In this document: positions 1 to 64,000 of the stretch, piece by piece
Layout: the number at the start of each line of letters is the position of its first letter
Numbering within the stretch: position 1 is the stretch's first letter
Assembly (NCBI GenBank): GCA_017656295.1
Contig: JACDOC010000001.1
Span: 248,001 to 312,000, forward strand
Source: Bacillus sp. (in: firmicutes)
GTDB taxonomy: Bacteria; Bacillota; Bacilli; Bacillales; JACDOC01
Direction of reading: 5' to 3'
Length of the DNA: 64,000 bases
The notes under the pieces: model-generated
What the model was told of the DNA's origin: nothing
The model's input: only the letters and a program-made list of their open reading frames with translations
The model's database searches: none
Made by a program: the position numbers and the translations under genes

Positions 1-2
1 TA

Positions 3-512
3 AAACAAGTGAAAAAGAAGGACTCTACCTTATTGAAAAAAATGAAAATTATTGATAGGGAACTAAAGTATAATACAGAACATATTGTTCCCCAATCTTG
101 GTTTCATGCACGTGAACCAATGAAAGGCGATTTGCATCATTTATTTGTCTGCCATCCTACTTGCAATTCAAGAAGGTCCAATTACCCCTATGCTGACTTT
201 TCTTTTTATCAACCCGAATTACCAACAGAAAAAATCCGCAATCATTGTGGGATCGTCATGGACGGACGCTTCGAACCTGAATACGGAAAAGGCGCCGCTG
301 CTCGAGCGATGCTGTACTTTCTTTTACGCTACCCAAAGGCCATCAAAAAAAGCTTCTTAGAACAAATCGATCTTCGTTTACTCATCCAATGGCATGAAGC
401 ATTCCCTGTCACCATCTATGAAAAACACCGCAACCAAGCCATTTATCACATTCAAGGAAACCGTAACCCGTTTATTGATTTTCCAGATTTGGTACATGAA
501 ATTCATTTCTAA
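3..512 (+). CDS. Endonuclease I family nuclease, 5' end outside the window
   Basis: The reading frame is open from the first in-frame codon of the window, so the true N-terminus is probably missing; the first possible start inside is GTG at 9, with no ribosome binding site visible. The protein carries the endonuclease I (EndA/NucM, His-Me finger) signature: EHIVPQSWF near residue 24 counted from the GTG, then HHLFVC and CNSRRSNYP about 20-35 residues later. Members cut DNA or RNA non-specifically, are usually secreted and are 200-290 residues long, so the missing part would include any signal peptide. It ends 41 bases before a NERD pseudogene on the same strand. The family call is sound from the motifs; the location and substrate are inference. 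Confidence 0.8.
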   Translation, partial: KQVKKKDSTLLKKMKIIDRELKYNTEHIVPQSWFHAREPMKGDLHHLFVCHPTCNSRRSNYPYADFSFYQPELPTEKIRNHCGIVMDGRFEPEYGKGAAARAMLYFLLRYPKAIKKSFLEQIDLRLLIQWHEAFPVTIYEKHRNQAIYHIQGNRNPFIDFPDLVHEIHF

Positions 513-553
513 GTCAACAAACCGATATTTCTATTATGATGGGAGTTATGCTT

Positions 554-1514
554 TTGATAAAAAAAGAACGTAAAATTCCTCTTATTCTCCAAAAATATGA
601 AGCTTTGCTACGAAGGCTTCCGGCAGCTCATCCGAAACGGGAACTGATTGAAAAAGAGCTATCGAAAAGACGTGCAGGATATGAAGGAGAGAAGTCAATC
701 GACTACTATCTAAATGAGATTTCGAAGGATCGTTACTTTATTTTTCATGATCTGCGGCTACCGATAGGCGATTCCTTTGTTCAAGTTGATATGGTATTAC
801 TATCCGCATCCTACCTGCTGATTCTCGAAGTGAAAAATATAAAAGGGACCCTTTACTTAGATCCTTATATTCAACTGCTTCGAGTGATTGATTCAGAAGA
901 AGAAGCGTTTCCGGATCCGATTTTACAAACGGAACGGCAACAGAAGAAGTTAATTTCATGGCTTACCTCTTACCAGTTACCGATGCTTCCTATCGAGTTT
1001 CTCATTGTGATTAGCGATTCTCAAAACCGCTCCTCCCCATAAAAGGATTCCCCCAATGGTCATCCGTGCCGCCCATTTACCTCACAAAATCGAAGCCTTT
1101 GAAAAAATGTACCGGGAAGAGAAAATAACTAGAAAAGAAATGAACAAAATCTCCCGTCTTTTTCTCAAACAACATACCTCGCTCAATAGTGATGTTTTAT
1201 CGGTCTTTCACCTATCAAAGGATGACATCCTAACAGGTGTCCACTGCCCGAACTGTTATACACTGCCTAATTTGAAACATACGCACCGCAATCGCTGGAC
1301 ATGTTCCAAGTGTCATACGATTCATCCTGATGCCCACATCGCTGCATTACGCGACTTTGCACTTTTACTTGGAACGACCATTACTAATCGAGAGTGTAGG
1401 CGGTTTTTGCATTTAACTTCTGTACCGTCAGCAGCAAAACTGTTAGCAGCAATGAATCTCGATTATACTGGCACATTCCGTGATCTAAAATATGTTTTGC
1501 CTCTCATTGAATAA
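554..1514 (+). pseudogene. NERD-domain/zinc-ribbon protein gene, frameshifted
   Basis: Two consecutive frames, ending at 1042 and resuming by about 1024 in a shifted frame, match the two halves of the intact paralogue at 22704-23678 end to end. The first half has the nuclease-related NERD core (VDMVLL, then LEVKNIKG, a D...ExK arrangement). The second half has the CPNC/CSKC zinc ribbon and the TITNREC segment. Against the paralogue the sequence right after the VISD codons (about 1018-1030) is 11 bases shorter, which breaks the frame and yields a stop at 1040-1042. The start is taken as TTG 554, eight bases after GGGAG and matching the paralogue's TTG; ATG 548 is possible but too near the ribosome binding site. 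A sequencing error cannot be excluded from sequence alone. Confidence 0.85.
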
Positions 1515-1531
1515 GGAAGGTGAGTCATTGT

Positions 1532-1715
1532 GAACGGAAAGAAAATTATGTCTAACAGAAAGAAAAATATTCGGAACTGAAAGAATTGCATTAAACGGAA
1601 AGTAATTTAGGTCAAACGTAAAGTAAAATTAGCGGAACGTAAAGTAAATTGCATTAAACGTAAAGTAAATTTTCTCGAACTGAAAGTAATTACGTCAAAC
1701 AGAAAGAGAAATTGA
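1532..1715 (+). repeat. 21-bp imperfect tandem array, family GAAC..AAAGTAAA, 9 units
   Basis: Nine units start with AAC at about 1533, 1554, 1575, 1595, 1616, 1637, 1658, 1679 and 1698. The head is (G)AACNGAAAG(T/A)AA and the tail of 8-10 bases is variable. Spacing is 21 with occasional 20. The array follows the NERD pseudogene by 17 bases in the same direction. It is the same family as the array at 12844-13159. No coding frame survives through it. Confidence 0.85.
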
Positions 1716-1830
1716 CTTATAGTAGCGCTCGCCGCCGAATGGCATTAATCTACTGCTGGGACGTTCGGCATCAATCTCAAATGTTGGCGTCGATAGTTTC
1801 GAGATCTGTATATGGCTCATGACGAAACGA

Positions 1831-1861
1831 AAGGGGAACACGTAGGCGTCCCCTTTTTTTG
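1831..1861 (+). terminator. Rho-independent terminator
   Basis: AAGGGGA (1831-1837) pairs with TCCCCTT (1849-1855), followed by a run of T. It closes the NERD/array transcription unit and isolates the riboswitch leader downstream. The stretch between the array and this hairpin (about 1716-1830) holds no gene that I can recognise. Confidence 0.75.
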
Positions 1862-1927
1862 TTTATCGTGGAAAATAAAGGTTCTATTTGGTGAAAAAAG
1901 AACTACACAACAAAAATCAGATATTTC

Positions 1928-1956
1928 TTGAAAATACTAAAAATTATCTATATCAT
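1928..1956 (+). promoter_or_regulatory. Candidate sigma-A promoter of the riboswitch leader
   Basis: TTGAAA at 1928-1933, a 17-base spacer, and TATCAT at 1951-1956. Transcription would begin near 1963, about 30 bases before the first arm of the riboswitch leader. Supported only by match to consensus and position. Confidence 0.5.
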
Positions 1957-1990
1957 TTCTTTCATTAATTAAAGTATATTTAATAATGCG

Positions 1991-2180
1991 AAATGAAGAA
2001 CGCCTTCATCGAGTACACGTTCTTCATTTGAAAAAGGCAAATCTATCGAAAGGTAGAGACGCAAAGTTACAGACCTACGGTGGTAACACTATGGTGGCTG
2101 GACTGCTGAAGAATGGAGAACTACTCGAAATGAGTAGATTCAAAATTCTTCCGATCAAAAAAATTTGTATTGGAGGAATT
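1991..2180 (+). promoter_or_regulatory. Predicted riboswitch expression platform with four competing arms
   Basis: Arm A (1991-2002) and arm B (2018-2029) are a perfect 12-bp inverted repeat. Arm B (2018-2026) can instead pair with arm C (2107-2115), closing the aptamer. Arm C (2108-2114) can instead pair with arm D (2145-2151), enclosing a separate 6-bp hairpin at 2121-2137. Arm D (2145-2152) can also pair over 8 bp, one G-U, with the Shine-Dalgarno GGAGGAAT at 2172-2179. No T-run follows C:D, so translational rather than transcriptional control is favoured. The pairings are visible in the sequence; ligand-dependent switching is inferred. Confidence 0.6.
2018..2115 (+). promoter_or_regulatory. 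Cyclic di-GMP class I (GEMM-I) riboswitch aptamer
   Basis: The conserved GEMM-I elements appear in order. GGCAAA is at 2036-2041. A 6-bp stem (2042-2047 with 2052-2057) is capped by a GAAA tetraloop. GACGCAAAG is at 2058-2066, then GACCTACGG, and ATGGTGGCTGGACTGC at 2091-2106. The first G of GGCAAA (2036) corresponds to the ligand-contacting G20 of the characterised aptamer, where A would instead suggest a cAMP-GMP variant. The A after GACGC (2063) corresponds to A47. The closing helix can be formed by 2018-2026 with 2107-2115 (9 bp, one G-U). The aptamer lies 68 bases upstream of the start codon of an exported protein, so it should control that gene in response to c-di-GMP. Confidence 0.92.
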
Positions 2181-2183
2181 GTT

Positions 2184-3656
2184 ATGTTTAAACATGTACG
2201 GAATGTCCTTACGACAAGTGTCCTTGCGACAGCTTTTACCTTTTATTTAGGAACGGGTCAAGCTCTAGCCGAAAGCGATGAGCAACCGACAGAACCGCAA
2301 ACCACACAGGAAGAGCAAATATTAGAACAACCGACAACAGATGAAACGGTGGTAGAATCAACACCGGAAGAAGCGGAGTCTTCCTCAGAAGAAGCAACCG
2401 AAGAGGAACAAGCACCAGAGGATGAAGGAAGTAACGAAGAGCCAGCAGCTGAAGAAACTGGTGATATGACTAATGAAGAACCTGCCCCAGAAGCCGAGCC
2501 AATTACTGAACAAGAAGAGGGAACCGAAACTCCTTCCCTTTTACCGGGTGACTTTTTCTATTTTGTAAAAATCCTTCTTGAAAATGTGCAACTAGCGTTA
2601 ACATTTGATGAGGTGAAAGAAGCAGAATTACTCGTATCTTTTGCCCAAGAGCGGATTCAAGAAGCCGAGGCCCTGATTGCGAACGGTGAAGAAGAATTAG
2701 CGAAAGAAGTGCTAGAAAAAGCGATTGAGCAACAAGAACAAGCCCTAGCGAAATATGAAGAGGCTGAGTCTGATTCTGAAGAGGAGACGGACGCTTCATC
2801 TGAAAATGAAACCGACACTACCAATGAAGAAGAGGCCGAGGAGCAACCACCTGCTTCCGACGATTCCATTCGCCAAGCGCTTGAAGAAAAATTCACTGCG
2901 AACATCTTAGCTTTAACGGCAGCTCTTGAAAAAGTTGAAAATCCTCGAGCAAAAGAAGCTCTTCAAAAGAATATTGAAAAGGCTCAAAAGAAGTTAGAGA
3001 AGAAAATCAATAAAAAATTGGCTAAGCTCCAAGAAAAAGAATGGAAAGCCGATCAACAACGTGAGGAACTGTCAGAGAAACTAGCATCTGGCGAGATGAC
3101 TCAAGAAGAATATGACAAAAAACTAGCTGAAATGAACGAAGAGTTAGTTGAAGAGCAAGAAGAACTGCGGAAGGAATTCGAAAAAGAATCAGATAAAGTT
3201 GTAGGAAAAGTCCTCGAAAAGGCAAATAGCAAACATAAAGGCAATAAAGAGAACGAACAAAATCAAGAAAAAGTTAATGAAAACGAGGACAAAGAATCTG
3301 TTCGTCAAGTAGCTGTAAACATGAACGCAGAATCAAGTCAAAAAGCAGTAGAAAAACAACGTGAGGCGAAACACAAAGATAAACAACGTGAAGAAGAAAA
3401 ACGCCGTGAGCACAGAAACAAAGACCGTGAAGAAGCGAAAGAACAGAATAAAAGATTAGAGAAAAATGAAGCACATAAAGAAGAAAATGACAAAGCAGAA
3501 CCAAAAAAAGTCGATAAACATACAGAACAGAAAGAAAACGTAGACCACCATAAACAAAAAGAATCCGACAAAAAAGATCATAAGGAAAAACATGAAGAAC
3601 GAAAGAATGAGAACAGAGGGAAAGACAAAAAAGAGGACGATGATGACCAAGATTAA
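2184..3656 (+). CDS. Exported acidic/charged DUF5667-domain protein under c-di-GMP riboswitch control
   Basis: A 490-residue secreted protein. ATG 2184 is chosen because GGAGGAAT lies 4 bases upstream and a signal peptide follows directly (basic start, hydrophobic core, cleavage after about A29 in GQALA). Residues about 30-115 are Glu/Pro/Thr-rich low complexity. Residues about 116-190 match the DUF5667 pattern (LLPGDFFYFVK, then LALTFDE and a long Ala/Glu helix). The rest is highly charged, coiled-coil-like Glu/Lys sequence ending in a Lys/Glu/His/Asn/Asp-rich tail. No membrane anchor, LPXTG or SLH motif is visible, so it is probably released or held in the wall by charge. The function is unknown. 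The c-di-GMP leader points to a role in the motility/biofilm switch; that is inference. An upstream in-frame ATG at 1986 would place the start inside the riboswitch and is rejected. Confidence 0.85.
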   Translation: MFKHVRNVLTTSVLATAFTFYLGTGQALAESDEQPTEPQTTQEEQILEQPTTDETVVESTPEEAESSSEEATEEEQAPEDEGSNEEPAAEETGDMTNEEPAPEAEPITEQEEGTETPSLLPGDFFYFVKILLENVQLALTFDEVKEAELLVSFAQERIQEAEALIANGEEELAKEVLEKAIEQQEQALAKYEEAESDSEEETDASSENETDTTNEEEAEEQPPASDDSIRQALEEKFTANILALTAALEKVENPRAKEALQKNIEKAQKKLEKKINKKLAKLQEKEWKADQQREELSEKLASGEMTQEEYDKKLAEMNEELVEEQEELRKEFEKESDKVVGKVLEKANSKHKGNKENEQNQEKVNENEDKESVRQVAVNMNAESSQKAVEKQREAKHKDKQREEEKRREHRNKDREEAKEQNKRLEKNEAHKEENDKAEPKKVDKHTEQKENVDHHKQKESDKKDHKEKHEERKNENRGKDKKEDDDDQD

Positions 3657-3834
3657 TATATAAGAGATCAAGAGAAAAAAGAACTACCGAATCACTTAAA
3701 TATATTTAGAGAAAAAATAAAAAATATAAGATAAAAAACGCTTGGATATTCATTTAACGGGTTCGAGTTAGAGTACAAAAATCTAATTAGGATAACGGTT
3801 CCCGGTTCGTTAGGTAAATGTTACTTCTTTCGCA

Positions 3835-3869
3835 AAAAAAAGGCATTGTTTTTTAACAATGCCTTTTTA
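3835..3869 (+). terminator. Rho-independent terminator after the DUF5667 gene
   Basis: A near-perfect hairpin in which AAAAAGGCATTGTT pairs with AACAATGCCTTTTT around a TTTT loop. It lies about 180 bases after the stop codon; the bases between hold nothing I recognise. Confidence 0.8.
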
Positions 3870-3977
3870 CTTATGTTGAACTAATGCACTCGTAAAACAA
3901 GAAATGAACAATAAGTGAGTTACTCTAATAATTTGTACTAGTAATTTTTAAGTCTTCCATCAACCAGGAAAAAAAGG

Positions 3978-4178
3978 ATGGAACTGATTATAGCGTATAC
4001 AATTGGTAATTTTGTATACGGATTACCCATCTCACTCTTTTCCGAATACATAACAAAAAGTATGGAAGGACGGCAAGACCTATTGTTAGAAAAAAAAGAT
4101 GTATATAAAGCAGCTAAGGCATTTCGCTTAAACAATTCATCACCTTCTCTGTGTTCGTTATTTATAATTTCGTTCTAA
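3978..4178 (+). CDS. Small putative membrane protein, possibly a truncated remnant
   Basis: A 66-residue frame with an AAAGG sequence immediately before the ATG. The first 30 residues (MELIIAYTIGNFVYGLPISL, then FSEYITKS) look like the start of a small Bacillus membrane protein with the YG(I/L)P(I/V)S pattern. The last 20 residues lose that character. The surrounding 650-base gap (3657-4309) holds only this frame, the terminator at 3835 and a promoter candidate at 4188. It could be a decayed gene or chance; I give it little weight. Confidence 0.3.
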   Translation: MELIIAYTIGNFVYGLPISLFSEYITKSMEGRQDLLLEKKDVYKAAKAFRLNNSSPSLCSLFIISF

Positions 4179-4187
4179 AAAATAATA

Positions 4188-4216
4188 TTGACATTTAAAT
4201 AAAAATACAATAATGG
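4188..4216 (+). promoter_or_regulatory. Candidate promoter of the two-component system
   Basis: TTGACA at 4188-4193, a 17-base spacer and a poor -10 (TAATGG) at 4211-4216, about 95 bases before the kinase start. The -35 is perfect, the -10 weak, which would suit an activator-dependent or weak promoter. Confidence 0.35.
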
Positions 4217-4309
4217 TTTGGTAGCACTCCAAGCATAATTTTACGAATATTTTAAAATATAACAATTCCAATTATAATAAATAACAGAATTTATCTGAAG
4301 GAGATCATC

Positions 4310-5911
4310 ATGAGAGCAATTAAGCTTCATACGAAAATGGCGTTGTTTATTTGTTTGCTCTTGTTAATAGTGTTAGGGATCTTAGGATCTTATTTTACCC
4401 ATATGATCTCTGAAACGTTGGAAGAACAAACAGGGAAAAGGGCGTTACATGTTGCGACAACGGTTGCTGAGATGCCAGCGATTCGCGAGGCATTTAGTTT
4501 AGAGAATCCATCTTCTGTGATTCAACCGATTGCTGAAGATGTGCGCATCAAAACCGGAGCCGAATTTGTCGTTGTCGGAAATAAAGATAGTATTCGCTAT
4601 TCCCATCCGATTCCTGAGCGGATTGGGAAAAAGATGGTTGGTGGGGATAACGATCGTGCGCTAATAAAAGGCGAGTCGTACGTATCCAAAGCGGTCGGTT
4701 CTCTTGGTCCATCTTTACGAGGGAAAGCGCCGATTTTTGACGAAAAAGGAGAAGTCATTGGCATTGTGTCGGTTGGCTTTCTTTTAGAAGACATTGAAAC
4801 GATCGAAAAGCACTATCAATTCAAAGTGATGTTTCTTGTTGTTTTCGTCCTCACAATTGGAGCAATCGGTTCTTTTTACATTTCCAAAGGGTTTAAAAAG
4901 GCGATTTTTGGACTGGAACCTCATGAGATTGCGAGTCTATTTGTTGAAAAACACGCCATTTTAGAATCTGTTCGTGAAGGGATTATTGCCATTAATAACA
5001 GCGGGAACATTACGATGGTTAACCAACAAGCTTATGACATTCTCGGGATGGACCGGAAGAAAAATTGGATTGGTCAATCGATTCATGAAGTAATACCAAA
5101 CTCACGTATGGTAGAAGTGCTCCAAACGAAAGAAAGTCATTTTGACGAAGAACTCAAGATTGGAAACAACGAACTCATTGTCAATCGGGTACCCATTTTT
5201 AATGGCGATGACATCATAGGAGTCGTATCTAGTTTTCGGAAAAAAACAGAAATTGACCAACTGACGAAAGAATTAACCCAAGTTCACCGATTCGCTGAAG
5301 CATTACGCTCTCAAACGCATGAATATTCGAATAAACTAAACACCATCTCAGGACTCATACAACTTGGTTCTTATCAAGAAGCGCTCGATTTTATACATAA
5401 AGAAACTGTAGAATATCAAACGATCATTCAACAGTTAATGCGAACGGTTCCAGATACGATGATTGCCGCTATTATTCTAGGAAAATATAACCGGGCCCAC
5501 GAGTTAAAAATCGACTTGCAGATAGATGAAGAGAGCAGTATGAAAGACATCCCACCCCATATCCATCGCGAGAAGCTTGTCACCATCATTGGAAACTTAC
5601 TTGATAACGCCTTTGACGCCGTGTTAGCCGCAAATAAAAAAGAAAAAACGGTTCATTTATTTATGACGGATATCGGGGACGATTTGATTTTTGAAGTCGA
5701 GGACTCCGGGAACGGCATACCGGAAGAGTTGATCGATCAAATTTTTCAAAAAGGTGTGAGCACGAAAAAAGGGGAAGGAAGAGGTATGGGGCTATATTTA
5801 GCCAACCAAGCCGCTCACTATTTAAATGGGTACATTACGGTTGAGAACAGTCCTCAAGGAGGGGCCGTTTTTACCGTCGTCATTCCGAAAAGGGGGAAAG
5901 AGCATGAGTAA
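4310..5911 (+). CDS. CitA/DcuS/MalK-family sensor histidine kinase
   Basis: A 533-residue membrane kinase with GAAGGAG upstream. Order: transmembrane helix (about 11-32), extracytoplasmic PAS-like (sCache) sensor (about 33-170), second helix (about 171-191), cytoplasmic PAS (about 210-305). The SpoOB-type dimerisation helix carries the phospho-acceptor His337 (QTHEYSNKLN), followed by an ATPase domain with NLLDNAFDA (from Asn429), DSGNGIP and GRGMGLYL. This family (B. subtilis CitS, MalK, DctS) senses C4-dicarboxylates or citrate and controls their uptake. It overlaps the response regulator by 8 bases and sits beside a tricarboxylate transporter operon, so that operon is its likely target. 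The exact ligand cannot be read from the sequence. Confidence 0.93.
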   Translation: MRAIKLHTKMALFICLLLLIVLGILGSYFTHMISETLEEQTGKRALHVATTVAEMPAIREAFSLENPSSVIQPIAEDVRIKTGAEFVVVGNKDSIRYSHPIPERIGKKMVGGDNDRALIKGESYVSKAVGSLGPSLRGKAPIFDEKGEVIGIVSVGFLLEDIETIEKHYQFKVMFLVVFVLTIGAIGSFYISKGFKKAIFGLEPHEIASLFVEKHAILESVREGIIAINNSGNITMVNQQAYDILGMDRKKNWIGQSIHEVIPNSRMVEVLQTKESHFDEELKIGNNELIVNRVPIFNGDDIIGVVSSFRKKTEIDQLTKELTQVHRFAEALRSQTHEYSNKLNTISGLIQLGSYQEALDFIHKETVEYQTIIQQLMRTVPDTMIAAIILGKYNRAHELKIDLQIDEESSMKDIPPHIHREKLVTIIGNLLDNAFDAVLAANKKEKTVHLFMTDIGDDLIFEVEDSGNGIPEELIDQIFQKGVSTKKGEGRGMGLYLANQAAHYLNGYITVENSPQGGAVFTVVIPKRGKEHE

Positions 5912-6599
5912 CGTCCAAGTACTCATTGTGGAAGATGATATGAAAATATCAGAAATTAATCGTCGCTTTACGGAAAAAGTAGAAGGATTTGAAGTATGCG
6001 GAGTGGCGTCGTCGATTGATGAAGCGAAAGAGGTCATCGCTATTCTTGAGCCAGACCTCTTGTTACTTGATGTGTATTTTCCCGATGGGGACGGAATCGA
6101 TTTTTTATGGTATATTCGACAACATTACCGAGACGTTGATGTGATTTTAATTACGGCAGCGAAGGAAGTGGATCGAGTAGAAGCAGCGATTCGCGGCGGA
6201 GTGTTTGACTTTTTAATTAAACCGATTATTTTTAAACGACTCCAGCAAACATTAGAAAAATACCGTGAATATCGAAATAATCTCCAAACAATGAAAGAAG
6301 TCAACCAACATCAAGTCGATCGCTTATTGCATCGTATGAAGGAAGAAGAAGTGAACGAATCGGTCGTTCCTAAAGGGATTGATCCATTAACGTTAAAAAA
6401 AGTACAACAGCATCTATTACGGTTTTCCGATGGAGTTACTGCGGAAGAATTAGGTCAATACGTGGGTGTGAGTCGAACCACCGCTCGCCGTTATTTAGAA
6501 TATCTCGTCTCGACAGGAGCGGTACGTGCCGACCTCACGTATGGTAGTGTCGGCAGACCTGAACGAAGATATATTTCCTTACAATTTAAGGGATCATAA
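5904..6599 (+). CDS. CitT/MalR-family response regulator
   Basis: A 231-residue regulator. ATG 5904 is chosen because GGGGGAAAG lies 5 bases upstream and the receiver domain begins at once. Receiver: acidic pair in VEDD, phospho-acceptor Asp56 (LLLLDVYFPDGDG), switch Thr in ITAAKE and Lys in FLIKPI. The C-terminal half (about 150-231) is a DeoR/IclR-like winged helix with VTAEELGQYVGVSRTTARRYLE and SVGRPERRY, as in MalR, CitT and DcuR. It pairs with the kinase upstream. Its 3' end overlaps the convergent DUF4387 gene by 14 bases, so transcription of the two could interfere. Confidence 0.93.
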   Translation: MSNVQVLIVEDDMKISEINRRFTEKVEGFEVCGVASSIDEAKEVIAILEPDLLLLDVYFPDGDGIDFLWYIRQHYRDVDVILITAAKEVDRVEAAIRGGVFDFLIKPIIFKRLQQTLEKYREYRNNLQTMKEVNQHQVDRLLHRMKEEEVNESVVPKGIDPLTLKKVQQHLLRFSDGVTAEELGQYVGVSRTTARRYLEYLVSTGAVRADLTYGSVGRPERRYISLQFKGS

Positions 6600-6903
6600 G
6601 TTCGAGAAGTGGAGCGTGCTGCTGCGCACCATAGGTATCTCGTTCTCCAGGCGCTCCTGAGGAAATGGTTCGTTTGATTGTAAATTTAATCGCATAGGCT
6701 TGGTCAAAATAGACAAGTTCGACAATGTCCTCTAGATGGATTTGATAGAGGTTCGCAATCGTTTCTTTCGTAATTACATTGGACGTTTTTACTCGTTCGT
6801 AGGAGGGCTGGTCTGGAAAAATCATATCAAATGTTATTTCAAACGGTCCGGCATTTTTACTACGAACAACTTGAGCGAGGTCTTTTAAAGGTTGTTTACT
6901 CAT
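6586..6903 (-). CDS. DUF4387 family protein
   Basis: A 105-residue soluble protein. The start codon overlaps the stop of the AtuA-like gene by 4 bases, so the two are translationally coupled and last in the tct operon. The sequence (LKDLAQVVRSKNAGPFEITFDMIF near the N-terminus, a GAPGERDTYGAQQ segment near the end) fits DUF4387, which is repeatedly found beside or fused to AtuA/DUF1446 proteins. The biochemical function is not established. The pairing suggests a small subunit or partner of the AtuA-like protein. Confidence 0.85.
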   Translation of the reverse strand: MSKQPLKDLAQVVRSKNAGPFEITFDMIFPDQPSYERVKTSNVITKETIANLYQIHLEDIVELVYFDQAYAIKFTIKRTISSGAPGERDTYGAQQHAPLLELMIP

Positions 6904-8270
6904 GACTTTCTCCTTCCCAAGGTGATACGTTTAATCGTAAAAAGTTCGAGAGGGTCATCGACAGCAACTGTATGATAAATCGAGAACTCAAACACTTGCC
7001 CTGCTGAAAATTCTGGAGGTGCAAAAGGAAGTGCTAAATTTCCGGCGGTAGATACTCTTCCTTCATAATCGATATGCATCAACACGGACCGGGCGTAGGC
7101 ACAAATACTATCTGCTAATTCTTGCGTTGGTGCCACGACTTCGATCACGATTCCGACCTCCAGTGGCTCAGATGATGTTTTCTCCCAAGGGCCCATCACC
7201 CCATTGAGTCCATAATATTTAAAATAAAGTTTCGCTTCGCTGGACTCAATTTCAGGAAAATAGTCGGCGACATCCATTTTCACTTTTTCAATAATGGTTT
7301 CCAGTTGATGGATGAAGAAAGGATCGCGAACGCCTGCAACGAGTACTGTTCGATAACCTGAAGGTCGAACCCCCTCTAATTTAATCTCGTATTGGGACGA
7401 AGGAATAAATTGACTACCTGTGACACGAACGGTTCGCTCATCTTCTTGCGAAAATTTGCACTGTGATAAATCAAGGATACCCCCTGGACCTGGTAGAAGG
7501 TAGGGATGAGATTTTTCATACAACGTATGTGCAGCTACGGATTGGATGGTACATTTTCGGCTCGGATGTAACGGACGAACTAAAAAGTGGTCATCGCGGA
7601 TCATACCAATCATGCCGTCTTTAGCCGTCCCTGGTGTGGCAGCGATTGCCCCGCACTCCAAAATTTTTCCCATATGCCAGCTGAGACCAGGGTCCATTCT
7701 ATAGAAAAGGGGAAGAGCAGCCGTCATCACCGGGTCATACGTTCGGCCACCTACGATGATGTCGACTCCTTCTTTTAAGGCCTCTAAATACGGTTCTACG
7801 CCCATTTGTCCTACTAGGGCGGTTGTATCTTGAATCGCCTGTTCGGTTAAAAGAGGAGCGGAACCGACCGACGTGACTTTTCCTTGTTCCCATTTGGTCA
7901 TTAACCATTCCTTGGACACATCTGCGTAAATGGCTGCAATCGTTAGCTCTATATTTTCTTCTTCAGCAATTTCTTTTAATATATCCACCGTCCATTGAAC
8001 ACGAAGGTTGGCGCCTGAACCTCCAGCTGATCCGATGAGAAGGGGGATGTTGTGCTTTTTTGCAGCTATCACAAGAGGCTTTAAGTCTTTTTTCGTAGCA
8101 TAACGACTTACACCTCCTACCCCCATCCCCAACCGGTGCGGGCCACCATCTGTTGAGCCCGCATCCACACTAATTGCATGGGGATGTTGTGCTAGTCCGT
8201 ATTCTAAAGATTCGATCGGATAGCCGTATCCAAGCATTCCTTGAGGGGAGAGAATTCGAATTTCTTTCAT
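6900..8270 (-). CDS. AtuA-like (DUF1446) acyclic terpene utilisation family protein
   Basis: A 456-residue cytosolic protein with GGAGA 7-8 bases before its ATG, starting one base after tctA. It has Gly-rich stretches typical of DUF1446/AtuA: AGSTDGGPHRLG near residue 36, GSAGGSGAN near 80, VGGRTYDP near 173 and LLPGPGGILDL near 255. AtuA was named from acyclic terpene degradation in Pseudomonas, but most homologues are in unrelated contexts and their reaction is not known. Here it lies in one operon with a tricarboxylate transporter and DUF4387, beside a carboxylate-sensing two-component system. A role in using an imported carboxylate is therefore more likely than terpene breakdown. Confidence 0.85.
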   Translation of the reverse strand: MKEIRILSPQGMLGYGYPIESLEYGLAQHPHAISVDAGSTDGGPHRLGMGVGGVSRYATKKDLKPLVIAAKKHNIPLLIGSAGGSGANLRVQWTVDILKEIAEEENIELTIAAIYADVSKEWLMTKWEQGKVTSVGSAPLLTEQAIQDTTALVGQMGVEPYLEALKEGVDIIVGGRTYDPVMTAALPLFYRMDPGLSWHMGKILECGAIAATPGTAKDGMIGMIRDDHFLVRPLHPSRKCTIQSVAAHTLYEKSHPYLLPGPGGILDLSQCKFSQEDERTVRVTGSQFIPSSQYEIKLEGVRPSGYRTVLVAGVRDPFFIHQLETIIEKVKMDVADYFPEIESSEAKLYFKYYGLNGVMGPWEKTSSEPLEVGIVIEVVAPTQELADSICAYARSVLMHIDYEGRVSTAGNLALPFAPPEFSAGQVFEFSIYHTVAVDDPLELFTIKRITLGRRKS

Positions 8271-8271
8271 T

Positions 8272-9792
8272 TTACATCTCCTTCTCTCGGCCTTGGTTAT
8301 GAATTTCTGTTCGTTTGCTTAACCGTTGACGAATCAACGGGATGACTAGCGATAGGAAAGAAAGAATTAACAAGATAATTGTAATTTTACTTTCAAAAAA
8401 GATCGTGTAACGTCCGTTAGAGATGGTAAGGGCTTGACGAAACGCTTGTTCCATCATGCCGCCTAAAATGAACGCCAAAATAAACGGTGGTGCTGGAAAC
8501 GAGAAAATTCTCATCAAATACCCTAACACGCCAAAAGCGACTAGCAAGTATAAGTCAAACGTGTTAAAACTTACGGCGTACACACCGATTAAACAGAACA
8601 CAATGATGAGCGAAATAAGCATCGGTTTTGGAATGTATAAAATACGAGAGATATAAGGAATGAGCGGTAAATTTAAAATTAATAAAAAGATATTTCCGAT
8701 ATACATACTGGCAATGACTCCCCAAAACACATCCGGGTGGTCTTGTAACATCAATGGACCTGGTTGCACGCCCACAACTAATAAGGCACCTAGTAAAACG
8801 GCTGTCGTTCCTGACCCTGGAATACCGAGAGTTAATAATGGAACAAAAGCACCGCTCGTGGCGGCATTATTGGATGCTTCAGGTGCTGCTAGTCCTTTTA
8901 AATTTCCTTTTCCGAAAGTAGAGGAATCTTTAGCTAATCGTTTTTCAGTTAGATAAGACATAAAAGATGCAATGGTTGCACCCGCACCAGGGAGGACGCC
9001 AAGTATAAAGCCGAGAACCGAGTGCCGTGCGATCGGACCAGAAATTTCTTTTGCTTCTTTTTTCGAAATTTTTAACTCACCCACATTGGAATCTTTTCCA
9101 AAGTTGTGTTGCTTTCGCGTCAGAATTAACGAACAAACTTCCGCTAACGCAAACAAACCGAGGGCAATGATGAGAAAATCGATGCCTTCAAGTAAATTCG
9201 GAGTTCCAAACGTAAAGCGCTGCGTTCCTGTTTGCTGATCCATTCCGATTGTAGCCACGATTAATCCGAGAGTCGCTGAAATCAGCGCTTTGATGGTTGA
9301 ACCTTCCGACAAACTAGCAATGGCCGTTAGTCCAAGAAGCATGAGAGCAAAATATTCAGTTGGTCCAAATGTAATCGCGAAATCGGCCATTACTGGGGCG
9401 ACAAGCATTAAGGCAACGACGCTGATCGTACCACCGCAAAAGGAGGCAATCGCAGCAATCGCCAATGCTTTTCCCGCTTTTCCTTGCTTCGCTAACGGGT
9501 ATCCGTCAAAAGCGGTAGCGACTGTCCCCGAAATACCTGGAGCATTTAATAGAATAGAAGAAGTCGATCCACCAAACACCGCACCGTAATACACACCAGC
9601 CATTAAAATTAACGCCGAAGCTGGTTCCATTCCATAGCTAAGCGGAATCATGATGGCAATCGCACTGATTGGGCCAAGACCAGGCAGCATACCAATGATG
9701 GTACCGACAAAAACACCAATAAAAGCAAATAAAATATTTTGAAAGGTTAATGCGACTTTAAAACCATAGAGAATGCTATCTAAGTAGTCCAT
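8272..9792 (-). CDS. tctA: Tripartite tricarboxylate transporter large permease subunit TctA
   Basis: A 506-residue polytopic protein (about 11-12 membrane segments) with AAAGGAGGAA before its ATG. It has the TctA hallmarks: GTIIGMLPGLGPISAIAIMI near the start, YYGAVFGGSTSSILLNAPG near 70, and in the second half the related GFILGVLPGAGATIASFMSY and LLTLGIPGSGTTAVLLGAL. These two repeated segments form the substrate path. It couples ion entry to uptake of citrate-like acids handed over by TctC. Third gene of the leftward operon tctC-tctB-tctA-atuA-DUF4387. Substrate specificity cannot be told from the permease. Confidence 0.95.
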   Translation of the reverse strand: MDYLDSILYGFKVALTFQNILFAFIGVFVGTIIGMLPGLGPISAIAIMIPLSYGMEPASALILMAGVYYGAVFGGSTSSILLNAPGISGTVATAFDGYPLAKQGKAGKALAIAAIASFCGGTISVVALMLVAPVMADFAITFGPTEYFALMLLGLTAIASLSEGSTIKALISATLGLIVATIGMDQQTGTQRFTFGTPNLLEGIDFLIIALGLFALAEVCSLILTRKQHNFGKDSNVGELKISKKEAKEISGPIARHSVLGFILGVLPGAGATIASFMSYLTEKRLAKDSSTFGKGNLKGLAAPEASNNAATSGAFVPLLTLGIPGSGTTAVLLGALLVVGVQPGPLMLQDHPDVFWGVIASMYIGNIFLLILNLPLIPYISRILYIPKPMLISLIIVFCLIGVYAVSFNTFDLYLLVAFGVLGYLMRIFSFPAPPFILAFILGGMMEQAFRQALTISNGRYTIFFESKITIILLILSFLSLVIPLIRQRLSKRTEIHNQGREKEM

Positions 9793-9804
9793 AGGCTTCC
9801 TCCT

Positions 9805-10266
9805 TTAGAATGGCAAGATGCCTTGCGGTAAATAAATGCTGAGTAAGTAATTAAAAGAAAAGTAGACGGTGAATGTAAACAAAACCGCTACGAGACTATT
9901 CACTTTCCAGTTTTGATAACCTAAAAGTCTTGTAGTCACGAGCAAAAAGGCGATGGTCGTTAACACAAACCCTACCCATTCTAATAGCCAAATATAAAGT
10001 AAAATCATCCCTAATATGGTCAAAAGAATAGTGAGTTCTTCTTTCTTTAAGTTTCTCTTTTCTTTTTCTGCTTCGGTTTCTGGTTTATTTTCAATAAATA
10101 ATGCAATGGATAACACAATTAATAAAAAGCCTAAGCCTTTCGGAAGGACGTCTGAATCCACAATCGCATAAGGGAATTCTGGTAATTGGTAACTCAAATA
10201 CAAATAGAATACCGCGAACAGAAGTAAAATCACTGATATCTTCCGGTTCGTTGAATGAAGGAACAC
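9805..10266 (-). CDS. tctB: Tripartite tricarboxylate transporter small membrane subunit TctB
   Basis: A 153-residue protein with four predicted membrane helices split by a charged Glu/Lys cytoplasmic loop near residue 65-75, the TctB pattern. GTG 10266 is chosen because AGAAGG lies 8 bases upstream; GTG 10275 or TTG 10272 would sit too close to that site. It lies between tctC and tctA, 12 bases before tctA. TctB is needed for transport but has no known catalytic motif. Confidence 0.88.
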   Translation of the reverse strand: MFLHSTNRKISVILLLFAVFYLYLSYQLPEFPYAIVDSDVLPKGLGFLLIVLSIALFIENKPETEAEKEKRNLKKEELTILLTILGMILLYIWLLEWVGFVLTTIAFLLVTTRLLGYQNWKVNSLVAVLFTFTVYFSFNYLLSIYLPQGILPF

Positions 10267-10301
10267 GATCAACACCTTCTTTCTTTTAAAAATAGGAGAA
10301 T

Positions 10302-10324
10302 GGAGGATAGATGAACCATCCTCC
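10302..10324 (-). promoter_or_regulatory. Intercistronic stem-loop between tctC and tctB
   Basis: GGAGGAT and ATCCTCC form a perfect 7-bp stem with a 9-base loop between tctC and tctB. No T-run follows directly. Such a hairpin could protect the tctC message or partly attenuate, giving more binding protein than permease; that is inference. Confidence 0.5.
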
Positions 10325-10346
10325 TTTGTATAAATGTAGTATACGG

Positions 10347-11354
10347 TTATTTAGCTAAACCGATTTCTTCCATGAGCTCTTTCATAATGGCGTATTCTTT
10401 ATCCAGATGTTCTTTAAACTCTTCACTAGACATAAAGTTGTCTTTCCAACCGAAGTTGTCACGCTGCTCTTTCCACGTATCTGTTTCCATCATCTGTTTA
10501 ATTGCAGTTTCGTAATATTTTACCGCTGCAGGGTCCATATTAGGTGGCCCCATAAAGCCGCGCCATACGATAAATTCATCGTCAATGCCTTGTTCTTTGA
10601 GGGTTGGGAATTCGGATATCGTTTCACCTTCGAGACGTTCCGGTGCCGTAATCGCTAAAACTTTCACTTTTCCTGCTCGAGCTTGTTCGGTCGCTTCGGC
10701 TAAACCGGTAGAGTATACATCGACCTTTCCGCCAAGCAGCATGCTCATTCCGTTTCCATCTTGGGCAGACACATATTTTAATTGTTTAACGTCAACTCCT
10801 GCTGCTTTCACGGCTTTTACAAATTGCAAATGATCCATACTTCCTGGAGCCGAATCTCCAACAATGGATACGGATTTCGGATCTTTCTTTAACGCTTCGA
10901 CTAAATCATTCATGTTATCAAATGGTGAATCTGCACTTACGATAAAGGCTGCATAATCGGCAATGACTCCCGCAATTGGAGTAAAATCGTTATGACCTAA
11001 GTCCGATTGACCATTGAGTGGAACGAATAAAATAGGTGGTGACGTTACAAATAGGGTATGATTGTCTCCTTTTTTACCATGGACATATGCCCAACCGACA
11101 GCACCTCCACCGCCTGGTTTATTCACAACCGCCATCCGTTGATCAATGATTTTTTCCTCTTGCAGAACTTTAGCTACCGTGCGTGCTGTCGTGTCCCAAC
11201 CACCGCCAGGACCCGCAGGAGCAATCACTTCAATTGGTTTTTGTGGTTTAAAATCCCCATTGTTCCCGTTATTTGATGCGGTCTCACTATTTCCGCTACA
11301 AGCTGCTAGCATCATAACCATGAAAGCAGCCATTAAACATGCCAACCGTTTCAT
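10347..11354 (-). CDS. tctC: Tripartite tricarboxylate transporter substrate-binding lipoprotein TctC (Bug family)
   Basis: A 335-residue lipoprotein. The start at 11354 is chosen because it gives a proper signal peptide with lipobox LAAC (Cys about 20), and AAAGGGGG lies just upstream; an in-frame ATG pair 39 bases further upstream lacks a good site. After a Ser/Asn-rich linker comes the Bug fold with PIEVIAPAGPGGGWDTTAR, the conserved ligand-loop motif, and LLGGKVDVY later. It captures a tricarboxylate or related acid outside the membrane for TctAB. It is the first gene of the leftward operon; a cre-like site lies 22 bases upstream of the start. Confidence 0.94.
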   Translation of the reverse strand: MKRLACLMAAFMVMMLAACSGNSETASNNGNNGDFKPQKPIEVIAPAGPGGGWDTTARTVAKVLQEEKIIDQRMAVVNKPGGGGAVGWAYVHGKKGDNHTLFVTSPPILFVPLNGQSDLGHNDFTPIAGVIADYAAFIVSADSPFDNMNDLVEALKKDPKSVSIVGDSAPGSMDHLQFVKAVKAAGVDVKQLKYVSAQDGNGMSMLLGGKVDVYSTGLAEATEQARAGKVKVLAITAPERLEGETISEFPTLKEQGIDDEFIVWRGFMGPPNMDPAAVKYYETAIKQMMETDTWKEQRDNFGWKDNFMSSEEFKEHLDKEYAIMKELMEEIGLAK

Positions 11355-11375
11355 GAAAAAACCCCCTTTGCTTAT

Positions 11376-11389
11376 TGGAATCGTTTTCA
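11376..11389 (-). promoter_or_regulatory. Candidate CcpA site (cre) upstream of tctC
   Basis: TGAAAACGATTCCA on the minus strand matches the cre consensus TGWNANCGNTNWCA at all fixed positions but one W. It would lie in the leader or just downstream of the promoter of the tct operon. Catabolite repression of citrate uptake is established in B. subtilis (citM), so the site makes sense; binding is not shown. Confidence 0.45.
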
Positions 11390-11540
11390 TCATAACCTTT
11401 TATCAAGTTCGTTGTGAATATTCCGAAAAATAACCGCATTTTGTATGTATTGGGCATTTTGTTCATAAAGTTCATAGGGGAATTTTGAAAGAATTAGAAA
11501 ACGGTTGACTTGGGAAAATTGTAGTTTCAGGCTACCCAAA

Positions 11541-11569
11541 CAAAAAAGCCGCCTTTTAAAGACGGCTTA
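11541..11569 (-). terminator. Rho-independent terminator of the metallophosphoesterase gene
   Basis: AAGCCGTCTTTAAAAGGCGGCTT on the minus strand followed by TTTTT. The stop codon of the gene is part of the hairpin. Confidence 0.85.
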
Positions 11570-12286
11570 CAAACTCCCTTTTCGTACGATATCAATCATC
11601 ATCTCCGCATTCGGGTAGTTCACTTCTTGATATTTTTCAACGACTTTTTCAATGTCCACGTTTACTCGTTCAATGGAGGTCCGGATATTCCCCTTTTCTA
11701 TTTCCACCATCGCATACGAAGCTTTCGGCATTCCGTCAAACGGCAAACCGACGCTGCCTAAATTCATCACAATCTTTCCATTAATATAGCGAATGTACGG
11801 CTTATGTATATGAGCATACACGTAAATATCGGGATCTTTTTTGGACATGATTTTTTCTTGGATTACGTTATCATCCATGTGCGGTAAGACCACATCAAAC
11901 AAACTATCCGGTGTCGCATGGAACGCATGGATCGTCACGTTTTCTACATGAATCGTCTTTTCTGTTGGTAACTGTTTTAAGTATTCTAAGTCTTCCGTAT
12001 CTAGCTGCGAAACCGTCCAGTCCCGCTCGCGGTTCATCAATTCCAACGCGTGATTTGGCACTTCTCCTTTTTTTACACCACGCACGACCCACTCATCGGC
12101 ATTTCCTTTAATAACCTCCGCATCCAACGAACGAATCACTTCAAGCGCTCTTTTCGGCTCCGGCCCTCGGTAACATAGGTCGCCAAGTACATAGATCTGG
12201 TCGACTTTCTTTTGTTGAAGCTCTGCCATCACCGCATCCAGCGCGATCGCATTGCCGTGAATATCTGAAATAAAGGCGATTTTCAT
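11567..12286 (-). CDS. Metallophosphoesterase family protein (YfcE/MJ0936-type)
   Basis: A 239-residue cytosolic calcineurin-like phosphoesterase with AAAGGAGG upstream. The metal-binding blocks are in order: SDIHGN (Asp8, His10), LGDLCYRGPEP near residue 35, KGNADEW near 65, HAFHATPD near 120 and YAHIHKPY near 160. The usual GNH is GNA here, as in several bacterial relatives of this subgroup. Members hydrolyse phosphodiesters such as cyclic nucleotides or Ap4A-like compounds; the substrate is not deducible. It is a single gene with its own terminator. Confidence 0.88.
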   Translation of the reverse strand: MKIAFISDIHGNAIALDAVMAELQQKKVDQIYVLGDLCYRGPEPKRALEVIRSLDAEVIKGNADEWVVRGVKKGEVPNHALELMNRERDWTVSQLDTEDLEYLKQLPTEKTIHVENVTIHAFHATPDSLFDVVLPHMDDNVIQEKIMSKKDPDIYVYAHIHKPYIRYINGKIVMNLGSVGLPFDGMPKASYAMVEIEKGNIRTSIERVNVDIEKVVEKYQEVNYPNAEMMIDIVRKGSL

Positions 12287-12365
12287 AAAGGAACCTCCTT
12301 TGAGACAAAGTTTTTACCTATCGTACATATAAATTTGGTTAAAAGACGAAAAAAGGCGTGATCAG

Positions 12366-12815
12366 ATGAGTAACCCCCATGCTTTACGAAACATCCTTTT
12401 TTTAGTAGTTGCAGGACTTCTCGGTATAGCGGGATATTTTATATTTACTTCTAAACCTGACCCTACCTCCATTGTACGCCAATTTTACGCATATGAGCAA
12501 AAAGGGGATTTTGGCAGCGCATGGGAGCTGTTTCATTCCACGATGAAAGAACGCTTTGTAAAAAATAGCTACGTGACAGAGCGTTCTCATATTTACATGA
12601 GTCATTTCGGTGTGACCACCTTTGATTTCACCCTTTCCGACGAAGCTGAAAAACGATCTAAAATGAGCGAAGACGGCCCAGCGTTCAAGGAAGCGTACCA
12701 AGTTACGGTACAACAAACTTTTCATAGTAAATTCGGGACCTTCACAATTCAGCAAGACGTGTATGTAGTAAAGGAAAAAGGCCAGTGGAAAATTGTTTGG
12801 AAATTTGACAGATAA
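12366..12815 (+). CDS. Small membrane-anchored NTF2-like (DUF4878-type) protein
   Basis: A 149-residue protein with one N-terminal membrane helix (about 9-27, LFLVVAGLLGIAGYFIF) and an outside domain. That domain's layout (PTSIVRQFYAYEQKGDFGSAWELFH, then alternating beta strands ending QWKIVWKFDR) resembles the NTF2/DUF4878 fold common in Bacillus lipoproteins. No catalytic residues can be named. Divergent from the metallophosphoesterase gene by 79 bases and followed directly by a 21-bp repeat array. The ribosome binding site is weak (AAAGGCGTG). Confidence 0.7.
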   Translation: MSNPHALRNILFLVVAGLLGIAGYFIFTSKPDPTSIVRQFYAYEQKGDFGSAWELFHSTMKERFVKNSYVTERSHIYMSHFGVTTFDFTLSDEAEKRSKMSEDGPAFKEAYQVTVQQTFHSKFGTFTIQQDVYVVKEKGQWKIVWKFDR

Positions 12816-12843
12816 GATAAAGGACAGCTGCTATGACGTTGTG

Positions 12844-13159
12844 GAAACTGAAAGTAAAGTAGCGTGAACGTTAAGAAAAATAGCAGGAATTGAAAGAAAA
12901 GTAGTGTGAACTTCAAGTAAAAGTGCCGGAACTTCAAGAAAGTAGTAACGAACTTTAAGTAAATTTTAACGAACTGAAAGTAAAATTACCTGAACTTCAA
13001 GAAATGTAGAGTGAACGTAAAGAAAAGTAGTGCGAACTAAAAGTAAAGTAGAGTGAACGTAAAGTAAAGTAGTTCGAACTTCAAGAAAAATAGTGCGAAC
13101 TGAAAGTAATATTGCCGGAACTGCAAGTAAAGTTATAGGACCTTCAAACAAAATTCAAA
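12844..13159 (+). repeat. 21-bp imperfect tandem array, family GAAC..AAAGTAAA, 15 units
   Basis: Fifteen units. After the first (22 bases) every unit is exactly 21 bases, with starts at 12866, 12887, 12908 and so on to 13139. The head is GAACNNNAAGNAAA; the last 7 bases vary freely. It is the same family as 1532-1715. It begins 28 bases after the stop of the preceding gene on the same strand and contains frequent stops in all frames, so it is not coding. Confidence 0.9.
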
Positions 13160-13244
13160 ACAAATTGGGACAATTGCAAAAAAGCGGTCGAATAACTAAA
13201 TCAAATCTTACAGTTGGCCATTTAGCTATTATATTTTCAAAAAA

Positions 13245-13310
13245 TTAAAGGAATTCAAACAAATTATGTAGTATATATTTATTAACGGTAATAAAAAGGA
13301 ATTTTTCCTT
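13245..13310 (+). promoter_or_regulatory. Shared control element upstream of the amidohydrolase operon
   Basis: TTAAAGGAATT (13245-13255), 28 bases, AACGGT (13284-13289), 8 bases, then the perfect palindrome AAGGAATTTTTCCTT (13296-13310). The same three blocks with identical spacing occur at 18579-18642 before the AbgT gene and nowhere else I could find. Likely the operator/promoter of the regulator encoded between them. Confidence 0.65.
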
Positions 13311-13381
13311 AAAAGATGTTTAGTATGAAAAACAAAATCGTATTCGTGGCATCCCGTAAATTTAGAAAGGTTGAGAATCAT

Positions 13382-14593
13382 ATGGTTATCAGTATGAAAG
13401 GAAAATCAAAAAAAATTATTCATCAAATGATTAATATTAGAAGAGACCTTCACGAAAACCCAGAGTTGAGCGGAGAGGAATACGAAACTTCTAAGAAAAT
13501 TCAACAAGTGTTAACGAAGTACGGTATTCCATTTGAAGCGGGTTTTGCTAAGACAGGAGTATTGGGAATTATAAAAGGTGCTAAGCCCGGAAAGACCGTT
13601 GCTTTACGGGCAGATATTGATGCCCTTCCCATTACAGAACAGACGAATTTGCCATTCTCTTCAAAAGTGAACGGGAAGATGCATGCCTGTGGTCATGATG
13701 CGCACACGGCTATGTTATTAGGAGCAGGTATTTTACTTAATGAAGTGAAAGATAGTCTCCAAGGTACTATTTTACTAGTCTTTCAACCTGCTGAAGAAAA
13801 TGCGCCAAGTGGAGGAGCAGCAAAGATGATGGAGGATGGTGTATTTAGTACTTATACGCCAGACGTCATTATTGGTCAGCATGTGTGGCCTGATCTTCCC
13901 GTTGGTACCATTGGTGTAAAACCAGGACCAATAATGGCCAATTCTGATCGTTTCAAAGTTGTGATTAAAGGGGAGGGCGGCCATGCGAGTATGCCTCACC
14001 AAGCGATTGATGCTGTTATTGTTGCTAATCAAGTCATTACATCCTTACAAACGATTGTTAGTCGGAATGTCGATCCAGTTGATTCCGCTGTTATTACCAT
14101 CGGAAAAATTGAGGGTGGCTATCGGTACAATGTGATTGCTGATATGGTCACATTAGAAGGAACGGTTCGTACTTTTACAAACGAAACAAAGCAACTAATC
14201 AAAGAAAAATTTTATCAGGTTGTTACAGGTATCGTTCAATCGATGGGGGCTAAAGTAGAGATTCAATACATGGACGGTTATCCAGCTACGGTAAATACGC
14301 CTATATGGGCTGATCAAATAAAAGAAACGGCAACCAATTTATTTGGTAAAAATAGTACTCCTCACGTTGAACCTTGTATGGGTGGAGAAGATTTTGGGCG
14401 CTTTTTACAAAAGTATCCAGGTGTCTTTTATTGGCTTGGTACATCTATTGGAGAAGGACAAAAGCCGTTACACGATCCACAATTTATGGTAAATGAAGAT
14501 GCTTTACCTTATGGTATTGAGTTAATGGCCCAAGCAGCGATCGATATTTTGAAAAAATTAAATGATAAAAAGGAGAGTGTCGTCCATGAGTGA
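13382..14593 (+). CDS. M20 family amidohydrolase (N-acyl-amino-acid/hippurate hydrolase type)
   Basis: A 403-residue cytosolic metal-dependent amidase. ATG 13382 is taken (GAAAGG about 10 bases upstream); ATG 13394 and an in-frame ATG at 13316 are alternatives. It has the two-domain M20D layout: HENPELSGEEYET near residue 23, RADIDALPITEQ near 78, MHACGHDAHTAML near 98 (metal Cys/His), PAEENAPSGGA near 135, the dimerisation insert with GGHASMPHQAIDA near 200 and GGEDFGRFL near 335. This family removes acyl groups from amino acids. First of four overlapping genes whose products probably act on a substrate imported by AbgT. Confidence 0.9.
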   Translation: MVISMKGKSKKIIHQMINIRRDLHENPELSGEEYETSKKIQQVLTKYGIPFEAGFAKTGVLGIIKGAKPGKTVALRADIDALPITEQTNLPFSSKVNGKMHACGHDAHTAMLLGAGILLNEVKDSLQGTILLVFQPAEENAPSGGAAKMMEDGVFSTYTPDVIIGQHVWPDLPVGTIGVKPGPIMANSDRFKVVIKGEGGHASMPHQAIDAVIVANQVITSLQTIVSRNVDPVDSAVITIGKIEGGYRYNVIADMVTLEGTVRTFTNETKQLIKEKFYQVVTGIVQSMGAKVEIQYMDGYPATVNTPIWADQIKETATNLFGKNSTPHVEPCMGGEDFGRFLQKYPGVFYWLGTSIGEGQKPLHDPQFMVNEDALPYGIELMAQAAIDILKKLNDKKESVVHE

Positions 14594-15908
14594 AAGCTAT
14601 GAATCTTTTATCCAATCTATTACACCCTATTTAATCAAAAAACGGCGTGAGCTTCATGAACACCCTGAAGTAGGCTGGACGGAATATGTAACTACATATA
14701 AGCTGGCAAAAGAATTAGAAGCAATGGGATACAAGCTTACGGTTGGAAAAGATATGATGGTAAGCTCGGCCCGGTTAGGAGTTCCTTCTGAGCAAGAACT
14801 TTTAAAAAATGAAGAACGTGCCAAGAAAATGGGAGTTCCAATGGACTTTCTTGAAAAAATGAAGGGAGGACACACTGGTGTCATCGCCCAATTTCTAACC
14901 GGACGTCCGGGAAAGCATGTGGCAATGAGGTTTGATATTGATGCGTTACCAATACAAGAGTCTCGTGACCTAGAACATCGACCAACTCAATATCATTTTT
15001 CTTCAAAAAGGGACGGCGTTATGCATGCGTGTGGGCATGATGGACATGCAGCGATTGGGTTAGGAGTTGCTCGCTTTCTTCAACATTTCAAAGATGGACT
15101 TACGGGTCAATTTACACTTATTTTTCAACCTGCAGAAGAAGGTGGAAGAGGGGCAAAGCCAATTGTCGAGCGTGGGTGGCTTGATCATGTAGATTATTTT
15201 CTTAGTGGACATATTGGCGTTCATTCGCTTCCAGTAGGTACCGTTGCTGCAACTACCAACAAATTTTTAGCGAGTTCAAAATATAACATTATTTTAAAAG
15301 GAAAGTCAGCACATGCTGGTCTTGAACCAAACGCAGGAAAAAATGCCCTGTTAGCGGCAGCTGCTGCAAGTCTTCATTTAAGCGGGATTCCTCGCCATGC
15401 TGATGGGGCTACTAGAATAAATATCGGTAAATTAGAAGCAGGTAGCGGCAGAAATATCGTACCAGATTATGCTCGTATGGAAATTGAAACACGTGGTGAA
15501 ACAACTGCACTTAACGAATATATGACAGAAGAAGCGTTGCGAATCATTAAGGCAAGTGCTGCTTTATATGATGTTCAAGTGGAGATCGAGTTTGTTGGTA
15601 CAGCACTCAATGCTACTTGTGATGAGGTGTTTATACCGATTGTTGAAAAAATAAGCCAACAAAGCTCGTTGATTGAAAAGGTGTTCCCCGTCTTACCAAT
15701 TGGAGCTTCTGAGGATGTGACATATATGATGAATCATGTCCAAAAACATGGTGGAAAGGCTACTTTTATGATTTTTGCAAGTCCATTACGTGCAGGACAC
15801 CACCATCCTCAATTTGACTATGATGAAATGGTGATTCCTACAGCTGTTGAAACCTTATCACGAACAGTCCTAGAGATGATTAAAAAGGAGGGAACTGTTC
15901 ATGCTTAA
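14586..15908 (+). CDS. M20 family aminobenzoyl-glutamate hydrolase subunit A-like (AbgA-like) amidohydrolase
   Basis: A 440-residue protein. ATG 14586 is chosen (AAGGAGAG about 9 bases upstream); it overlaps the preceding gene by 8 bases. Motifs: HEHPEVGWTEYVTTY near residue 23, FDIDALPIQES near 115, VMHACGHDGHAA near 140, QPAEEGGRGAKP near 180, SGHIGVHS and GASEDVTYMM late, then GHHHPQFD. The insertion around residues 60-100 before the active site and the overall length are like AbgA, which with AbgB cleaves p-aminobenzoyl-glutamate in E. coli. The AbgT transporter nearby supports that comparison. The B subunit role could be taken by one of the neighbouring M20 proteins. Confidence 0.85.
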   Translation: MSESYESFIQSITPYLIKKRRELHEHPEVGWTEYVTTYKLAKELEAMGYKLTVGKDMMVSSARLGVPSEQELLKNEERAKKMGVPMDFLEKMKGGHTGVIAQFLTGRPGKHVAMRFDIDALPIQESRDLEHRPTQYHFSSKRDGVMHACGHDGHAAIGLGVARFLQHFKDGLTGQFTLIFQPAEEGGRGAKPIVERGWLDHVDYFLSGHIGVHSLPVGTVAATTNKFLASSKYNIILKGKSAHAGLEPNAGKNALLAAAAASLHLSGIPRHADGATRINIGKLEAGSGRNIVPDYARMEIETRGETTALNEYMTEEALRIIKASAALYDVQVEIEFVGTALNATCDEVFIPIVEKISQQSSLIEKVFPVLPIGASEDVTYMMNHVQKHGGKATFMIFASPLRAGHHHPQFDYDEMVIPTAVETLSRTVLEMIKKEGTVHA

Positions 15909-17175
15909 ATGGCTTGAAGACCATTTACTTCAATTGAATTTAGTGGATAAGATGAATCAACCAGAGGGCTTTACAAGACTTGGCTATTCAAACGAAGAAA
16001 ATCAATCGATAGCTGCTTTTGAAAAAATCGCCAAAGAATTAGGGCTAGAAATTAAAAGGGACCAAGCAGGAAATGTGATTGCCCGCTGGATAGGCGCGTC
16101 AGAAGATTTACCAGCAGTAGCAGTAGGGTCCCATCTGGATACAGTGGTGTCGGGTGGGGGATATGACGGAACTGCAGGTGTCCTTTGTGCCCTTGGTGCT
16201 GTTAAGCAATTAAAAGACGAAGGATACCAGCCAACTCATCCGATTGAGGTGATTGTGTTTCGCTCCGAAGAATCTGCTAGATTTGGTATTTCTACAATAG
16301 GCAGTAAAGCAATGGCCGGATTGTTAGATTTACAAATTGGGAGTGTAAAAGATTCCTCAGGTATTTCGATTCGAGAAGCCGTGGCAACCCTTGGATTTAA
16401 TTGGGATGAGTTTTCGAAAGCTGAACGGAAAAAGGAAGAGTTGAAATGCTTTTTAGAGTTACATATCGAACAAGGAACCGTTCTTGAAGAAAATCAAAAA
16501 GATTATGGAATTGTTGATGGAGTGGCATGTCCGATCCGTCTTAAAGTCAAAGTATTTGGTCTTGCGGGACATACGGGTACTTCCCCAATGAACGGACGTC
16601 GAGATGCGTTAGTAGCAGTTGCACCTCTTATCTCCTATGTGTCCGAAACGGCAACCAAACTTAGCGAAGAAAACTCTACACCTGTTGTAGCGACAGTTAG
16701 TACAATGGAGGTAAAGCCGAATTCGATAAATGTGATTCCTGGGTATGTCGAGGTCGGAATCGATATTAGAAGTGTCGAAGATTCTCTAAAAAAAATCGTA
16801 GAGCAATCCATTCGAGAGAAATGTAATGAACTAGAGCGTTTGTATCATGTTTCTATCGAAATAGAAAAACTGGTTGATAATCCATCTGTCTTTTTAGATG
16901 AACGCATTCAACAACAGTTAAAAAAAGTTGTTAGCGAGATGGGTTACTCTTATTTAATGATGAATAGTGGAGCGGGGCATGACGTGATGAATATGGCAAA
17001 GAAATGGCCATCAGGACTTATTTTTATACCTTGTAAAGATGGGCTAAGTCATCATCCTGCTGAACATGCCTCCCTTGAAGATATGCGATTAGGTGTAAAC
17101 ATCATCGCTGGCTTTTTAAAAAAAGAAGCAGGTGGTTTAAATGAAAAAAGTACGAGTGGGAGTAGTAGGGCCTAA
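15901..17175 (+). CDS. M20 family hydantoinase/carbamoylase-type amidase
   Basis: A 424-residue protein with GGAGGG 8 bases before its ATG, overlapping the preceding gene by 8 bases. It has the allantoate amidohydrolase/N-carbamoyl-amino-acid hydrolase signatures: GSHLDTVVSGGGYDGTAGVL near residue 79, RSEESARFG near 120, HIEQGTVLEE near 195, LAGHTGTSPMNGRRDA near 222, SGAGHDVMNMA near 363 and LSHHPAEH near 384. Metal residues His/Asp/Glu are all present. It would split a carbamoyl or related amide bond. Its last 35 bases overlap the start of the regulator gene, consistent with one transcript. Confidence 0.87.
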   Translation: MLKWLEDHLLQLNLVDKMNQPEGFTRLGYSNEENQSIAAFEKIAKELGLEIKRDQAGNVIARWIGASEDLPAVAVGSHLDTVVSGGGYDGTAGVLCALGAVKQLKDEGYQPTHPIEVIVFRSEESARFGISTIGSKAMAGLLDLQIGSVKDSSGISIREAVATLGFNWDEFSKAERKKEELKCFLELHIEQGTVLEENQKDYGIVDGVACPIRLKVKVFGLAGHTGTSPMNGRRDALVAVAPLISYVSETATKLSEENSTPVVATVSTMEVKPNSINVIPGYVEVGIDIRSVEDSLKKIVEQSIREKCNELERLYHVSIEIEKLVDNPSVFLDERIQQQLKKVVSEMGYSYLMMNSGAGHDVMNMAKKWPSGLIFIPCKDGLSHHPAEHASLEDMRLGVNIIAGFLKKEAGGLNEKSTSGSSRA

Positions 17176-18448
17176 GGATTCTGTTACGCAAGTTTTAAAA
17201 GCAGGTGAACATTTTAAGGAGCTCGATTTAATTCCATTTATCTATGAACGAACAGAAGAAACAGAAGATATCATTGTACGGAATCATGACTGGGTAGATC
17301 AATGGTTTTTCTCAGGGCAAGCACCTTATTATTATGCTTTATCAAAGGGAGTTCTAACAGAGGATGAAGGTAGCTATGTCCCATTACATGGGTCTAGTTT
17401 GCTTAGCACACTTCTTGAAATGTTCGTGAAGGAAGGGAAAATTGTTCATCGTGTTAGTCTTGATACGATACAAGAAGATGAAATTGAAAAGGCTAAAAAT
17501 GCGTTCTCGCTTCATGAACTAACCTTTTATACAATTTCGTATTCTGGCTATATGCCTGCTGAGGACATTATTCAATTTCATAAGAATTTATATGAAAACA
17601 ACCAAATAGACGTTGCAATTACTTGTATCAGTTCGGTTTACCATGCACTAAAAAAATTAAGGATTCCTGTGTACCGTGTGATTCAATCAGAGCTCGCCGT
17701 TCAGAGGTCATTAGGCTTTATTAAAGAGCGAGGCCAAACAAGTTGGTATCGAAAATCCCAGCTTGTTATGATTGGCATTGAAATTATTTATCCTTCTCAA
17801 GCAAGTATGGGCCATCCATTTTCTTTTAAGCTGAAACATCAAGAACTTGAACTTAAGCGAGTATTGCTCGACTTCGTAGAAGAAATAAGTGGTTCCATCG
17901 TTCAAGTTGGCGATGGTTTGCATTATATATATACGACCAGAGGAGAACTAGAACGTTTTACAAAACAACGCTCTATTTATTCAATAGTAGACGAGATATT
18001 TGTGAATAGTAAATTACCTGTTCGGATTGGAATTGGCTATGGATTAACCGTTCTCGAAGCAGAAGAACATGTAAGAATGGCCATTGAACAAGTCAGAAAA
18101 CAAGAGGATTCTGGTGTGGTTATTATTAATGAGGATAAAAAAGTTATTGAATTACTTGAGGACGAACAACATATTTCTTATATACAACGGAAACAAGGTA
18201 GTGAGTGGGAAAAGTTATTTAAAGACGCTGGTATCAGTTCGTCACTGGCAGCAAAAATTGAATCCCTTTCCCATCATTACGGGCAAACGGCTATCACATC
18301 ACATGATCTGGCTCGTTGGTTAAAAAGTACCGAACGAAACGCAAGGCGGATATTAGCTGAAATGGAACGTATTGGCCTTGCCAAGGTAACTGGTGAAGAG
18401 TCAGTCGGTCGTGGACGTCCACGTAAAATCTACCAACTTATTTTTTAA
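17141..18448 (+). CDS. Transcriptional regulator with N-terminal sensor, GGDEF/cyclohydrolase-like middle and C-terminal winged helix
   Basis: A 435-residue cytosolic protein. ATG 17141 follows AGCAGGTGG. Residues 1-200 (KKVRVGVVGPKDSV at the start, alternating strands and helices) look like a ligand-sensing domain. Residues about 210-330 contain RIGIGYGLTVLEAEEHVRMAIEQ, reminiscent of nucleotide-cyclase/GTP cyclohydrolase III folds but without a GGDEF motif. Residues about 375-435 form a winged helix (SHDLARWLKSTERNARRILAEM, GRGRPRKIY). I do not recognise a characterised orthologue. Fourth gene of the amidohydrolase operon. The conserved element before this operon and before AbgT is its probable target. 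Confidence 0.75.
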   Translation: MKKVRVGVVGPKDSVTQVLKAGEHFKELDLIPFIYERTEETEDIIVRNHDWVDQWFFSGQAPYYYALSKGVLTEDEGSYVPLHGSSLLSTLLEMFVKEGKIVHRVSLDTIQEDEIEKAKNAFSLHELTFYTISYSGYMPAEDIIQFHKNLYENNQIDVAITCISSVYHALKKLRIPVYRVIQSELAVQRSLGFIKERGQTSWYRKSQLVMIGIEIIYPSQASMGHPFSFKLKHQELELKRVLLDFVEEISGSIVQVGDGLHYIYTTRGELERFTKQRSIYSIVDEIFVNSKLPVRIGIGYGLTVLEAEEHVRMAIEQVRKQEDSGVVIINEDKKVIELLEDEQHISYIQRKQGSEWEKLFKDAGISSSLAAKIESLSHHYGQTAITSHDLARWLKSTERNARRILAEMERIGLAKVTGEESVGRGRPRKIYQLIF

Positions 18449-18490
18449 AAGGTATTGGAATTTGTATTATAGCCAGAGAATTTAATCAAG

Positions 18491-18548
18491 GGCAAAAGAG
18501 CAAGTCTTTGATATTGTTAACCACAGATGTTCTTTTGCTCAAATTTTA
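18491..18548 (+). terminator. Probable Rho-independent terminator of the amidohydrolase operon
   Basis: GGCAAAAGAGCA pairs with TGTTCTTTTGCTC (one G-U) around a 25-base loop, followed by an AT-rich tail (AAATTTTATT). The loop is long and the T-run imperfect. Confidence 0.5.
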
Positions 18549-18578
18549 TTATCAATTTTATTCTAAAAATTCATAATA

Positions 18579-18642
18579 TTAGAGGAATTTAAAAATAAAC
18601 AACGAATACTAATTAATAACGGTATAAAAATGGAATAATTCC
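18579..18642 (+). promoter_or_regulatory. Shared control element upstream of abgT
   Basis: TTAGAGGAATT (18579-18589), 28 bases, AACGGT (18618-18623), 8 bases, GGAATAATTCC (18632-18642), the same layout as at 13245-13310. Here TAACGG at 18617 and CCGTTA at 18641 form an additional inverted repeat. Implies joint control of importer and hydrolases. Confidence 0.65.
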
Positions 18643-18674
18643 GTTAATAAACAATGAAAGGGAGAGTGAGTAAA

Positions 18675-20210
18675 TTGCCGCAACCACAAATTGGGGGAGA
18701 CGTTCCAAAACAATCAAAGGGGCTGGCTCGATTTTTAAATACGGTTGAACGAATTGGGAATAGGCTACCAGACCCATTTTTTATCTTCATTTATTTAGCC
18801 GTTTTTGTCATGCTGTTATCTTGGGTTGTAGGTAGTATGGGGATAACTGTTACGCACCCAGGGACAGGTGAAGAACTTCCAATTAAAAGTCTTATTTCTG
18901 GTGAAGGTCTTCAATATATTTTGTCTTCGATGTTAACGAACTTTACAGAATTTAAACCACTTGGTCTGGTATTGGCTATGATGCTCGGGATTGGGTTAGC
19001 TGAAAAAGTTGGGCTATTAGAAAGTGCCATTAAGAAATCTATTTTAAATGCACCAAAATCATTAATTACGTATTCGGTTGTTTTTATTGGGATTTTAGGA
19101 AACTTAGCCTCTGATGCTGCTTTCGTATTAATTCCTCCTCTTGCTGCTATGGTTTTCTATTCGGTTGGTCGACATCCGCTAGCGGGACTAGCTGCAGGTT
19201 TTGCAGGGGTAGGATCTGGATTTACAGCTAACATTTTTATCGCTGGTACCGATGCACTATTGTCAGGTATTTCAACAGAAGCTGCTAAAAGTATTGACCC
19301 TGATATGGTTGTTACACCAGTTGATAACTGGTATTTCATGATTACATCTGTTTTTATCCTTTCTATTGTTGGAGCACTGATTACGGAGAATTTAATTGAA
19401 CCACGTCTTGAAAAGTATGAAGGAAAAGTTCAGAAAACACTTGAAGAGGAAAGCCCACTTGAAGGAAGAGGATTACGTAATAGTTTAATAGCAGGTCTCG
19501 TATATATTGCTGTTATTGTAGTAGGGCTATTTTGGCCAAATTCACCTTTACGGAATGAAGAAGGTGGCATCATTCCATCACCATTTTTATCAGGTATCAT
19601 TCCGATTACATTATTCTTCTTTATTACAGTAGGTGTAGCGTATGGTGTTACTACAAAGAAAATTACTAGTACAAGAGATATTCCGAAATATATGGGCGAA
19701 GCGATGAAGGATATGTCAGGTTATATTGTTTTAATTTTCGCAGCCGCTCAATTTATTGCTTATTTTAATTGGACGAACTTAGGAACTTGGGTTGCGGTAA
19801 ATGGTGCTGAACTTTTAACGTCCATGAATCTAACGGGGCTACCTGTTGTCATTGGCTTTTCAGTGCTTACATCCATTTTAAATTTAATTATTTTTAGTGG
19901 ATCTGCACAATGGGCTCTGGAGGCACCCATTTTTATCCCAATGATGATGTTATTAGACTATCATCCAGCATTTATCCAAGCCGCTTATCGTATTGCTGAT
20001 TCCTCAACTAATATTATTACACCACTAAACCCGTATATCTTAATTGTTTTAGCATTTATGAAAGAATACGATAAAAAAGCAGGACTTGGAACTTTAATTT
20101 CACTAATGCTTCCATATAGCATCATTTTCTTTGTCATTTGGTTGATTTTATTAGTTGTCTTTGCTGTATTTGGGATTCCATTCGGACCTGGAATTGGAAT
20201 GTACTTATAA
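18675..20210 (+). CDS. AbgT family transporter
   Basis: A 511-residue polytopic permease. TTG 18675 is preferred because GGGAGAG precedes it by about 10 bases; ATG 18654 (518 residues) has no ribosome binding site. It matches AbgT/YdaH: a short cytosolic start, RIGNRLPDPFFIFIYLA near residue 25, a GEGLQYILSSMLTNFTEF segment, helix-rich core, AGFAGVGSGFTANIFIAGTD and the late IFSGSAQWALEAPIFIPMMM and IADSSTNIITPLNPY. Family members import p-aminobenzoyl-glutamate or export sulfonamides. Given the three amidohydrolases upstream and the shared control element, import of an amide-linked amino acid conjugate is likely. Confidence 0.92.
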   Translation: MPQPQIGGDVPKQSKGLARFLNTVERIGNRLPDPFFIFIYLAVFVMLLSWVVGSMGITVTHPGTGEELPIKSLISGEGLQYILSSMLTNFTEFKPLGLVLAMMLGIGLAEKVGLLESAIKKSILNAPKSLITYSVVFIGILGNLASDAAFVLIPPLAAMVFYSVGRHPLAGLAAGFAGVGSGFTANIFIAGTDALLSGISTEAAKSIDPDMVVTPVDNWYFMITSVFILSIVGALITENLIEPRLEKYEGKVQKTLEEESPLEGRGLRNSLIAGLVYIAVIVVGLFWPNSPLRNEEGGIIPSPFLSGIIPITLFFFITVGVAYGVTTKKITSTRDIPKYMGEAMKDMSGYIVLIFAAAQFIAYFNWTNLGTWVAVNGAELLTSMNLTGLPVVIGFSVLTSILNLIIFSGSAQWALEAPIFIPMMMLLDYHPAFIQAAYRIADSSTNIITPLNPYILIVLAFMKEYDKKAGLGTLISLMLPYSIIFFVIWLILLVVFAVFGIPFGPGIGMYL

Positions 20211-20219
20211 TTGAACGTA

Positions 20220-20252
20220 AGGATGGTGAAAAATTCACCGTCCAATTTTTTT
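20220..20252 (+). terminator. Rho-independent terminator after abgT
   Basis: GGATGGTGAA pairs with TTCACCGTCC around AAA, followed by AATTTTTTTG. Confidence 0.85.
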
Positions 20253-20479
20253 GCTTAATAACGTACGTGTTTTGATTTCATGAACAAAATTGGTTCAAAC
20301 TAGTAACAGGTATCAGAAGGCTCAAACTGTAAGAGTCGATCGAAGAAATCTTTCTCACAACCCGATATAATTAAAAATCTTTTATATATTTCAACAAATT
20401 TACCAAAAATTAATCCTTTTTTTACAAGAAAATACTATAATTGACATATAAACAATTTCGATTAGGGGGAGGATTTGGT

Positions 20480-22600
20480 TTGAAATTCCGTTTTCGAGGT
20501 TTGGTTTCTACTGTTGTAGCCGCAGTGATGTCGATTAGCTTGCTGACACCTGTTGGTCAAACGGTACAGGCAGATAGTGGTGATTTTGAGTTACGCGTGC
20601 TTCATCTTAACGATACGCATTCTCATCTCGATAATGTTGCACGTCGGGTGACAGCAATTAAAGAAGCGCGTGCAGAAGTCGAGAATTCGATTTTACTTGA
20701 CGCAGGGGATGTATTTTCTGGAACGCTCTTTTTCAACCAATACGAGGGATTAGCTGATTTACAGTTTATGAACATGATCGGATATGACGCGATGGTTCCT
20801 GGAAACCATGAATTTGACAAAGGTCCAGAAGTGTTTGCGGAGTTTATTAAACAAGCCGAATTCCCGATTGTCAGTGCGAATATTGATTATAGCAATGAAC
20901 CTGCATTAAACAGTTTATTTAAAGATGAAATCGGTAGCCCTGCTGAGGATGGAACGATTTATCCGGCGATTATTTTAGAAGTAGGCGGAGAAAAAATCGG
21001 TGTCTTCGGATTAACAACACCTGAAACGGCTTTTCTCGCTAACCCTGGGGAAAATGTTGTGTTTGAAAATGAAATTGAAAAAGCAAAAGAAGCCGTTGAA
21101 CAGTTAGAACAACGTGGCATTAACAAAATTATTGCTTTGACGCATCTAGGATATCCATACGATGTAGAACTTGCTAAACAAGTAGAAGGTATTGACATTA
21201 TTGTTGGTGGCCATAGTCATACACAGTTGGACGAACCTGTCGTTTTTAACGAAGATACGGAACCAACGATTGTTGTGCAAGCAAAAGAATATAGCGAATA
21301 TTTAGGAAAACTAGACGTTGTGTTTAATAAAGACGGGGTACTGACTTCTTGGAACGAAGAACTCGTCCACATTGACGCGAAAGATGAAAACGGTCAATAT
21401 CTCATTCCTTCAGATGAAGAAGCACAAAAACTATATGAAGAATTACTTGGCCCGATTGAAGAATTAAAAGCCGAAATCGTCGGTACTTCTGATGTCTTTT
21501 TAAATGGCGAACGTACTTTCGTTCGTCGGGGCGAAACAAACTTAGGGAACTTAATTACGGACGGCATGTTAGCAGCGGCGAAAAAAGCGATTCCAGAAAC
21601 AACGCTTGCTTTACAAAATGGCGGCGGTATTCGTGCTTCGATTGATAAAGGCGAAATTTCCCTTGGTGAAGTACTAACAACGATGCCATTCGGTAACACA
21701 TTGGTGACACTCGAATTAAGCGGTGCGGAAGTCATTGAAGCCCTTGAAAATGGTGTAAGTAAAGTTGAAGAAGTGGCAGGACGTTTCCTACAAGTATCAG
21801 GTATGAAATTTACGTTTGATTCAACGAAACCAGCTGGTGAACGAATTGTGGAAGTCTTTGTCGAAACTGAAAACGGCTATGAACCAATCGATAAAGACAA
21901 CATGTATGTGTTAGCAACAAACGCCTATATTGCTAATGGCGGCGATGACTATCAAGTGTTCAAAAAGGCAAAAGACGAAGGTCGAATGACAGAATTATTC
22001 GTTCCAGATTACGAAGTGTTTAATGCTTATCTTGAAGAGATTGGTACGGTTAAAGCGACATTTGAAGGACGTATCTTACAATCAATCCATGATATGAAGT
22101 CAACAGACTTTGGTTTTGAAGCTGCACAAGAAATCGTGGCTCGCAATATTGTGCCATTAGAAGATGGAAAGTTTCTCCCACAAGCGAAAGTCACTCGTGC
22201 TGAAGCTGCCGCATGGCTTACCAATGCCTTAATGTTAAAAGTTCCTGAAAATGTAAATGTGTTTGCCGATGTCGATGAATCGCATCCATATGCAGAAGCT
22301 ATTGCTGCAGTAAAAGATGCTGGCATTTTCAACGGATATGCGGATGGCACCTTCCGTCCGGATCAAGTATTAACTCGCGAACAAATGGCGACTATTTTGG
22401 TTCGTGCCTTTAAACTACAGAAAAAAGACATGCCAGTGAAATTAAGCGACCTTGGACACGTATCTGCCTCTCACAAAGCCAATGTCGAAATTTTATTCCA
22501 AAACGGCATTACAAAGGGTTCCAACGGCAAATTTAATCCACACAAGCAAACAACACGTGTTCAATTTGCAGTATTCTTACAACGTGCACTGAACAAGTAA
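20480..22600 (+). CDS. Surface 5'-nucleotidase/2',3'-cyclic phosphodiesterase with three SLH domains
   Basis: A 706-residue secreted enzyme. TTG 20480 is chosen: GGGGGAGG lies 7 bases upstream and a signal peptide follows (MKFRFRGLVSTVVAA, cleavage near VQADS). Metallophosphoesterase motifs: HLNDTHSHLDN, DAGDVFSG, GNHEFDKG, THLGYPYD and GGHSHTQ. The 5'-nucleotidase C-terminal domain has LQNGGGIRASIDKGEI, TTMPFGNTLV and ANGGDDYQVF. The last 180 residues are three SLH repeats (best: GIFNGYADGTFRPDQVLTRE) that bind pyruvylated wall polymer. It would dephosphorylate nucleotides outside the cell to scavenge phosphate and nucleosides. It stands alone with its own terminator; csaB at 43889 supplies the anchoring modification. 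Confidence 0.95.
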   Translation: MKFRFRGLVSTVVAAVMSISLLTPVGQTVQADSGDFELRVLHLNDTHSHLDNVARRVTAIKEARAEVENSILLDAGDVFSGTLFFNQYEGLADLQFMNMIGYDAMVPGNHEFDKGPEVFAEFIKQAEFPIVSANIDYSNEPALNSLFKDEIGSPAEDGTIYPAIILEVGGEKIGVFGLTTPETAFLANPGENVVFENEIEKAKEAVEQLEQRGINKIIALTHLGYPYDVELAKQVEGIDIIVGGHSHTQLDEPVVFNEDTEPTIVVQAKEYSEYLGKLDVVFNKDGVLTSWNEELVHIDAKDENGQYLIPSDEEAQKLYEELLGPIEELKAEIVGTSDVFLNGERTFVRRGETNLGNLITDGMLAAAKKAIPETTLALQNGGGIRASIDKGEISLGEVLTTMPFGNTLVTLELSGAEVIEALENGVSKVEEVAGRFLQVSGMKFTFDSTKPAGERIVEVFVETENGYEPIDKDNMYVLATNAYIANGGDDYQVFKKAKDEGRMTELFVPDYEVFNAYLEEIGTVKATFEGRILQSIHDMKSTDFGFEAAQEIVARNIVPLEDGKFLPQAKVTRAEAAAWLTNALMLKVPENVNVFADVDESHPYAEAIAAVKDAGIFNGYADGTFRPDQVLTREQMATILVRAFKLQKKDMPVKLSDLGHVSASHKANVEILFQNGITKGSNGKFNPHKQTTRVQFAVFLQRALNK

Positions 22601-22605
22601 TCAGT

Positions 22606-22636
22606 AAAAGACTGCCTTTGGTAGGCAGTCTTTTTA
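22606..22636 (+). terminator. Rho-independent terminator of the SLH nucleotidase gene
   Basis: AAAAGACTGCC pairs with GGCAGTCTTTT around TTTGGTA, followed by T residues. Confidence 0.9.
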
Positions 22637-22703
22637 ATTGAAAGAGGATTTTTCTTATATTTGTTGAAATATAGTAAGGGTCATAGAAAGGAGTGGTGAT
22701 TTT

Positions 22704-23678
22704 TTGATTAAAAAACCTCGCAATGTTCCTCTCATTCTCCAAAAATATGAAGCTTTGCTACGCCGCCTTCCGAAAGACCATCCGAAGCGTGAGCTTATTG
22801 AACAGGAAGTATTGAAAAGACGAGCCGGACTGGAAGGAGAAAAATCGATTGACTATTATTTGAAAGGAGTCCCGAAAGAGCGGTATTACATTTTTCATAA
22901 TCTCCGGTTACCAGTAGAGGATGAATATGCTCAATTTGATACGATTCTTTTATCCCATTCTTACATTCTAATCCTCGAAATTAAGAATATTAAAGGGACA
23001 CTGTATTTCGACCAATCGTTTCACCAACTCATTCGTGTCAAAGATGAAAAAGAAGATGGGTTTCCCGACCCCATTTCACAAGTAAACCGGCAGCAAACAC
23101 TGTTATCTTCATGGCTCCAATTACATCGTCTACCAGTTCCTCCAATCGAGTCGCTCATCGTTATTAGTGACCCCTCAACAATTATCAAAGCTTCCTCCTA
23201 TCATAAAGAAATTTTCCAAAAGGTTGTCCGAGCATCTAACTTGTCTCAAAAGATCAAATCCTTTGAAGCAAAACATCAAGTCGAAAAATTAACAAGAAAA
23301 GAAATGAATAAAATGTCGAGGTTATTTCATAAGGAACATACACCACTAAATAGTGATATAGTATCCTATTTCAAACTTTCAAGAGAGGATATTTTGACTG
23401 GAGTCCACTGTCCAAGCTGCTCCACTTTGCCGATTCCAAAACATCCGAATCGGAATAAATGGAAATGTCCTAATTGTAAAAAAGAGCATCCTCACGCCCA
23501 TATCTATTCGTTGAGGGACTACGCGCTTTTAATCAGCACCACTATTACTAACCGCGAATGTCGAGAATTTCTTCATATCCAATCACCGTGGACGACGGCT
23601 AGATTATTACGTTCAATGAACCTTCCATACACAGGGTCAAAAAGCCATCCAAAATATAATTTACCACTTGATGAATAG
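22704..23678 (+). CDS. NERD-domain protein with C-terminal zinc ribbon (intact paralogue)
   Basis: A 324-residue cytosolic protein. TTG 22704 follows AAAGGAGTGG at 9-10 bases. Residues about 40-165 are a NERD domain: RAGLEGEKSIDYYL, FDTILLSHSYILILEIKNIKGTLY with the D...ExK nuclease-like residues. Residues about 225-275 hold CPSC and CPNC separated by about 18 residues, a zinc ribbon, then STTITNREC. The NERD family is predicted to process nucleic acids but its biological role is open. It is the full-length counterpart of the frameshifted copy at 554-1514, and like that copy it is followed at once by a tandem array. Confidence 0.85.
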   Translation: MIKKPRNVPLILQKYEALLRRLPKDHPKRELIEQEVLKRRAGLEGEKSIDYYLKGVPKERYYIFHNLRLPVEDEYAQFDTILLSHSYILILEIKNIKGTLYFDQSFHQLIRVKDEKEDGFPDPISQVNRQQTLLSSWLQLHRLPVPPIESLIVISDPSTIIKASSYHKEIFQKVVRASNLSQKIKSFEAKHQVEKLTRKEMNKMSRLFHKEHTPLNSDIVSYFKLSREDILTGVHCPSCSTLPIPKHPNRNKWKCPNCKKEHPHAHIYSLRDYALLISTTITNRECREFLHIQSPWTTARLLRSMNLPYTGSKSHPKYNLPLDE

Positions 23679-23764
23679 AAAACATTGAGGCGGTAATAAG
23701 TGGGGCGACGGTAAAACGAAGTACGCAAACTATAAAAAAGCAGGATAACAGCAACTTAGTGGCG

Positions 23765-23995
23765 GGAAGTGCAAGCCACGCGAGAGGAAGTGCAAGCCAA
23801 GTGTGAGGAAGTGCAAGCCGAACGAGTAGAAGTGCAAGCCGCGCGAGAGGAAGTGCAAGCCGCGCGAGAGGAAGTGCAAGCCGCGCGAGAGGAAGTGCAA
23901 GCCGCGCGAGAGGAAGTGCAAGCCAAACGAGAGGAAGTGCAAGCCGAACGAGTAGAAGTGCAAGCCGAACGAGTAGAAGTGCAAGCCAAACAGCG
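23765..23995 (+). repeat. 21-bp tandem array, family GGAAGTGCAAGCC, 11 units
   Basis: Eleven head-to-tail units of exactly 21 bases. The first 13 bases are nearly invariant (GGAAGTGCAAGCC); the last 8 vary. Four central copies are identical, suggesting recent amplification. It begins 86 bases after the NERD gene. Because 21 is a multiple of 3, all frames stay open and one reads as (EVQAARE) heptads; I see no start with a ribosome binding site, so I treat the coding look as a by-product. Confidence 0.95.
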
Positions 23996-24092
23996 AAAAA
24001 CTGAAAGCCCAGTGCTCCTAGCCTGCAAACCTGAGTGTATAGACGATAAAAATGGCTTAATAACTGGTGAAACCTACAAAAATCAGCAGGTG

Positions 24093-24512
24093 TCACTCCA
24101 CTTTTGTTATCGGAATGTCCTCATTCCATAAAACCAGTCCATAAAACAACGGACCGATGAAAAAAACGAGCAGAGCCAAACAGGTCAGCATGCTCTTTTT
24201 CGAACAAATCGGCTTGTCTTGAAACGCACGCCATATGACACAAAGAAGCAACGGAACACTGATACCCGCAGTTGTTCCCACGATATTAGCAGCCGCGTCC
24301 ATCCATTCGGCTGTCCGTATCGGTAACCATAATTGACGGTATTCTTCGAGTAACCCAATGATATTTAATCCAAACCAGACCGTTATGATTTTCTTTATAC
24401 CATTTTGCCATGGGGGGATTAGGCAAACGAAAATCGATAACCCGAAAGCGGCGATTGCATATGCGATAAAATGTTGCCATTTATCCGTCCCGAATAATAA
24501 GATCCATTCCAA
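24093..24512 (-). CDS. VanZ-like family membrane protein
   Basis: A 139-residue protein with four predicted helices. TTG 24512 is chosen because GAGGTGA lies 5 bases upstream; GTG 24530 or 24521 are alternatives. VanZ features: TDKWQHFIAYAI near the start, LLEEYRQLWLP and RTAEWMDAAANIVGTTAG in the middle. VanZ-like proteins are membrane proteins of unclear function, one of which lowers teicoplanin sensitivity. The gene lies downstream of the sigma factor gene on the same strand, separated by a terminator and a repeat array. Confidence 0.85.
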   Translation of the reverse strand: MEWILLFGTDKWQHFIAYAIAAFGLSIFVCLIPPWQNGIKKIITVWFGLNIIGLLEEYRQLWLPIRTAEWMDAAANIVGTTAGISVPLLLCVIWRAFQDKPICSKKSMLTCLALLVFFIGPLFYGLVLWNEDIPITKVE

Positions 24513-24584
24513 TCTTCTCACCTCATTCACAGCATGACCAACGAGAGGTTAGGGTACCCCTCTTTCTGTTAATAAAGTATGTTT

Positions 24585-24725
24585 GGAGCCGATAATTGTC
24601 CGTAAAGTAGGAGAATGTGTCCGGAACATGTAGCCCATTTGTCTGGAAACCAATCACAGAAATACGAATAATCTGTCCGTAAAATTTCAAAAAGTGTCTG
24701 GAAATCTGTCCCCAACCATTCATAA
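24585..24725 (-). repeat. Degenerate array, family TGTCCGTAAA/TGTCTGGAAA
   Basis: On the plus strand, TGTCCGTAAA, TGTCCGGAAC, TGTCTGGAAA, TGTCCGTAAA, TGTCTGGAAA and TGTCC recur at about 24597, 24620, 24641, 24674 and 24695. Spacings are about 21-22 (one 33). It fills the gap between VanZ-like and sigma genes, downstream of the sigma gene's terminator. Frames across it lack ribosome binding sites. Confidence 0.65.
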
Positions 24726-24727
24726 TA

Positions 24728-24772
24728 AAAAACCGGCTGACCGCCAACTCCATTCGAGCGGTTCAGCCGCAT
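24728..24772 (-). terminator. Rho-independent terminator of the sigma factor gene
   Basis: On the minus strand CGGCTGAACCGC pairs with GCGGTCAGCCG (one bulge) followed by GTTTTTTATT. Confidence 0.8.
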
Positions 24773-24792
24773 ATCAAAAACAATCTATTATT

Positions 24793-25275
24793 CTATGAAA
24801 TTTCCTCTTTCCAACGCGCTAACTGTGTCCTCATTATCGCTCTTCGTTTTTTAATCGCCGATTCCGACACACCCTCCTTTTCAGCAACTTCTTTTACACT
24901 TAGTCCGCAAACGAATTGCCAAGCTAACTCAAATTGCTTTTCGGACAACACCTCTTTCATTGAAAGCAACAGTTCTTTTTCCTGAATCGACACGTCTGCC
25001 GAGTCTATCATCAACCAAAATTCCGTATCAGGCAAAACATTTCGATCGTCATGGCGCTTCGATTTTTTCAGTTCCTCCAGTATTCGTCCCCAGACAAATG
25101 AGTACGCATAACTAAAAAACTTCCCCTTTGAAGGATCAAATCGCTCATACGCCTCCCATAGTCCAATCAACCCAATTTGAAAATACTCGTCCTTGTCCTT
25201 ATAAATATGAAGCGATTGAATAATCCGGTGGATCATCGGCTCAAACTTCTTCACTACCGCCTCAAAGCTTTCCAT
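24793..25275 (-). CDS. Small sigma-70 family RNA polymerase sigma factor
   Basis: A 160-residue protein with GAAGGAG before its ATG. Region 2 spans about residues 10-70: DEYFQIGLIGLWEAYERFDP, the core-binding helix, and FFSYAYSFVWGRI, the -10 recognition part. Region 4 lies at about 118-155, with LSVKEVAEKEGVSESAIKKR as the helix-turn-helix. Regions 1 and 3 are missing, so it is of the ECF or ComX/SigH-like small type. No anti-sigma gene lies beside it; the VanZ-like gene is the only neighbour on the same strand. The regulon cannot be predicted from the window. Confidence 0.88.
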   Translation of the reverse strand: MESFEAVVKKFEPMIHRIIQSLHIYKDKDEYFQIGLIGLWEAYERFDPSKGKFFSYAYSFVWGRILEELKKSKRHDDRNVLPDTEFWLMIDSADVSIQEKELLLSMKEVLSEKQFELAWQFVCGLSVKEVAEKEGVSESAIKKRRAIMRTQLARWKEEIS

Positions 25276-25486
25276 TCGAACTCCTTCTGGAAAGCGCGCC
25301 TTCCAATGGATTCCCGGGTACCTTCACCATACCGGTTCCCCGCACAATTTTCGAATGGCGAAAAATTTCGAACATTGATAGAAAATAAAAATATCTATAA
25401 GAGAAAATAAAAAGTTTTATTAATTAGTGCTACGATTTTCCATTAATGACAGAAAATTGATGATTTTAAAAAAATGTATCTTAAAA

Positions 25487-25521
25487 ATAAAAAAGGAACG
25501 CTGCCCCAAAACAACGTTCCT
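25487..25521 (-). terminator. Rho-independent terminator of the kinB-like gene
   Basis: On the minus strand AGGAACG pairs with CGTTCCT, followed by TTTTTTATTT. Confidence 0.85.
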
Positions 25522-25539
25522 AACTACTTCACCTTTTAT

Positions 25540-26802
25540 CTACTTTTTATATACCGGCAACACAATCTCTACTCGCGTCCACTGATTTTTTTGACTGTAG
25601 TAATGTACTGTGCCGCCCATGTCTTGGATGAGTTTACGTATGATTAATGTACCTAAGCCGGTTCCTTTTGATTTAGTTGTGTAATACGGTAGACCAATTT
25701 TCTTTACTTCTTCTTTGGTTAGTCCGATGCCGTTGTCTTCTATTATGATGGCTACTTTTTGGATTGGTAAGCTCATCGATTTAACGGTAATTTTACCATC
25801 GGTGGTTCCTTTATTTTCAATGGCTTCTATAGCGTTTTTCAAAATATTTAATAGCGCTTGCTTTAGAAATTTTTTCTCCACATGAACAAGATGTTCGTTG
25901 GATAAATCGAGGTCAATCGTGATATTTTTCATTTGAGCCGTTGGTTTGATGAGTTCGACCATGGCTTTTAACGTCGTTTCGACGACGAATGTCTCACGCC
26001 CATCTTTCCCTGGTTTGGATAATGATAAGTAATCTGAAATAATTTCATTTGTTCGATTTAATTCTTCTAATATTAAATCAGAATACTGTGGTAACAGATG
26101 ATGTTGATTATTAGTAATTAAAAATTGAATAAATCCGCGAACCGTTGTTAATGGATTACGAATTTCGTGAGCAAAGGCGGCTGCCATATGACTGACCGTC
26201 TTTAAATGTTCTACATATAAGGTATCTTCAATTTGTTGATTGATTTCCATTAACTTTTCCATTGTAAAAATTAACCCAAACATCGTAGGAAAAAAGAGTG
26301 AAAAGTAAATAATATAGAAAGATGATGTTAAAAAGGGAACAAACAACTCTAAAGTAATTAATGAGAAAACAGTAAAACAAATAAAAATGACAAAAGATAT
26401 AGGTGCCTTTTGACGAGCTTCTAGAAAAGGCTTTCGAAACCCGATTCCTAATAAATAAGCAATAATATTAATCACAACCCCAGGAACGACGAACTCTCCA
26501 CCAATGATGATCCGCATGATTGTTACGATGAAAAAGCAAAATAAACCGACCCATTTTCCTCGGTATAGCGTTAACACTAATAGAATCACCATACGGAAAT
26601 CAAAGTTCGTGTCCCCAAGCACTTCGATCGGGTAAAACATACATAACACCGCAGCTAAGGTTCCAACCAGTGCATAGATCACTTGTTCGTTAAACGGATA
26701 TTGCTTTCTTTTTTTCAAAGGAAAGAAAAGATTCGTACTAACGAGAAAGGCAATGATAATCGTGTAGTTAACAATTAAAGGTTTAATGATATGAATAAAC
26801 AT
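25540..26802 (-). CDS. KinB-like membrane sensor histidine kinase (5TM-5TMR_LYT type)
   Basis: A 420-residue kinase. Residues about 1-190 form five to six membrane helices of the 5TMR-LYT type (FDFRMVILLVLTLYRGKW, then GVVINIIAYLLGIGFRKP). A short linker precedes the HisKA domain with HMAAAFAHEIRNPLTTVRG (acceptor His near residue 214). The ATPase domain has NILKNAIEAIENKG, EDNGIGLTKEEV and KGTGLGTLII. Length and architecture match B. subtilis KinB, which feeds the Spo0F phosphorelay; no response regulator lies nearby, as expected for an orphan sporulation kinase. The specific role (sporulation or another input) is inferred from architecture. Confidence 0.85.
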   Translation of the reverse strand: MFIHIIKPLIVNYTIIIAFLVSTNLFFPLKKRKQYPFNEQVIYALVGTLAAVLCMFYPIEVLGDTNFDFRMVILLVLTLYRGKWVGLFCFFIVTIMRIIIGGEFVVPGVVINIIAYLLGIGFRKPFLEARQKAPISFVIFICFTVFSLITLELFVPFLTSSFYIIYFSLFFPTMFGLIFTMEKLMEINQQIEDTLYVEHLKTVSHMAAAFAHEIRNPLTTVRGFIQFLITNNQHHLLPQYSDLILEELNRTNEIISDYLSLSKPGKDGRETFVVETTLKAMVELIKPTAQMKNITIDLDLSNEHLVHVEKKFLKQALLNILKNAIEAIENKGTTDGKITVKSMSLPIQKVAIIIEDNGIGLTKEEVKKIGLPYYTTKSKGTGLGTLIIRKLIQDMGGTVHYYSQKNQWTRVEIVLPVYKK

Positions 26803-26975
26803 CCTGTGATTCCCCTAAACACCGTCTTGCTGTCCAATAAAAATATGTCCTGATTCATCATAACATAAGAAAAGATACCTGTGTTAGTTTGAAAATATGA
26901 TTAAAAGGTAGGGAGGAAAACGGATCATTTTTGTCGAATTTGTCGGTGTATTTTTGTTGTGAGTAAAAAGTTAAT

Positions 26976-27075
26976 GGTTGTATCGGCAAATATAGGTCAA
27001 ACTTGGTAGGAATCTTCCCCTATCGGTAAATAAAATCCGAATTCTGGCAAGTAAACTACAGTTTTTCGACAAAAT
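26976..27075. repeat. Very degenerate ~20-bp repeats in the kinB-pxpB gap
   Basis: TATCGGCAAAT, TATCGGTAAAT, CTGGCAAGTAAA and TTCGACAAAAT recur at roughly 20-40 base spacing in the divergent gap 26803-27142. They resemble decayed versions of the other arrays. Apart from these I see nothing definite in the gap except the ribosome binding site of pxpB. Confidence 0.3.
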
Positions 27076-27142
27076 CAAACGATCGTTTTTATACATATTG
27101 AAGCAAGGATATTTTCTTCTCCATCAAACGGAGGTGGCCACC

Positions 27143-27838
27143 ATGATTTTTCCATTAGGCGATGGGGCTGTCATTGTTGAGTTAGGCGACCAGATGAATG
27201 AAAAAGTAAGCGAGCAAGCGATTAAGCTAGCACAAAAGCTCGAACAACAGCCGTTTCCAGGGTTTATTGAAGCAGTGCCTGCGTATACGACGGTAACGGT
27301 GTTTTACCGACCAGAGGTTTTCGACCGAGCGTTCGCTCAAGTCTCAAACTATATTCAAAAAGCCATGAAACAACTATCCGAGCAACATCCTATTCAAGGC
27401 CGGACGATTAAAATTCCTGTTTGTTACGGAGGAGCGTTCGGACCAGATTTAGATGAGGTCGCGCATTACCACGGCCTCCCACCGGAAGAGGTCATTGAAC
27501 GGCACACAAATCATACATATACGGTTGCGTTTCTCGGGTTTTCTCCTGGGTTTCCGTTTTTACTTGGGCTAGATCCAGCTATCGCTACACCTCGTAAATC
27601 CACTCCGAGAACACGGGTTCCTGCTGGCTCTGTCGGTATTGCGGGGCAACAAACCGGCATTTATCCTGTTGAGTCTCCTGGTGGTTGGCAAATCATTGGG
27701 CGAACGCCTCTGTCTTTATTTTTTCCGGAAAAAGAACAGCCGACGCTCATTCGACCTGGCGACCGGATTATTTTTCACCCGATTTCAGAAAAAGAATTTA
27801 ATGTAATTGTCAACGGATTTAAGGAGGACGACGAATGA
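27143..27838 (+). CDS. pxpB: 5-oxoprolinase subunit PxpB (KipI-like)
   Basis: A 231-residue protein. ATG 27143 is chosen because GGAGGTGG lies 6 bases upstream; an in-frame upstream start has no ribosome binding site. Motifs: FPLGDGAVIVELGD at the N-terminus, CYGGAFGPDLDEVA near 110 and the family signature AFLGFSPGFPFLLGLD near 142, then PAGSVGIAGQQTGIYP. With PxpA and PxpC it forms the prokaryotic ATP-dependent 5-oxoprolinase that opens 5-oxoproline to glutamate. KipI in B. subtilis also inhibits the sporulation kinase KinA; the KinB-like gene next door makes this notable. First gene of pxpBCA, overlapping pxpC by 4 bases. Confidence 0.94.
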   Translation: MIFPLGDGAVIVELGDQMNEKVSEQAIKLAQKLEQQPFPGFIEAVPAYTTVTVFYRPEVFDRAFAQVSNYIQKAMKQLSEQHPIQGRTIKIPVCYGGAFGPDLDEVAHYHGLPPEEVIERHTNHTYTVAFLGFSPGFPFLLGLDPAIATPRKSTPRTRVPAGSVGIAGQQTGIYPVESPGGWQIIGRTPLSLFFPEKEQPTLIRPGDRIIFHPISEKEFNVIVNGFKEDDE

Positions 27839-28791
27839 CGGTGACCATCACGAAAGCAGGGGTGTTGACGACAATCCAAGATAGCGGGAGATTTGGTTAT
27901 CAAAAGCTCGGTGTCCCATGTGGCGGAGCAATGGACGATTATGCGATGCGCCTCGCGAACATTGCGGTCGGAAACGATGAAGAAGAAGCGGTTATTGAAA
28001 TGACGATGATTGGGGCAAATTATAAATTCCAAGAACCGGCTGTCATTTGTCTCACCGGCGCGGACATGAATGCGACGTTACATGGAAAAAAACTCGAACT
28101 CGGTCGTCCCTACTATATCAAAGCCGGAAGCGAACTCCGCTTACAGGCAGCCCAAAACGGTTTTCGTACATACTTAGCGATTCAAGGGGGAATCCAAATC
28201 CCACCCGTACTCCAAAGTAAAAGCACGTATGTCAAAGCACAACTCGGCGGCCTAAACGGTCATCCGCTAAAACCAGGAGACGTTTTACCGATCAAACCAC
28301 CAAAGCAGCTTCCACCGACCGATTGGAAGCTCAGTCCGCAATTATTTTCATATATAAACGACACCACGATTCGAGTGATCCCAGGCAAACAATATGAGTG
28401 GTTCACCAAAGAAATGATGCAACCGTTCACCCAACATCCCTATACGATTACTCCCCAGTCCGACCGCATGGGCTATCGGTTACAAGGAGAAACCCTCTCC
28501 ATTCAAAAAACCAACTCGCTCATTACAGAAGGGACAGCATTCGGGACAATCCAAATCCCACCGGATGGACAACCAATAATTTTAATGGCCGACCGGCAAC
28601 CAACTGGGGGCTATCCGAAAATCGGTAATGTGATCACCGTTGATTTGCCAAAGCTTGCGCAAAAACGGCCGGGAAAACAGGTTCGTTTTTCATTTGTTTC
28701 GATCGAAGAAGCCCAAGCGCTTCGGAAAAAACGGTACCACCATTTACAATCGTTGAAAAAAGTCGTTCAACAAGCCTATGAAACAACGTAA
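27835..28791 (+). CDS. pxpC: 5-oxoprolinase subunit PxpC (KipA-like)
   Basis: A 318-residue protein with AAGGAGGA before the ATG. It has the carboxyltransferase/AHS2 signature: TITKAGVLTTIQDSGRFGYQ at the start, GVPCGGAMDDYAMRLAN near 30, AIQGGIQIPPVL near 115, SDRMGYRLQGE near 215 and EGTAFGTIQIPPDGQPI near 240. It works in complex with PxpB and PxpA. It overlaps pxpB by 4 bases and precedes pxpA by 13 bases. Confidence 0.94.
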   Translation: MTVTITKAGVLTTIQDSGRFGYQKLGVPCGGAMDDYAMRLANIAVGNDEEEAVIEMTMIGANYKFQEPAVICLTGADMNATLHGKKLELGRPYYIKAGSELRLQAAQNGFRTYLAIQGGIQIPPVLQSKSTYVKAQLGGLNGHPLKPGDVLPIKPPKQLPPTDWKLSPQLFSYINDTTIRVIPGKQYEWFTKEMMQPFTQHPYTITPQSDRMGYRLQGETLSIQKTNSLITEGTAFGTIQIPPDGQPIILMADRQPTGGYPKIGNVITVDLPKLAQKRPGKQVRFSFVSIEEAQALRKKRYHHLQSLKKVVQQAYETT

Positions 28792-28804
28792 AGGAGGAAG
28801 AATC

Positions 28805-29566
28805 ATGACTACGATTGATCTTAATTGTGACATGGGCGAAGGGTTTGGACGCTATTCATTTGGGGTAGATGAACAGATGATGCCCTACATCTCATCAGCC
28901 AATATTGCCTGCGGTTGTCATGCTGGCGATTTTTCAACAATGAACCAAACCGTCCAACTCGCTCTCAAACACAATGTCGCCATTGGGGCCCATCCTGGAT
29001 TTCCGGATCGCCAAGGCTTCGGTCGACGAGAGATGATGATGTTGCCAACCGAAATCTATGAGCTGGTTCTTTACCAAATCGGCGCTCTCCAAGCCTTTGT
29101 GCAAGCCAACGGCGGAAAGCTCCATCACGTTAAGCCACACGGCGCACTGTATAACATGGCTGCCCAAAACTCAGAGATAGCGGAAGCGATTGCTAAAGCA
29201 GTATATCAAATCAGCCCGAACCTCATCCTTTACGGATTAGCAAACAGCGAATTAACGAAAGCCGGAGAGCGACTTGGCCTACCAGTCGCTCACGAAGTGT
29301 TCGCCGACCGTACGTACCAACCAAATGGAACGCTCACACCACGAACGGAACCGAACGCACTTATCACCAACGAACAACTCGTAATCGCTCAAGTCTTACA
29401 CATCGTTCGACACGGCTTCGTTCGTGCCGTCGATGGGACCCTCGTTCCCATCCATGCGGACACGGTTTGTATTCATGGGGATGGGGAGAAGGCGGTTCTT
29501 TTTGCCGATAAACTCAATAAAGCGCTGGTAAAGAATGGGGTCACCGTACGAGCGTTAAATACGTAA
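28805..29566 (+). CDS. pxpA: 5-oxoprolinase subunit PxpA (LamB/YcsF family)
   Basis: A 253-residue protein. ATG 28805 follows AAAGGAGGAAG; the in-frame ATG 27 bases upstream overlaps pxpC and lacks a site. Family signatures: DLNCDMGEGFGRYSFG at the start, SANIACGCHAGD near 33, GAHPGFPDRQGFGRR near 64, VKPHGALYN near 115, VFADRTYQPNGTL near 175 and VCIHGDGEKAV near the end. It is the third part of 5-oxoprolinase and completes the complex. No dedicated 5-oxoproline transporter or kipR regulator is in the cluster, unlike B. subtilis. Confidence 0.95.
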   Translation: MTTIDLNCDMGEGFGRYSFGVDEQMMPYISSANIACGCHAGDFSTMNQTVQLALKHNVAIGAHPGFPDRQGFGRREMMMLPTEIYELVLYQIGALQAFVQANGGKLHHVKPHGALYNMAAQNSEIAEAIAKAVYQISPNLILYGLANSELTKAGERLGLPVAHEVFADRTYQPNGTLTPRTEPNALITNEQLVIAQVLHIVRHGFVRAVDGTLVPIHADTVCIHGDGEKAVLFADKLNKALVKNGVTVRALNT

Positions 29567-29583
29567 AATAAAAAGCAGAAAAA

Positions 29584-29614
29584 AATCAGGGATTCTCCAT
29601 TCCCTGACTTTACA
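29584..29614 (+). terminator. Rho-independent terminator of pxpBCA
   Basis: TCAGGGA pairs with TCCCTGA around TTCTCCAT, followed by CTTTAC; the hairpin is good, the T-run weak. Confidence 0.65.
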
Positions 29615-29676
29615 TTAGAAATACCGACTAAAACTGACAGAATACGATGAACACTATAATAAAAAAATGAGGCCAT

Positions 29677-29808
29677 TTAGAGAAATTGTAAAATATAAGG
29701 AATACCTGCGCTTATTAAAACAATTAATGAAAAAATAGAAACATAGACGATCTTTTTTTTCATTTCCCGTTTACGGTGCATTTCTTCGGGAGTTAAAAAC
29801 CGAGTCAC
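29677..29808 (-). CDS. 43-residue single-pass membrane protein
   Basis: A short gene that automatic length cut-offs would miss. AAGGAGG lies 8 bases before GTG 29808; ATG 29814 in the same frame is too close to it. The product starts MTRFLTPEEMHRKREMKKK, a charged and basic segment, and ends with one hydrophobic helix (IVYVSIFSLIVLISAGIPYI) and QFL. The strong ribosome binding site and the proper inside-positive topology support a real product. I do not recognise the family. It faces pxpA and is divergent from the 48-residue gene at 30003. Confidence 0.7.
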   Translation of the reverse strand: MTRFLTPEEMHRKREMKKKIVYVSIFSLIVLISAGIPYILQFL

Positions 29809-30002
29809 ATTCATTCCTCCTTGAAAACTAATAAGACACTTTTAATATCGTCAAAAAGGTATTATTTTAATAAGGTAATTGAATCATTTTTCAATGAATT
29901 TTTCGTCAACTTTTTGTTAGATAGTAGGACAAAAGTTTTGTAAAATTTACTTTTTTAGTAAAATCCAGTATATTCCATCATACAGACATGAGGTGTACGA
30001 TC

Positions 30003-30149
30003 ATGCAAAGTAATATGAGTGAGAAAGAAATTGATTTATTAGAACAAGTTTTAAAACAAGCATTTTTAAGAGGAAATCATCGGGATATGACCCCCGAAAA
30101 AATGATTGAATGGTTGAAAAGCGAATTGAAGCCGATGCTTGTTAAATAG
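30003..30149 (+). CDS. 48-residue soluble helical protein
   Basis: A short frame beginning ATG 30003 with GAGGTG 9 bases upstream. The product (starts MQSNMSEKEIDLLEQVLKQA, then FLRGNHRDMTPEKM and IEWLKSELKPML) is charged, predicted all helical, without signal or membrane segment. Composition and codon use look genuine. The family is unknown; small acidic helical proteins of this kind in Bacillus are often sporulation or regulatory proteins, but nothing here proves that. Confidence 0.65.
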   Translation: MQSNMSEKEIDLLEQVLKQAFLRGNHRDMTPEKMIEWLKSELKPMLVK

Positions 30150-30256
30150 CTTTATATAGTAATATCTTCCTCAAGGACCTCCAGTTCCCAGTTAGTATTG
30201 CGTAAATTTTCTGTATAATGGTACATGTAACGTCGACGACAGAAAGGATGGACATC

Positions 30257-31321
30257 TTGAGGAAGACAATTATAGCATTAACGACTTTTGCTATTGTTTC
30301 TACTAGTTTTGTAGGAAAAGCCTATGGTCAGACATATACCGTTCGATCGGGTGATACGTTATATAAAATTGCCAAAAACTACGGAACGACCGTTCAAGCG
30401 ATAAAAGATGAGAATGGACTAACTAGTAATGTCATTTATGCGAATCAAAATTTGAATATTCCGTCAAGTACAAGAAAGACGTATACCGTGGTTTCAGGTG
30501 ATTCGTTATATAAAATTGCGAACAAGTTTGGCGTCACCATCCAACAATTAAAAACTTGGAATCGATTAAACTCTGATCGAATTTATGTTGGCCAAACGTT
30601 AGTGGTCGCAAACAACAGTCTAACCAATACGTATCACGTGAAACCAGGGGATACATTAAGCGGTATCGGGAAGCGTTTTGGTGTTACGGTAGGACAATTG
30701 AAAGCATGGAACAACTTATCATCAGACGTTATTTATGCCGGCCAAACGTTAAAAGTAAGCGCTCCATCAACGAACAAATATGTCGTTCAGCCAGGGGATA
30801 CACTTAGCCATATTGCGAAAAAATACAATGTGACTGTTCAACAGTTAAAAGCGTGGAACGGGTTAACTTCCGATCTAATTAAAGTAGGTCAAACGTTAAC
30901 GGTGTCAAAGCCAAGTACCACTAGCCAAAGTGGATCTGTTCCAACACCAACCAAAAGCTTCTCTTCTCGTTTAGTAGAAGAAGCGAAAAAGCACGTTGGA
31001 ACTCCTTATGCATGGGGCGGAACTTCTCCATCAGGTTTTGATTGCAGCGGATTTATTTATTATGTATTTAACCAAGCTGGAAAAAGCATTCAACGGTCAA
31101 CGACAGAGGGATATTTTGCCCAATCTTATAAAATTAATCAACCGAACGTGGGAGACCTAGTCTTTTTTGCCAACACGTACAAAGAAGGCATTTCCCACAT
31201 GGGAATTTATATTGGAAACAATCAATTTATTCATGCAAGTAGCTCAAATGGAGTTGCGATTACTAAACTTGATAACCCGTATTGGTCCAAATATTTTGTA
31301 GGCTATTATCGCTTTAAATAA
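30257..31321 (+). CDS. LysM-repeat NlpC/P60 peptidoglycan endopeptidase (LytE/LytF/CwlS type)
   Basis: A 354-residue secreted autolysin. TTG 30257 follows AAAGGATGG; a signal peptide (MRKTIIALTTFAIVSTSF, cleavage after AYG) follows. Four LysM domains of about 44 residues occupy about 24-225, each beginning Y.V..GD(T/S)L..I, and bind glycan. A Ser/Thr linker leads to NlpC/P60 with catalytic Cys263 in GFDCSGF, His in ISHMGIYIG and a second His in FIHASS. It cleaves D-Glu-mDAP links in stem peptides during growth or cell separation. A -10 box TATAAT lies at 30214-30219. It shares a bidirectional terminator with the convergent subtilase. Confidence 0.94.
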   Translation: MRKTIIALTTFAIVSTSFVGKAYGQTYTVRSGDTLYKIAKNYGTTVQAIKDENGLTSNVIYANQNLNIPSSTRKTYTVVSGDSLYKIANKFGVTIQQLKTWNRLNSDRIYVGQTLVVANNSLTNTYHVKPGDTLSGIGKRFGVTVGQLKAWNNLSSDVIYAGQTLKVSAPSTNKYVVQPGDTLSHIAKKYNVTVQQLKAWNGLTSDLIKVGQTLTVSKPSTTSQSGSVPTPTKSFSSRLVEEAKKHVGTPYAWGGTSPSGFDCSGFIYYVFNQAGKSIQRSTTEGYFAQSYKINQPNVGDLVFFANTYKEGISHMGIYIGNNQFIHASSSNGVAITKLDNPYWSKYFVGYYRFK

Positions 31322-31366
31322 AAATAGAGAAGTGAAGGCCATCGTGCCTCGCTTCTCTATTTTTTA
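31322..31366. terminator. Bidirectional Rho-independent terminator
   Basis: AAATAGAGAAG pairs with CTTCTCTATTT, with AGGC/GCCT continuing the stem; T-runs occur on both strands. It serves the LysM gene and the convergent subtilase gene. Confidence 0.9.
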
Positions 31367-33642
31367 TTTAAATATTGATATGTACGTTCAACCATCGCCG
31401 CAAATTGCGCTCTTGTCATCGGTTCATATGGACGGAAGTAATCTTGTTTCGTAATAATTCCACGAGCGGCTAAGTTTTGTACAGCGATGTAAAATTCGTC
31501 TGATTCTTTTATATCTTGGAACGGATAAGGTTGATTTACGTCAATCAACGTGTCAGCAAGGTTTAATGCCCTAGCTAAAATTAACGCCATTTGACTTCGT
31601 AATAATGAACGATCGGGGTGAAAATATCCGTTTGAATACCCTTTTAATACATTTCGTTGGGAGGCGTGTAAAATCGAAAGCGTTGCTTCATCAAGCGCTA
31701 CCGATAAGTCGACAAACGGACTTTCGTACGGCACCGTTCCATCCCACTGTAAGAGGCGGCTCATCATCATCGCTGCGTGGCGCCTTTTAATGGACGCATT
31801 CGGTCGAAACGTTCCGTCATTGTACCCGTTGATGAATCCGTGTGTATAGGCTCCTTTTATTTCTTGATAGGCCCAAAAGCTCGATGGGACGTCGGAAAAC
31901 GTCTCTGTTGAAGGGGATAGATTTTGAACAAACGTTTGATTAGTATGAATCAAAGTTTGGTCCTCAACAACTACCGATAATACTCGAAAAATTGGGTTCG
32001 TGCCTTCAAATGAGATAGGAATGGAAAGCATGGTGTTATCGATTTTGAAGTCGATGTACGGTTCTCCGTTTAACGCAATATGTAACGACTCGCCCATTAG
32101 TGATGGTGAAACAGTAAGTAAATAGTTTCCTTTTTGCCCCATCTGTTGGTTATATAATGTTAACCATTCCAATTTGTTTGGAGTAATGGATTCAAACGGA
32201 GTTGTCATTTGAATGAAACCATGTCCCGTTTCTTTGTCAAACCCTCTGTTCCCAATATCCAAGGATCCGAGAAACAGTCGGGACCGCCATCGGACGATGT
32301 CTTCATCCGGATATTCATATTTAATGAGGGCAGCAAGGCCAGATACCATCGGCGTAGCCATGGATGTCCCGTTTAATCGTCTATATTCATTTTCTCCGTA
32401 TGTACTTAAAATATCAGTAGCCGGCGCACTGATATCGACTTCCCAGCCGAAATTAGAAAAAGAAGCGCGTTTCAATGTAGTATCAACACCAGCAACTGTA
32501 ATCACATATGGATAAGATGCAGGATAAAAAAGTTCCGTCGACTTTCCTAAGTTTCCAGCCGCTGCAACGACCATCACATTTTGCTGAAAGGCTTTCGCAA
32601 TAGATTGCTCGAGCATGACGGTTTTCCCTTTTCCCGCTAAGCTTAAATTGATGACATCGACATTTAAGGATAGTGCGTCTTCTACGGCTTGACTGATTTC
32701 AAAGTCTCCACCTAATCCGTTCTTATCCAACGCTTTTAACGGAATGATATCGATTGGTGCCTGGCCGACGACACTTGTCATGCCAATTCCATTATTCGAA
32801 CATGCTCCTAAAATCCCTGTGACATGGGTTCCGTGACCATTCGTGTCGTATGGATAGGTCATGCCTTCACGAAAATCTTTTCCGAGACTGAAAAGAATGT
32901 TGTCACAAAAATCGACGTGTTCGTTCGCTCCGGTATCAACAACGGCAACGGTGACGTGGTCCACGCCGATTAGCCTTTCAATCACAGGGTGTGTCTTCCA
33001 ATGATCTTTTAACGTAATGGTGACGGTAAGTTTCGAATAGCGTTTTTTAGGAAGAAGGACATCAAGGGTAGGAAGACCTCCTTCATTTTGGGCAAGAAGC
33101 TGACCATTCTCGTCGTACACAGAAAGTTCCCAGTTATGTTCAACACGGGATAACGTAACAGACAGACGAGAAAGTTGTTCGTTTGGTATGTCAATCTCAA
33201 ATTCGTTCGCAAAAAACGATTGCCCCGTATAAGAAAAAGATGTTTCGTCGTATGTAATCGTTTGCTCCCACAGCTTGTTTTCTTGTTGTGGATACTGTTT
33301 AAATACAGCATGGGATTGAATGGCGACTAATGCCCATTGTTGATTGTTTAGTGGGTCATTTGGAATAGAGGAAACTATGGATTTAATAAAGTTCGGTTCT
33401 ATCTGGACAATGTTTGGATGTAAATGGTGCCATGCTTCAATGTCTTGATCGTTCGCCCATACTTTAAGCATATGTTTATGACGCTCTGTTTTTATGTTCG
33501 GATGCTGAATTTGAAACGTTTCCGCTGCTTCTTCTGAATCAAAATAAAAAATCCACTCTTGAGTGGAAGCGAATACTTCGTTGCTAGGATAAAAGAATAG
33601 GAAAATAATAGGGAATAAAAATCCAAAAGTCCAGCGTAACAT
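31357..33642 (-). CDS. SLH-anchored subtilisin-like serine protease (S8)
   Basis: A 761-residue secreted protease with GAGGGA before its ATG and a signal peptide ending near VFAST. After a propeptide-like region (about 27-90) and an insert of about 130 residues resembling a pre-peptidase beta-sandwich, the S8 triad is complete: Asp236 in VAVVDTGAN, His270 in NGHGTHVTG, Ser427 in NGTSMATPMVSG. The oxyanion Asn is in AAAGNLGKS. The last 190 residues are three SLH domains (GFINGYNDGTFRPNASIKRR is the clearest). It would act at the cell surface on wall or secreted proteins. The 186-bp repeat array lies upstream of the gene. Confidence 0.94.
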   Translation of the reverse strand: MLRWTFGFLFPIIFLFFYPSNEVFASTQEWIFYFDSEEAAETFQIQHPNIKTERHKHMLKVWANDQDIEAWHHLHPNIVQIEPNFIKSIVSSIPNDPLNNQQWALVAIQSHAVFKQYPQQENKLWEQTITYDETSFSYTGQSFFANEFEIDIPNEQLSRLSVTLSRVEHNWELSVYDENGQLLAQNEGGLPTLDVLLPKKRYSKLTVTITLKDHWKTHPVIERLIGVDHVTVAVVDTGANEHVDFCDNILFSLGKDFREGMTYPYDTNGHGTHVTGILGACSNNGIGMTSVVGQAPIDIIPLKALDKNGLGGDFEISQAVEDALSLNVDVINLSLAGKGKTVMLEQSIAKAFQQNVMVVAAAGNLGKSTELFYPASYPYVITVAGVDTTLKRASFSNFGWEVDISAPATDILSTYGENEYRRLNGTSMATPMVSGLAALIKYEYPDEDIVRWRSRLFLGSLDIGNRGFDKETGHGFIQMTTPFESITPNKLEWLTLYNQQMGQKGNYLLTVSPSLMGESLHIALNGEPYIDFKIDNTMLSIPISFEGTNPIFRVLSVVVEDQTLIHTNQTFVQNLSPSTETFSDVPSSFWAYQEIKGAYTHGFINGYNDGTFRPNASIKRRHAAMMMSRLLQWDGTVPYESPFVDLSVALDEATLSILHASQRNVLKGYSNGYFHPDRSLLRSQMALILARALNLADTLIDVNQPYPFQDIKESDEFYIAVQNLAARGIITKQDYFRPYEPMTRAQFAAMVERTYQYLNKK

Positions 33643-33750
33643 AGATGTCCCTCGCTTTTTACAGTAGTTCCTGCTTCTATTATACTATCGACATTTTTTC
33701 ATAATCATTTAGAGAATCTTCCTGGTAGTTGTTTTAAAATACTTGAATTA

Positions 33751-34290
33751 TTGCTCATAAAAGAGGAATTTTTTTCACAAAGTAGGAGTTTTTCCCATGA
33801 CCTTGAAGATTTTTCCCATAAATCGGGAGTTTTTTCTCATAAATGTAGAATTATTTCTCATAAAGGTGAGGTTTTGCTCATAAAAAGTAGAATTTTCTCA
33901 TAAAAATGGAGCGGTAAAAATTCAAAAGCAGCCGATTTGCTCACAAAAGAGGATTTTTTCTCACAAAGTAGGAGTTTTTCCCATGACCTTGAAGATTTTT
34001 CCCATAAATCGGGAGTTTTTTCTCATAAATGTAGAATCATTTCTCATAAAGGTGAGGTTTTGCTCATAAAAAGTAGAATTTTCTCATAAAAAATGGAGCA
34101 GTTGAAATTCAAAAGCAGCCGATTTGCTCACAAAGAGGATTTTTTCTCACAAAGTAGGAGTTATTCCCATGACCTTGAAGATTTTTCCCATAAATCAGAA
34201 GTTTTTTCTCATAAAATAAGAATTATTTCTCATAAAGCAGAAGATATGCTCATAAAAAAAGAATTTTCCCTTAAAAATGGAGCACGTCTC
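33751..34290 (-). repeat. Higher-order tandem repeat: three ~186-bp copies made of ~21-bp subunits
   Basis: Long units begin at about 33751, 33937 and 34124 (periods 186 and 187); the first two are nearly identical and the third is more diverged. Each is built from about eight 20-22-base subunits whose plus-strand head is CTCATAAA or CCCATAAA and whose tail ends in a T-run. Subunit variants keep a fixed order within every long unit, so whole sets were duplicated. It fills the gap between the subtilase and glucosaminidase genes. The 105-residue frame at 34093 lies inside the repeats and is not a gene. Confidence 0.92.
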
Positions 34291-34299
34291 AAAAGTTGG

Positions 34300-34350
34300 T
34301 TGTCGCCTTCGTCAAAATTGGCAACGGCTAAGTTTTTCTTATGCTTTCAA
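34300..34350. repeat. Hairpin module flanking the array, also present at 49927-49982
   Basis: GTTGTCGCCTTCGTCAAAA with TTGGCAACGGCTAAGTTTTTC parallels the sequence ending the second array (AGTTGCCTTCGTCATAAG with CCAAGTTTTTC). GTTG(T)CGCC and GGCAAC can pair. Array plus this module appear to move together. Confidence 0.55.
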
Positions 34351-34416
34351 AAGGCTGCAATTTATGAAATTTACTCAATTTATATCAATTTGGAAATGGT
34401 AAATAGTTAATTATAG

Positions 34417-34461
34417 AAAAAAGGATCACCAAAGGAGGAACTCCGTTGATGATCCTTTTTA
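34417..34461 (-). terminator. Rho-independent terminator of the glucosaminidase gene
   Basis: AAAAAGGATCA pairs with TGATCCTTTTT around a 21-base loop containing GGAGGAACTCC; T-runs on both strands. Confidence 0.85.
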
Positions 34462-34464
34462 TTC

Positions 34465-37296
34465 CTATGATTTGTACACCGGGATATCAAAGTACAAAAT
34501 GTAATGATCAATTAAGTCGTAAAGCTTTTTAATATTAAATACTTGTTTTACTGCCCAACCGATATCCGTTGCGTATTGGTGTACGCCTGGATTCGCTGGG
34601 TTCCATCTCATTTTGTATAACGTATTTTGTTGATAATTTGGATTGTTAATATAAGACTTGGCAATAAATTCAGCCCCGCCGATAATGGCTGCTTCAGGAG
34701 TAAACCAACCGTTTTTATACGCGGTTTCTGCTCCACATTTTAGCGCGCATGAATCATACGCACCAATACCGTACATGTTGTAAACAACTTTCGGTTCGAC
34801 CGGTTTACCATCGACGGAAGTGACTAACACGCCGTTTGCCAATGTCGATGTGCCGTTACCCGTTTCTAGTAAGGCATGGGAGATTAAATACATTTCGTTA
34901 ATGCTATGCTTTAGGCTTGCTTCGACAAAGGCTTGACCTTTTCCGGATAAAATCCCTTTGTTAATTAACACTTTTTCGTTTAACTCGTCAGCGCTAATGC
35001 CTGCATTTTGGGACAACACAAGGAATTGGAAATATTCTGCACTGCCTTTGACATAATTGTATGGGTCTAAATAACGCTTTACATCTTCAGGTTTCGCATT
35101 TCGCCATGTTGTAAATTTGATTTGGAGCCAGTCCCCTTTTTGGGCTAAAACTTGAACCGTTTGACCTTGTTTAAGTTGGCCAACAATCCAATAGTTCGTT
35201 CCAGCTCCTTCACGAACGTTTAGCACAGAGGCTGTAACGACGCCTGTTGTTGGGAAAGATGTACCGTTTAGGTTTATATAATTTTTATGTACATAGGCAG
35301 GGTTGTTTCGATATAAATCCGTTTGTGGATTTTTCGTCATTTGGATATCGACCATTTGTTCTAAGGTTACATCATATTTTGTATACGTAATAATTGGACC
35401 GGCAATGACATGTCCTTTATAGACATATCCAATTCGATTGCCTAATGAGACTTTCCACCAAGATCCGCCATCTGCTAATACTGGGTAATAGGTATTGGTC
35501 AGTAATGTAGCAAATGGAACGAGTTTTCCGCCTGTATTGTCGTAGACTTTAACCTCTTCTTTTACAAGGAAACTAATGTCTTTATTTTGGAGATTTAATG
35601 TGTCTAAATTGGCAACTTTCGACGCACTTGATGGCTTCGTGGACTCTTTCCATACATAACCGTGACCATCCCCGAACTCGATTTGGTGCCAGTTGCCAAT
35701 ATCTCTCACACGTTCATACGTTTGTCCTTTTTCAAGTAGTGCGACTTTCTTTAAATATCCCGCGCTATTATCGTAGACATAAACGTTGTCTTCATACACT
35801 TCAAAATAACGATCAGTCGATTTGAATGGTCGTTTAATAGCTGAATCATGAAGATAACCTACTCGGCCCGCGATGTTTACGCGATACCAATTACCCATTT
35901 TTGAAATATAGGTAAGTGTAACACCTTTTGGAAGTGTGACAAATTTGACGAGCTTCCCTGTTGAATTGTCGTACACACCTGTTTCAACAATAGTAGTCAA
36001 CAGCTCACTACCTGTCGAAGTTGTTTGAGTTGGGACTCTTGTTGTTGGTTCTGTATTGCCTTTGTAAACATACCCGATTTTGTTCCCGAAATAGACTTCT
36101 AACCAGTTTCCAGAAATTTTACGGAACGGATATGCTTCACCTTTTACAAGTTCGGCGACTTTGACGAGCTTGCCCGATGAATTATCGTAAATTCCTAATT
36201 GATCAATTAAAGGAGTAAAATAACGGTCACTACTCAAGTAGTTGAGCTGGACACTACCAGAATAAACATATCCTAACCGACCAGATACATTTACCTTGTA
36301 CCAATTACCTGCAACTCCAACAATCGGATACGACACACCTGGTTGAATGGTTGCAAATTTAACAAGCGATCCTGTGGAGTTATCAAAAACGTTAACCGCT
36401 GTTGAGGAGACAAATGTTCGCTCCCCATTTGGTGCATTGTTTAAATTAGGGACTTCACTTTTTTCTGCAGGTACAGTAGAAGGTTCGTAGACGTATCCAT
36501 ATCCGTTACCAAATCGGATTTGATGCCAGTTACCAAGGTCTTTGATCCGCTCGTAAACCTGTCCTTCATATAATACTCCGACTGGAACGAGCTTCCCTGT
36601 ACTATTGTCATATACAACGACATTTTCGACGTTTACGCGGAAGTATTTGTCGGTCGAAGCGAAGGTGACAGGTGCTGACTCAACTGTTACCGATTCATCG
36701 GTTACTTTTTCGGTCTCGTTCGTCTTATTTACCGAATCACTTGTGGTTTCTTCAGTTTCCGCTGTTGTCGCATCCGTCATTTCATTTGATTGATTATCCT
36801 GTGATTCTGTGGAAGTATTTTCAGTTGCTTCGACTTCTTCCTTCAAAATGAAACCGGTAATTCCTGCGAATTCTACTTCATAATATTGGTCGGTTTCTAA
36901 AAGAACGTTCACCATAATAGGTTGTGTGAATGATAGGATCGTTTCGTTATTTTCAGAAACGATCGTGCCGTAAGGTATTTCTAGTTGTTGGACGTCATCT
37001 GTGAAAGCCGGTTCGTCTGTGCTTTCTATTGGTTCGACTTTTTCTGGTAAAACAAAATACTCAGATTCTACGATGATGCGAGAATCATCCCATTGTCCCC
37101 AAAACGTTGTCCCTTCTAGCAACTCACCAACCGGCTCTTCGTTCAGTGAGTATAATATCGTCGGTTCAGTCGTTTGGAACATATACAGCGATTCTTCGAC
37201 TGCCGATGGGGGACCATCTGTCATGGCTCCAACAGATGAAAAAGGACTGATCATCAGAACGGTGACCAGTATGAACGTAAACATTCGATGAATCAT
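34465..37296 (-). CDS. Secreted N-acetylglucosaminidase with six YDNS-type SH3-like repeats
   Basis: A 943-residue secreted wall hydrolase with AAGGAG upstream of ATG 37296 and a signal peptide ending near VGAMT. An N-terminal region (about 25-215) ends in a Glu/Thr/Ser-rich linker. Then come six SH3-like repeats of 70-80 residues, each with a motif such as VYDNSTGKLVKFA and GNW(Y/H)..(V/I)...GYVY. Next is one ordinary SH3_3 domain (LNVREGAGTNYWIVGQLKQG near 680). The C-terminal glucosaminidase domain (about 770-943) is LytD/LytG-like with the catalytic Glu in HALLETGNGTS and YNMYGIGAYD. It cuts GlcNAc-MurNAc bonds. The repeats likely bind wall polymer. Confidence 0.92.
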   Translation of the reverse strand: MIHRMFTFILVTVLMISPFSSVGAMTDGPPSAVEESLYMFQTTEPTILYSLNEEPVGELLEGTTFWGQWDDSRIIVESEYFVLPEKVEPIESTDEPAFTDDVQQLEIPYGTIVSENNETILSFTQPIMVNVLLETDQYYEVEFAGITGFILKEEVEATENTSTESQDNQSNEMTDATTAETEETTSDSVNKTNETEKVTDESVTVESAPVTFASTDKYFRVNVENVVVYDNSTGKLVPVGVLYEGQVYERIKDLGNWHQIRFGNGYGYVYEPSTVPAEKSEVPNLNNAPNGERTFVSSTAVNVFDNSTGSLVKFATIQPGVSYPIVGVAGNWYKVNVSGRLGYVYSGSVQLNYLSSDRYFTPLIDQLGIYDNSSGKLVKVAELVKGEAYPFRKISGNWLEVYFGNKIGYVYKGNTEPTTRVPTQTTSTGSELLTTIVETGVYDNSTGKLVKFVTLPKGVTLTYISKMGNWYRVNIAGRVGYLHDSAIKRPFKSTDRYFEVYEDNVYVYDNSAGYLKKVALLEKGQTYERVRDIGNWHQIEFGDGHGYVWKESTKPSSASKVANLDTLNLQNKDISFLVKEEVKVYDNTGGKLVPFATLLTNTYYPVLADGGSWWKVSLGNRIGYVYKGHVIAGPIITYTKYDVTLEQMVDIQMTKNPQTDLYRNNPAYVHKNYINLNGTSFPTTGVVTASVLNVREGAGTNYWIVGQLKQGQTVQVLAQKGDWLQIKFTTWRNAKPEDVKRYLDPYNYVKGSAEYFQFLVLSQNAGISADELNEKVLINKGILSGKGQAFVEASLKHSINEMYLISHALLETGNGTSTLANGVLVTSVDGKPVEPKVVYNMYGIGAYDSCALKCGAETAYKNGWFTPEAAIIGGAEFIAKSYINNPNYQQNTLYKMRWNPANPGVHQYATDIGWAVKQVFNIKKLYDLIDHYILYFDIPVYKS

Positions 37297-37432
37297 GACG
37301 CATTAGACTCCTTTTTTCTATTTTTTCCTTCCATATTATAAAATTAGTAGATATGTTTTTTAATAGTCAAATAGGGGGAATTCATTTGGAAATAATTACT
37401 TTTCCCCATTATCGTGTGATCTATGGTAAACT

Positions 37433-37516
37433 AAAATCACCAACCGAGGTCTTCTTTCTGATAAAGAATGAAGACCATTAAGGGGATGGTCCGTTTTGGA
37501 TCAGCCCCTTTTTTGT
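37433..37516 (+). ncRNA. Candidate small RNA with terminator in the divergent gap
   Basis: Between divergent genes, GGTCTTC (37448) pairs with GAAGACC (37470-37476), followed by a terminator hairpin (37480-37514, AAGGGG with CCCCTT, TTTTTT). Neither flanking gene needs a terminator here: one starts at 37296 leftward, the other at 37807 rightward. A weak extended -10 (TGGTAAACT) ends at 37432. The rest of 37297-37806 shows no feature. It could also be a leader attenuator for the gene at 37807. Confidence 0.35.
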
Positions 37517-37806
37517 TGAGCTTATTTGCCCTATTGAAAGGAAAATGATCTTTTAAACAGCTGAAATTGATGACAATTCTGTACTGTAGCTTAGCCCATT
37601 TGTTCTTTATCCTTTTCGAAAAATTTACAGTTTCAAAATATTTGCATAGGTACAATTCCCTAAAATAATCTCCTATAAAAATACTAATTCAGCCTTCTTC
37701 ACCTATTATTCCCATTTCATTATACTAACATATTGAAACAATTCAAATAGTTTCCTAGAATGGAAGAAGATTTTTCTATTACTTTCATACTAGGAGGCAG
37801 CTTTAC

Positions 37807-40533
37807 ATGAAATTCCGAACGATGTTTATCTTTTTACTCGCTTGTATGGGTTGTCTTGTAGGTGGTATGTCCATACAAGCTAGAGTTGTTACGCCAGGGG
37901 TCGAATATACAAAAGAATCGTTTCAGATGAGTCAAAAACCGCAAGTAGGAAACTTATTAGAGATCGATCTGTCGAATCCACACATTCAAGTCGAATTAGG
38001 AATTCCTCAACCGTTGACGTCCCTTACACCAACATCTCGCTTTGCGAAAAACAATACATACGATGAGCATCACGTTGTTGGAGCGATTAATGGTTCTTTT
38101 TATCATTTACAATCGCGTTTGCCCGCATATTTAGTTTTGAAGAATAATAGAGTTTCAACGTTTGGAGTCATTTCAACCGGCAACGATGAGTATATGAGCG
38201 TTCCATCTGCTTTTGGAATTTTACAAGACGGAACTGCGAAAATCGGAACGTTTCAATACGATATTTCATTTGAAGTTGGTGGAAAAAAAGGTACGGTAAC
38301 CTCGATTAATAAACAACGAATGAATAAAGAAATTATTTTATATACACCATCGTATAGCTATTCGAGCACGCGGACAAATTCTTATGGGATGGAGATAGTG
38401 GTTAAGCAAGCTACACCTCAATTGGATGAAGGAGTCCATCTTGGCCAACCGATACGTGGAGTAGTTGCCGAAGTATATCCGTACGGAACTGGAAATGCCC
38501 CGATTCCACAAGATGGGTTTGTTATATCCATTCATAGTGGGGAGTTAGCTGCCCAATATAGTCATATCGAGCCAGGTGAAGAAATTGAGCTTATGATTAA
38601 TGTCTCTGGTGAGTGGAAAAATGCCCAGTTTATGCTGGCAAGCGGTCCGTTATTAGTGCAAGAAGGAAAGGTGAAAATGACGATTGATGAGACAAGCAGT
38701 CGGGCGCGTCAACGGAATCCGCGAACGGCTGTTGCAGTGGATCAAAGTGGTCAGCGTGTATTTTTTGTGACAGTTGATGGACGGCAACAGGGGTATAGTG
38801 AAGGGCTAACGTTAAAAGAATTCGCTCAATATTTAGTAGAAAAAGGGGCGTATTATGCACTTAACCTAGACGGCGGTGGGTCGACGACAATGGCCGTACG
38901 TCAATATGGGGACAAATATACTTCCGTTGTAAACAGTCCTTCGGATGGAAGCGAGCGTGCGGTATCAACGATTTTACAAGTAGTGAGTACGTCTCCTTTT
39001 GGCCAGCCAACCTATTTTGAGTTTCGTCTTCAAGGTCATTCGACATTGCTCGTTGGTTCCAGCGTGGATGTAGCAGAACAATTCGTGTTAGACGAATTTT
39101 ATCATCCATTGACAATAAACAAACAACTCATTCGCTATGAAGTAGAAGGAAATATTGGACGTATGGAAGGAAATACGTTTGTAGCTGAGCGGTCTGGAAC
39201 AGGATTTATCGTCGGCTATTATGAAGGAGCGGTTAAAAAGATACCGGTTAAAGTCATCGATGCTCCAGCACGAGTAGAAGTGACTCCTAGTAATATCACA
39301 GCTACGGCAGGGGAGTCGGTTTCATTCACAATTCAAGCATTTGATGCCGATGGAAAACTATTAGACCTCCGAAATCAACAAGTTTTATGGTCATTAAGTC
39401 AACCAATAGGAACGATTTCTAACAATGGTCTGTTTATTGCAGGAACAACTAACGGTACTGCTGAAGTCATCGCTAATATTCGAGGTACGGTCGGAAAATC
39501 AACAATCAACGTACGAACAAAACCGCTTATTCTCGACTCGTTTGAAAAAGGGGATTGGAACGTGGAAACTGTACGGTCCGTGGCGACGATTTCGTTTACC
39601 GGTTACGACCAGCCATTGTTCCATGGATCGAAAACATTAAAGCTCCAATATAACTTCCAAAAAGGAGAAGAAGGTACGAAAGCAGCCTATGTCGTTCGGA
39701 CATCTCCTCTCGCGATTCCTGGAAATCCTTCTTATCTGGGCGTTTGGGTATATGGTGATCAGGGCAAGCATTGGTTAAGAGGAACAATCATTGATCAAAG
39801 CGGCAAAGAGTATACGGTGAGTTTTACCAAAGAAGGGGGACTAGATTGGACGGGCTGGAGGTACATTAAAGCACAAATACCTTCAGAAGTTACCTACCCT
39901 ATTCAATTAAAACAACTGTATGTGGTCGAAACGAACAAAGATCGATACAACACAGGGACCTTGTACTTCGATCAGTTGCAAGCGGAATATGGCACGTCAC
40001 ACGAAGAACCTTTGTTTCATGACATTCCAAACGATTTTTGGGCGAAAAATGAAATTCAATATTTATTAGAACACCACCTCATTCAAGGGTTTTCAAATGG
40101 GTATTTTAAACCAAACAACAAATTAACTCGCGCCCATGCGGCAGTCTTGTTAGCGAGAGCACTGAACTTACCAAAGGAGGGAATCACTCTTTCCTATCAA
40201 GATGTACCGGCAAGTCATCTATATTATGCGGAAATTGCTGCAGTTACGAAGGCTGGCATTATGAATGGAAAGCAAAATGGTAGGATATTTGATCCGGACG
40301 GAACGTTAACACGGGCACAAATGGCCGCTATTTTAGTTCGTGCGTTTTCACTGAAAGGAGATACCAAACAACCGTTCAAGGATGTCCCATCTTCTTACTG
40401 GGCGTACAAAGAAATTCATGCATTATACGCCAATCATATTACCGTCCCTTATGAAGGCCATCTATTTAGACCAAATCATCCAGTGACTCGAGCGCAGTTC
40501 AGTACGTTTTTATATCGAGTGTTACAAAAATAA
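37807..40533 (+). CDS. SLH-anchored phosphodiester glycosidase (NAGPA family)
   Basis: A 908-residue secreted protein with AGGAGG 9 bases before ATG and a signal peptide ending near SIQA. Residues about 50-400 are the phosphodiester glycosidase domain: VVGAINGSFYH near 98, RNPRTAVAVDQ near 303 and NLDGGGSTTMAV near 355. Then a bacterial Ig-like domain (about 490-575, VEVTPSNITATAGESVSF), a beta-sandwich carbohydrate-binding-like domain (about 580-735) and three SLH domains (about 740-908; GFSNGYFKPNNKLTRAH). The family removes N-acetylglucosamine alpha-1-phosphodiester caps and remodels wall glycans. The substrate here is probably a wall polymer. Preceded by a possible small RNA. Confidence 0.92.
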   Translation: MKFRTMFIFLLACMGCLVGGMSIQARVVTPGVEYTKESFQMSQKPQVGNLLEIDLSNPHIQVELGIPQPLTSLTPTSRFAKNNTYDEHHVVGAINGSFYHLQSRLPAYLVLKNNRVSTFGVISTGNDEYMSVPSAFGILQDGTAKIGTFQYDISFEVGGKKGTVTSINKQRMNKEIILYTPSYSYSSTRTNSYGMEIVVKQATPQLDEGVHLGQPIRGVVAEVYPYGTGNAPIPQDGFVISIHSGELAAQYSHIEPGEEIELMINVSGEWKNAQFMLASGPLLVQEGKVKMTIDETSSRARQRNPRTAVAVDQSGQRVFFVTVDGRQQGYSEGLTLKEFAQYLVEKGAYYALNLDGGGSTTMAVRQYGDKYTSVVNSPSDGSERAVSTILQVVSTSPFGQPTYFEFRLQGHSTLLVGSSVDVAEQFVLDEFYHPLTINKQLIRYEVEGNIGRMEGNTFVAERSGTGFIVGYYEGAVKKIPVKVIDAPARVEVTPSNITATAGESVSFTIQAFDADGKLLDLRNQQVLWSLSQPIGTISNNGLFIAGTTNGTAEVIANIRGTVGKSTINVRTKPLILDSFEKGDWNVETVRSVATISFTGYDQPLFHGSKTLKLQYNFQKGEEGTKAAYVVRTSPLAIPGNPSYLGVWVYGDQGKHWLRGTIIDQSGKEYTVSFTKEGGLDWTGWRYIKAQIPSEVTYPIQLKQLYVVETNKDRYNTGTLYFDQLQAEYGTSHEEPLFHDIPNDFWAKNEIQYLLEHHLIQGFSNGYFKPNNKLTRAHAAVLLARALNLPKEGITLSYQDVPASHLYYAEIAAVTKAGIMNGKQNGRIFDPDGTLTRAQMAAILVRAFSLKGDTKQPFKDVPSSYWAYKEIHALYANHITVPYEGHLFRPNHPVTRAQFSTFLYRVLQK

Positions 40534-40666
40534 AATATTGTTCTAGCTCAATAGGAGTCAATTGGCAGGTATTGTAGATTCCTCGTGTCGAAAATTCGCT
40601 TGATGATGGGAATGAATGTCTGTATGATAGAATGAGAGTAAAATATACCCGATGGAGGGGATGTAC

Positions 40667-41392
40667 TTGTCGAACGGTATCGACCAAGCACGAACGCTAA
40701 TTATTGTCCCGGCTTATAACGAAGAAGAATCGATAGGACATACGTTACGAAAATTATTATCCATTAAAAAAAATCTACCTTCCATTGATATTTGTGTGAT
40801 TAATGACGGCTCAAAAGACCAAACAGCGCAAGTCGTTCGTCAATTTGAAGACGTTGTCTTGATTGACTTACCATATAACTTAGGCATTGGAGGAGCCGTA
40901 CAAACCGGCTACAAGTATGCTTATAAAATGGGGTATGATGTGGCGGTGCAATTTGATGCTGATGGACAACATAACGAGGCGGATCTCATCGCTGTCATCC
41001 AACCGATTGTAAATGGCGAAACCGATATGTGTATCGGTTCGCGTTTTGTCCAAAAAACGGATTATAAAGGTAGTATTTTTCGCCGTATCGGAATTTATTA
41101 TTTTGAATTACTCTTATTCTTGTTAACAGGGAAGAAGTATACCGATGCAACGTCAGGGTATCGCGCTATTAATAAAAAAGTGATTGAGCTTTTTGCGCGT
41201 GAATATCCAAAAGATTACCCTGAACCAGAAGTCATTTTGTTTTTGCATCGGAAAAATTTTCGAATCAAAGAAATTTCGGTTCATATGAAGCAACGACAAG
41301 GCGGCTCTTCTTCCATCACTCCTTTCCGCTCGATTTATTACATGTTAAAAGTAACCTTATCTATTTTGATGCAAAAATTAATTAAGGAGTAA
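40667..41392 (+). CDS. Family 2 glycosyltransferase (polyprenyl-phosphate sugar transferase type)
   Basis: A 241-residue membrane-associated enzyme. TTG 40667 is chosen because GGAGGGG lies 6 bases upstream; ATGs at 40652 and 40661 overlap that site. GT2 motifs: IVPAYNEEESIG near residue 14, INDGSKDQT near 45, VQFDADGQHNEADL near 90 (DXD) and TDATSGYRAINK near 158. No C-terminal membrane helices, so it is of the dolichol-phosphate mannose synthase core type. It would charge undecaprenyl phosphate with a sugar for the GT-C enzyme three genes downstream. First of four tightly packed genes. Confidence 0.9.
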   Translation: MSNGIDQARTLIIVPAYNEEESIGHTLRKLLSIKKNLPSIDICVINDGSKDQTAQVVRQFEDVVLIDLPYNLGIGGAVQTGYKYAYKMGYDVAVQFDADGQHNEADLIAVIQPIVNGETDMCIGSRFVQKTDYKGSIFRRIGIYYFELLLFLLTGKKYTDATSGYRAINKKVIELFAREYPKDYPEPEVILFLHRKNFRIKEISVHMKQRQGGSSSITPFRSIYYMLKVTLSILMQKLIKE

Positions 41393-41397
41393 AGGAA

Positions 41398-41748
41398 ATG
41401 AGCATTACGTTAGTTTCTTTTGGGATTGTCTTAATATTGTTATTGACAGTCATTGAAGCGGTTCGACGCGGGGCGTTAGAAACGAAATACTCGCTCCTAT
41501 GGATTTTTATGTGCGTTTCGATGGCAATCTTAAGTTTAAGTGAAGGGTTCATTAATCAACTCGGCGAATGGATGGGTGTTTTTTATCCCCCATCCCTTTT
41601 ATTCCTCTTCGGTTTACTATTTGCATTCTTACTCATTTTTGATTTAACCCGCCGAGTATCGAAGCTAAATAAAGAATTAACCCATTTAGCACAAGAGTAT
41701 GCCATTTTGAAAAAACAATTAGAAGAAAAGGAACGGCAATCGTCATGA
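41398..41748 (+). CDS. DUF2304 membrane protein
   Basis: A 116-residue protein with AAGGAG 8 bases before ATG, 5 bases after the GT2 gene. Three predicted helices (about 3-20, 33-50, 65-83), with LETKYSLLWIF between the first two, then a charged coiled-coil tail (about 85-116). This matches DUF2304, which is regularly found with GT2 polyprenyl-phosphate transferases. Its role is unknown but probably supports that enzyme at the membrane. Overlaps the next gene by 4 bases. Confidence 0.88.
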   Translation: MSITLVSFGIVLILLLTVIEAVRRGALETKYSLLWIFMCVSMAILSLSEGFINQLGEWMGVFYPPSLLFLFGLLFAFLLIFDLTRRVSKLNKELTHLAQEYAILKKQLEEKERQSS

Positions 41749-42086
41749 TTTATTTGATGTTATTATTGAACATTTGTATGTTAGTCACTGGACAAGTATT
41801 ATGGAAATTAGCAGTCTCCAACATCGTCGAATGGAATAGTTCGACGATTTTCTCTTTACTGGTTTCTCCTTACTTTTTAGGAGGAGCCTTTCTCTATGCA
41901 CTGGCAACGGGAGTTTGGTTATATGTGTTGTCTAAGCTTCCGTTAAGTGTCGCTTATCCTTCGCAAAGCTTAAGCTATGTATTTGCAGCCTTTATTGCTC
42001 TCTTACTATTTAAAGAAACCATTGGTACGTCCCAATGGATTGGCATGGTACTCATTATTGTTGGGGTTTATTTTATTGCGAAATGA
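41745..42086 (+). CDS. SMR/EamA-like small membrane transporter (lipid-sugar flippase type)
   Basis: A 113-residue four-helix protein overlapping the DUF2304 gene by 4 bases. SMR-like signatures: LLNICMLVTGQVLWKLA at the start, ALATGVWLYVLSKLPLSVAYP in the middle and LLFKETIGTSQWIGMVLIIVG at the end. The resemblance to ArnE/ArnF and its place between a GT2 and a GT-C gene suggest it flips the sugar-loaded polyprenyl phosphate across the membrane; a drug exporter is less likely here. Confidence 0.85.
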   Translation: MIYLMLLLNICMLVTGQVLWKLAVSNIVEWNSSTIFSLLVSPYFLGGAFLYALATGVWLYVLSKLPLSVAYPSQSLSYVFAAFIALLLFKETIGTSQWIGMVLIIVGVYFIAK

Positions 42087-42097
42087 GAGGTGTGACT

Positions 42098-43369
42098 GTG
42101 AACGTATCACTGATAAAGCGTCATTCGTTGTTTTTAGTTCTACTTCTTATGTATATCATCGTGAATAGCTGGTTTCTTATGAAGCACCCTGGCTCAATAT
42201 TTAACCAGCCCGAACGGTTCGGTGAGGCCATATCTACATATGGTTCCCGCGACGCTTCCCTTTATGCGAAAATGGCATGGCAACTAATAAACGAAGGAAT
42301 TTACGGATATAACTCCGAAGAGCCGAATGCCTACGTAACTCCTGGTCAACCGTATTATTTAGTGGCGATTTTTAAAGTAGCTGAATGGATGCAGACAAAC
42401 CATGTCATGTTAGCTCGCTTGTCCAATATGATTCTTAATATTTTAACGGTCGTGCTTATTTATACGATTTCAATAAAATTGTTTAAAAAGCAAACGATTG
42501 GTTTAGTGGCATCTCTTCTTTATTGTACGCACATTGCCCCGTACCATTATTTTCGGACAACGCTAACGGAAACGCCGTCGATTTTCCTGTTTTTACTTTC
42601 GATTTGGATCTTTTTAATGGCTCTTGAAACAGGCAAGTATCGTTATCATGTGCTATTCGGAATTGTTGCGTCCATTATGCTCATGTTCCGGCCGACTCCG
42701 GCGCCGATATTGCTGCTGGCGTGGGCGATTGTCTTATTGCGTCAAGGGTTTAGGGAAGGCGTGAAAATTGGCTTTATTTGGACGATTGGTCCGCTAGTTA
42801 TTATGCTTCCTTGGGTGATTCGAAACATCTTATTGTTTGACCATATGTATTTATTTTCGTCACATTCAGGGGATCCGCTGCTAGCAGGGACGAATCCGTT
42901 TCATATGGAGGATTACCCAACGATTGTACAAACGGCTCGTGATTTAGGGGTAAGCTTTCAAGAACATGGATGGACGCGCATCAAACAAGGCTTCCAAGAA
43001 AACTTCCCATTATATTTCGCGTGGTTTACAGTTGGAAAAACGATTTGGTTATTTATTGATCCAACTGGAATTCCTGATGGGCTCGGACCCTATCAAGAGA
43101 CGTTTCCAGAATTTTTATCAACCTTCTTTATTTACCAAAATGCGTTTTTAGCTATTTTTGGATTATTGTTTGCCTATTTATTCCGTAAGCATAAACCGTT
43201 CATGGCGTTATCCCTAGTCGTTCTCATCTACATCGTATTTTCTAATATATTTTTAACGATTCCGCGATACGGCTTAATTATCATGCCGATTCTTGCCATT
43301 ATTACGGGGTACGGCTTATCGTTCTTGATTGAACAAATAACTGGAAAAGTCAAGAAATGGGCAAAATAA
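42098..43369 (+). CDS. GT-C (family 39/ArnT-like) glycosyltransferase
   Basis: A 423-residue polytopic enzyme. GTG 42098 follows GAGAGG at 7 bases; ATG 42083 is possible but overlaps that site. About ten membrane segments. The first outer loop carries GSRDASLYAKMAWQL with the Asp typical of GT39 active sites, then TPGQPYYLV. A later HYFRTTLTETPSIFLF matches family members. It takes the sugar from the flipped lipid carrier and places it on a wall component outside. It ends the four-gene module; a terminator follows. Confidence 0.88.
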   Translation: MNVSLIKRHSLFLVLLLMYIIVNSWFLMKHPGSIFNQPERFGEAISTYGSRDASLYAKMAWQLINEGIYGYNSEEPNAYVTPGQPYYLVAIFKVAEWMQTNHVMLARLSNMILNILTVVLIYTISIKLFKKQTIGLVASLLYCTHIAPYHYFRTTLTETPSIFLFLLSIWIFLMALETGKYRYHVLFGIVASIMLMFRPTPAPILLLAWAIVLLRQGFREGVKIGFIWTIGPLVIMLPWVIRNILLFDHMYLFSSHSGDPLLAGTNPFHMEDYPTIVQTARDLGVSFQEHGWTRIKQGFQENFPLYFAWFTVGKTIWLFIDPTGIPDGLGPYQETFPEFLSTFFIYQNAFLAIFGLLFAYLFRKHKPFMALSLVVLIYIVFSNIFLTIPRYGLIIMPILAIITGYGLSFLIEQITGKVKKWAK

Positions 43370-43377
43370 ATACTCGA

Positions 43378-43420
43378 ACGAACTTTGTTCTCTTTCATGG
43401 GAGCAAAGTTCTTTTTTTAG
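43378..43420 (+). terminator. Rho-independent terminator of the lipid-sugar module
   Basis: GAACTTTGTTCTC pairs with GAGCAAAGTTC, followed by TTTTTTT. Confidence 0.85.
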
Positions 43421-43532
43421 AGGCTCTACCCTAAAATAACTGTGGATAACTTTTACGGTTATTTCATTCATCAATGTGCCAATGGCAATTGGTATAAATG
43501 TCTTTTAAATGATACTGTTGATATTTATCATT

Positions 43533-43634
43533 TCGCTCCAGGCGGACGTTTTCCGCGGGCAAGCCGCAAGCCGTTTCCCTCGCTACGCTCAAGTATGGGT
43601 CTTGCGGCTTCTTGTTTCCGCTGGAGTCGCCCCG
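43533..43634. repeat. Dispersed GC-rich inverted-repeat element (GGCGGACG...GGAGTCGCC type)
   Basis: Starts TTTCGCTCCAGGCGGACG and ends CCGCTGGAGTCGCC. AAGCCGCAAG (43561-43570) and CTTGCGGCTT (43600-43609) are perfect inverted repeats, and CGCTCCAG faces CTGGAG. It is far GC-richer than its surroundings. I recognise the end sequences as a repeat scattered between genes in many Bacillus genomes. Only one copy is in this window; the rest of 43421-43888 holds the promoter region of csaB (TGGTATAAT at 43835-43843). Confidence 0.7.
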
Positions 43635-43888
43635 TGTGAACAACTTGATAAAAATCAACAATGAAACATAACATAGCCTTTTTGGAAAATCCGTTTCTTT
43701 TTTCATATGAGCGGGTGGTCTTTCTTTTCGGTACGATTAATCAACGATAGAGAGTCCCATTCATTGGTAGATTGTTTTCGTATATTGCAGTATCATAACT
43801 ACATGATGACAAGTATTTTTTCACCTTCTAAAAATGGTATAATGTCGTTATGACGGGAATGAATTACATGTAAAAAAGGTGTTATTAT

Positions 43889-45028
43889 ATGAGAATAGGA
43901 ATAGTAGGGAACTACGGACACGATAACAATGGCGATGAAGCCATTTTAACGGGAATTATTCAGCAACTTGTTGAGTATCAAGGAGTTCGGAAAGAAGATA
44001 TAGTTGTATTTAGTAACTCTCCAGAAAAAACAGCGCAACAATACGGAGTCAAAGCAGTATATTTACTGAAAAAGAAAGGTAATTTCATTCGATCCGTAGG
44101 AAGTACGTTAAAGCAACATATACGTGTCGTCCAATCATTGGATGTTCTTATAGTAGGTGGCGGCGGGCTATTGATGGATATGTATAAAAGGGATGCTCCA
44201 TTATATAGTTCCCTTGTTTTCATCGCCCGATTGCTACAGAAAAAAGTGATGATTTACGGAGTGGGTGCTGGTCCGATTCAAACCGCCCTAGGAAAGTGGT
44301 TAATTCGACAAATGGTACAGCTCTCCCACGCCGTTTTTGTGCGAGATGAAGATTCAAAGCAGTTGCTTCACCGTATAGGGGTAAGAAAAGAGATTCGCGT
44401 CATCGCTGATCCGGCTTTTACTTTACATAATGATGTAAAAAAAGAAGAGCGACCTGCGATTCGTCGCATTGGTGTAACGGCAGTACCGTATTTTAGTCAT
44501 ACGTACTGGCCTGTTGCCAATAAAGAAAAATATGGACAGTACGTAAAGAACATGGCACAAAATTTAGATACGCTCATTGAGCAGCTCGGAGCCGAAATTG
44601 TACTCTTTTCAACGAAATTTCCACAAGACGTACAAGTGACCGAACACATCTATGAGCAAATGGCTCATCAAGAGGCGGTCACTATTAAAAAAGATAATTT
44701 GACTCCCAAACGAATTTTGAAGGTATGTCAAGATGTAGATCTCGTGATCGGTACACGGCTTCATTCGTTAATTTTAGCAGTCGCTGCTGAAACACCAATC
44801 ATCGGAATCGGTTATCATCCAAAGGTAAAAAGTTTTTTTGAAACGTTGAATTTATCGTCAATGTATGTTCCTATTGACGGATTGAAAGATTCGAATACAT
44901 TATGGAATGTCATTACAAACGAGTATCATAATTGGAACGAAAAGCAACAGCAATTTCGCACCCTTTCCGAGCAAAAACGAAAGGAAGCCGTTCAAGGGAT
45001 TCGCGTGATTGACCAGTTAGGAGAATAG
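43889..45028 (+). CDS. csaB: Polysaccharide pyruvyl transferase CsaB
   Basis: A 379-residue cytosolic enzyme. It begins MRIGIVGNYGHDNNGDEAIL, the CsaB start, followed by LIVGGGGLLMDMY near 90, IYGVGAGPIQT near 125, VRDEDSK near 155 and IGTRLHSLILAVAAETPIIGI near 285. CsaB adds ketal-pyruvate from phosphoenolpyruvate to the secondary cell wall polymer, which SLH domains recognise. Four SLH proteins in this window depend on that modification. First gene of a block csaB-GT4-pssD-pssE-murJ-SLH lipoprotein with gaps of 12 bases or less. Confidence 0.95.
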   Translation: MRIGIVGNYGHDNNGDEAILTGIIQQLVEYQGVRKEDIVVFSNSPEKTAQQYGVKAVYLLKKKGNFIRSVGSTLKQHIRVVQSLDVLIVGGGGLLMDMYKRDAPLYSSLVFIARLLQKKVMIYGVGAGPIQTALGKWLIRQMVQLSHAVFVRDEDSKQLLHRIGVRKEIRVIADPAFTLHNDVKKEERPAIRRIGVTAVPYFSHTYWPVANKEKYGQYVKNMAQNLDTLIEQLGAEIVLFSTKFPQDVQVTEHIYEQMAHQEAVTIKKDNLTPKRILKVCQDVDLVIGTRLHSLILAVAAETPIIGIGYHPKVKSFFETLNLSSMYVPIDGLKDSNTLWNVITNEYHNWNEKQQQFRTLSEQKRKEAVQGIRVIDQLGE

Positions 45029-45040
45029 GGGAAATACTCG

Positions 45041-46141
45041 ATGAACAAAAAAGTACTTGTCATAACTAATATGTATCCAACAGAGCAACATAAAAGCTTT
45101 GGAATATTTGTGAAAAATCAAGTAGAAGAGCTTAAACGACAAGGGCTAGCTGTCGATGTCATCGCGATTACTGACCCTCAAAGCGGAAAAGTAAACGTGT
45201 TGAAAAAATATTTATTATGGACCATTCAAAATATCCTGATTTTCTTATTTAAAGGCTATCGATACGATGCTGTTCACGCGCATTATGTGTTTCCGAGCGG
45301 CGTATTTGCTTCCCTTTACAAAAAGCTTTGGAGGAAACGGATGATTGTCACCGCTCATGGCGGGGACATAGATAAAATGGCCCGTAAAAATGAGCGGATT
45401 TTTCGTTACACGAAAAAGATATTAACTTACGCAGATGAAGTTATTGCCGTCGGTGAGCAATTAAAACAAGAAATTATAAACGATTTTGGCATCCCATCGA
45501 CAAAAGTTTCTGTCCTGAACATGGGAGTCAACCGACAAGTCTTTCAGCCGATGGACAAGTCATTGGCACGAGCAAACGTAGCAATTAAGGAACAAGCTTT
45601 ATCTATCTTATTTGTCGGTAATATCATCAAACAAAAAGGGCTTCTAGAGTTAGTTGAAGCGCTTCATCAGCTGCGCCAAAAAGAAGTGGACGGACAATTA
45701 TATATTATAGGTCCAGAAAAAGATGCGACATTCAAACAGGAACTGACAGAACGCATCGAACAATTACACGTCCAACCGTATGTTCACTTTTTAGGAGTCA
45801 AAACCCAACAAGAAATTGCGAAATGGATGGCTGCTGCTGATGTCTTTGTGCTGCCTTCACATATTGAAGGGTTTGGTCTTGTGGCGCTTGAGGCGATGTC
45901 GTGTGGAACACCGGTCGTCGGAACAAAAGTAGGCGGCTTGCAATACTTGTTGGCCAATGATACGGGTTGTTTAGTCGAGCCCAAAAATGCAGATTCTTTA
46001 GCTGCCGGCATTGAAAAAGTATGGATTGATAAGAATTACCGGCAAACGCTAATAGAAAACGGATTAAAAAAGGCCGAACAAAACGACGCGGCCTATTTAA
46101 CGAGCGAAGTGAAAAAATTATATTTTCCTACTGGAGGGTAG
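45041..46141 (+). CDS. Family 4 glycosyltransferase
   Basis: A 366-residue GT-B enzyme 12 bases after csaB. N-terminal domain: ITNMYPTEQHKSFGIFVKNQ near 8, DAVHAHYVFPSG near 80 and TAHGGDID near 107. C-terminal nucleotide-sugar domain: ILFVGNIIKQKGLLELVEA near 188, then VFVLPSHIEGFGLVALEAMSCGTPVV near 265, containing the catalytic EGFGLVALE (EX7E). Its donor and acceptor are not deducible; context says assembly of the lipid-linked wall polymer repeat. Confidence 0.93.
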   Translation: MNKKVLVITNMYPTEQHKSFGIFVKNQVEELKRQGLAVDVIAITDPQSGKVNVLKKYLLWTIQNILIFLFKGYRYDAVHAHYVFPSGVFASLYKKLWRKRMIVTAHGGDIDKMARKNERIFRYTKKILTYADEVIAVGEQLKQEIINDFGIPSTKVSVLNMGVNRQVFQPMDKSLARANVAIKEQALSILFVGNIIKQKGLLELVEALHQLRQKEVDGQLYIIGPEKDATFKQELTERIEQLHVQPYVHFLGVKTQQEIAKWMAAADVFVLPSHIEGFGLVALEAMSCGTPVVGTKVGGLQYLLANDTGCLVEPKNADSLAAGIEKVWIDKNYRQTLIENGLKKAEQNDAAYLTSEVKKLYFPTGG

Positions 46142-46144
46142 GAT

Positions 46145-46624
46145 ATGAGTCGACAGAGAAAAAAGAAAGTGTTATTTATCTCTTCATTAGGGGGACATTT
46201 AACACAACTTTTACAGTTAAAACCTTTATTTGAGAAGTATGATTATCATATTGTTACGGAAAAATCCGTGATTACAAAAGAACTTAGCCATAAATACCCA
46301 ATGTCTTTTTTAGTCTACGGGGCTAGAAACTATCCAATCCGTTACATCTTTAAATTCAGTTATAATATTCTTAAATCATTTTACCATTTTTTACGTATTC
46401 GGCCTGATGTCGTCGTCACAACTGGTGCTCATACGGCGGTTCCGATGTGTTATATTGCGAAACTTTTCGGTAAGAAAGTGATTTTTATTGAAAGCTTCGC
46501 AAAAACCTCGACGCCGACGATTTCTGGTCGTCTCGTATACCCAATTGCTGACCTGTTTATTATTCAGTGGGAAGGTATGAAAAAGCATTATCCAAAAGCT
46601 GTGTACGGAGGTTCAATCTATTGA
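46145..46624 (+). CDS. PssD/Alg14-like glycosyltransferase anchoring subunit
   Basis: A 159-residue protein starting 3 bases after the GT4 gene. It has the Alg14 pattern: VLFISSLGGHLTQLLQLKPL at the start, RPDVVVTTGAHTAVPMCYIA near 88, VIFIESFAKTSTPTISGRL near 113 and FIIQWEGMKKHYPKAVYGG at the end. In two-part enzymes this subunit holds the acceptor and recruits the catalytic PssE/Alg13 partner, encoded next with a 4-base overlap. It adds a sugar to a polyprenyl-linked intermediate at the inner membrane face. Confidence 0.9.
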   Translation: MSRQRKKKVLFISSLGGHLTQLLQLKPLFEKYDYHIVTEKSVITKELSHKYPMSFLVYGARNYPIRYIFKFSYNILKSFYHFLRIRPDVVVTTGAHTAVPMCYIAKLFGKKVIFIESFAKTSTPTISGRLVYPIADLFIIQWEGMKKHYPKAVYGGSIY

Positions 46625-47103
46625 TTTTTGTGGTATTAGGTACGCATGAATTACCATTTACTCGTCTGTTAGAAGCAATTGATGAACAAATTGAACTTGG
46701 AAATATCAAAGAAGAAGTGATTGTACAAGTTGGTCATACACGCTATCGTTCGGACAACATGAAATTCATTAAATTTACAACGTACGAAGAAATGGAACGG
46801 TTGTATCGAGAAGCTCGTTTCATCATTACCCATGGGGGAACAGGATCCATTACGATGGGAGTAAAAATGGGGAAAAAGGTGATTGCGGTTCCACGACTTC
46901 TTAAATATGGCGAACATAATGATGATCATCAATTAGAAATCGTTAAGCAATTTTATGAGCTTGGACACATTTTATATTGGGACGAGCATCTCGATTTAGC
47001 GGACGTCCTTAAAAAAGTGAATGATTTTCAGCCCCGACCGTTTATTAGTAGCCGAACGAGAATTATCAAACTAATTGAAGATTTTATTGAAAACTTAGGC
47101 TAG
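46621..47103 (+). CDS. PssE/Alg13-like glycosyltransferase catalytic subunit
   Basis: A 160-residue protein. TTG 46621 is chosen because GGAGG precedes it by 9 bases and it overlaps the PssD stop by 4 bases. Motifs: FVVLGTHELPFTRLL at the start, ITHGGTGSITMGVKMGKKVI near 78, then PRLLKYGEHNDDHQLEI. These form the nucleotide-sugar site of Alg13-type enzymes. Acts with the preceding protein as one glycosyltransferase. Confidence 0.9.
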   Translation: MIFVVLGTHELPFTRLLEAIDEQIELGNIKEEVIVQVGHTRYRSDNMKFIKFTTYEEMERLYREARFIITHGGTGSITMGVKMGKKVIAVPRLLKYGEHNDDHQLEIVKQFYELGHILYWDEHLDLADVLKKVNDFQPRPFISSRTRIIKLIEDFIENLG

Positions 47104-47114
47104 GTATGGTGACT

Positions 47115-48635
47115 ATGAAAAAAGCTTCCTTACTGAAAATTGTTGGAGCGGTCGCTGCCATCAATTTGTTGTCGAGGTTATTAGGCTTTTTACGAGAAGT
47201 ATTGATAGGCTACCATCTTGGCACATCGACAGAGGCGGATAGCGTCATTACCGCTTTTACGATTCCCAATTTCCTGTATATGGTCGTTGGTGGGGCACTG
47301 ACAACCGCCTTTATTAGTGTGTATCAAAAAGGAACAACCAAAGAAAAACAGGAACTTCAAGAAGTTATTTTTTCATATATATTCGTTATTTTTTCTGTTT
47401 TATCAGTGACGATGATTCTAGCTCCTCAGTGGTGGATTGGTATCTTTTTTCCTGGTCTTGATGATGAGGAATGGAAGCAAACGAGTCAATGGTTTCAAAT
47501 GATGGGAGCGTCAAGTGTCTTTTTCGTGCTCTCGATGTATTTTTCAGGGGTATTAAACGTTCATGAAAAGTTTCGAGTTTCTGCTGTAGCCCCGTTGATC
47601 AATAATGCTCTTGTCTTACTTGTAGCTATTTTACTGTTTCCGTTGATCGGTGGTGCTGCTTATTCGTGGGGAGTATTACTTGGTTCGGTTGTCATGGCTT
47701 TTATTCTGTTTCGTTCTATTCGAGTCAATGACTTTTTTCAGCCTCGTTTAAGGTGGACCGTGGCCAATAAAGAGCTAATGAACCGGTACTTAAAAATAGC
47801 GGTGCCTATTTTATTAGGTGGGGCGACTTTACAATTTTATTTCCTTATGCAGCGCGTGTTTGCTTCTTATTTAGAAGATGGATTACTCGCTGCCTTGAAC
47901 TATTCGTCAAAGCTCGTTCAGCTTCCACAAACGGTGTTAATGACGGCTGTCACAACGGTGATTTATCCGTTAATAACGAAAAAAATGGGTGAAGGAAAAC
48001 AAGGGGAACTAGCTTCTATTTATCAAAAAGGAATTTCTATGCTTCTCTTTTTTATGATTCCGTTTAGTGTGTTACTGTATGTATTAGCCGAAGAAGTGAT
48101 TACGGTCGTGTATGAATACGGTGCGTTTTCTTCTACGTCTACCGTCGTTACAGCACAATTGTTGGAAATATTTGTGATCGGGATGTTTGCCCATGCAGCG
48201 AATGTGTACGTCACTCGATTTTTTTATGCGGCTGAACAAGCGGTGTTTCCGGTGGTAAGTGGGATTTTATCTGTTTTTGGTGTGAACGTGGCTGTAGTCA
48301 TGATGTTCATCCATTTGTATGAAGCCGAAGCAGTTGCATGGGGAACGACGATTGGTGCTTATGTACAACTCCTCATATTAGGAATGGTGGCGTGGAAAAA
48401 GTTTCATTACTCGTTTCAAACCGTAAAGCAAATAGGACAATGGTTCATCCTTGTCGGTGGACTATATGGGGTAACCTTAGCTCTTCATCATGGGCTCGGG
48501 TGGATTCCATCGGTATATGTTCAAGTCATCATTCTAAGTGGATTGACCTTACTTGTGTACGTTTGTTTCTGTCTATTGTTACGCCTAGATATTATGAATG
48601 AAGTCATCGCTAAATTAAAAAGAAAGGGGAGCTAA
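47115..48635 (+). CDS. MurJ/MviN-like lipid-linked oligosaccharide flippase
   Basis: A 506-residue polytopic protein (about 14 helices). ATG 47115 has AGGT 9 bases upstream; ATG 47106 in frame is also possible. The MurJ start NLLSRLLGFLREVLIGYHLG and ADSVITAFTIPNFLYMVVGGALTTAFI near residue 40 are clear, as is LEDGLLAALNYSSKLVQLPQTV near 255. MurJ flips lipid II; a copy inside a polymer block probably flips the secondary wall polymer precursor. Whether it is the only MurJ of the cell cannot be seen. Confidence 0.9.
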   Translation: MKKASLLKIVGAVAAINLLSRLLGFLREVLIGYHLGTSTEADSVITAFTIPNFLYMVVGGALTTAFISVYQKGTTKEKQELQEVIFSYIFVIFSVLSVTMILAPQWWIGIFFPGLDDEEWKQTSQWFQMMGASSVFFVLSMYFSGVLNVHEKFRVSAVAPLINNALVLLVAILLFPLIGGAAYSWGVLLGSVVMAFILFRSIRVNDFFQPRLRWTVANKELMNRYLKIAVPILLGGATLQFYFLMQRVFASYLEDGLLAALNYSSKLVQLPQTVLMTAVTTVIYPLITKKMGEGKQGELASIYQKGISMLLFFMIPFSVLLYVLAEEVITVVYEYGAFSSTSTVVTAQLLEIFVIGMFAHAANVYVTRFFYAAEQAVFPVVSGILSVFGVNVAVVMMFIHLYEAEAVAWGTTIGAYVQLLILGMVAWKKFHYSFQTVKQIGQWFILVGGLYGVTLALHHGLGWIPSVYVQVIILSGLTLLVYVCFCLLLRLDIMNEVIAKLKRKGS

Positions 48636-48641
48636 CGGGAG

Positions 48642-49412
48642 ATGAAAAGGTGCTGGGGTTGGTTATTGTTATTGTTATTGATGATGGTAGCTGCTGGCTG
48701 TAATAAACAAACGTTTGATGAAAAACCAAGTGTGAAAGCGGAAAAAAGCTTAGAAGCCGCGTCCACTGAATGGGTGGAAGAACAGCTTGAGCCAATTGAG
48801 GAGCAAGTAACCTCTGTTGACGATCGTCTTCAACAGTTGGAAGAACGAATCCAAAATTTACAAGGGAAAACAGTGACCCCATTTACGGATGTATCAACAA
48901 ATTATTGGGCACATACAGAAATCATGACACTGTATGATTTAGGAATCATCAAAGGTTATCCAAAAGAAGGAAAATTTTATCCGGAGCGGACCTTAACTAG
49001 ATATCAAGCGGCATCGATGTTAGTAAAAGCCTTGAAACTCCCGCTTAGCGAAGCTCCATCTGTTTTTAAAGACGTTTCCAATGATCATCCGGGCTTAAAG
49101 GAAATTATGGCGGTTTATGAGCACGGAATTTTTATTGGAAGCGATGGATATTTTATGCCTAATGAACCAATAAAACGACGCCATATGGCGATGGTGTTAC
49201 AGCGGGCGTTTGATTTACAGGGAAACGACACTCCTTTTTCAGGGTATACGGATGTTTGTGAAGAAGTGGAAGGTTATGATGCGATTAAGGTGATTAGTCA
49301 GTTAGGAATTGCGAAAGGGTCGAACGGATATTTCAAACCAGAAGATCCAACGAAACGTTCCCATTTTTCCGCCTTTGTATATCGTACGCTGCAATATAAA
49401 GGGCAATTTTAA
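48642..49412 (+). CDS. SLH-domain lipoprotein
   Basis: A 256-residue lipoprotein with lipobox AAGC (Cys about 20). Residues about 35-75 form a coiled coil (WVEEQLEPIEEQVTSVDDRL). Three SLH repeats follow from residue 80 to the end: FTDVSTNYWAHTEIMTLY, then VFKDVSNDHPGLKEIMAVYE, then GIAKGSNGYFKPEDPTKRS. Anchored in the membrane by lipid and to the pyruvylated polymer by SLH, it could tie the two together. It is 6 bases after the flippase gene, last in the csaB block. Confidence 0.9.
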   Translation: MKRCWGWLLLLLLMMVAAGCNKQTFDEKPSVKAEKSLEAASTEWVEEQLEPIEEQVTSVDDRLQQLEERIQNLQGKTVTPFTDVSTNYWAHTEIMTLYDLGIIKGYPKEGKFYPERTLTRYQAASMLVKALKLPLSEAPSVFKDVSNDHPGLKEIMAVYEHGIFIGSDGYFMPNEPIKRRHMAMVLQRAFDLQGNDTPFSGYTDVCEEVEGYDAIKVISQLGIAKGSNGYFKPEDPTKRSHFSAFVYRTLQYKGQF

Positions 49413-49615
49413 ACAAACGTTTATTTAGTCGGCTAAGTTCTTTAAATGAGAGTAATGGTGACTTTAAACAAACGTTAAATTAGCCGGGGATGTTTTTTAA
49501 ATGAGGGGAATCGTATCTTTTAAACAAACGTTTATATAAACGGGCAAGTTTTTAAATAAGAGGAATCATGGCTATTAAACAAACGTTTATTATAAAACTG
49601 ACTATTTCCATTATG
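49408..49615 (+). repeat. ~56-bp tandem repeat, head TTTAAACAAACGTTTAT, 4 copies
   Basis: Copies begin at about 49408, 49463, 49518 and 49574 with TTAAACAAACGTT(T/A)A, followed in the first three by a related (A/C)GG...AAGTT...TTTAAAT(G/A)AG(A/G)GGAAT segment. The fourth is cut short. The first copy contains the stop codon of the SLH lipoprotein gene, so the repeat grew from or into the gene's 3' end. Confidence 0.85.
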
Positions 49616-49689
49616 CTGTTTGCTTATCTTAACGCTTTCGAACACGCTTCACTGAAAAATAGAGCACCTGAATGTTGTCTAAAAAGCTA

Positions 49690-49900
49690 AAGTATTACTC
49701 ATAAATATGGATTTTTTCCCATAAACGTCTAGCTATTTCCCATAAATCGGCTGTTTTTTCTCATAAATGTGGAATTATTTCTCAAAAAGAAGAAGTTTTG
49801 CTCATAAAAAAAGAATTTTCTCATAAAAAACGGAACACTAGAATTTCAACAGCTAAATTGTTGCTCATAAAATTGAATTTTTCCTCATAAAGCCAAAAAT
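49690..49900 (-). repeat. Second copy of the CTCATAAA/CCCATAAA array (one ~186-bp set)
   Basis: About nine subunits of 19-22 bases with plus-strand heads CTCATAAA or CCCATAAA. The order of subunit variants (tails CGGCTGTTTTTTC, TGTGGAATTATTTC, GAAGAAGTTTTGC, AAAAGAATTTTC, then a GGAACAC...TTCAACAGC spacer) is the same as in the array at 33751-34290. It is thus a dispersed copy of that unit, 15.5 kb away. Confidence 0.85.
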
Positions 49901-49930
49901 TCTCTTTACATATGTACGATGTACGCATAA

Positions 49931-49981
49931 AAATAACTTGGCAGTTGCCTTCGTCATAAGACTTGGACTGCCAAGTTTTTC
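49931..49981. terminator. Terminator-like hairpin after the SpoIID/LytB gene
   Basis: AACTTGGCAGT pairs with ACTGCCAAGTT around a 21-base loop, with TTTTT on the plus side and ATTTTTA on the minus side. Its loop TTGCCTTCGTCA is shared with the module at 34300-34350. Confidence 0.8.
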
Positions 49982-49987
49982 TAATGT

Positions 49988-51376
49988 TTATGATGGATTC
50001 CAAGTCTTAACATCAATACCGGTATAATAATGTTTTAAAATGTCCTTAAATGTATATCCCTGCTCAGCCATGCCTCTTGCCCCCCATTGGCTCATGCCGA
50101 GCAAGTGTCCCCATCCGTCACCCGAGAATGTAAATGATTGAGGATAGGTCGGTACATAAACCACTCCATTAGTGAGCTTGACTGGTAACTGAATTTCGTG
50201 TTTGATTTTCTGTACCGCACCGTTCGCATCCATCATAGAATAACCCGTTAAATAATTCGTTTCCACAACAGATCCATCAGCAAGTTGAATAGAAGTCGTG
50301 GCGTCAGATGTAATCGAGAACTTTGTGCTTTTTAGTGTCACACCGAAGAAACTACGGAAGCGGTCGGGGTAAGGAACAAAGGTCGGTTTTAATGAAATGA
50401 TCGACGTTGAGTCGGTTTGATGATCGAATATAACTGCTTCCATATTCGTCACTGCTTGGCTGACACCACGCTCTGAAATGCGTAAGTCTAATAACATTTG
50501 GTCATCGGTTAAATTAAGGCGTTGTTTAATGTTAGCTGTCGTGGCTGTCGTTTTCCAGTCGTAATGGTAATTGTTCGGATGTTGATCAAAAGGGTCGTTT
50601 ACGCCTCGTAAATAAGGAACGGAACTAAGCCAAACGTTTTCACTATGTTCCGTATGACCCCCTGAGCTCGAATGGAACACCGCATCAATGGGCACATTAT
50701 TGTAAAGAGCATATATGCCTTTTGTTTCGGCGACAGCTTGATTACTTCTCGAATGTTCACTTGATTTACCACCGTAAACTTGGCTAGCGACAGTCATTTC
50801 CAAATATCCTTTAGTTTTGTTTCGAGTCATTTGGGTATAAGCATATGTTCGAGCGGCTACTGCCTGAGCTTTTAACGCTTCTAAAGGCCAACTAGCAGGC
50901 ATTTCGTTCGGAACGACACCTTGAACATAGCTTTCGATATCTAATCGATTAAAAAGAAGTGGAGATGACTCTCCTGGACGAATTTCCAATGATCCACGAT
51001 AATGGACGTCTTTTGGACCATAAACTGTTTTAATGGTCGACACAATGACTTCGTTCGCATCGGATGAACGAATCTCTTGAATATTAAGTCCCTTTGTTGT
51101 GGCGCCGGTCTGTTTTCCGTAAGCGTAGAAGATGACACCATTTTCTTGTGAAATGGATATTGGTTCTGAAACTGGTATGATCGAGTTTGTTTCAATGTCT
51201 ACCACTTGATAATCACCGAGAATGGTTAATGTAAACGAAGAAGAAGGGACAAGTTTCACTTTCACTTCTGGTTGATATGTAATGGGATTGGATGGTTCGG
51301 CGAACGCTTTAATTGGGTGCTTACTTAATATTAGAAGAAAAATCATCACACCTAATAGTTTGATTATTTTTTTCAT
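49988..51376 (-). CDS. SpoIID/LytB domain secreted protein
   Basis: A 462-residue secreted protein. ATG 51376 has AGGA 9 bases upstream; an ATG 9 bases earlier abuts that site. Signal peptide ends near KAFA. The SpoIID domain spans about 150-462: YRGSLEIRPG, YVQGVVPNEMPASWPLEALKA near 170 with the catalytic-type Glu, AVAARTYAY, VFHSSSGGHTEHSENVW, and the end GWGHLLGMSQWGARGMAEQGY. SpoIID/LytB proteins are lytic transglycosylases or amidase enhancers; B. subtilis LytB enhances the amidase LytC. No LytC follows here. It forms a pair with the small exported protein 11 bases upstream. Confidence 0.9.
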   Translation of the reverse strand: MKKIIKLLGVMIFLLILSKHPIKAFAEPSNPITYQPEVKVKLVPSSSFTLTILGDYQVVDIETNSIIPVSEPISISQENGVIFYAYGKQTGATTKGLNIQEIRSSDANEVIVSTIKTVYGPKDVHYRGSLEIRPGESSPLLFNRLDIESYVQGVVPNEMPASWPLEALKAQAVAARTYAYTQMTRNKTKGYLEMTVASQVYGGKSSEHSRSNQAVAETKGIYALYNNVPIDAVFHSSSGGHTEHSENVWLSSVPYLRGVNDPFDQHPNNYHYDWKTTATTANIKQRLNLTDDQMLLDLRISERGVSQAVTNMEAVIFDHQTDSTSIISLKPTFVPYPDRFRSFFGVTLKSTKFSITSDATTSIQLADGSVVETNYLTGYSMMDANGAVQKIKHEIQLPVKLTNGVVYVPTYPQSFTFSGDGWGHLLGMSQWGARGMAEQGYTFKDILKHYYTGIDVKTWNPS

Positions 51377-51387
51377 TGTCACCATTC

Positions 51388-51609
51388 CTATTGATTATAT
51401 TGTTGTTCTAGTTGTTCGAGCTCTTCTTCTAATTGTTGAACTTTTAATTCTAGTTCTTTGACCCGTTCAGAAAGAGGATTAACTTTGGATAGCACCCATT
51501 CAACGCTCGCAATAATCGGTTGTTCTGATGAGGCGGCGGCTTTCCATCCGATGGTAAAAGTTAATAGAAAAGTAGCGAAAAGCACGAGCCCTTTCTTTTT
51601 TTTCAACAT
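51388..51609 (-). CDS. Small exported/membrane-anchored coiled-coil protein
   Basis: A 73-residue protein; AAGGAG lies 9 bases before ATG 51609. N-terminal Lys-rich and hydrophobic helix (LKKKKGLVLFATFLLTFTIG), probably a signal anchor. It ends in a Leu/Glu heptad coiled coil (VKELELKVQQLEEELEQLEQ). It sits directly before the SpoIID/LytB gene, the position of the small lipoprotein LytA in the B. subtilis lytABC operon, but has no lipobox. The function is unknown; likely a membrane partner of the following protein. Confidence 0.7.
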   Translation of the reverse strand: MLKKKKGLVLFATFLLTFTIGWKAAASSEQPIIASVEWVLSKVNPLSERVKELELKVQQLEEELEQLEQQYNQ

Positions 51610-51884
51610 GAAAGTCACTCCTTAAAAATATTTGTCTATTTGTCTATTATATCAAATGGCTCGCTTTTCGCAGTTAGGAGAATGTTAAAGTTGTAAATTA
51701 CTTGAAATATTGCAGATTTTTATTTTATTGATTTTCCTAGTATGATATAATCCATCTTGTGTAACTTTTTCTAACTAATTTCGACAAATTGGATGGGAAC
51801 TTAGGAAGAGATATACATAAAAGAGATGAAGTTCTTGTTTTTAGTTAACTGAAATGGGCAAGATACCTATTAAGGAGGGTCTAC

Positions 51885-52925
51885 ATGATTTATTTGACCT
51901 TGTTGCTTTGTTTTCTATGTTCAATAGTAGCAACTCCCTTGGTGAAAAAGCTCGCCTTTAAAGTTGGGGCTACTGATAAACCGAATCATCGAAAAGTTCA
52001 TCAAAAAATTATGCCACGATTAGGTGGATTAGCCATATATATCAGTTTTATGGTAGGCGTTATAGTCTTACAACCATCAAATGTATATGCTCCCGCAATT
52101 TTGTTAGGTAGTTTCATCATTATTGTCACCGGAATGCTCGATGATATGATGGAATTATCAGCCAAAGTCAAATTAATGGGACAACTAGCGTCGGCTTTAG
52201 TTGTTGTGTTGTGGGGAGGAGTACAAGTTGAGTTCATTAACCTCCCGTTCGGTGGAGAAATTAACTTCGGGATGCTTAGTATTCCGTTAACGGTTTTATG
52301 GATCGTTGGTGTAACGAACGCCATTAACTTAATCGATGGATTAGACGGATTAGCTGCCGGTGTATCCTCCATCGCCCTATTTACGATTGTGGGTATGGCC
52401 CTTATTATGGGGAATGTTTACGTAGCGACCATTGCCGCCTTGTTATTAGCAAGTACGTTAGGCTTCCTCATTTATAATTTCCACCCAGCCAAAATTTTTA
52501 TGGGAGATACAGGGGCATTGTTCTTAGGTTATATGATTTCTGTCCTTGCCTTACTAGGATTTAAAAACGTTACCGTTATTTCCTTTATTATCCCGATAAT
52601 TATTCTTGGAGTTCCAATTTCCGACACGTTTTTTGCGATTATTCGCCGAATCGTTAACAAACAACCATTATCAGCTCCAGATAAATCACACCTACACCAC
52701 TGCTTATTGCGATTAGGCTTTACTCATCGACAAACGGTGTTAATTATATACGCCATTTCCGCATTGTTTGGTCTCGCTGCCGTGATTTTTTCCCAAGCGA
52801 CGATGTGGGGGGCAATGATTGTTATTGCGGTACTGTTGATTGCCATTGAATTGTTTGTTGAAAGTATTGGCCTAGTCGGAAAAAATTATCGACCATTGCT
52901 AAAATTAGTTCGTGCAAGAAAGTAA
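51885..52925 (+). CDS. tagO: Undecaprenyl-phosphate N-acetylglucosaminyl-1-phosphate transferase TagO
   Basis: A 346-residue polytopic enzyme with AAGGAGGG before ATG. WecA/MraY-type motifs: KPNHRKVHQKIMPRLGGLAI near 32, GMLDDMMELSAK near 83 (DD magnesium motif), NAINLIDGLDGLAAG near 147, IYNFHPAKIFMGDTGALFLG near 200 and SAPDKSHLHHCLLRLGF near 262. It starts lipid-linked synthesis of wall teichoic acid or secondary wall polymer. The place beside the LCP and yvyE genes is as in B. subtilis. Confidence 0.95.
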   Translation: MIYLTLLLCFLCSIVATPLVKKLAFKVGATDKPNHRKVHQKIMPRLGGLAIYISFMVGVIVLQPSNVYAPAILLGSFIIIVTGMLDDMMELSAKVKLMGQLASALVVVLWGGVQVEFINLPFGGEINFGMLSIPLTVLWIVGVTNAINLIDGLDGLAAGVSSIALFTIVGMALIMGNVYVATIAALLLASTLGFLIYNFHPAKIFMGDTGALFLGYMISVLALLGFKNVTVISFIIPIIILGVPISDTFFAIIRRIVNKQPLSAPDKSHLHHCLLRLGFTHRQTVLIIYAISALFGLAAVIFSQATMWGAMIVIAVLLIAIELFVESIGLVGKNYRPLLKLVRARK

Positions 52926-52926
52926 T

Positions 52927-52967
52927 CAAAAAAGGATGTTCCGATGATTTGGAACATCCTTTTTTCA
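52927..52967. terminator. Bidirectional-looking terminator after tagO
   Basis: AAAAAAGGATGTTCC pairs with GGAACATCCTTTTTT around GATGATTT. Confidence 0.9.
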
Positions 52968-53005
52968 TCTCCTTTATATGAATAGTGATCAGCATTTATG
53001 GAAAT

Positions 53006-53035
53006 AAAAAAGGAAAGCATATTCGCTTTCCTTTA
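53006..53035 (-). terminator. Rho-independent terminator of the LCP gene
   Basis: On the minus strand AAAGGAAAGC pairs with GCTTTCCTTT, followed by TTTTA. Confidence 0.8.
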
Positions 53036-54061
53036 GTTTGTATCATTTTGAGCAACATCTTTCTGATCATCATGATCTTCGCGACTGGACACTTCTAAAT
53101 GCGCTTTTAACGTTTCTTTTACGTTTTCTAAGTCTTCCTCGTCTAATTCGTAAATATAGCCAAGTCCGGATTGATAACCATCTGAACCTTTTAATGTTAA
53201 TGACTCAATGTTTAACTCATTGGAAAGTCCATAACTAGCTAGTGATTTCATTTCAGAAAATTTCATGTTTGTTTTCATGTTATCGCCAATGGCTTCCATG
53301 ACGTCGCCATATTTCGTAATGGCGTTCACCGAAATAGCTTTTTTCAAAATGGCTTTCATAATTTCCTGTTGACGCTTTCCGCGTTCGATGTCGTTATCTT
53401 TTTTACGCGTACGAGCTAATGCTAATGCTTCTTCCCCGTTTAATTTTTGCTCTCCTGGAAGTAAGTGAATTGCGTTATGTTTGTCCTCTGAATTTTTTTC
53501 GAAAATTTCATAAGGTACTTCCACCGTAATACCACCTAAGGCATCAACAACATCAATGAAAGCGTAAAAGTTCATACGAACGTAATAATCCACAGGAACG
53601 TCTAACAAGTTTTCGATCGTTTCAATCGTTGCTTTTGGACCCCCAAAATAATGTGCGTGATTAATACGTGTCTTGTACCCAACTTCAGGAATATAAACAA
53701 AAGAATCGCGTGGAATACTTAGCAATTTGACAGATTTTTGTTCTTTATTAAATGTTGCTAGTATTAATGCATCGGATCGAGTTTTTTCCCCGTAATTTCG
53801 CGATTTACTGTCATCTACTCCAATAAATAAAATTGAAATGTTATCCTCTTTCGGATCGACATCTTCATCACGTAAGTTCGATTTTTCACGGCCCTCGATT
53901 TCGGTATATGACTGATCAGCTACAGATTGTGCTTTGTAATACAAATACGCTCCGTAACCTGTTGTAGACAGTCCCAAAAGTAATATCGGAAAAATTAGAA
54001 ACCAAAAGATTCGTCTTCTTTTAGCCTTCTTTTGTCTCCTTCTTAAATGTTGTCTATTCAT
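53033..54061 (-). CDS. LytR-CpsA-Psr family wall-polymer ligase (TagV-like by position)
   Basis: A 342-residue protein with a basic N-terminus, one membrane helix (about 17-40) and an outside LCP domain. Motifs: ISILFIGVDDSKSRNYGEKTRSDALILATF near 78 with conserved Arg/Asp, LLSIPRDSFVYIP near 115, KTRINHAHYFGGPKATIETI near 130, LNGEEALALARTRKKDNDIERGKRQQ near 210. The C-terminal tail is acidic. LCP enzymes move teichoic acids or secondary polymers from lipid carrier to peptidoglycan. The position next to tagO and yvyE equals B. subtilis tagV (yvhJ). Divergent-convergent arrangement: it converges on tagO. Confidence 0.93.
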   Translation of the reverse strand: MNRQHLRRRQKKAKRRRIFWFLIFPILLLGLSTTGYGAYLYYKAQSVADQSYTEIEGREKSNLRDEDVDPKEDNISILFIGVDDSKSRNYGEKTRSDALILATFNKEQKSVKLLSIPRDSFVYIPEVGYKTRINHAHYFGGPKATIETIENLLDVPVDYYVRMNFYAFIDVVDALGGITVEVPYEIFEKNSEDKHNAIHLLPGEQKLNGEEALALARTRKKDNDIERGKRQQEIMKAILKKAISVNAITKYGDVMEAIGDNMKTNMKFSEMKSLASYGLSNELNIESLTLKGSDGYQSGLGYIYELDEEDLENVKETLKAHLEVSSREDHDDQKDVAQNDTN

Positions 54062-54198
54062 TGTGAATGTCTAACTCCTTTATACAAATTTACGACAAAT
54101 CATCCGAAAATAAAACAAATTTTTTAAACTAAAATTCATTTTACTATGAATTTATATATGGGTAAAATGAAATTTTCATTACAAACAATCCAGAAGTA

Positions 54199-54231
54199 TG
54201 AAAAAGACTGGCCAGTATGCCAGTCTTTTAC
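54199..54231 (-). terminator. Rho-independent terminator of yvyE
   Basis: On the minus strand AAAAGACTGGC pairs with GCCAGTCTTTTT around ATACTG; T-run follows. Confidence 0.85.
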
Positions 54232-54866
54232 CTATCTACCTCTGTCTCCAAATACACCGTCTCTCCTTCCGTAATCACCGCTTGTCCGTTTGTGAGTTCG
54301 GTCATCCAGTCGGTGAAGGAAGCAGTTTGGTTTTCTTCGACATATGTTTCGATTTCGACTTGGTCGAGGTAGTGGATGTCTTTTATTTGATAAATCGATG
54401 AACGAAGCTCGTTTTCGACTTTTCCAAGCCATGTGTAATCAATTTTTGTATGCATAACCCGCATGAGTTTTCGTTCGACAACACCGGTTGCTTTGATTCC
54501 TTCGGAGGTTGCTTTTCCATATGCCCGAATGAGTCCGCCGGCACCGAGTTTAATGCCTCCGAAGTAGCGAGTAACCACAACGACGGTATCTTTTAAATCT
54601 TTCTTTTTCAGTACTTCTAGCATGGGAACTCCGGCGGTACCGCTTGGTTCTCCATCATCATTCGCTTTTTGAATTTGATTGTTTTCTCCAATCATATATG
54701 CAGAACAATTGTGAGTTGCGTCCCAGTGTTTCTTTTTGATTTCTTGAATAAATGTTTGAGCTTCTTCTTCGGTTTGTACACGGTTTACATAGGCAATAAA
54801 CCTTGACTTTTGAATAACAATTTCGTGTTCGCCATAACCTTTTACCGTATAGTAACGAGGTAGCAT
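54228..54866 (-). CDS. yvyE: YigZ/IMPACT family protein YvyE
   Basis: A 212-residue cytosolic protein. It has the UPF0029/IMPACT signatures: KKKHWDATHNCSAYMIG near 46, NDDGEPSGTAGVPMLEVL near 70, and VVVTRYFGGIKLGAGGLIRAYG near 98. The C-terminal DUF1949 domain starts near 140. The family is linked to ribosome-related regulation in other organisms, with no proven reaction. Placed divergently from degS as in B. subtilis. Confidence 0.93.
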   Translation of the reverse strand: MLPRYYTVKGYGEHEIVIQKSRFIAYVNRVQTEEEAQTFIQEIKKKHWDATHNCSAYMIGENNQIQKANDDGEPSGTAGVPMLEVLKKKDLKDTVVVVTRYFGGIKLGAGGLIRAYGKATSEGIKATGVVERKLMRVMHTKIDYTWLGKVENELRSSIYQIKDIHYLDQVEIETYVEENQTASFTDWMTELTNGQAVITEGETVYLETEVDR

Positions 54867-55315
54867 TTCTGTTCACTCCTCAACTATTCTTTTGCCATTG
54901 TAAACGAGATTTTATTTTTCGACAACAAAAGTCATTCGATGAAGATACCATCAAAATTAATACAAAAATTTTAAAAATTAATACATTCCTATACAAAAAT
55001 TAACATCATCATTTCATCATAACATAAAATTGCCCTGTATTGTAATTAAACTTTAATATTCGACAAAAATAGACATGTTATAATAGGATCTAGAAGGATC
55101 CGTTAAACAGGTTGCAGGTAAAAGTTCTCATGGATGACGGACATTATTCCTATATCAGTTAGTCCAAATAGCATATGTACATAGAGCAAAACTACTTCTT
55201 TTTACCGAAATTTGGTCTTTTTGGTTCAATTTCCATAGGAAAGAATAGTTTCCTCTTTTTTTTCCATGTACAATATTTGTAGCATCAGGCGATGGGGTTC
55301 ATCGGAGGGAAAAGA
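54867..55315. other. Divergent yvyE-degS control region
   Basis: 449 bases without a gene. A clear TATAAT at 55079-55084 would start a leader of about 225 bases before degS; its -35 (TTCGAC at 55059, 14-base spacing) is poor, hinting at an activator. The region from 55090 to 55290 is AT-rich with no riboswitch or terminator that I can recognise. The start of yvyE has only a weak GAGGAG-like site (CTCCTC on the plus strand). Confidence 0.4.
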
Positions 55316-56458
55316 ATGAAAGTGGATAATGTCGATGTGAAGGCATTAGATAAAGTAGTCGATAAAATGATTCAAACTGTCGACCAAAGTAAAGATGAAA
55401 TTTTTAATATAGGGGAACGTTGTCGACAAGATTACGAAGCGATCTCATTAGAGCTAGAAGAAGTTAAGAAAATGTTCGAACAGGTGATTGCAGAAGGAGA
55501 AGAGCTGGAAGTAAAGTCTCGATTAGCACGAAATCGCTTATCTGAAGTGAACAAAAATTTTCACCAATATACCGAAGAACAAGTACGTGAAGCATATGAG
55601 AAAGCACACGAATTTCATACGAAGCTTCAGATTAATCATCAAGTAGAAAAACAGCTGCGCGATCGGCGTGATGAATTGGAACGTCGTTTACGGTCACTTG
55701 AGCATACAATCGAACGGGCCGAACATTTAGTATCTCAAGTATCGGTTGTATTAAATTATTTACAGACGGACTTTAAACAAGTTGGTGAAATGATCAAAGA
55801 TGCGAAGGAGAAAAAAGATTTTGGTTTACGCATCATTGAAGCTCAAGAAGAAGAAAGAAAACGTCTGTCGAGGGAAATTCATGATGGTCCAGCGCAAATG
55901 TTAGCGAATGTTCTTATGCGCTCAGATTTAATTGATCGAGTGTATCGGGAGCGGAGTCCAGAAGAAGCGTTAAAAGAAATTCGGAGCTTAAAACAGATGG
56001 TTCGATCGGCATTATATGAGGTGCGACGAATTATCTATGATTTGCGACCAATGGCACTGGATGACTTAGGCTTAATTCCTACCCTCAAAAAATATTTACA
56101 AACGATCGAAGAATATCATAAAGGGACAAAAATCCATTTTACGAATTATGGCTTAGAAACAAGACTTCCTCCAAATTATGAAGTAGCACTCTTTCGCTTG
56201 ATTCAAGAGTCTGTACAAAATGCCCTTAAACACGCCCAAGCGCATGAGATCCAAGTAAAAGTCGATATTCAAAACCAGCAAGTGACCGCCGTTGTGAAAG
56301 ATGATGGCAAAGGATTTGACCCTTCTGTGAAACAACCGAGTTCGTTCGGCATTATGGGAATGAAAGAACGGGTCGATTTGTTAGAAGGGGAATTGTCCAT
56401 TCGTTCAAATATAGGCGTAGGAACGGTTGTATATATTCAAGTACCATTAAAGAAATGA
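55316..56458 (+). CDS. degS: Sensor histidine kinase DegS
   Basis: A 380-residue soluble kinase. ATG 55316 follows GGAGGG; an in-frame ATG at 55292 overlaps this site. Residues 1-175 form the long coiled-coil sensor (DegS domain, with IGERCRQDYEAI and EVNKNFHQYTEEQV). The HisKA_3 domain has RKRLSREIHDGPAQMLANVL with acceptor His189, the same number as in B. subtilis. ATPase motifs: RLIQESVQNALKHAQA, DDGKGFDPS and FGIMGMKERV. It phosphorylates or dephosphorylates DegU to control exoenzymes, competence and motility. Confidence 0.97.
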   Translation: MKVDNVDVKALDKVVDKMIQTVDQSKDEIFNIGERCRQDYEAISLELEEVKKMFEQVIAEGEELEVKSRLARNRLSEVNKNFHQYTEEQVREAYEKAHEFHTKLQINHQVEKQLRDRRDELERRLRSLEHTIERAEHLVSQVSVVLNYLQTDFKQVGEMIKDAKEKKDFGLRIIEAQEEERKRLSREIHDGPAQMLANVLMRSDLIDRVYRERSPEEALKEIRSLKQMVRSALYEVRRIIYDLRPMALDDLGLIPTLKKYLQTIEEYHKGTKIHFTNYGLETRLPPNYEVALFRLIQESVQNALKHAQAHEIQVKVDIQNQQVTAVVKDDGKGFDPSVKQPSSFGIMGMKERVDLLEGELSIRSNIGVGTVVYIQVPLKK

Positions 56459-56488
56459 TCGTTGTTCAAACGTAGGGAGGCGAAAACA

Positions 56489-57178
56489 ATGGCAATTAAC
56501 ATTGTCATTATCGATGATCATCAATTGTTCCGTGAAGGAATGAAACGTATCTTAGAATTTGAAGAAGAGTTTACCGTTGTTGCGGAAGGAAATGATGGTA
56601 CCGAAGCGGTTCAACTCGTTGAAACATACCAACCAGATGTTGTGCTAATGGATATTAACATGCCTGATATGAATGGCATTGAAGCGACAAGACAGCTGAT
56701 TGAAAAATTTCCAGAAACGAAAGTGATTATTTTATCGATTCATGACGATGAAAACTATGTAACGCACGCCTTAAAAACTGGAGCGATGGGTTATTTACTA
56801 AAAGAAATGGATTCTGAAACGTTAATTGAAGCGGTGAAAGTTGTATCAGAAGGTGGATCCTATTTACATCCGAAAGTGACGAGAAACTTACTGAACGAAT
56901 TTCGACGCCTGGTGGCTCATGGGGAAGAAAAGAAACAAAACACGCAATTTCACCAAACGGAAGTTCGTCGTCCGCTTCACCTATTAACGCGTCGGGAATG
57001 TGAAGTATTGCAACTGTTAGCGGATGGAAAAAGTAATCGTGCTATCGGTGAAGCGTTATATATCAGTGAAAAAACGGTGAAAAACCACGTTAGTAATATT
57101 TTACAAAAAATGAATGTGAACGACCGTACTCAAGCGGTTGTTATGGCCATTAAAAACGGTTGGGTGGAGGTTCGGTAA
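56489..57178 (+). CDS. degU: Response regulator DegU
   Basis: A 229-residue NarL-type regulator, the same length as in B. subtilis. ATG 56489 follows GGGAGG at 8 bases. Receiver: [12 protein letters not shown], phospho-acceptor Asp55 in [13 protein letters not shown], Ser/Thr in ILSIHDDE, Lys in LLKEMDSET. The LuxR-type helix-turn-helix at about 160-225: [19 protein letters not shown], then [15 protein letters not shown]. It controls secreted enzymes, biofilm and competence genes; comFA, whose homologue is in the competence regulon, lies downstream of the inserted tre genes. Confidence 0.97.
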
Positions 57179-57186
57179 AAATAATA

Positions 57187-57223
57187 CGCCCTATTTCCAA
57201 AATTGGAAAGGGCGTTTTTTTAT
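57187..57223. terminator. Rho-independent terminator of degSU
   Basis: ACGCCCTATTTCCAA pairs with TTGGAAAGGGCGT around AA, followed by TTTTTTT. Confidence 0.9.
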
Positions 57224-57233
57224 GTGGGAAAAT

Positions 57234-57950
57234 TTACGGCCGTCTGCGAGCAAAATCAACGAAACGAAATTTATCCAACCGGTGGCGTGATTCGGTATAT
57301 TGAAACAGCGTCACGTCTTCTAAATACACGTAGTTTTTTACGACAACAATATGTGTATCATTTCCGATATCTAAATATTGGCGGTCCTCATCTGTACAGC
57401 GTTCCACGACAATTTCTTTTTTGGCAAAGCTAATAGTCAAACCGAGATCGTTTTCCAAGTATTCGTAAATCGATTGTTCACATATTTCTTTGGACAAATA
57501 AGGAACGTGCTTTTTCAAGAAGAAGTCTTTGTCTAAAATAATCCGCTCTCCTTGAATTTCACGTGCCCGAATGACTTTCCATACTTCATCGTCTGGAGAC
57601 GCTTGTAATTGATTTTGAAGCCAAGTGTCAGGCTGTTGGAGACCAAATTCATACACAATCGTTCGAGATTGTCGTCCGAGCGATTTTTGTAATTCTTTAA
57701 AGCTTACCAGTCCCGATATGGGAAAACTAAACTTTGATACATCCAGGACAATGGACCCTTTTCCACGCACTTTTTGAATATACCCGTTTTGTGAGAGTAA
57801 ATGTAATGCCTTCCGAATTGTTTCACGGGATGTGTCGTAAAGGTCGGCTAATTCATTTTCCGATGGCAAGATGTCCATCGGATGATACGTGCCTTTTTGT
57901 ATTTGGTCGGCTAAATCTTGATAAATCGTTAAATATTTTTTCACAGTCAT
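57234..57950 (-). CDS. treR: Trehalose operon repressor TreR (GntR/UTRA family)
   Basis: A 238-residue regulator, equal in length to B. subtilis TreR. ATG 57950 follows AAGGGTGGTG; an in-frame GTG 12 bases earlier sits on that site. GntR helix-turn-helix at about 1-70: YQDLADQIQKGTY, LPSENELADLYDTSRETIRKAL, GKGSIV. UTRA ligand domain from about 85, including VIRAREIQGERIILDKDFF and FQYTESRHRLDKFRF at the end. It would release the operators before treP in the presence of trehalose 6-phosphate. It is separated from treA by a convergent-oriented lipoprotein gene. Confidence 0.92.
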   Translation of the reverse strand: MTVKKYLTIYQDLADQIQKGTYHPMDILPSENELADLYDTSRETIRKALHLLSQNGYIQKVRGKGSIVLDVSKFSFPISGLVSFKELQKSLGRQSRTIVYEFGLQQPDTWLQNQLQASPDDEVWKVIRAREIQGERIILDKDFFLKKHVPYLSKEICEQSIYEYLENDLGLTISFAKKEIVVERCTDEDRQYLDIGNDTHIVVVKNYVYLEDVTLFQYTESRHRLDKFRFVDFARRRP

Positions 57951-58028
57951 TTCAATCACCACCCTTATTTTATCATAATCCCCATGGTAAAATGTGAAGG
58001 ACTAAGTGGAAGAAAGGAAGATGATTCG

Positions 58029-58541
58029 ATGGTTCGAAAATATATCGTGCCGGTTCTTGTTGGCATGACGCTGCTAACGGCATGTAATAATGAAGGAACG
58101 GAACCTTCCGTTAAAGAGACTGATAAAGCAAAAACGACGTTACCAGCCCCACCGATTGAAGAAGCTGATATTCCTGAAGAAGAGAAAACGGCTCTTTTAG
58201 CCGTATTTCAACAGCATATAGACGCCTTTAATGCCGAAGATGTAGAGCGATATATGGACACTATTTCGAAAAAGCCATTATCGTTCGATTATGACGAAGA
58301 GAAGGTGTATGTTCAAAACGTGTTTGACGACTATGATATTACACTCAATCCACAACACGTGACGATTATTGAGTATACGAACAATAAAGCCAGCATTTTT
58401 GCTGAAATGCATACGGTCACAAAAGACGATGCTGGAAACGAAATCGAAGACGTCGCCCGCCAAGTCACCATGTTTCGTAAAGACGACGGAGAGTGGAAAA
58501 TTGTCGCGACATTTGCGATGGATGCGGGAGAGAATAAATAG
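58029..58541 (+). CDS. NTF2-like (SnoaL/DUF4440-type) lipoprotein
   Basis: A 170-residue lipoprotein. ATG 58029 follows AAAGGAAG at 9 bases. Signal peptide with lipobox LTAC (Cys about 18), a linker, then from residue 45 an NTF2-like fold: LLAVFQQHIDAFNAEDVERYM, alternating strands and GEWKIVATFAMD at the end. No catalytic residues can be named. It is divergent from treR and followed by a repeat array; no obvious link to trehalose. Confidence 0.8.
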   Translation: MVRKYIVPVLVGMTLLTACNNEGTEPSVKETDKAKTTLPAPPIEEADIPEEEKTALLAVFQQHIDAFNAEDVERYMDTISKKPLSFDYDEEKVYVQNVFDDYDITLNPQHVTIIEYTNNKASIFAEMHTVTKDDAGNEIEDVARQVTMFRKDDGEWKIVATFAMDAGENK

Positions 58542-58584
58542 AAGATCGTAGTGGTGATATGAGCCGAAACCTATGGGCTGAATC

Positions 58585-58812
58585 AACTTTTATGAGCCCC
58601 AAATAGCTTTCTATGAGTCATACGGCTGTCTACGTGCCAAATTCTAATTCCTATGAGCCAAATTGAGGTGCTATGAGCCAAACTCTAACACCTATGAGCC
58701 AAATCGAGTTGTCTATGTAACGAATTCCAATTCCTATAAGCCAATCTAGTAATCTATGTACCAAACTTCAACTCCTATAAGCCCATTTAAGCCATCTATG
58801 TACCCAGGATGC
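58585..58812 (+). repeat. 20-22-bp array, family CTATGAGCCAAAT, about 11 units
   Basis: Units begin with CTATGAGCC, CTATGAGTC, CTACGTGCC, CTATGTACC or CTATAAGCC about every 20-22 bases from about 58590 to 58800. Heads are conserved and tails of 9-11 bases variable. It follows the lipoprotein gene by about 45 bases in the same direction and precedes the convergent treA terminator. Confidence 0.9.
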
Positions 58813-58851
58813 GTTATTTAAGTTAATTGTGCCGTATACGTTCATCTAAAT

Positions 58852-58892
58852 GAAAAAGGAGCAGCTCCGATAGGGAGTCTGCTCCTTTCTTT
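58852..58892. terminator. Bidirectional Rho-independent terminator
   Basis: AAAAGGAGCAG pairs with CTGCTCCTTT around a loop that itself contains CTCC and GGAG; T-runs on both sides. Serves treA and the convergent lipoprotein unit. Confidence 0.9.
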
Positions 58893-58893
58893 T

Positions 58894-60582
58894 TTATTTC
58901 GTTAAACGATAAATAATGGATTCGTACGGACGTAAGTTCACGCGCTTAAAATCGAGAGAAGAGTCTTTGTAGTTAGAAAGTAAAATTTCTGCTTGATAGT
59001 CGCTTACGTCGTAGTCGTTTGGTAGTTCGAATACTGTTTCTTTACCGTAGAAGTTGTTGACAACGAGTAGCTTTTCATTATCTCCGTGACGGAAGTACGC
59101 GAAAATGTCTGGATGGTCTTTTAAAATTAATTCGAACGTTCCATCCGTAATGATGTCATACGTTTTCCGTAATTGGATGAGTTTTTGATAATGATAGAAG
59201 ACGGAGTCTCGGTCTTTTAACGCTTCTTCTACGTTAATTGTTTGATAGTTTTTCGCAACGTCAATCCAAGGTGTTCCTGTTGTAAAGCCTCCATGTTTTG
59301 AACTGTTCCATTGTACCGGTGTGCGTGAGTTGTCACGCGATTTTTGTTGTAAGATAGCGAGCACTTCTTCTTCGCTCTTTCCTTGTTCGCGTAAAATTTT
59401 ATACATGTTATGCGACTCGACATCGCGATACTCGTCAATGGACGTAAACTTTGGATTCGTCATTCCGATTTCTTCCCCTTGGTAAATGTATGGGGTTCCT
59501 TTCATCATATGAATCGTTGTAGCAAGCATTTTGGCAGATTCTTTGTGATACTTTTCATCGTCACCATAACGAGAGACAATGCGCGGTTGGTCATGGTTGC
59601 ACCAGAACAGAGCGTTCCAGCCACCGCCTTTATCCATTTCCACTTGCCATGTCGCTAAAATGTCCTTCAGTTTTAAGAAATCGAAATCAGCGATTGTCCA
59701 TTTGTCACCGTTAGGATAATCGACTTTTAAGTGGTGGAAGTTAAACGTCATATTTAACTCTTGACGCTCTGGATTCGTGTACTTAATGCAATGGTCAATC
59801 GTTGTCGATGACATTTCACCAACGGTCATCATGTCATATTTCGAAAACACTTCTTGGTTCATTTCGTGCATAAATTCGTGAACGCGAGGACCGTCCGTGT
59901 AAAATTTACGGCCATCTCCAGGAGGTACTGAGCCGTCGTCATCAAGGAAACGTTGGTCTTTTGAAATTAAGTTAATGACGTCGAGACGGAAGCCATCCAC
60001 ACCTTTTTGAAGCCAGAAGTGCATCATCTCGTACACTTTTTTACGAACTTCTTCGTTTTCCCAGTTTAAGTCCGCTTGGGTGACGTCAAATAAGTGTAAA
60101 TAATATTGTCCCGTTTTTTCATCGTATTCCCAAGAGGAACCACCGAATTTGGATTGCCAGTTCGTTGGTTCAGAACCGTCTTCTTTCGGATCTTTCCAAA
60201 TGTAAAAATCGCGGTACGGATTATCTTTTGACGATTTTGCTTGCTGGAACCATTCGTGATCCGTTGACGTATGGTTCACCACGATATCCATAATAATTTT
60301 AATGCCACGCTTATGCGCTTCATCCAATAGTTCGTCAAAATCTTCCATCGTTCCGTATTCTTCATGAATCGCGTAATAATCGCTGATATCATAGCCGTTA
60401 TCTCGTTGTGGAGACTTGTAAATCGGTGTGAGCCAGATCACGTCGACGCCTAATTCTTTTAAGTAATCTAACTTTTCTGTAATCCCTCTTAAATCACCGA
60501 CACCATTTCCGGTTGTATCGTTAAAGCTTTTCGGATAAATTTGGTACACAACTGCTTTTTTCCACCAAGGTTGTTGTTTCAT
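58894..60582 (-). CDS. treA: Trehalose-6-phosphate hydrolase TreA (GH13)
   Basis: A 562-residue cytosolic glycosidase (B. subtilis TreA: 561). ATG 60582 follows GAAGGTG; an in-frame start 9 bases upstream is less well placed. GH13 regions: DVIWLTPIYKSPQRDNGYD near 50, DIVVNHTSTDHEWF near 98, VDGFRLDVINLIS near 194 with the nucleophile Asp, MTVGEMSSTT near 250 with the acid Glu, and WCNHDQPRIVSRYG near 325. It splits trehalose 6-phosphate into glucose and glucose 6-phosphate. Second gene of treP-treA. Confidence 0.96.
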   Translation of the reverse strand: MKQQPWWKKAVVYQIYPKSFNDTTGNGVGDLRGITEKLDYLKELGVDVIWLTPIYKSPQRDNGYDISDYYAIHEEYGTMEDFDELLDEAHKRGIKIIMDIVVNHTSTDHEWFQQAKSSKDNPYRDFYIWKDPKEDGSEPTNWQSKFGGSSWEYDEKTGQYYLHLFDVTQADLNWENEEVRKKVYEMMHFWLQKGVDGFRLDVINLISKDQRFLDDDGSVPPGDGRKFYTDGPRVHEFMHEMNQEVFSKYDMMTVGEMSSTTIDHCIKYTNPERQELNMTFNFHHLKVDYPNGDKWTIADFDFLKLKDILATWQVEMDKGGGWNALFWCNHDQPRIVSRYGDDEKYHKESAKMLATTIHMMKGTPYIYQGEEIGMTNPKFTSIDEYRDVESHNMYKILREQGKSEEEVLAILQQKSRDNSRTPVQWNSSKHGGFTTGTPWIDVAKNYQTINVEEALKDRDSVFYHYQKLIQLRKTYDIITDGTFELILKDHPDIFAYFRHGDNEKLLVVNNFYGKETVFELPNDYDVSDYQAEILLSNYKDSSLDFKRVNLRPYESIIYRLTK

Positions 60583-60671
60583 GTTTATCACCTTCTATTT
60601 AGTTTTGTGATACATTGAGCAAATATGAAAATGGCAAAAGGGGAGAGCGTATGGCTTCCCCTTTCAATGAA

Positions 60672-62093
60672 TTATGCAGTTTTGTTTCCTTTTACTTTTG
60701 CCCAAATAAACGTAAGCGTAAATGGAACAATTAACACAATCGCCATGCCGACGAAGAAGACGCCCCAGTATTCGTGAATAATGGATAAGAATCCTGGTAA
60801 ACCTCCAACACCAATGGAGAACGCCTTTACATGATTGATAGACAATAGCACACCGGCAATCGCAGAACCGATGAGGGCGCTAATGAATGGGTAGCGATAA
60901 CGTAGGTTCACACCGAACATCGCTGGCTCGGTAATTCCTAAAAACGCGGAAATCGCTGATGTTAAAGACAGGCCTTTTAGTTTTTCATTTCCTTTCTCTA
61001 CAAACATCATTGCAAAGGCAGCCGAACCTTGAGCGATGTTAGATAACGCGAGCATCGGCCATAAGAACGTACCGCCAGCCGTTGTCACTAATTGAATATC
61101 GACCGCTAAGAACGTATGGTGCATACCTGTGACAACGAGTACCGCGTATAAACCACCGTAAATGAGTCCACCAAGTGCGGCGAACTGATCGAAAATCGCA
61201 ACAACGCCATCAGTTAATAAGTTTCCTAACCAGAAGGTAACCGGTCCGATAACTAAGAATGATGCAAAACCAGTAACAAGAAGTGCGACTGGAGCCACAA
61301 CAAGCAATTTAATCGTGTCGTGTACGCGTTTGTTTAAAAAGATTTCAATTTTTGCAAGTAAATAGGATGCGACTAGGATTGGTAACACTTGTCCTTGGTA
61401 ACCAACCTTTTGAATTTCTAAACCGAAAATGTTCCAGTATGGAATCGTACCTTCTGTCTTAGCGGAAGAGTACGCCCATGCGTTTAGCAGGTCAGGGTGT
61501 ACGAGCATAAGTCCGAGTACGATACCAAGTAATGGGCTACCTCCAAATTTTTTCACGGCTGACCAACCAATAAGACCCGGTAAGAAGACGAATGCTGTAT
61601 TCGCAATTAAGTTAATAATGCTCGCGAAGTCAGCCCAGTTTTGATGCACTTCAATAAAAGATTGGCCATCATAGAAAATGTCTTTTCCGGTAAGAATATT
61701 GTTAATACCCATTAATAGACCGGCTGTAACGATTGCTGGCAAAATCGGAATGAAAATATCCGCTAATGTTTTAATGATACGTTGAACCGGATTAAGCTTT
61801 TTCTCTGTTTCGTTTTTAATGTCTTGTTTCGTTGCTCGTGCGATTCCTGTTTGTTCCACAAGTTCGTTGTATACTTTGTCAACAAGTCCTTGTCCAATAA
61901 CGACTTGGAATTGTCCGTTTGTTGAGAACGAACCTTTCACGATGTCAATGGACTCTAATTTTTCTTTATCGACTTTTCCTTCGTCTTTTAAAGCAAAACG
62001 AAGACGGGTGACGCAATGACTAGCTGCGGCAATATTGTCTTTACCACCAATTGCGTCAACAATTTGACGAACGCTTTCTTTATTGACGCTCAT
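60672..62093 (-). CDS. treP: PTS trehalose transporter subunit IIBC TreP
   Basis: A 473-residue membrane permease. ATG 62093 follows AGGAGGG; the frame is open further upstream but only through the operator region. IIB domain: phosphorylated Cys27 in ASHCVTRLRF. IIC domain from about 100 with ten helices: FIPILPAIVTAGLLMGINNI near 108, GMHHTFLAVDIQLV near 325 and LGITEPAMFGVNLRYRYPF near 380. There is no IIA domain, so phosphate must come from a glucose-type IIA encoded elsewhere. Imports trehalose as trehalose 6-phosphate for TreA. Confidence 0.95.
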   Translation of the reverse strand: MSVNKESVRQIVDAIGGKDNIAAASHCVTRLRFALKDEGKVDKEKLESIDIVKGSFSTNGQFQVVIGQGLVDKVYNELVEQTGIARATKQDIKNETEKKLNPVQRIIKTLADIFIPILPAIVTAGLLMGINNILTGKDIFYDGQSFIEVHQNWADFASIINLIANTAFVFLPGLIGWSAVKKFGGSPLLGIVLGLMLVHPDLLNAWAYSSAKTEGTIPYWNIFGLEIQKVGYQGQVLPILVASYLLAKIEIFLNKRVHDTIKLLVVAPVALLVTGFASFLVIGPVTFWLGNLLTDGVVAIFDQFAALGGLIYGGLYAVLVVTGMHHTFLAVDIQLVTTAGGTFLWPMLALSNIAQGSAAFAMMFVEKGNEKLKGLSLTSAISAFLGITEPAMFGVNLRYRYPFISALIGSAIAGVLLSINHVKAFSIGVGGLPGFLSIIHEYWGVFFVGMAIVLIVPFTLTFIWAKVKGNKTA

Positions 62094-62151
62094 GTTATTC
62101 CCTCCTATAAGTTCTCTTATATAAAAAGCGGTTACAAAACTAGGTCTTTGG

Positions 62152-62224
62152 TTGTATATACAAGTTGCATAATTATCGTACACCTGTATATACAAGTTGT
62201 CAACAAAAAATTAAAACGTTTTCA
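62152..62224 (-). promoter_or_regulatory. treP promoter with two TreR operators and a cre-like site
   Basis: On the minus strand TTGACA (62203-62198) and TACGAT (62180-62175) lie 17 bases apart. TGTATATACA palindromes occur at 62185-62194, inside the promoter spacer, and 62153-62162, just downstream; their centres are 32 bp (three turns) apart. TTGTATATACAA matches the known B. subtilis TreR operator core. TGAAAACGTTTTAA (62224-62211) differs from the cre consensus by one base and lies upstream of the -35. This predicts repression by TreR and catabolite control by CcpA. Confidence 0.8.
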
Positions 62225-62358
62225 AAATTGACACATTAGGAAAGATAGCGTTTACAAAAAAAGGAAGATAAATCAATTGATTCCTTAAAATATGGTGCAT
62301 TTGTCACTGTTTTTTTATAAAATAGAGTGTAGAAAAATAAAATAAGGATGGTATTTCA

Positions 62359-63216
62359 ATGAAAATAGCAATTGTCACGGATAGTACAGCTTACATTCCG
62401 AAAGAATTGCGTGAACAACTCGATATTCATATGATTCCGCTAAACGTCATATTTGGTCATGAAGCGTACCAGGAAGAAGTCGAACTTACGGTTGACCAAT
62501 TTTATGAAGAAGTAAAGGCACGCGAAGATTTACCGACGACTTCCCAGCCGGCTGTAGGCTTGTTCGTCGAATTGTTTGAAAAACTCGCTCAAGAATACGA
62601 AGCGGTGATAAGTATTCATTTATCAAGCGGTATTAGCGGTACCTATCAAGGAGCTGTTACAGCTGGTCAAATGGTCGAAGGCATTCAAGTATACCCGTTC
62701 GACTCCGAAATTAGCTGTATGATTCAAGGATTTTATGCGCTTGAAGCGGCGGTTCTTGCCAAACAAGGAAAATCTCCTGAAGATATTATGGCTCATTTAG
62801 ACAAAATTAAGTCACGTAGCGAGGCGTACTTTATGGTCGATGATTTATCTCATCTACAACGCGGCGGTCGTTTATCAAGCGCTCAAGCGATTATCGGAAG
62901 CTTGCTACAAGTAAAGCCACTCCTTCATTTTGAAAACAAAAAAATCGTTCCGTTTGAAAAAATTCGTACGCGTAAAAAAGCACTTAAACGTATTGTCGAA
63001 TTGTTTGATGAAGTGGCTAGCAAAGGGGAGCCGCTTAAAGCGTGTGTCATTCACGGCAACCGTGAAGAAGAGGCGCTTGCCTTTAAACAGGAGCTTGAGG
63101 AAAAATATCCTCACGTTGAGTTTTATTTAAGTTATTTTGGTCCAGTCATCGGTACGCATCTCGGTGAAGGAGCCATGGGGCTCGGCTGGGTGCACTCTGA
63201 TACAAAATATGAATAA
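62359..63216 (+). CDS. DegV family fatty-acid-binding protein (YviA)
   Basis: A 285-residue cytosolic protein with AAGGATGG upstream. DegV/EDD fold: IVTDSTAYIPKELREQLDI at the start, DLPTTSQPAVGLFVELFE near 52, SIHLSSGISGTYQGAVTAG near 88 and VDDLSHLQRGGRLSSAQAII near 155. Family members bind a fatty acid for the FakA kinase. In B. subtilis the orthologue lies right after degU and before comFA; here the tre genes are inserted between. Confidence 0.95.
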   Translation: MKIAIVTDSTAYIPKELREQLDIHMIPLNVIFGHEAYQEEVELTVDQFYEEVKAREDLPTTSQPAVGLFVELFEKLAQEYEAVISIHLSSGISGTYQGAVTAGQMVEGIQVYPFDSEISCMIQGFYALEAAVLAKQGKSPEDIMAHLDKIKSRSEAYFMVDDLSHLQRGGRLSSAQAIIGSLLQVKPLLHFENKKIVPFEKIRTRKKALKRIVELFDEVASKGEPLKACVIHGNREEEALAFKQELEEKYPHVEFYLSYFGPVIGTHLGEGAMGLGWVHSDTKYE

Positions 63217-63226
63217 GGAAACAACA

Positions 63227-63268
63227 CGAACAGCGCCATTTCTTCTAAGGAAGAGTGGCGCTTGTTTT
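63227..63268 (+). terminator. Probable terminator between degV and comFA
   Basis: ACAGCGCCAT pairs with GTGGCGCTTGT; TCTTC and GAAGA extend the stem inside. Followed by TTTTATC. Confidence 0.7.
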
Positions 63269-63299
63269 ATCATTATAAATTAAAGGAGGAGAATTCTAT

Positions 63300-64000
63300 T
63301 TGCGTTTTTCTATCGTGAATCAACGCTTATTACCAGAAGTGCTTGGGTCAAAGGGCATTACTGAGTGGCAACCGATTTCCTCTTTTTCCTCGCTACCATC
63401 CATTCCGATCAATTCCACCTTCTCTTACTTGTCAGATCTGCAACAATTCCTCGTTGGACGCGCACTCCTGCTAGACGAACTTCCGTTTTCTATCGAACAG
63501 ATTCACTCCCACTACGAACATGGGTATGTCACCTATATGAAAGGGATTATAAAAAGGAACAACAAATGGGTATGTGGGCGGTGTGGAAACGATGATCCGT
63601 TTTATATTACTTCGTTTCCGTGTGCGCGTTGTCAGGAAACATGCACGTATTGTCGTAGGTGCATTCAAATGGGACGGGTGTCTACGTGTACACCGCTTGT
63701 TCGCTGGACTGGGCCGGACGTAACGTTTCAAATAGACCGGGATGTGCTAGTATGGGACGGCCACTTGTCACCGGGGCAACAGATGGCTTCCGATGCGGTG
63801 GTGGAAGCAGTCCGAACTAACTCCGTCCTTCTCGTATGGGCAGTATGTGGAGCTGGAAAAACGGAAGTTGTGTTTCAAGGCATTTCCGAAGCCCTTCGAC
63901 AAAACAAGCGAGTATGTATTGCGATTCCGAGACGCGATGTCGTCCAAGAGCTCACTCCTCGATTGCAGCGCGTATTTCCAAACGTAAAAGTCGTTTCCTT
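63300..64000 (+). CDS. comFA: Competence helicase ComFA, 3' end outside the window
   Basis: The frame starts at TTG 63300 (AAAGGAGGAG 7-8 bases upstream) and stays open to the end of the window, 233 codons; ComFA is normally about 450-460 residues. The N-terminal zinc domain has four CxxC pairs or near-pairs: CGRC, CARC, CTYC and RRC (about residues 95-135). Then GQQMASDAVVEAV and the Walker A motif CGAGKTEVVF near 190, followed by RQNKRVCIAIPRRDVVQEL. ComFA is a DEAD-box ATPase on the inner face of the membrane that helps pull transforming DNA into the cell. The position after degV matches B. subtilis. Confidence 0.95.
   Translation, partial: MRFSIVNQRLLPEVLGSKGITEWQPISSFSSLPSIPINSTFSYLSDLQQFLVGRALLLDELPFSIEQIHSHYEHGYVTYMKGIIKRNNKWVCGRCGNDDPFYITSFPCARCQETCTYCRRCIQMGRVSTCTPLVRWTGPDVTFQIDRDVLVWDGHLSPGQQMASDAVVEAVRTNSVLLVWAVCGAGKTEVVFQGISEALRQNKRVCIAIPRRDVVQELTPRLQRVFPNVKVVS

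Follow-up and report, generated by a model that had tools for sequence, protein, structure and literature searches.

The leader of a DUF5667 gene in Bacillus sp. probably (at about 0.75) contains a c-di-GMP-I riboswitch that represses translation through strand exchange, with the ligand turning the gene off. Aptamer, arms and conservation were read from sequence; the sign and the effect size were obtained by calculation only. The platform is readable and conserved, so that its sign and every helix are testable by a handful of point mutations in a non-pathogenic background, and c-di-GMP control of DUF5667 proteins and of some WxL surface proteins in Bacillaceae is likely.

Aptamer and downstream gene

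The window, meaning the whole stretch of DNA that was analysed, comprised 64,000 nt and corresponded to positions 248,001-312,000 (+) of contig JACDOC010000001.1 from Bacillus sp. GCA_017656295.1. The leader and its gene carried the following features.

1991-2002, + strand: arm A (anti-P1), pairing with B over 12 bp
2018-2029, + strand: arm B, the 5' strand of P1, with A or C as partner
2026-2110, + strand: c-di-GMP-I (GEMM-I) aptamer, Rfam RF01051, E 3.5e-14
2107-2115, + strand: arm C, the 3' strand of P1, of which 2108-2114 pairs with D instead
2118-2126/2132-2141, + strand: spacer hairpin between C and D in the MFE fold
2144-2159/2164-2180, + strand: Shine-Dalgarno-masking hairpin, 12 + 4 pairs with one bulge
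2145-2152, + strand: arm D (anti-SD), with C or the Shine-Dalgarno (SD) as partner
2172-2177, + strand: Shine-Dalgarno GGAGGA, 6 nt 5' of the start codon
2184-3656, + strand: regulated gene, predicted secreted protein of 490 aa with a signal-peptide-like N-terminus and a DUF5667 domain (PF18915, 1.3e-20)

The sequence-only reading had called the element a textbook GEMM-I aptamer, and this was borne out by a covariance search with the Rfam model (80.3 bits, gathering 35). RF01051 was the sole Rfam match in the window and its model was covered in full (positions 1-87). Every paired model position present in the window was a standard pair. The conserved GGC...GCAAAG core was present, as were helices P2 and P3; in the aptamers of relatives, P2 and P3 varied with compensation. 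The specificity position of GEMM-I RNAs is the first G of GGC, and an A there marks the cGAMP variant. By Vc2 numbering, this residue would be position 2036, which is G, not A. Judged from these sequence features, the stretch is a real c-di-GMP sensor RNA, which would be expected to bind its ligand.

The start codon of the DUF5667 gene is ATG 2184. Upstream of it, the frame has no stop codon across the entire aptamer as far as another ATG at position 1986 (window 1986-2183). This upstream ATG was rejected as the start of a long ORF, since the frame is not open in most homologues.

Arms of the expression platform

All four pairings proposed earlier held exactly as written when checked base by base: A:B (1991-2002/2018-2029) with 12 Watson-Crick pairs, B:C (2018-2026/2107-2115) with nine pairs including one G-U, C:D (2108-2114/2145-2151) with seven Watson-Crick pairs, and D:SD (2145-2152/2172-2179) with eight pairs including one G-U. 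The last helix was longer than first stated, spanning 2144-2155/2169-2180 plus 2156-2159/2164-2167. B:C is the aptamer's own P1. Because C is common to P1 and C:D, P1 is mutually exclusive with the expression-platform helix.

The linked A-B-C-D-SD chain arose in one of 4000 dinucleotide shuffles of the leader, which rules out a chance origin of the full chain; a D:SD helix of at least eight pairs was by itself common by chance (23% of shuffles). The U-rich tract that follows a G+C-rich hairpin in transcription-terminating GEMM-I platforms was found 3' of no hairpin between 2110 and 2184 of the window.

Homologous leaders

A DUF5667-domain search yielded 28 loci, and GEMM-I elements were located upstream in seven of the seven among them with at least 66% identity (Mesobacillus, Ornithinibacillus, Aquibacillus, Cytobacillus, two from Metabacillus, and Salinibacillus). 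The leaders of these seven aligned with the window from arm A through the ATG. A covariance model built from these eight leaders (window included) was run against 397 genomes of the order, giving about 22 strong matches, followed by a plateau of ordinary GEMM-I elements near 100 bits; leaders with the platform scored above about 110 bits. Alignment of the leader in related genomes, which had been put forward as a check, revealed the platform in 27 further leaders from Bacillaceae-type genomes, resulting in a clean set of 28 with the window. In homologues, too, the C-D interval is occupied by a hairpin-forming spacer, and the Shine-Dalgarno is conserved as GGAGGGATTTTTTTATG.

Across the 28 leaders, C:D was paired in 96.4% of cells and the eight-pair D:SD core in 93.6%, while B:C was paired in only 77% in the window register. 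Leaders with CCAAATG could form a short P1 alongside C:D. Classical covariation gave little signal in C:D and D:SD in this set, so swap tests were used instead; with two partners to match, D is expected to be nearly invariant and hence to covary little. For A:B a set of 27 was used, namely the 28 leaders minus L094 and L095, plus L084. In it, the 5' flank was more complementary to B than shuffles were, with a mean z of -2.4 and a Fisher p of 1.4e-15. By permutation, arms matched their own partners better than those of other leaders in the case of A:B (p 0.0005), C:D (p 0.001) and D:SD (p 0.0045), the leaders being related and significance thus overstated; for B:C the preference was not significant (p 0.12). 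As an example, L036 has UCUGUU in B with AACAGA in A, where most other leaders have UCGUUC with GAACGA.

Folding calculations

Nearest-neighbour folding was computed by transcript length and by macrostate, for the RNA alone at equilibrium. When D has just been transcribed and the SD is absent, A:B + C:D beats P1 in the window, with a margin of 5.4 kcal/mol; at this stage the combination was favoured in 24 of 27 leaders. Following removal of the 5' flank, P1 replaced C:D at the D-made stage of the window, which indicates an anti-P1 role of A.

The full-length RNA gave a different picture. In the window, P1 + D:SD was 6.4 kcal/mol, and A:B + D:SD 5.7 kcal/mol, better than A:B + C:D. D:SD thus wins with or without P1, and equilibrium exposure of the SD is computed as about zero in both states. 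The same near-zero SD-free probability in both states was obtained for L040, L037, L069, L077 and L080. The earlier picture of a ligand-free leader with A:B, C:D and an open site therefore stands only for the stage that precedes synthesis of the SD or, in the full-length RNA, in the weaker sense that the SD is cheaper to open.

Freeing the SD in the window cost 7.0 kcal/mol with P1 forbidden and 13.8 kcal/mol with P1 locked (about +6.7). Locking P1 raised this cost in 26 of 26 leaders, by 2.9 kcal/mol on average and most in the window, yet the window SD was computed closed in both full-length folds. The P1 effect fell to about zero once C:D was forbidden. Since the cost is higher with P1 throughout, the predicted sign is OFF. 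At full length, the effect of the ligand would consist in a higher SD opening cost or in a choice made kinetically as the RNA is transcribed. In the window, the gene may be closed for the most part if equilibrium alone decides, and expression in the ligand-free state of the host species would depend on kinetics and ribosome competition.

Proposed mechanism

Ligand binding, the kinetic order and the physiological meaning of the switch are what we infer in the following scheme. Without ligand, the 5'-end arm A would capture B, so that P1 cannot close. C would then be free to capture D while D is being transcribed, and less energy would be needed to free the Shine-Dalgarno. Binding of c-di-GMP would lock P1 (B:C) and withhold C; D would remain on the Shine-Dalgarno in the long hairpin, giving less of the DUF5667 secreted protein. 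Masking of the SD by D:SD in the ligand-bound fold is what sequence and calculation predict. The OFF sign at translation proposed earlier is thus supported by conservation in the 27 further leaders and by the computed rise in opening cost. Overall, the sequence-only reading had the anatomy right and probably the sign, its ligand-free state being incomplete.

Alternative explanations

The SD hairpin might be so stable in the host that the gene is mostly off regardless of ligand, leaving a switch that is weak or inert there and functional in relatives. We consider this unlikely. In its favour, the calculation closes the SD in either state in the window and the five other leaders named above, the part of D beyond C:D (2152-2159) offers a ready toehold for the SD strand, and the B. 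thuringiensis element Bc1 is a precedent for binding without regulation (PMC11218506). Against it, all arms are intact, where idle arms should decay; the window has the largest of the 26 computed effects of ligand on the cost of opening; and the calculation treats free RNA at equilibrium, whereas a ribosome binds and the RNA folds during transcription in the cell.

Two further explanations are highly improbable. That c-di-GMP raises expression would have precedents among class I elements of B. thuringiensis, ON switches being given in PMC4759541 and, for Bc2, as cited in PMC6366702, and the class therefore gives no sign; however, the platform leaders contain no pairing by which P1 formation would release the SD, calculation gives OFF for 26 of 26, and the terminator variant L084 has the same sign by anatomy. 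Control mainly at transcription or RNA stability (for instance through the action of Rho or an RNase on mRNA that is not being translated), with SD masking secondary, would fit the terminator-like platforms of L084 and probably of the Fictibacillus DUF5667 leaders, and such effects often accompany translational repression. Against this, the conserved element is the SD arm and the stretch 2110-2184 lacks a U-rich tract after any hairpin.

Comparison with known systems

Class I c-di-GMP elements include ON and OFF switches, some working on transcription and others on translation; tests exist for few of the translational ones, and membership of the class does not reveal the sign (PMC6366702). With the RF01051 class the window shares the aptamer fold and core, P1 as the switching helix and an envelope- or secreted-type gene, whereas the Rfam model stops at the aptamer, without the four-arm SD-masking platform. 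Among riboswitches, no mechanism is more common than strand exchange (PMC10907184). As in the translational riboswitches of that grouping, a switching strand of the first helix is common to aptamer and platform and the output is access to the ribosome binding site; unlike them, the window has an extra 5' arm A that disarms P1, and a five-segment chain A-B-C-D-SD.

V. cholerae Vc1 and Vc2 are likewise class I aptamers acting without transcription termination, as summarised in PMC6366702; they differ from the window in having an unrelated leader and genes and in responding in opposite directions to each other. The window platform, unlike Vc1/Vc2, is specific to Bacillaceae-type genomes. Bc1, a class I element of a relative, resembles the window in that its ribosome binding site and AUG join a stem-loop upon c-di-GMP addition, but it has two terminators, where the present leader has none, and did not regulate in response to c-di-GMP (PMC11218506). 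As Bc1 binds c-di-GMP without a change in expression (PMC11218506), it is a warning for all predictions on the window platform. C. difficile class I switches such as Cd1 share the OFF sign predicted for the window, but act through transcription termination (PMC6366702).

Platform family

The riboswitch kind is already known; the platform family is newly delineated. The majority of platform leaders precede DUF5667 genes. WxL-type genes follow six of them, called by Pfam for L077, L080, L081 and L082 and by sequence likeness only for L094 and L095, and genomes G313 and G143 carry the platform twice, once per gene family (DUF5667, WxL). In L084 the same aptamer and arm order occur with D inside an intrinsic terminator, an 18-pair hairpin followed by AUUUUUAUU, 5' of a DUF5667 gene; since the D arm belongs to the terminator, the sign would be the same as in the window (OFF). 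Fictibacillus DUF5667 leaders have a different platform with a terminator-like hairpin. Because their folds with and without the terminator lie within 0.4 kcal/mol, no sign is claimed for them.

We regard it as an even chance that these leaders constitute a distinct inherited platform family: a five-segment chain A-B-C-D-end on GEMM-I aptamers that precedes genes from two or more unrelated families of secreted proteins (DUF5667, WxL), in some genomes at two sites, and whose last segment is exchangeable (a Shine-Dalgarno, or a terminator as in L084). A description of such a family was not found in the open-access papers searched, nor was any paper among them joining DUF5667 or WxL with c-di-GMP riboswitches. 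A search of the same literature for DUF5667 proteins likewise found no paper.

Candidate promoters, locus and genome

Two candidate promoters were noted upstream of the riboswitch.

1975-1980, + strand: candidate -10 box TATATT from sequence reading, which would place the transcript start at about 1987, just 5' of arm A
1928-1933/1951-1956, + strand: alternative candidate promoter TTGAAA-N17-TATCAT, which would place the transcript start at about 1963

By eye, a TATATT/TATACT/TATAAT-like hexamer recurs 10-18 nt 5' of A in many homologous leaders.

The 3.1-Mb host genome contains three GEMM-I elements besides the riboswitch of the window and encodes seven GGDEF domains, which makes a c-di-GMP system in the host likely. 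On host contig C1, three GEMM-I elements at 236256, 243546 and 250026 (L034 and the window) span less than 14 kb and stand before genes for an SLH-domain protein, for a secreted protein rich in Lys and Glu, and for the DUF5667 protein. These genes form a local cluster of surface genes that are likely under c-di-GMP control. The element at 243546 scored 65.8 bits and its core is divergent.

Elsewhere in the host genome (L001 1471-2282, contig C10 near 2685), a GEMM-I aptamer and an intrinsic terminator were located 5' of folE, encoding GTP cyclohydrolase I (PF01227). By eye, the antiterminator and the GGAU strand of P1 overlap, which makes an OFF switch possible there. Among the fetched loci, a conserved GEMM-I/folE link was found at no locus apart from L001.

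Upstream of the riboswitch, window 536-1514 contains a NERD-domain protein (PF08378) ending at 1042, followed by a second ORF at 1056-1514; their proximity alone suggests that a single gene may have broken into these two parts. A degenerate tandem repeat of period 21 with about eight copies (unit AACGGAAAGTAAATTACGTCA) occupies 1533-1706, between this NERD-type region and the candidate promoters of the riboswitch. On the 3' side of the riboswitch gene, at 4310-6599, lies a citrate/dicarboxylate-type two-component pair (sCache_3_2 kinase and DpiA-like regulator).
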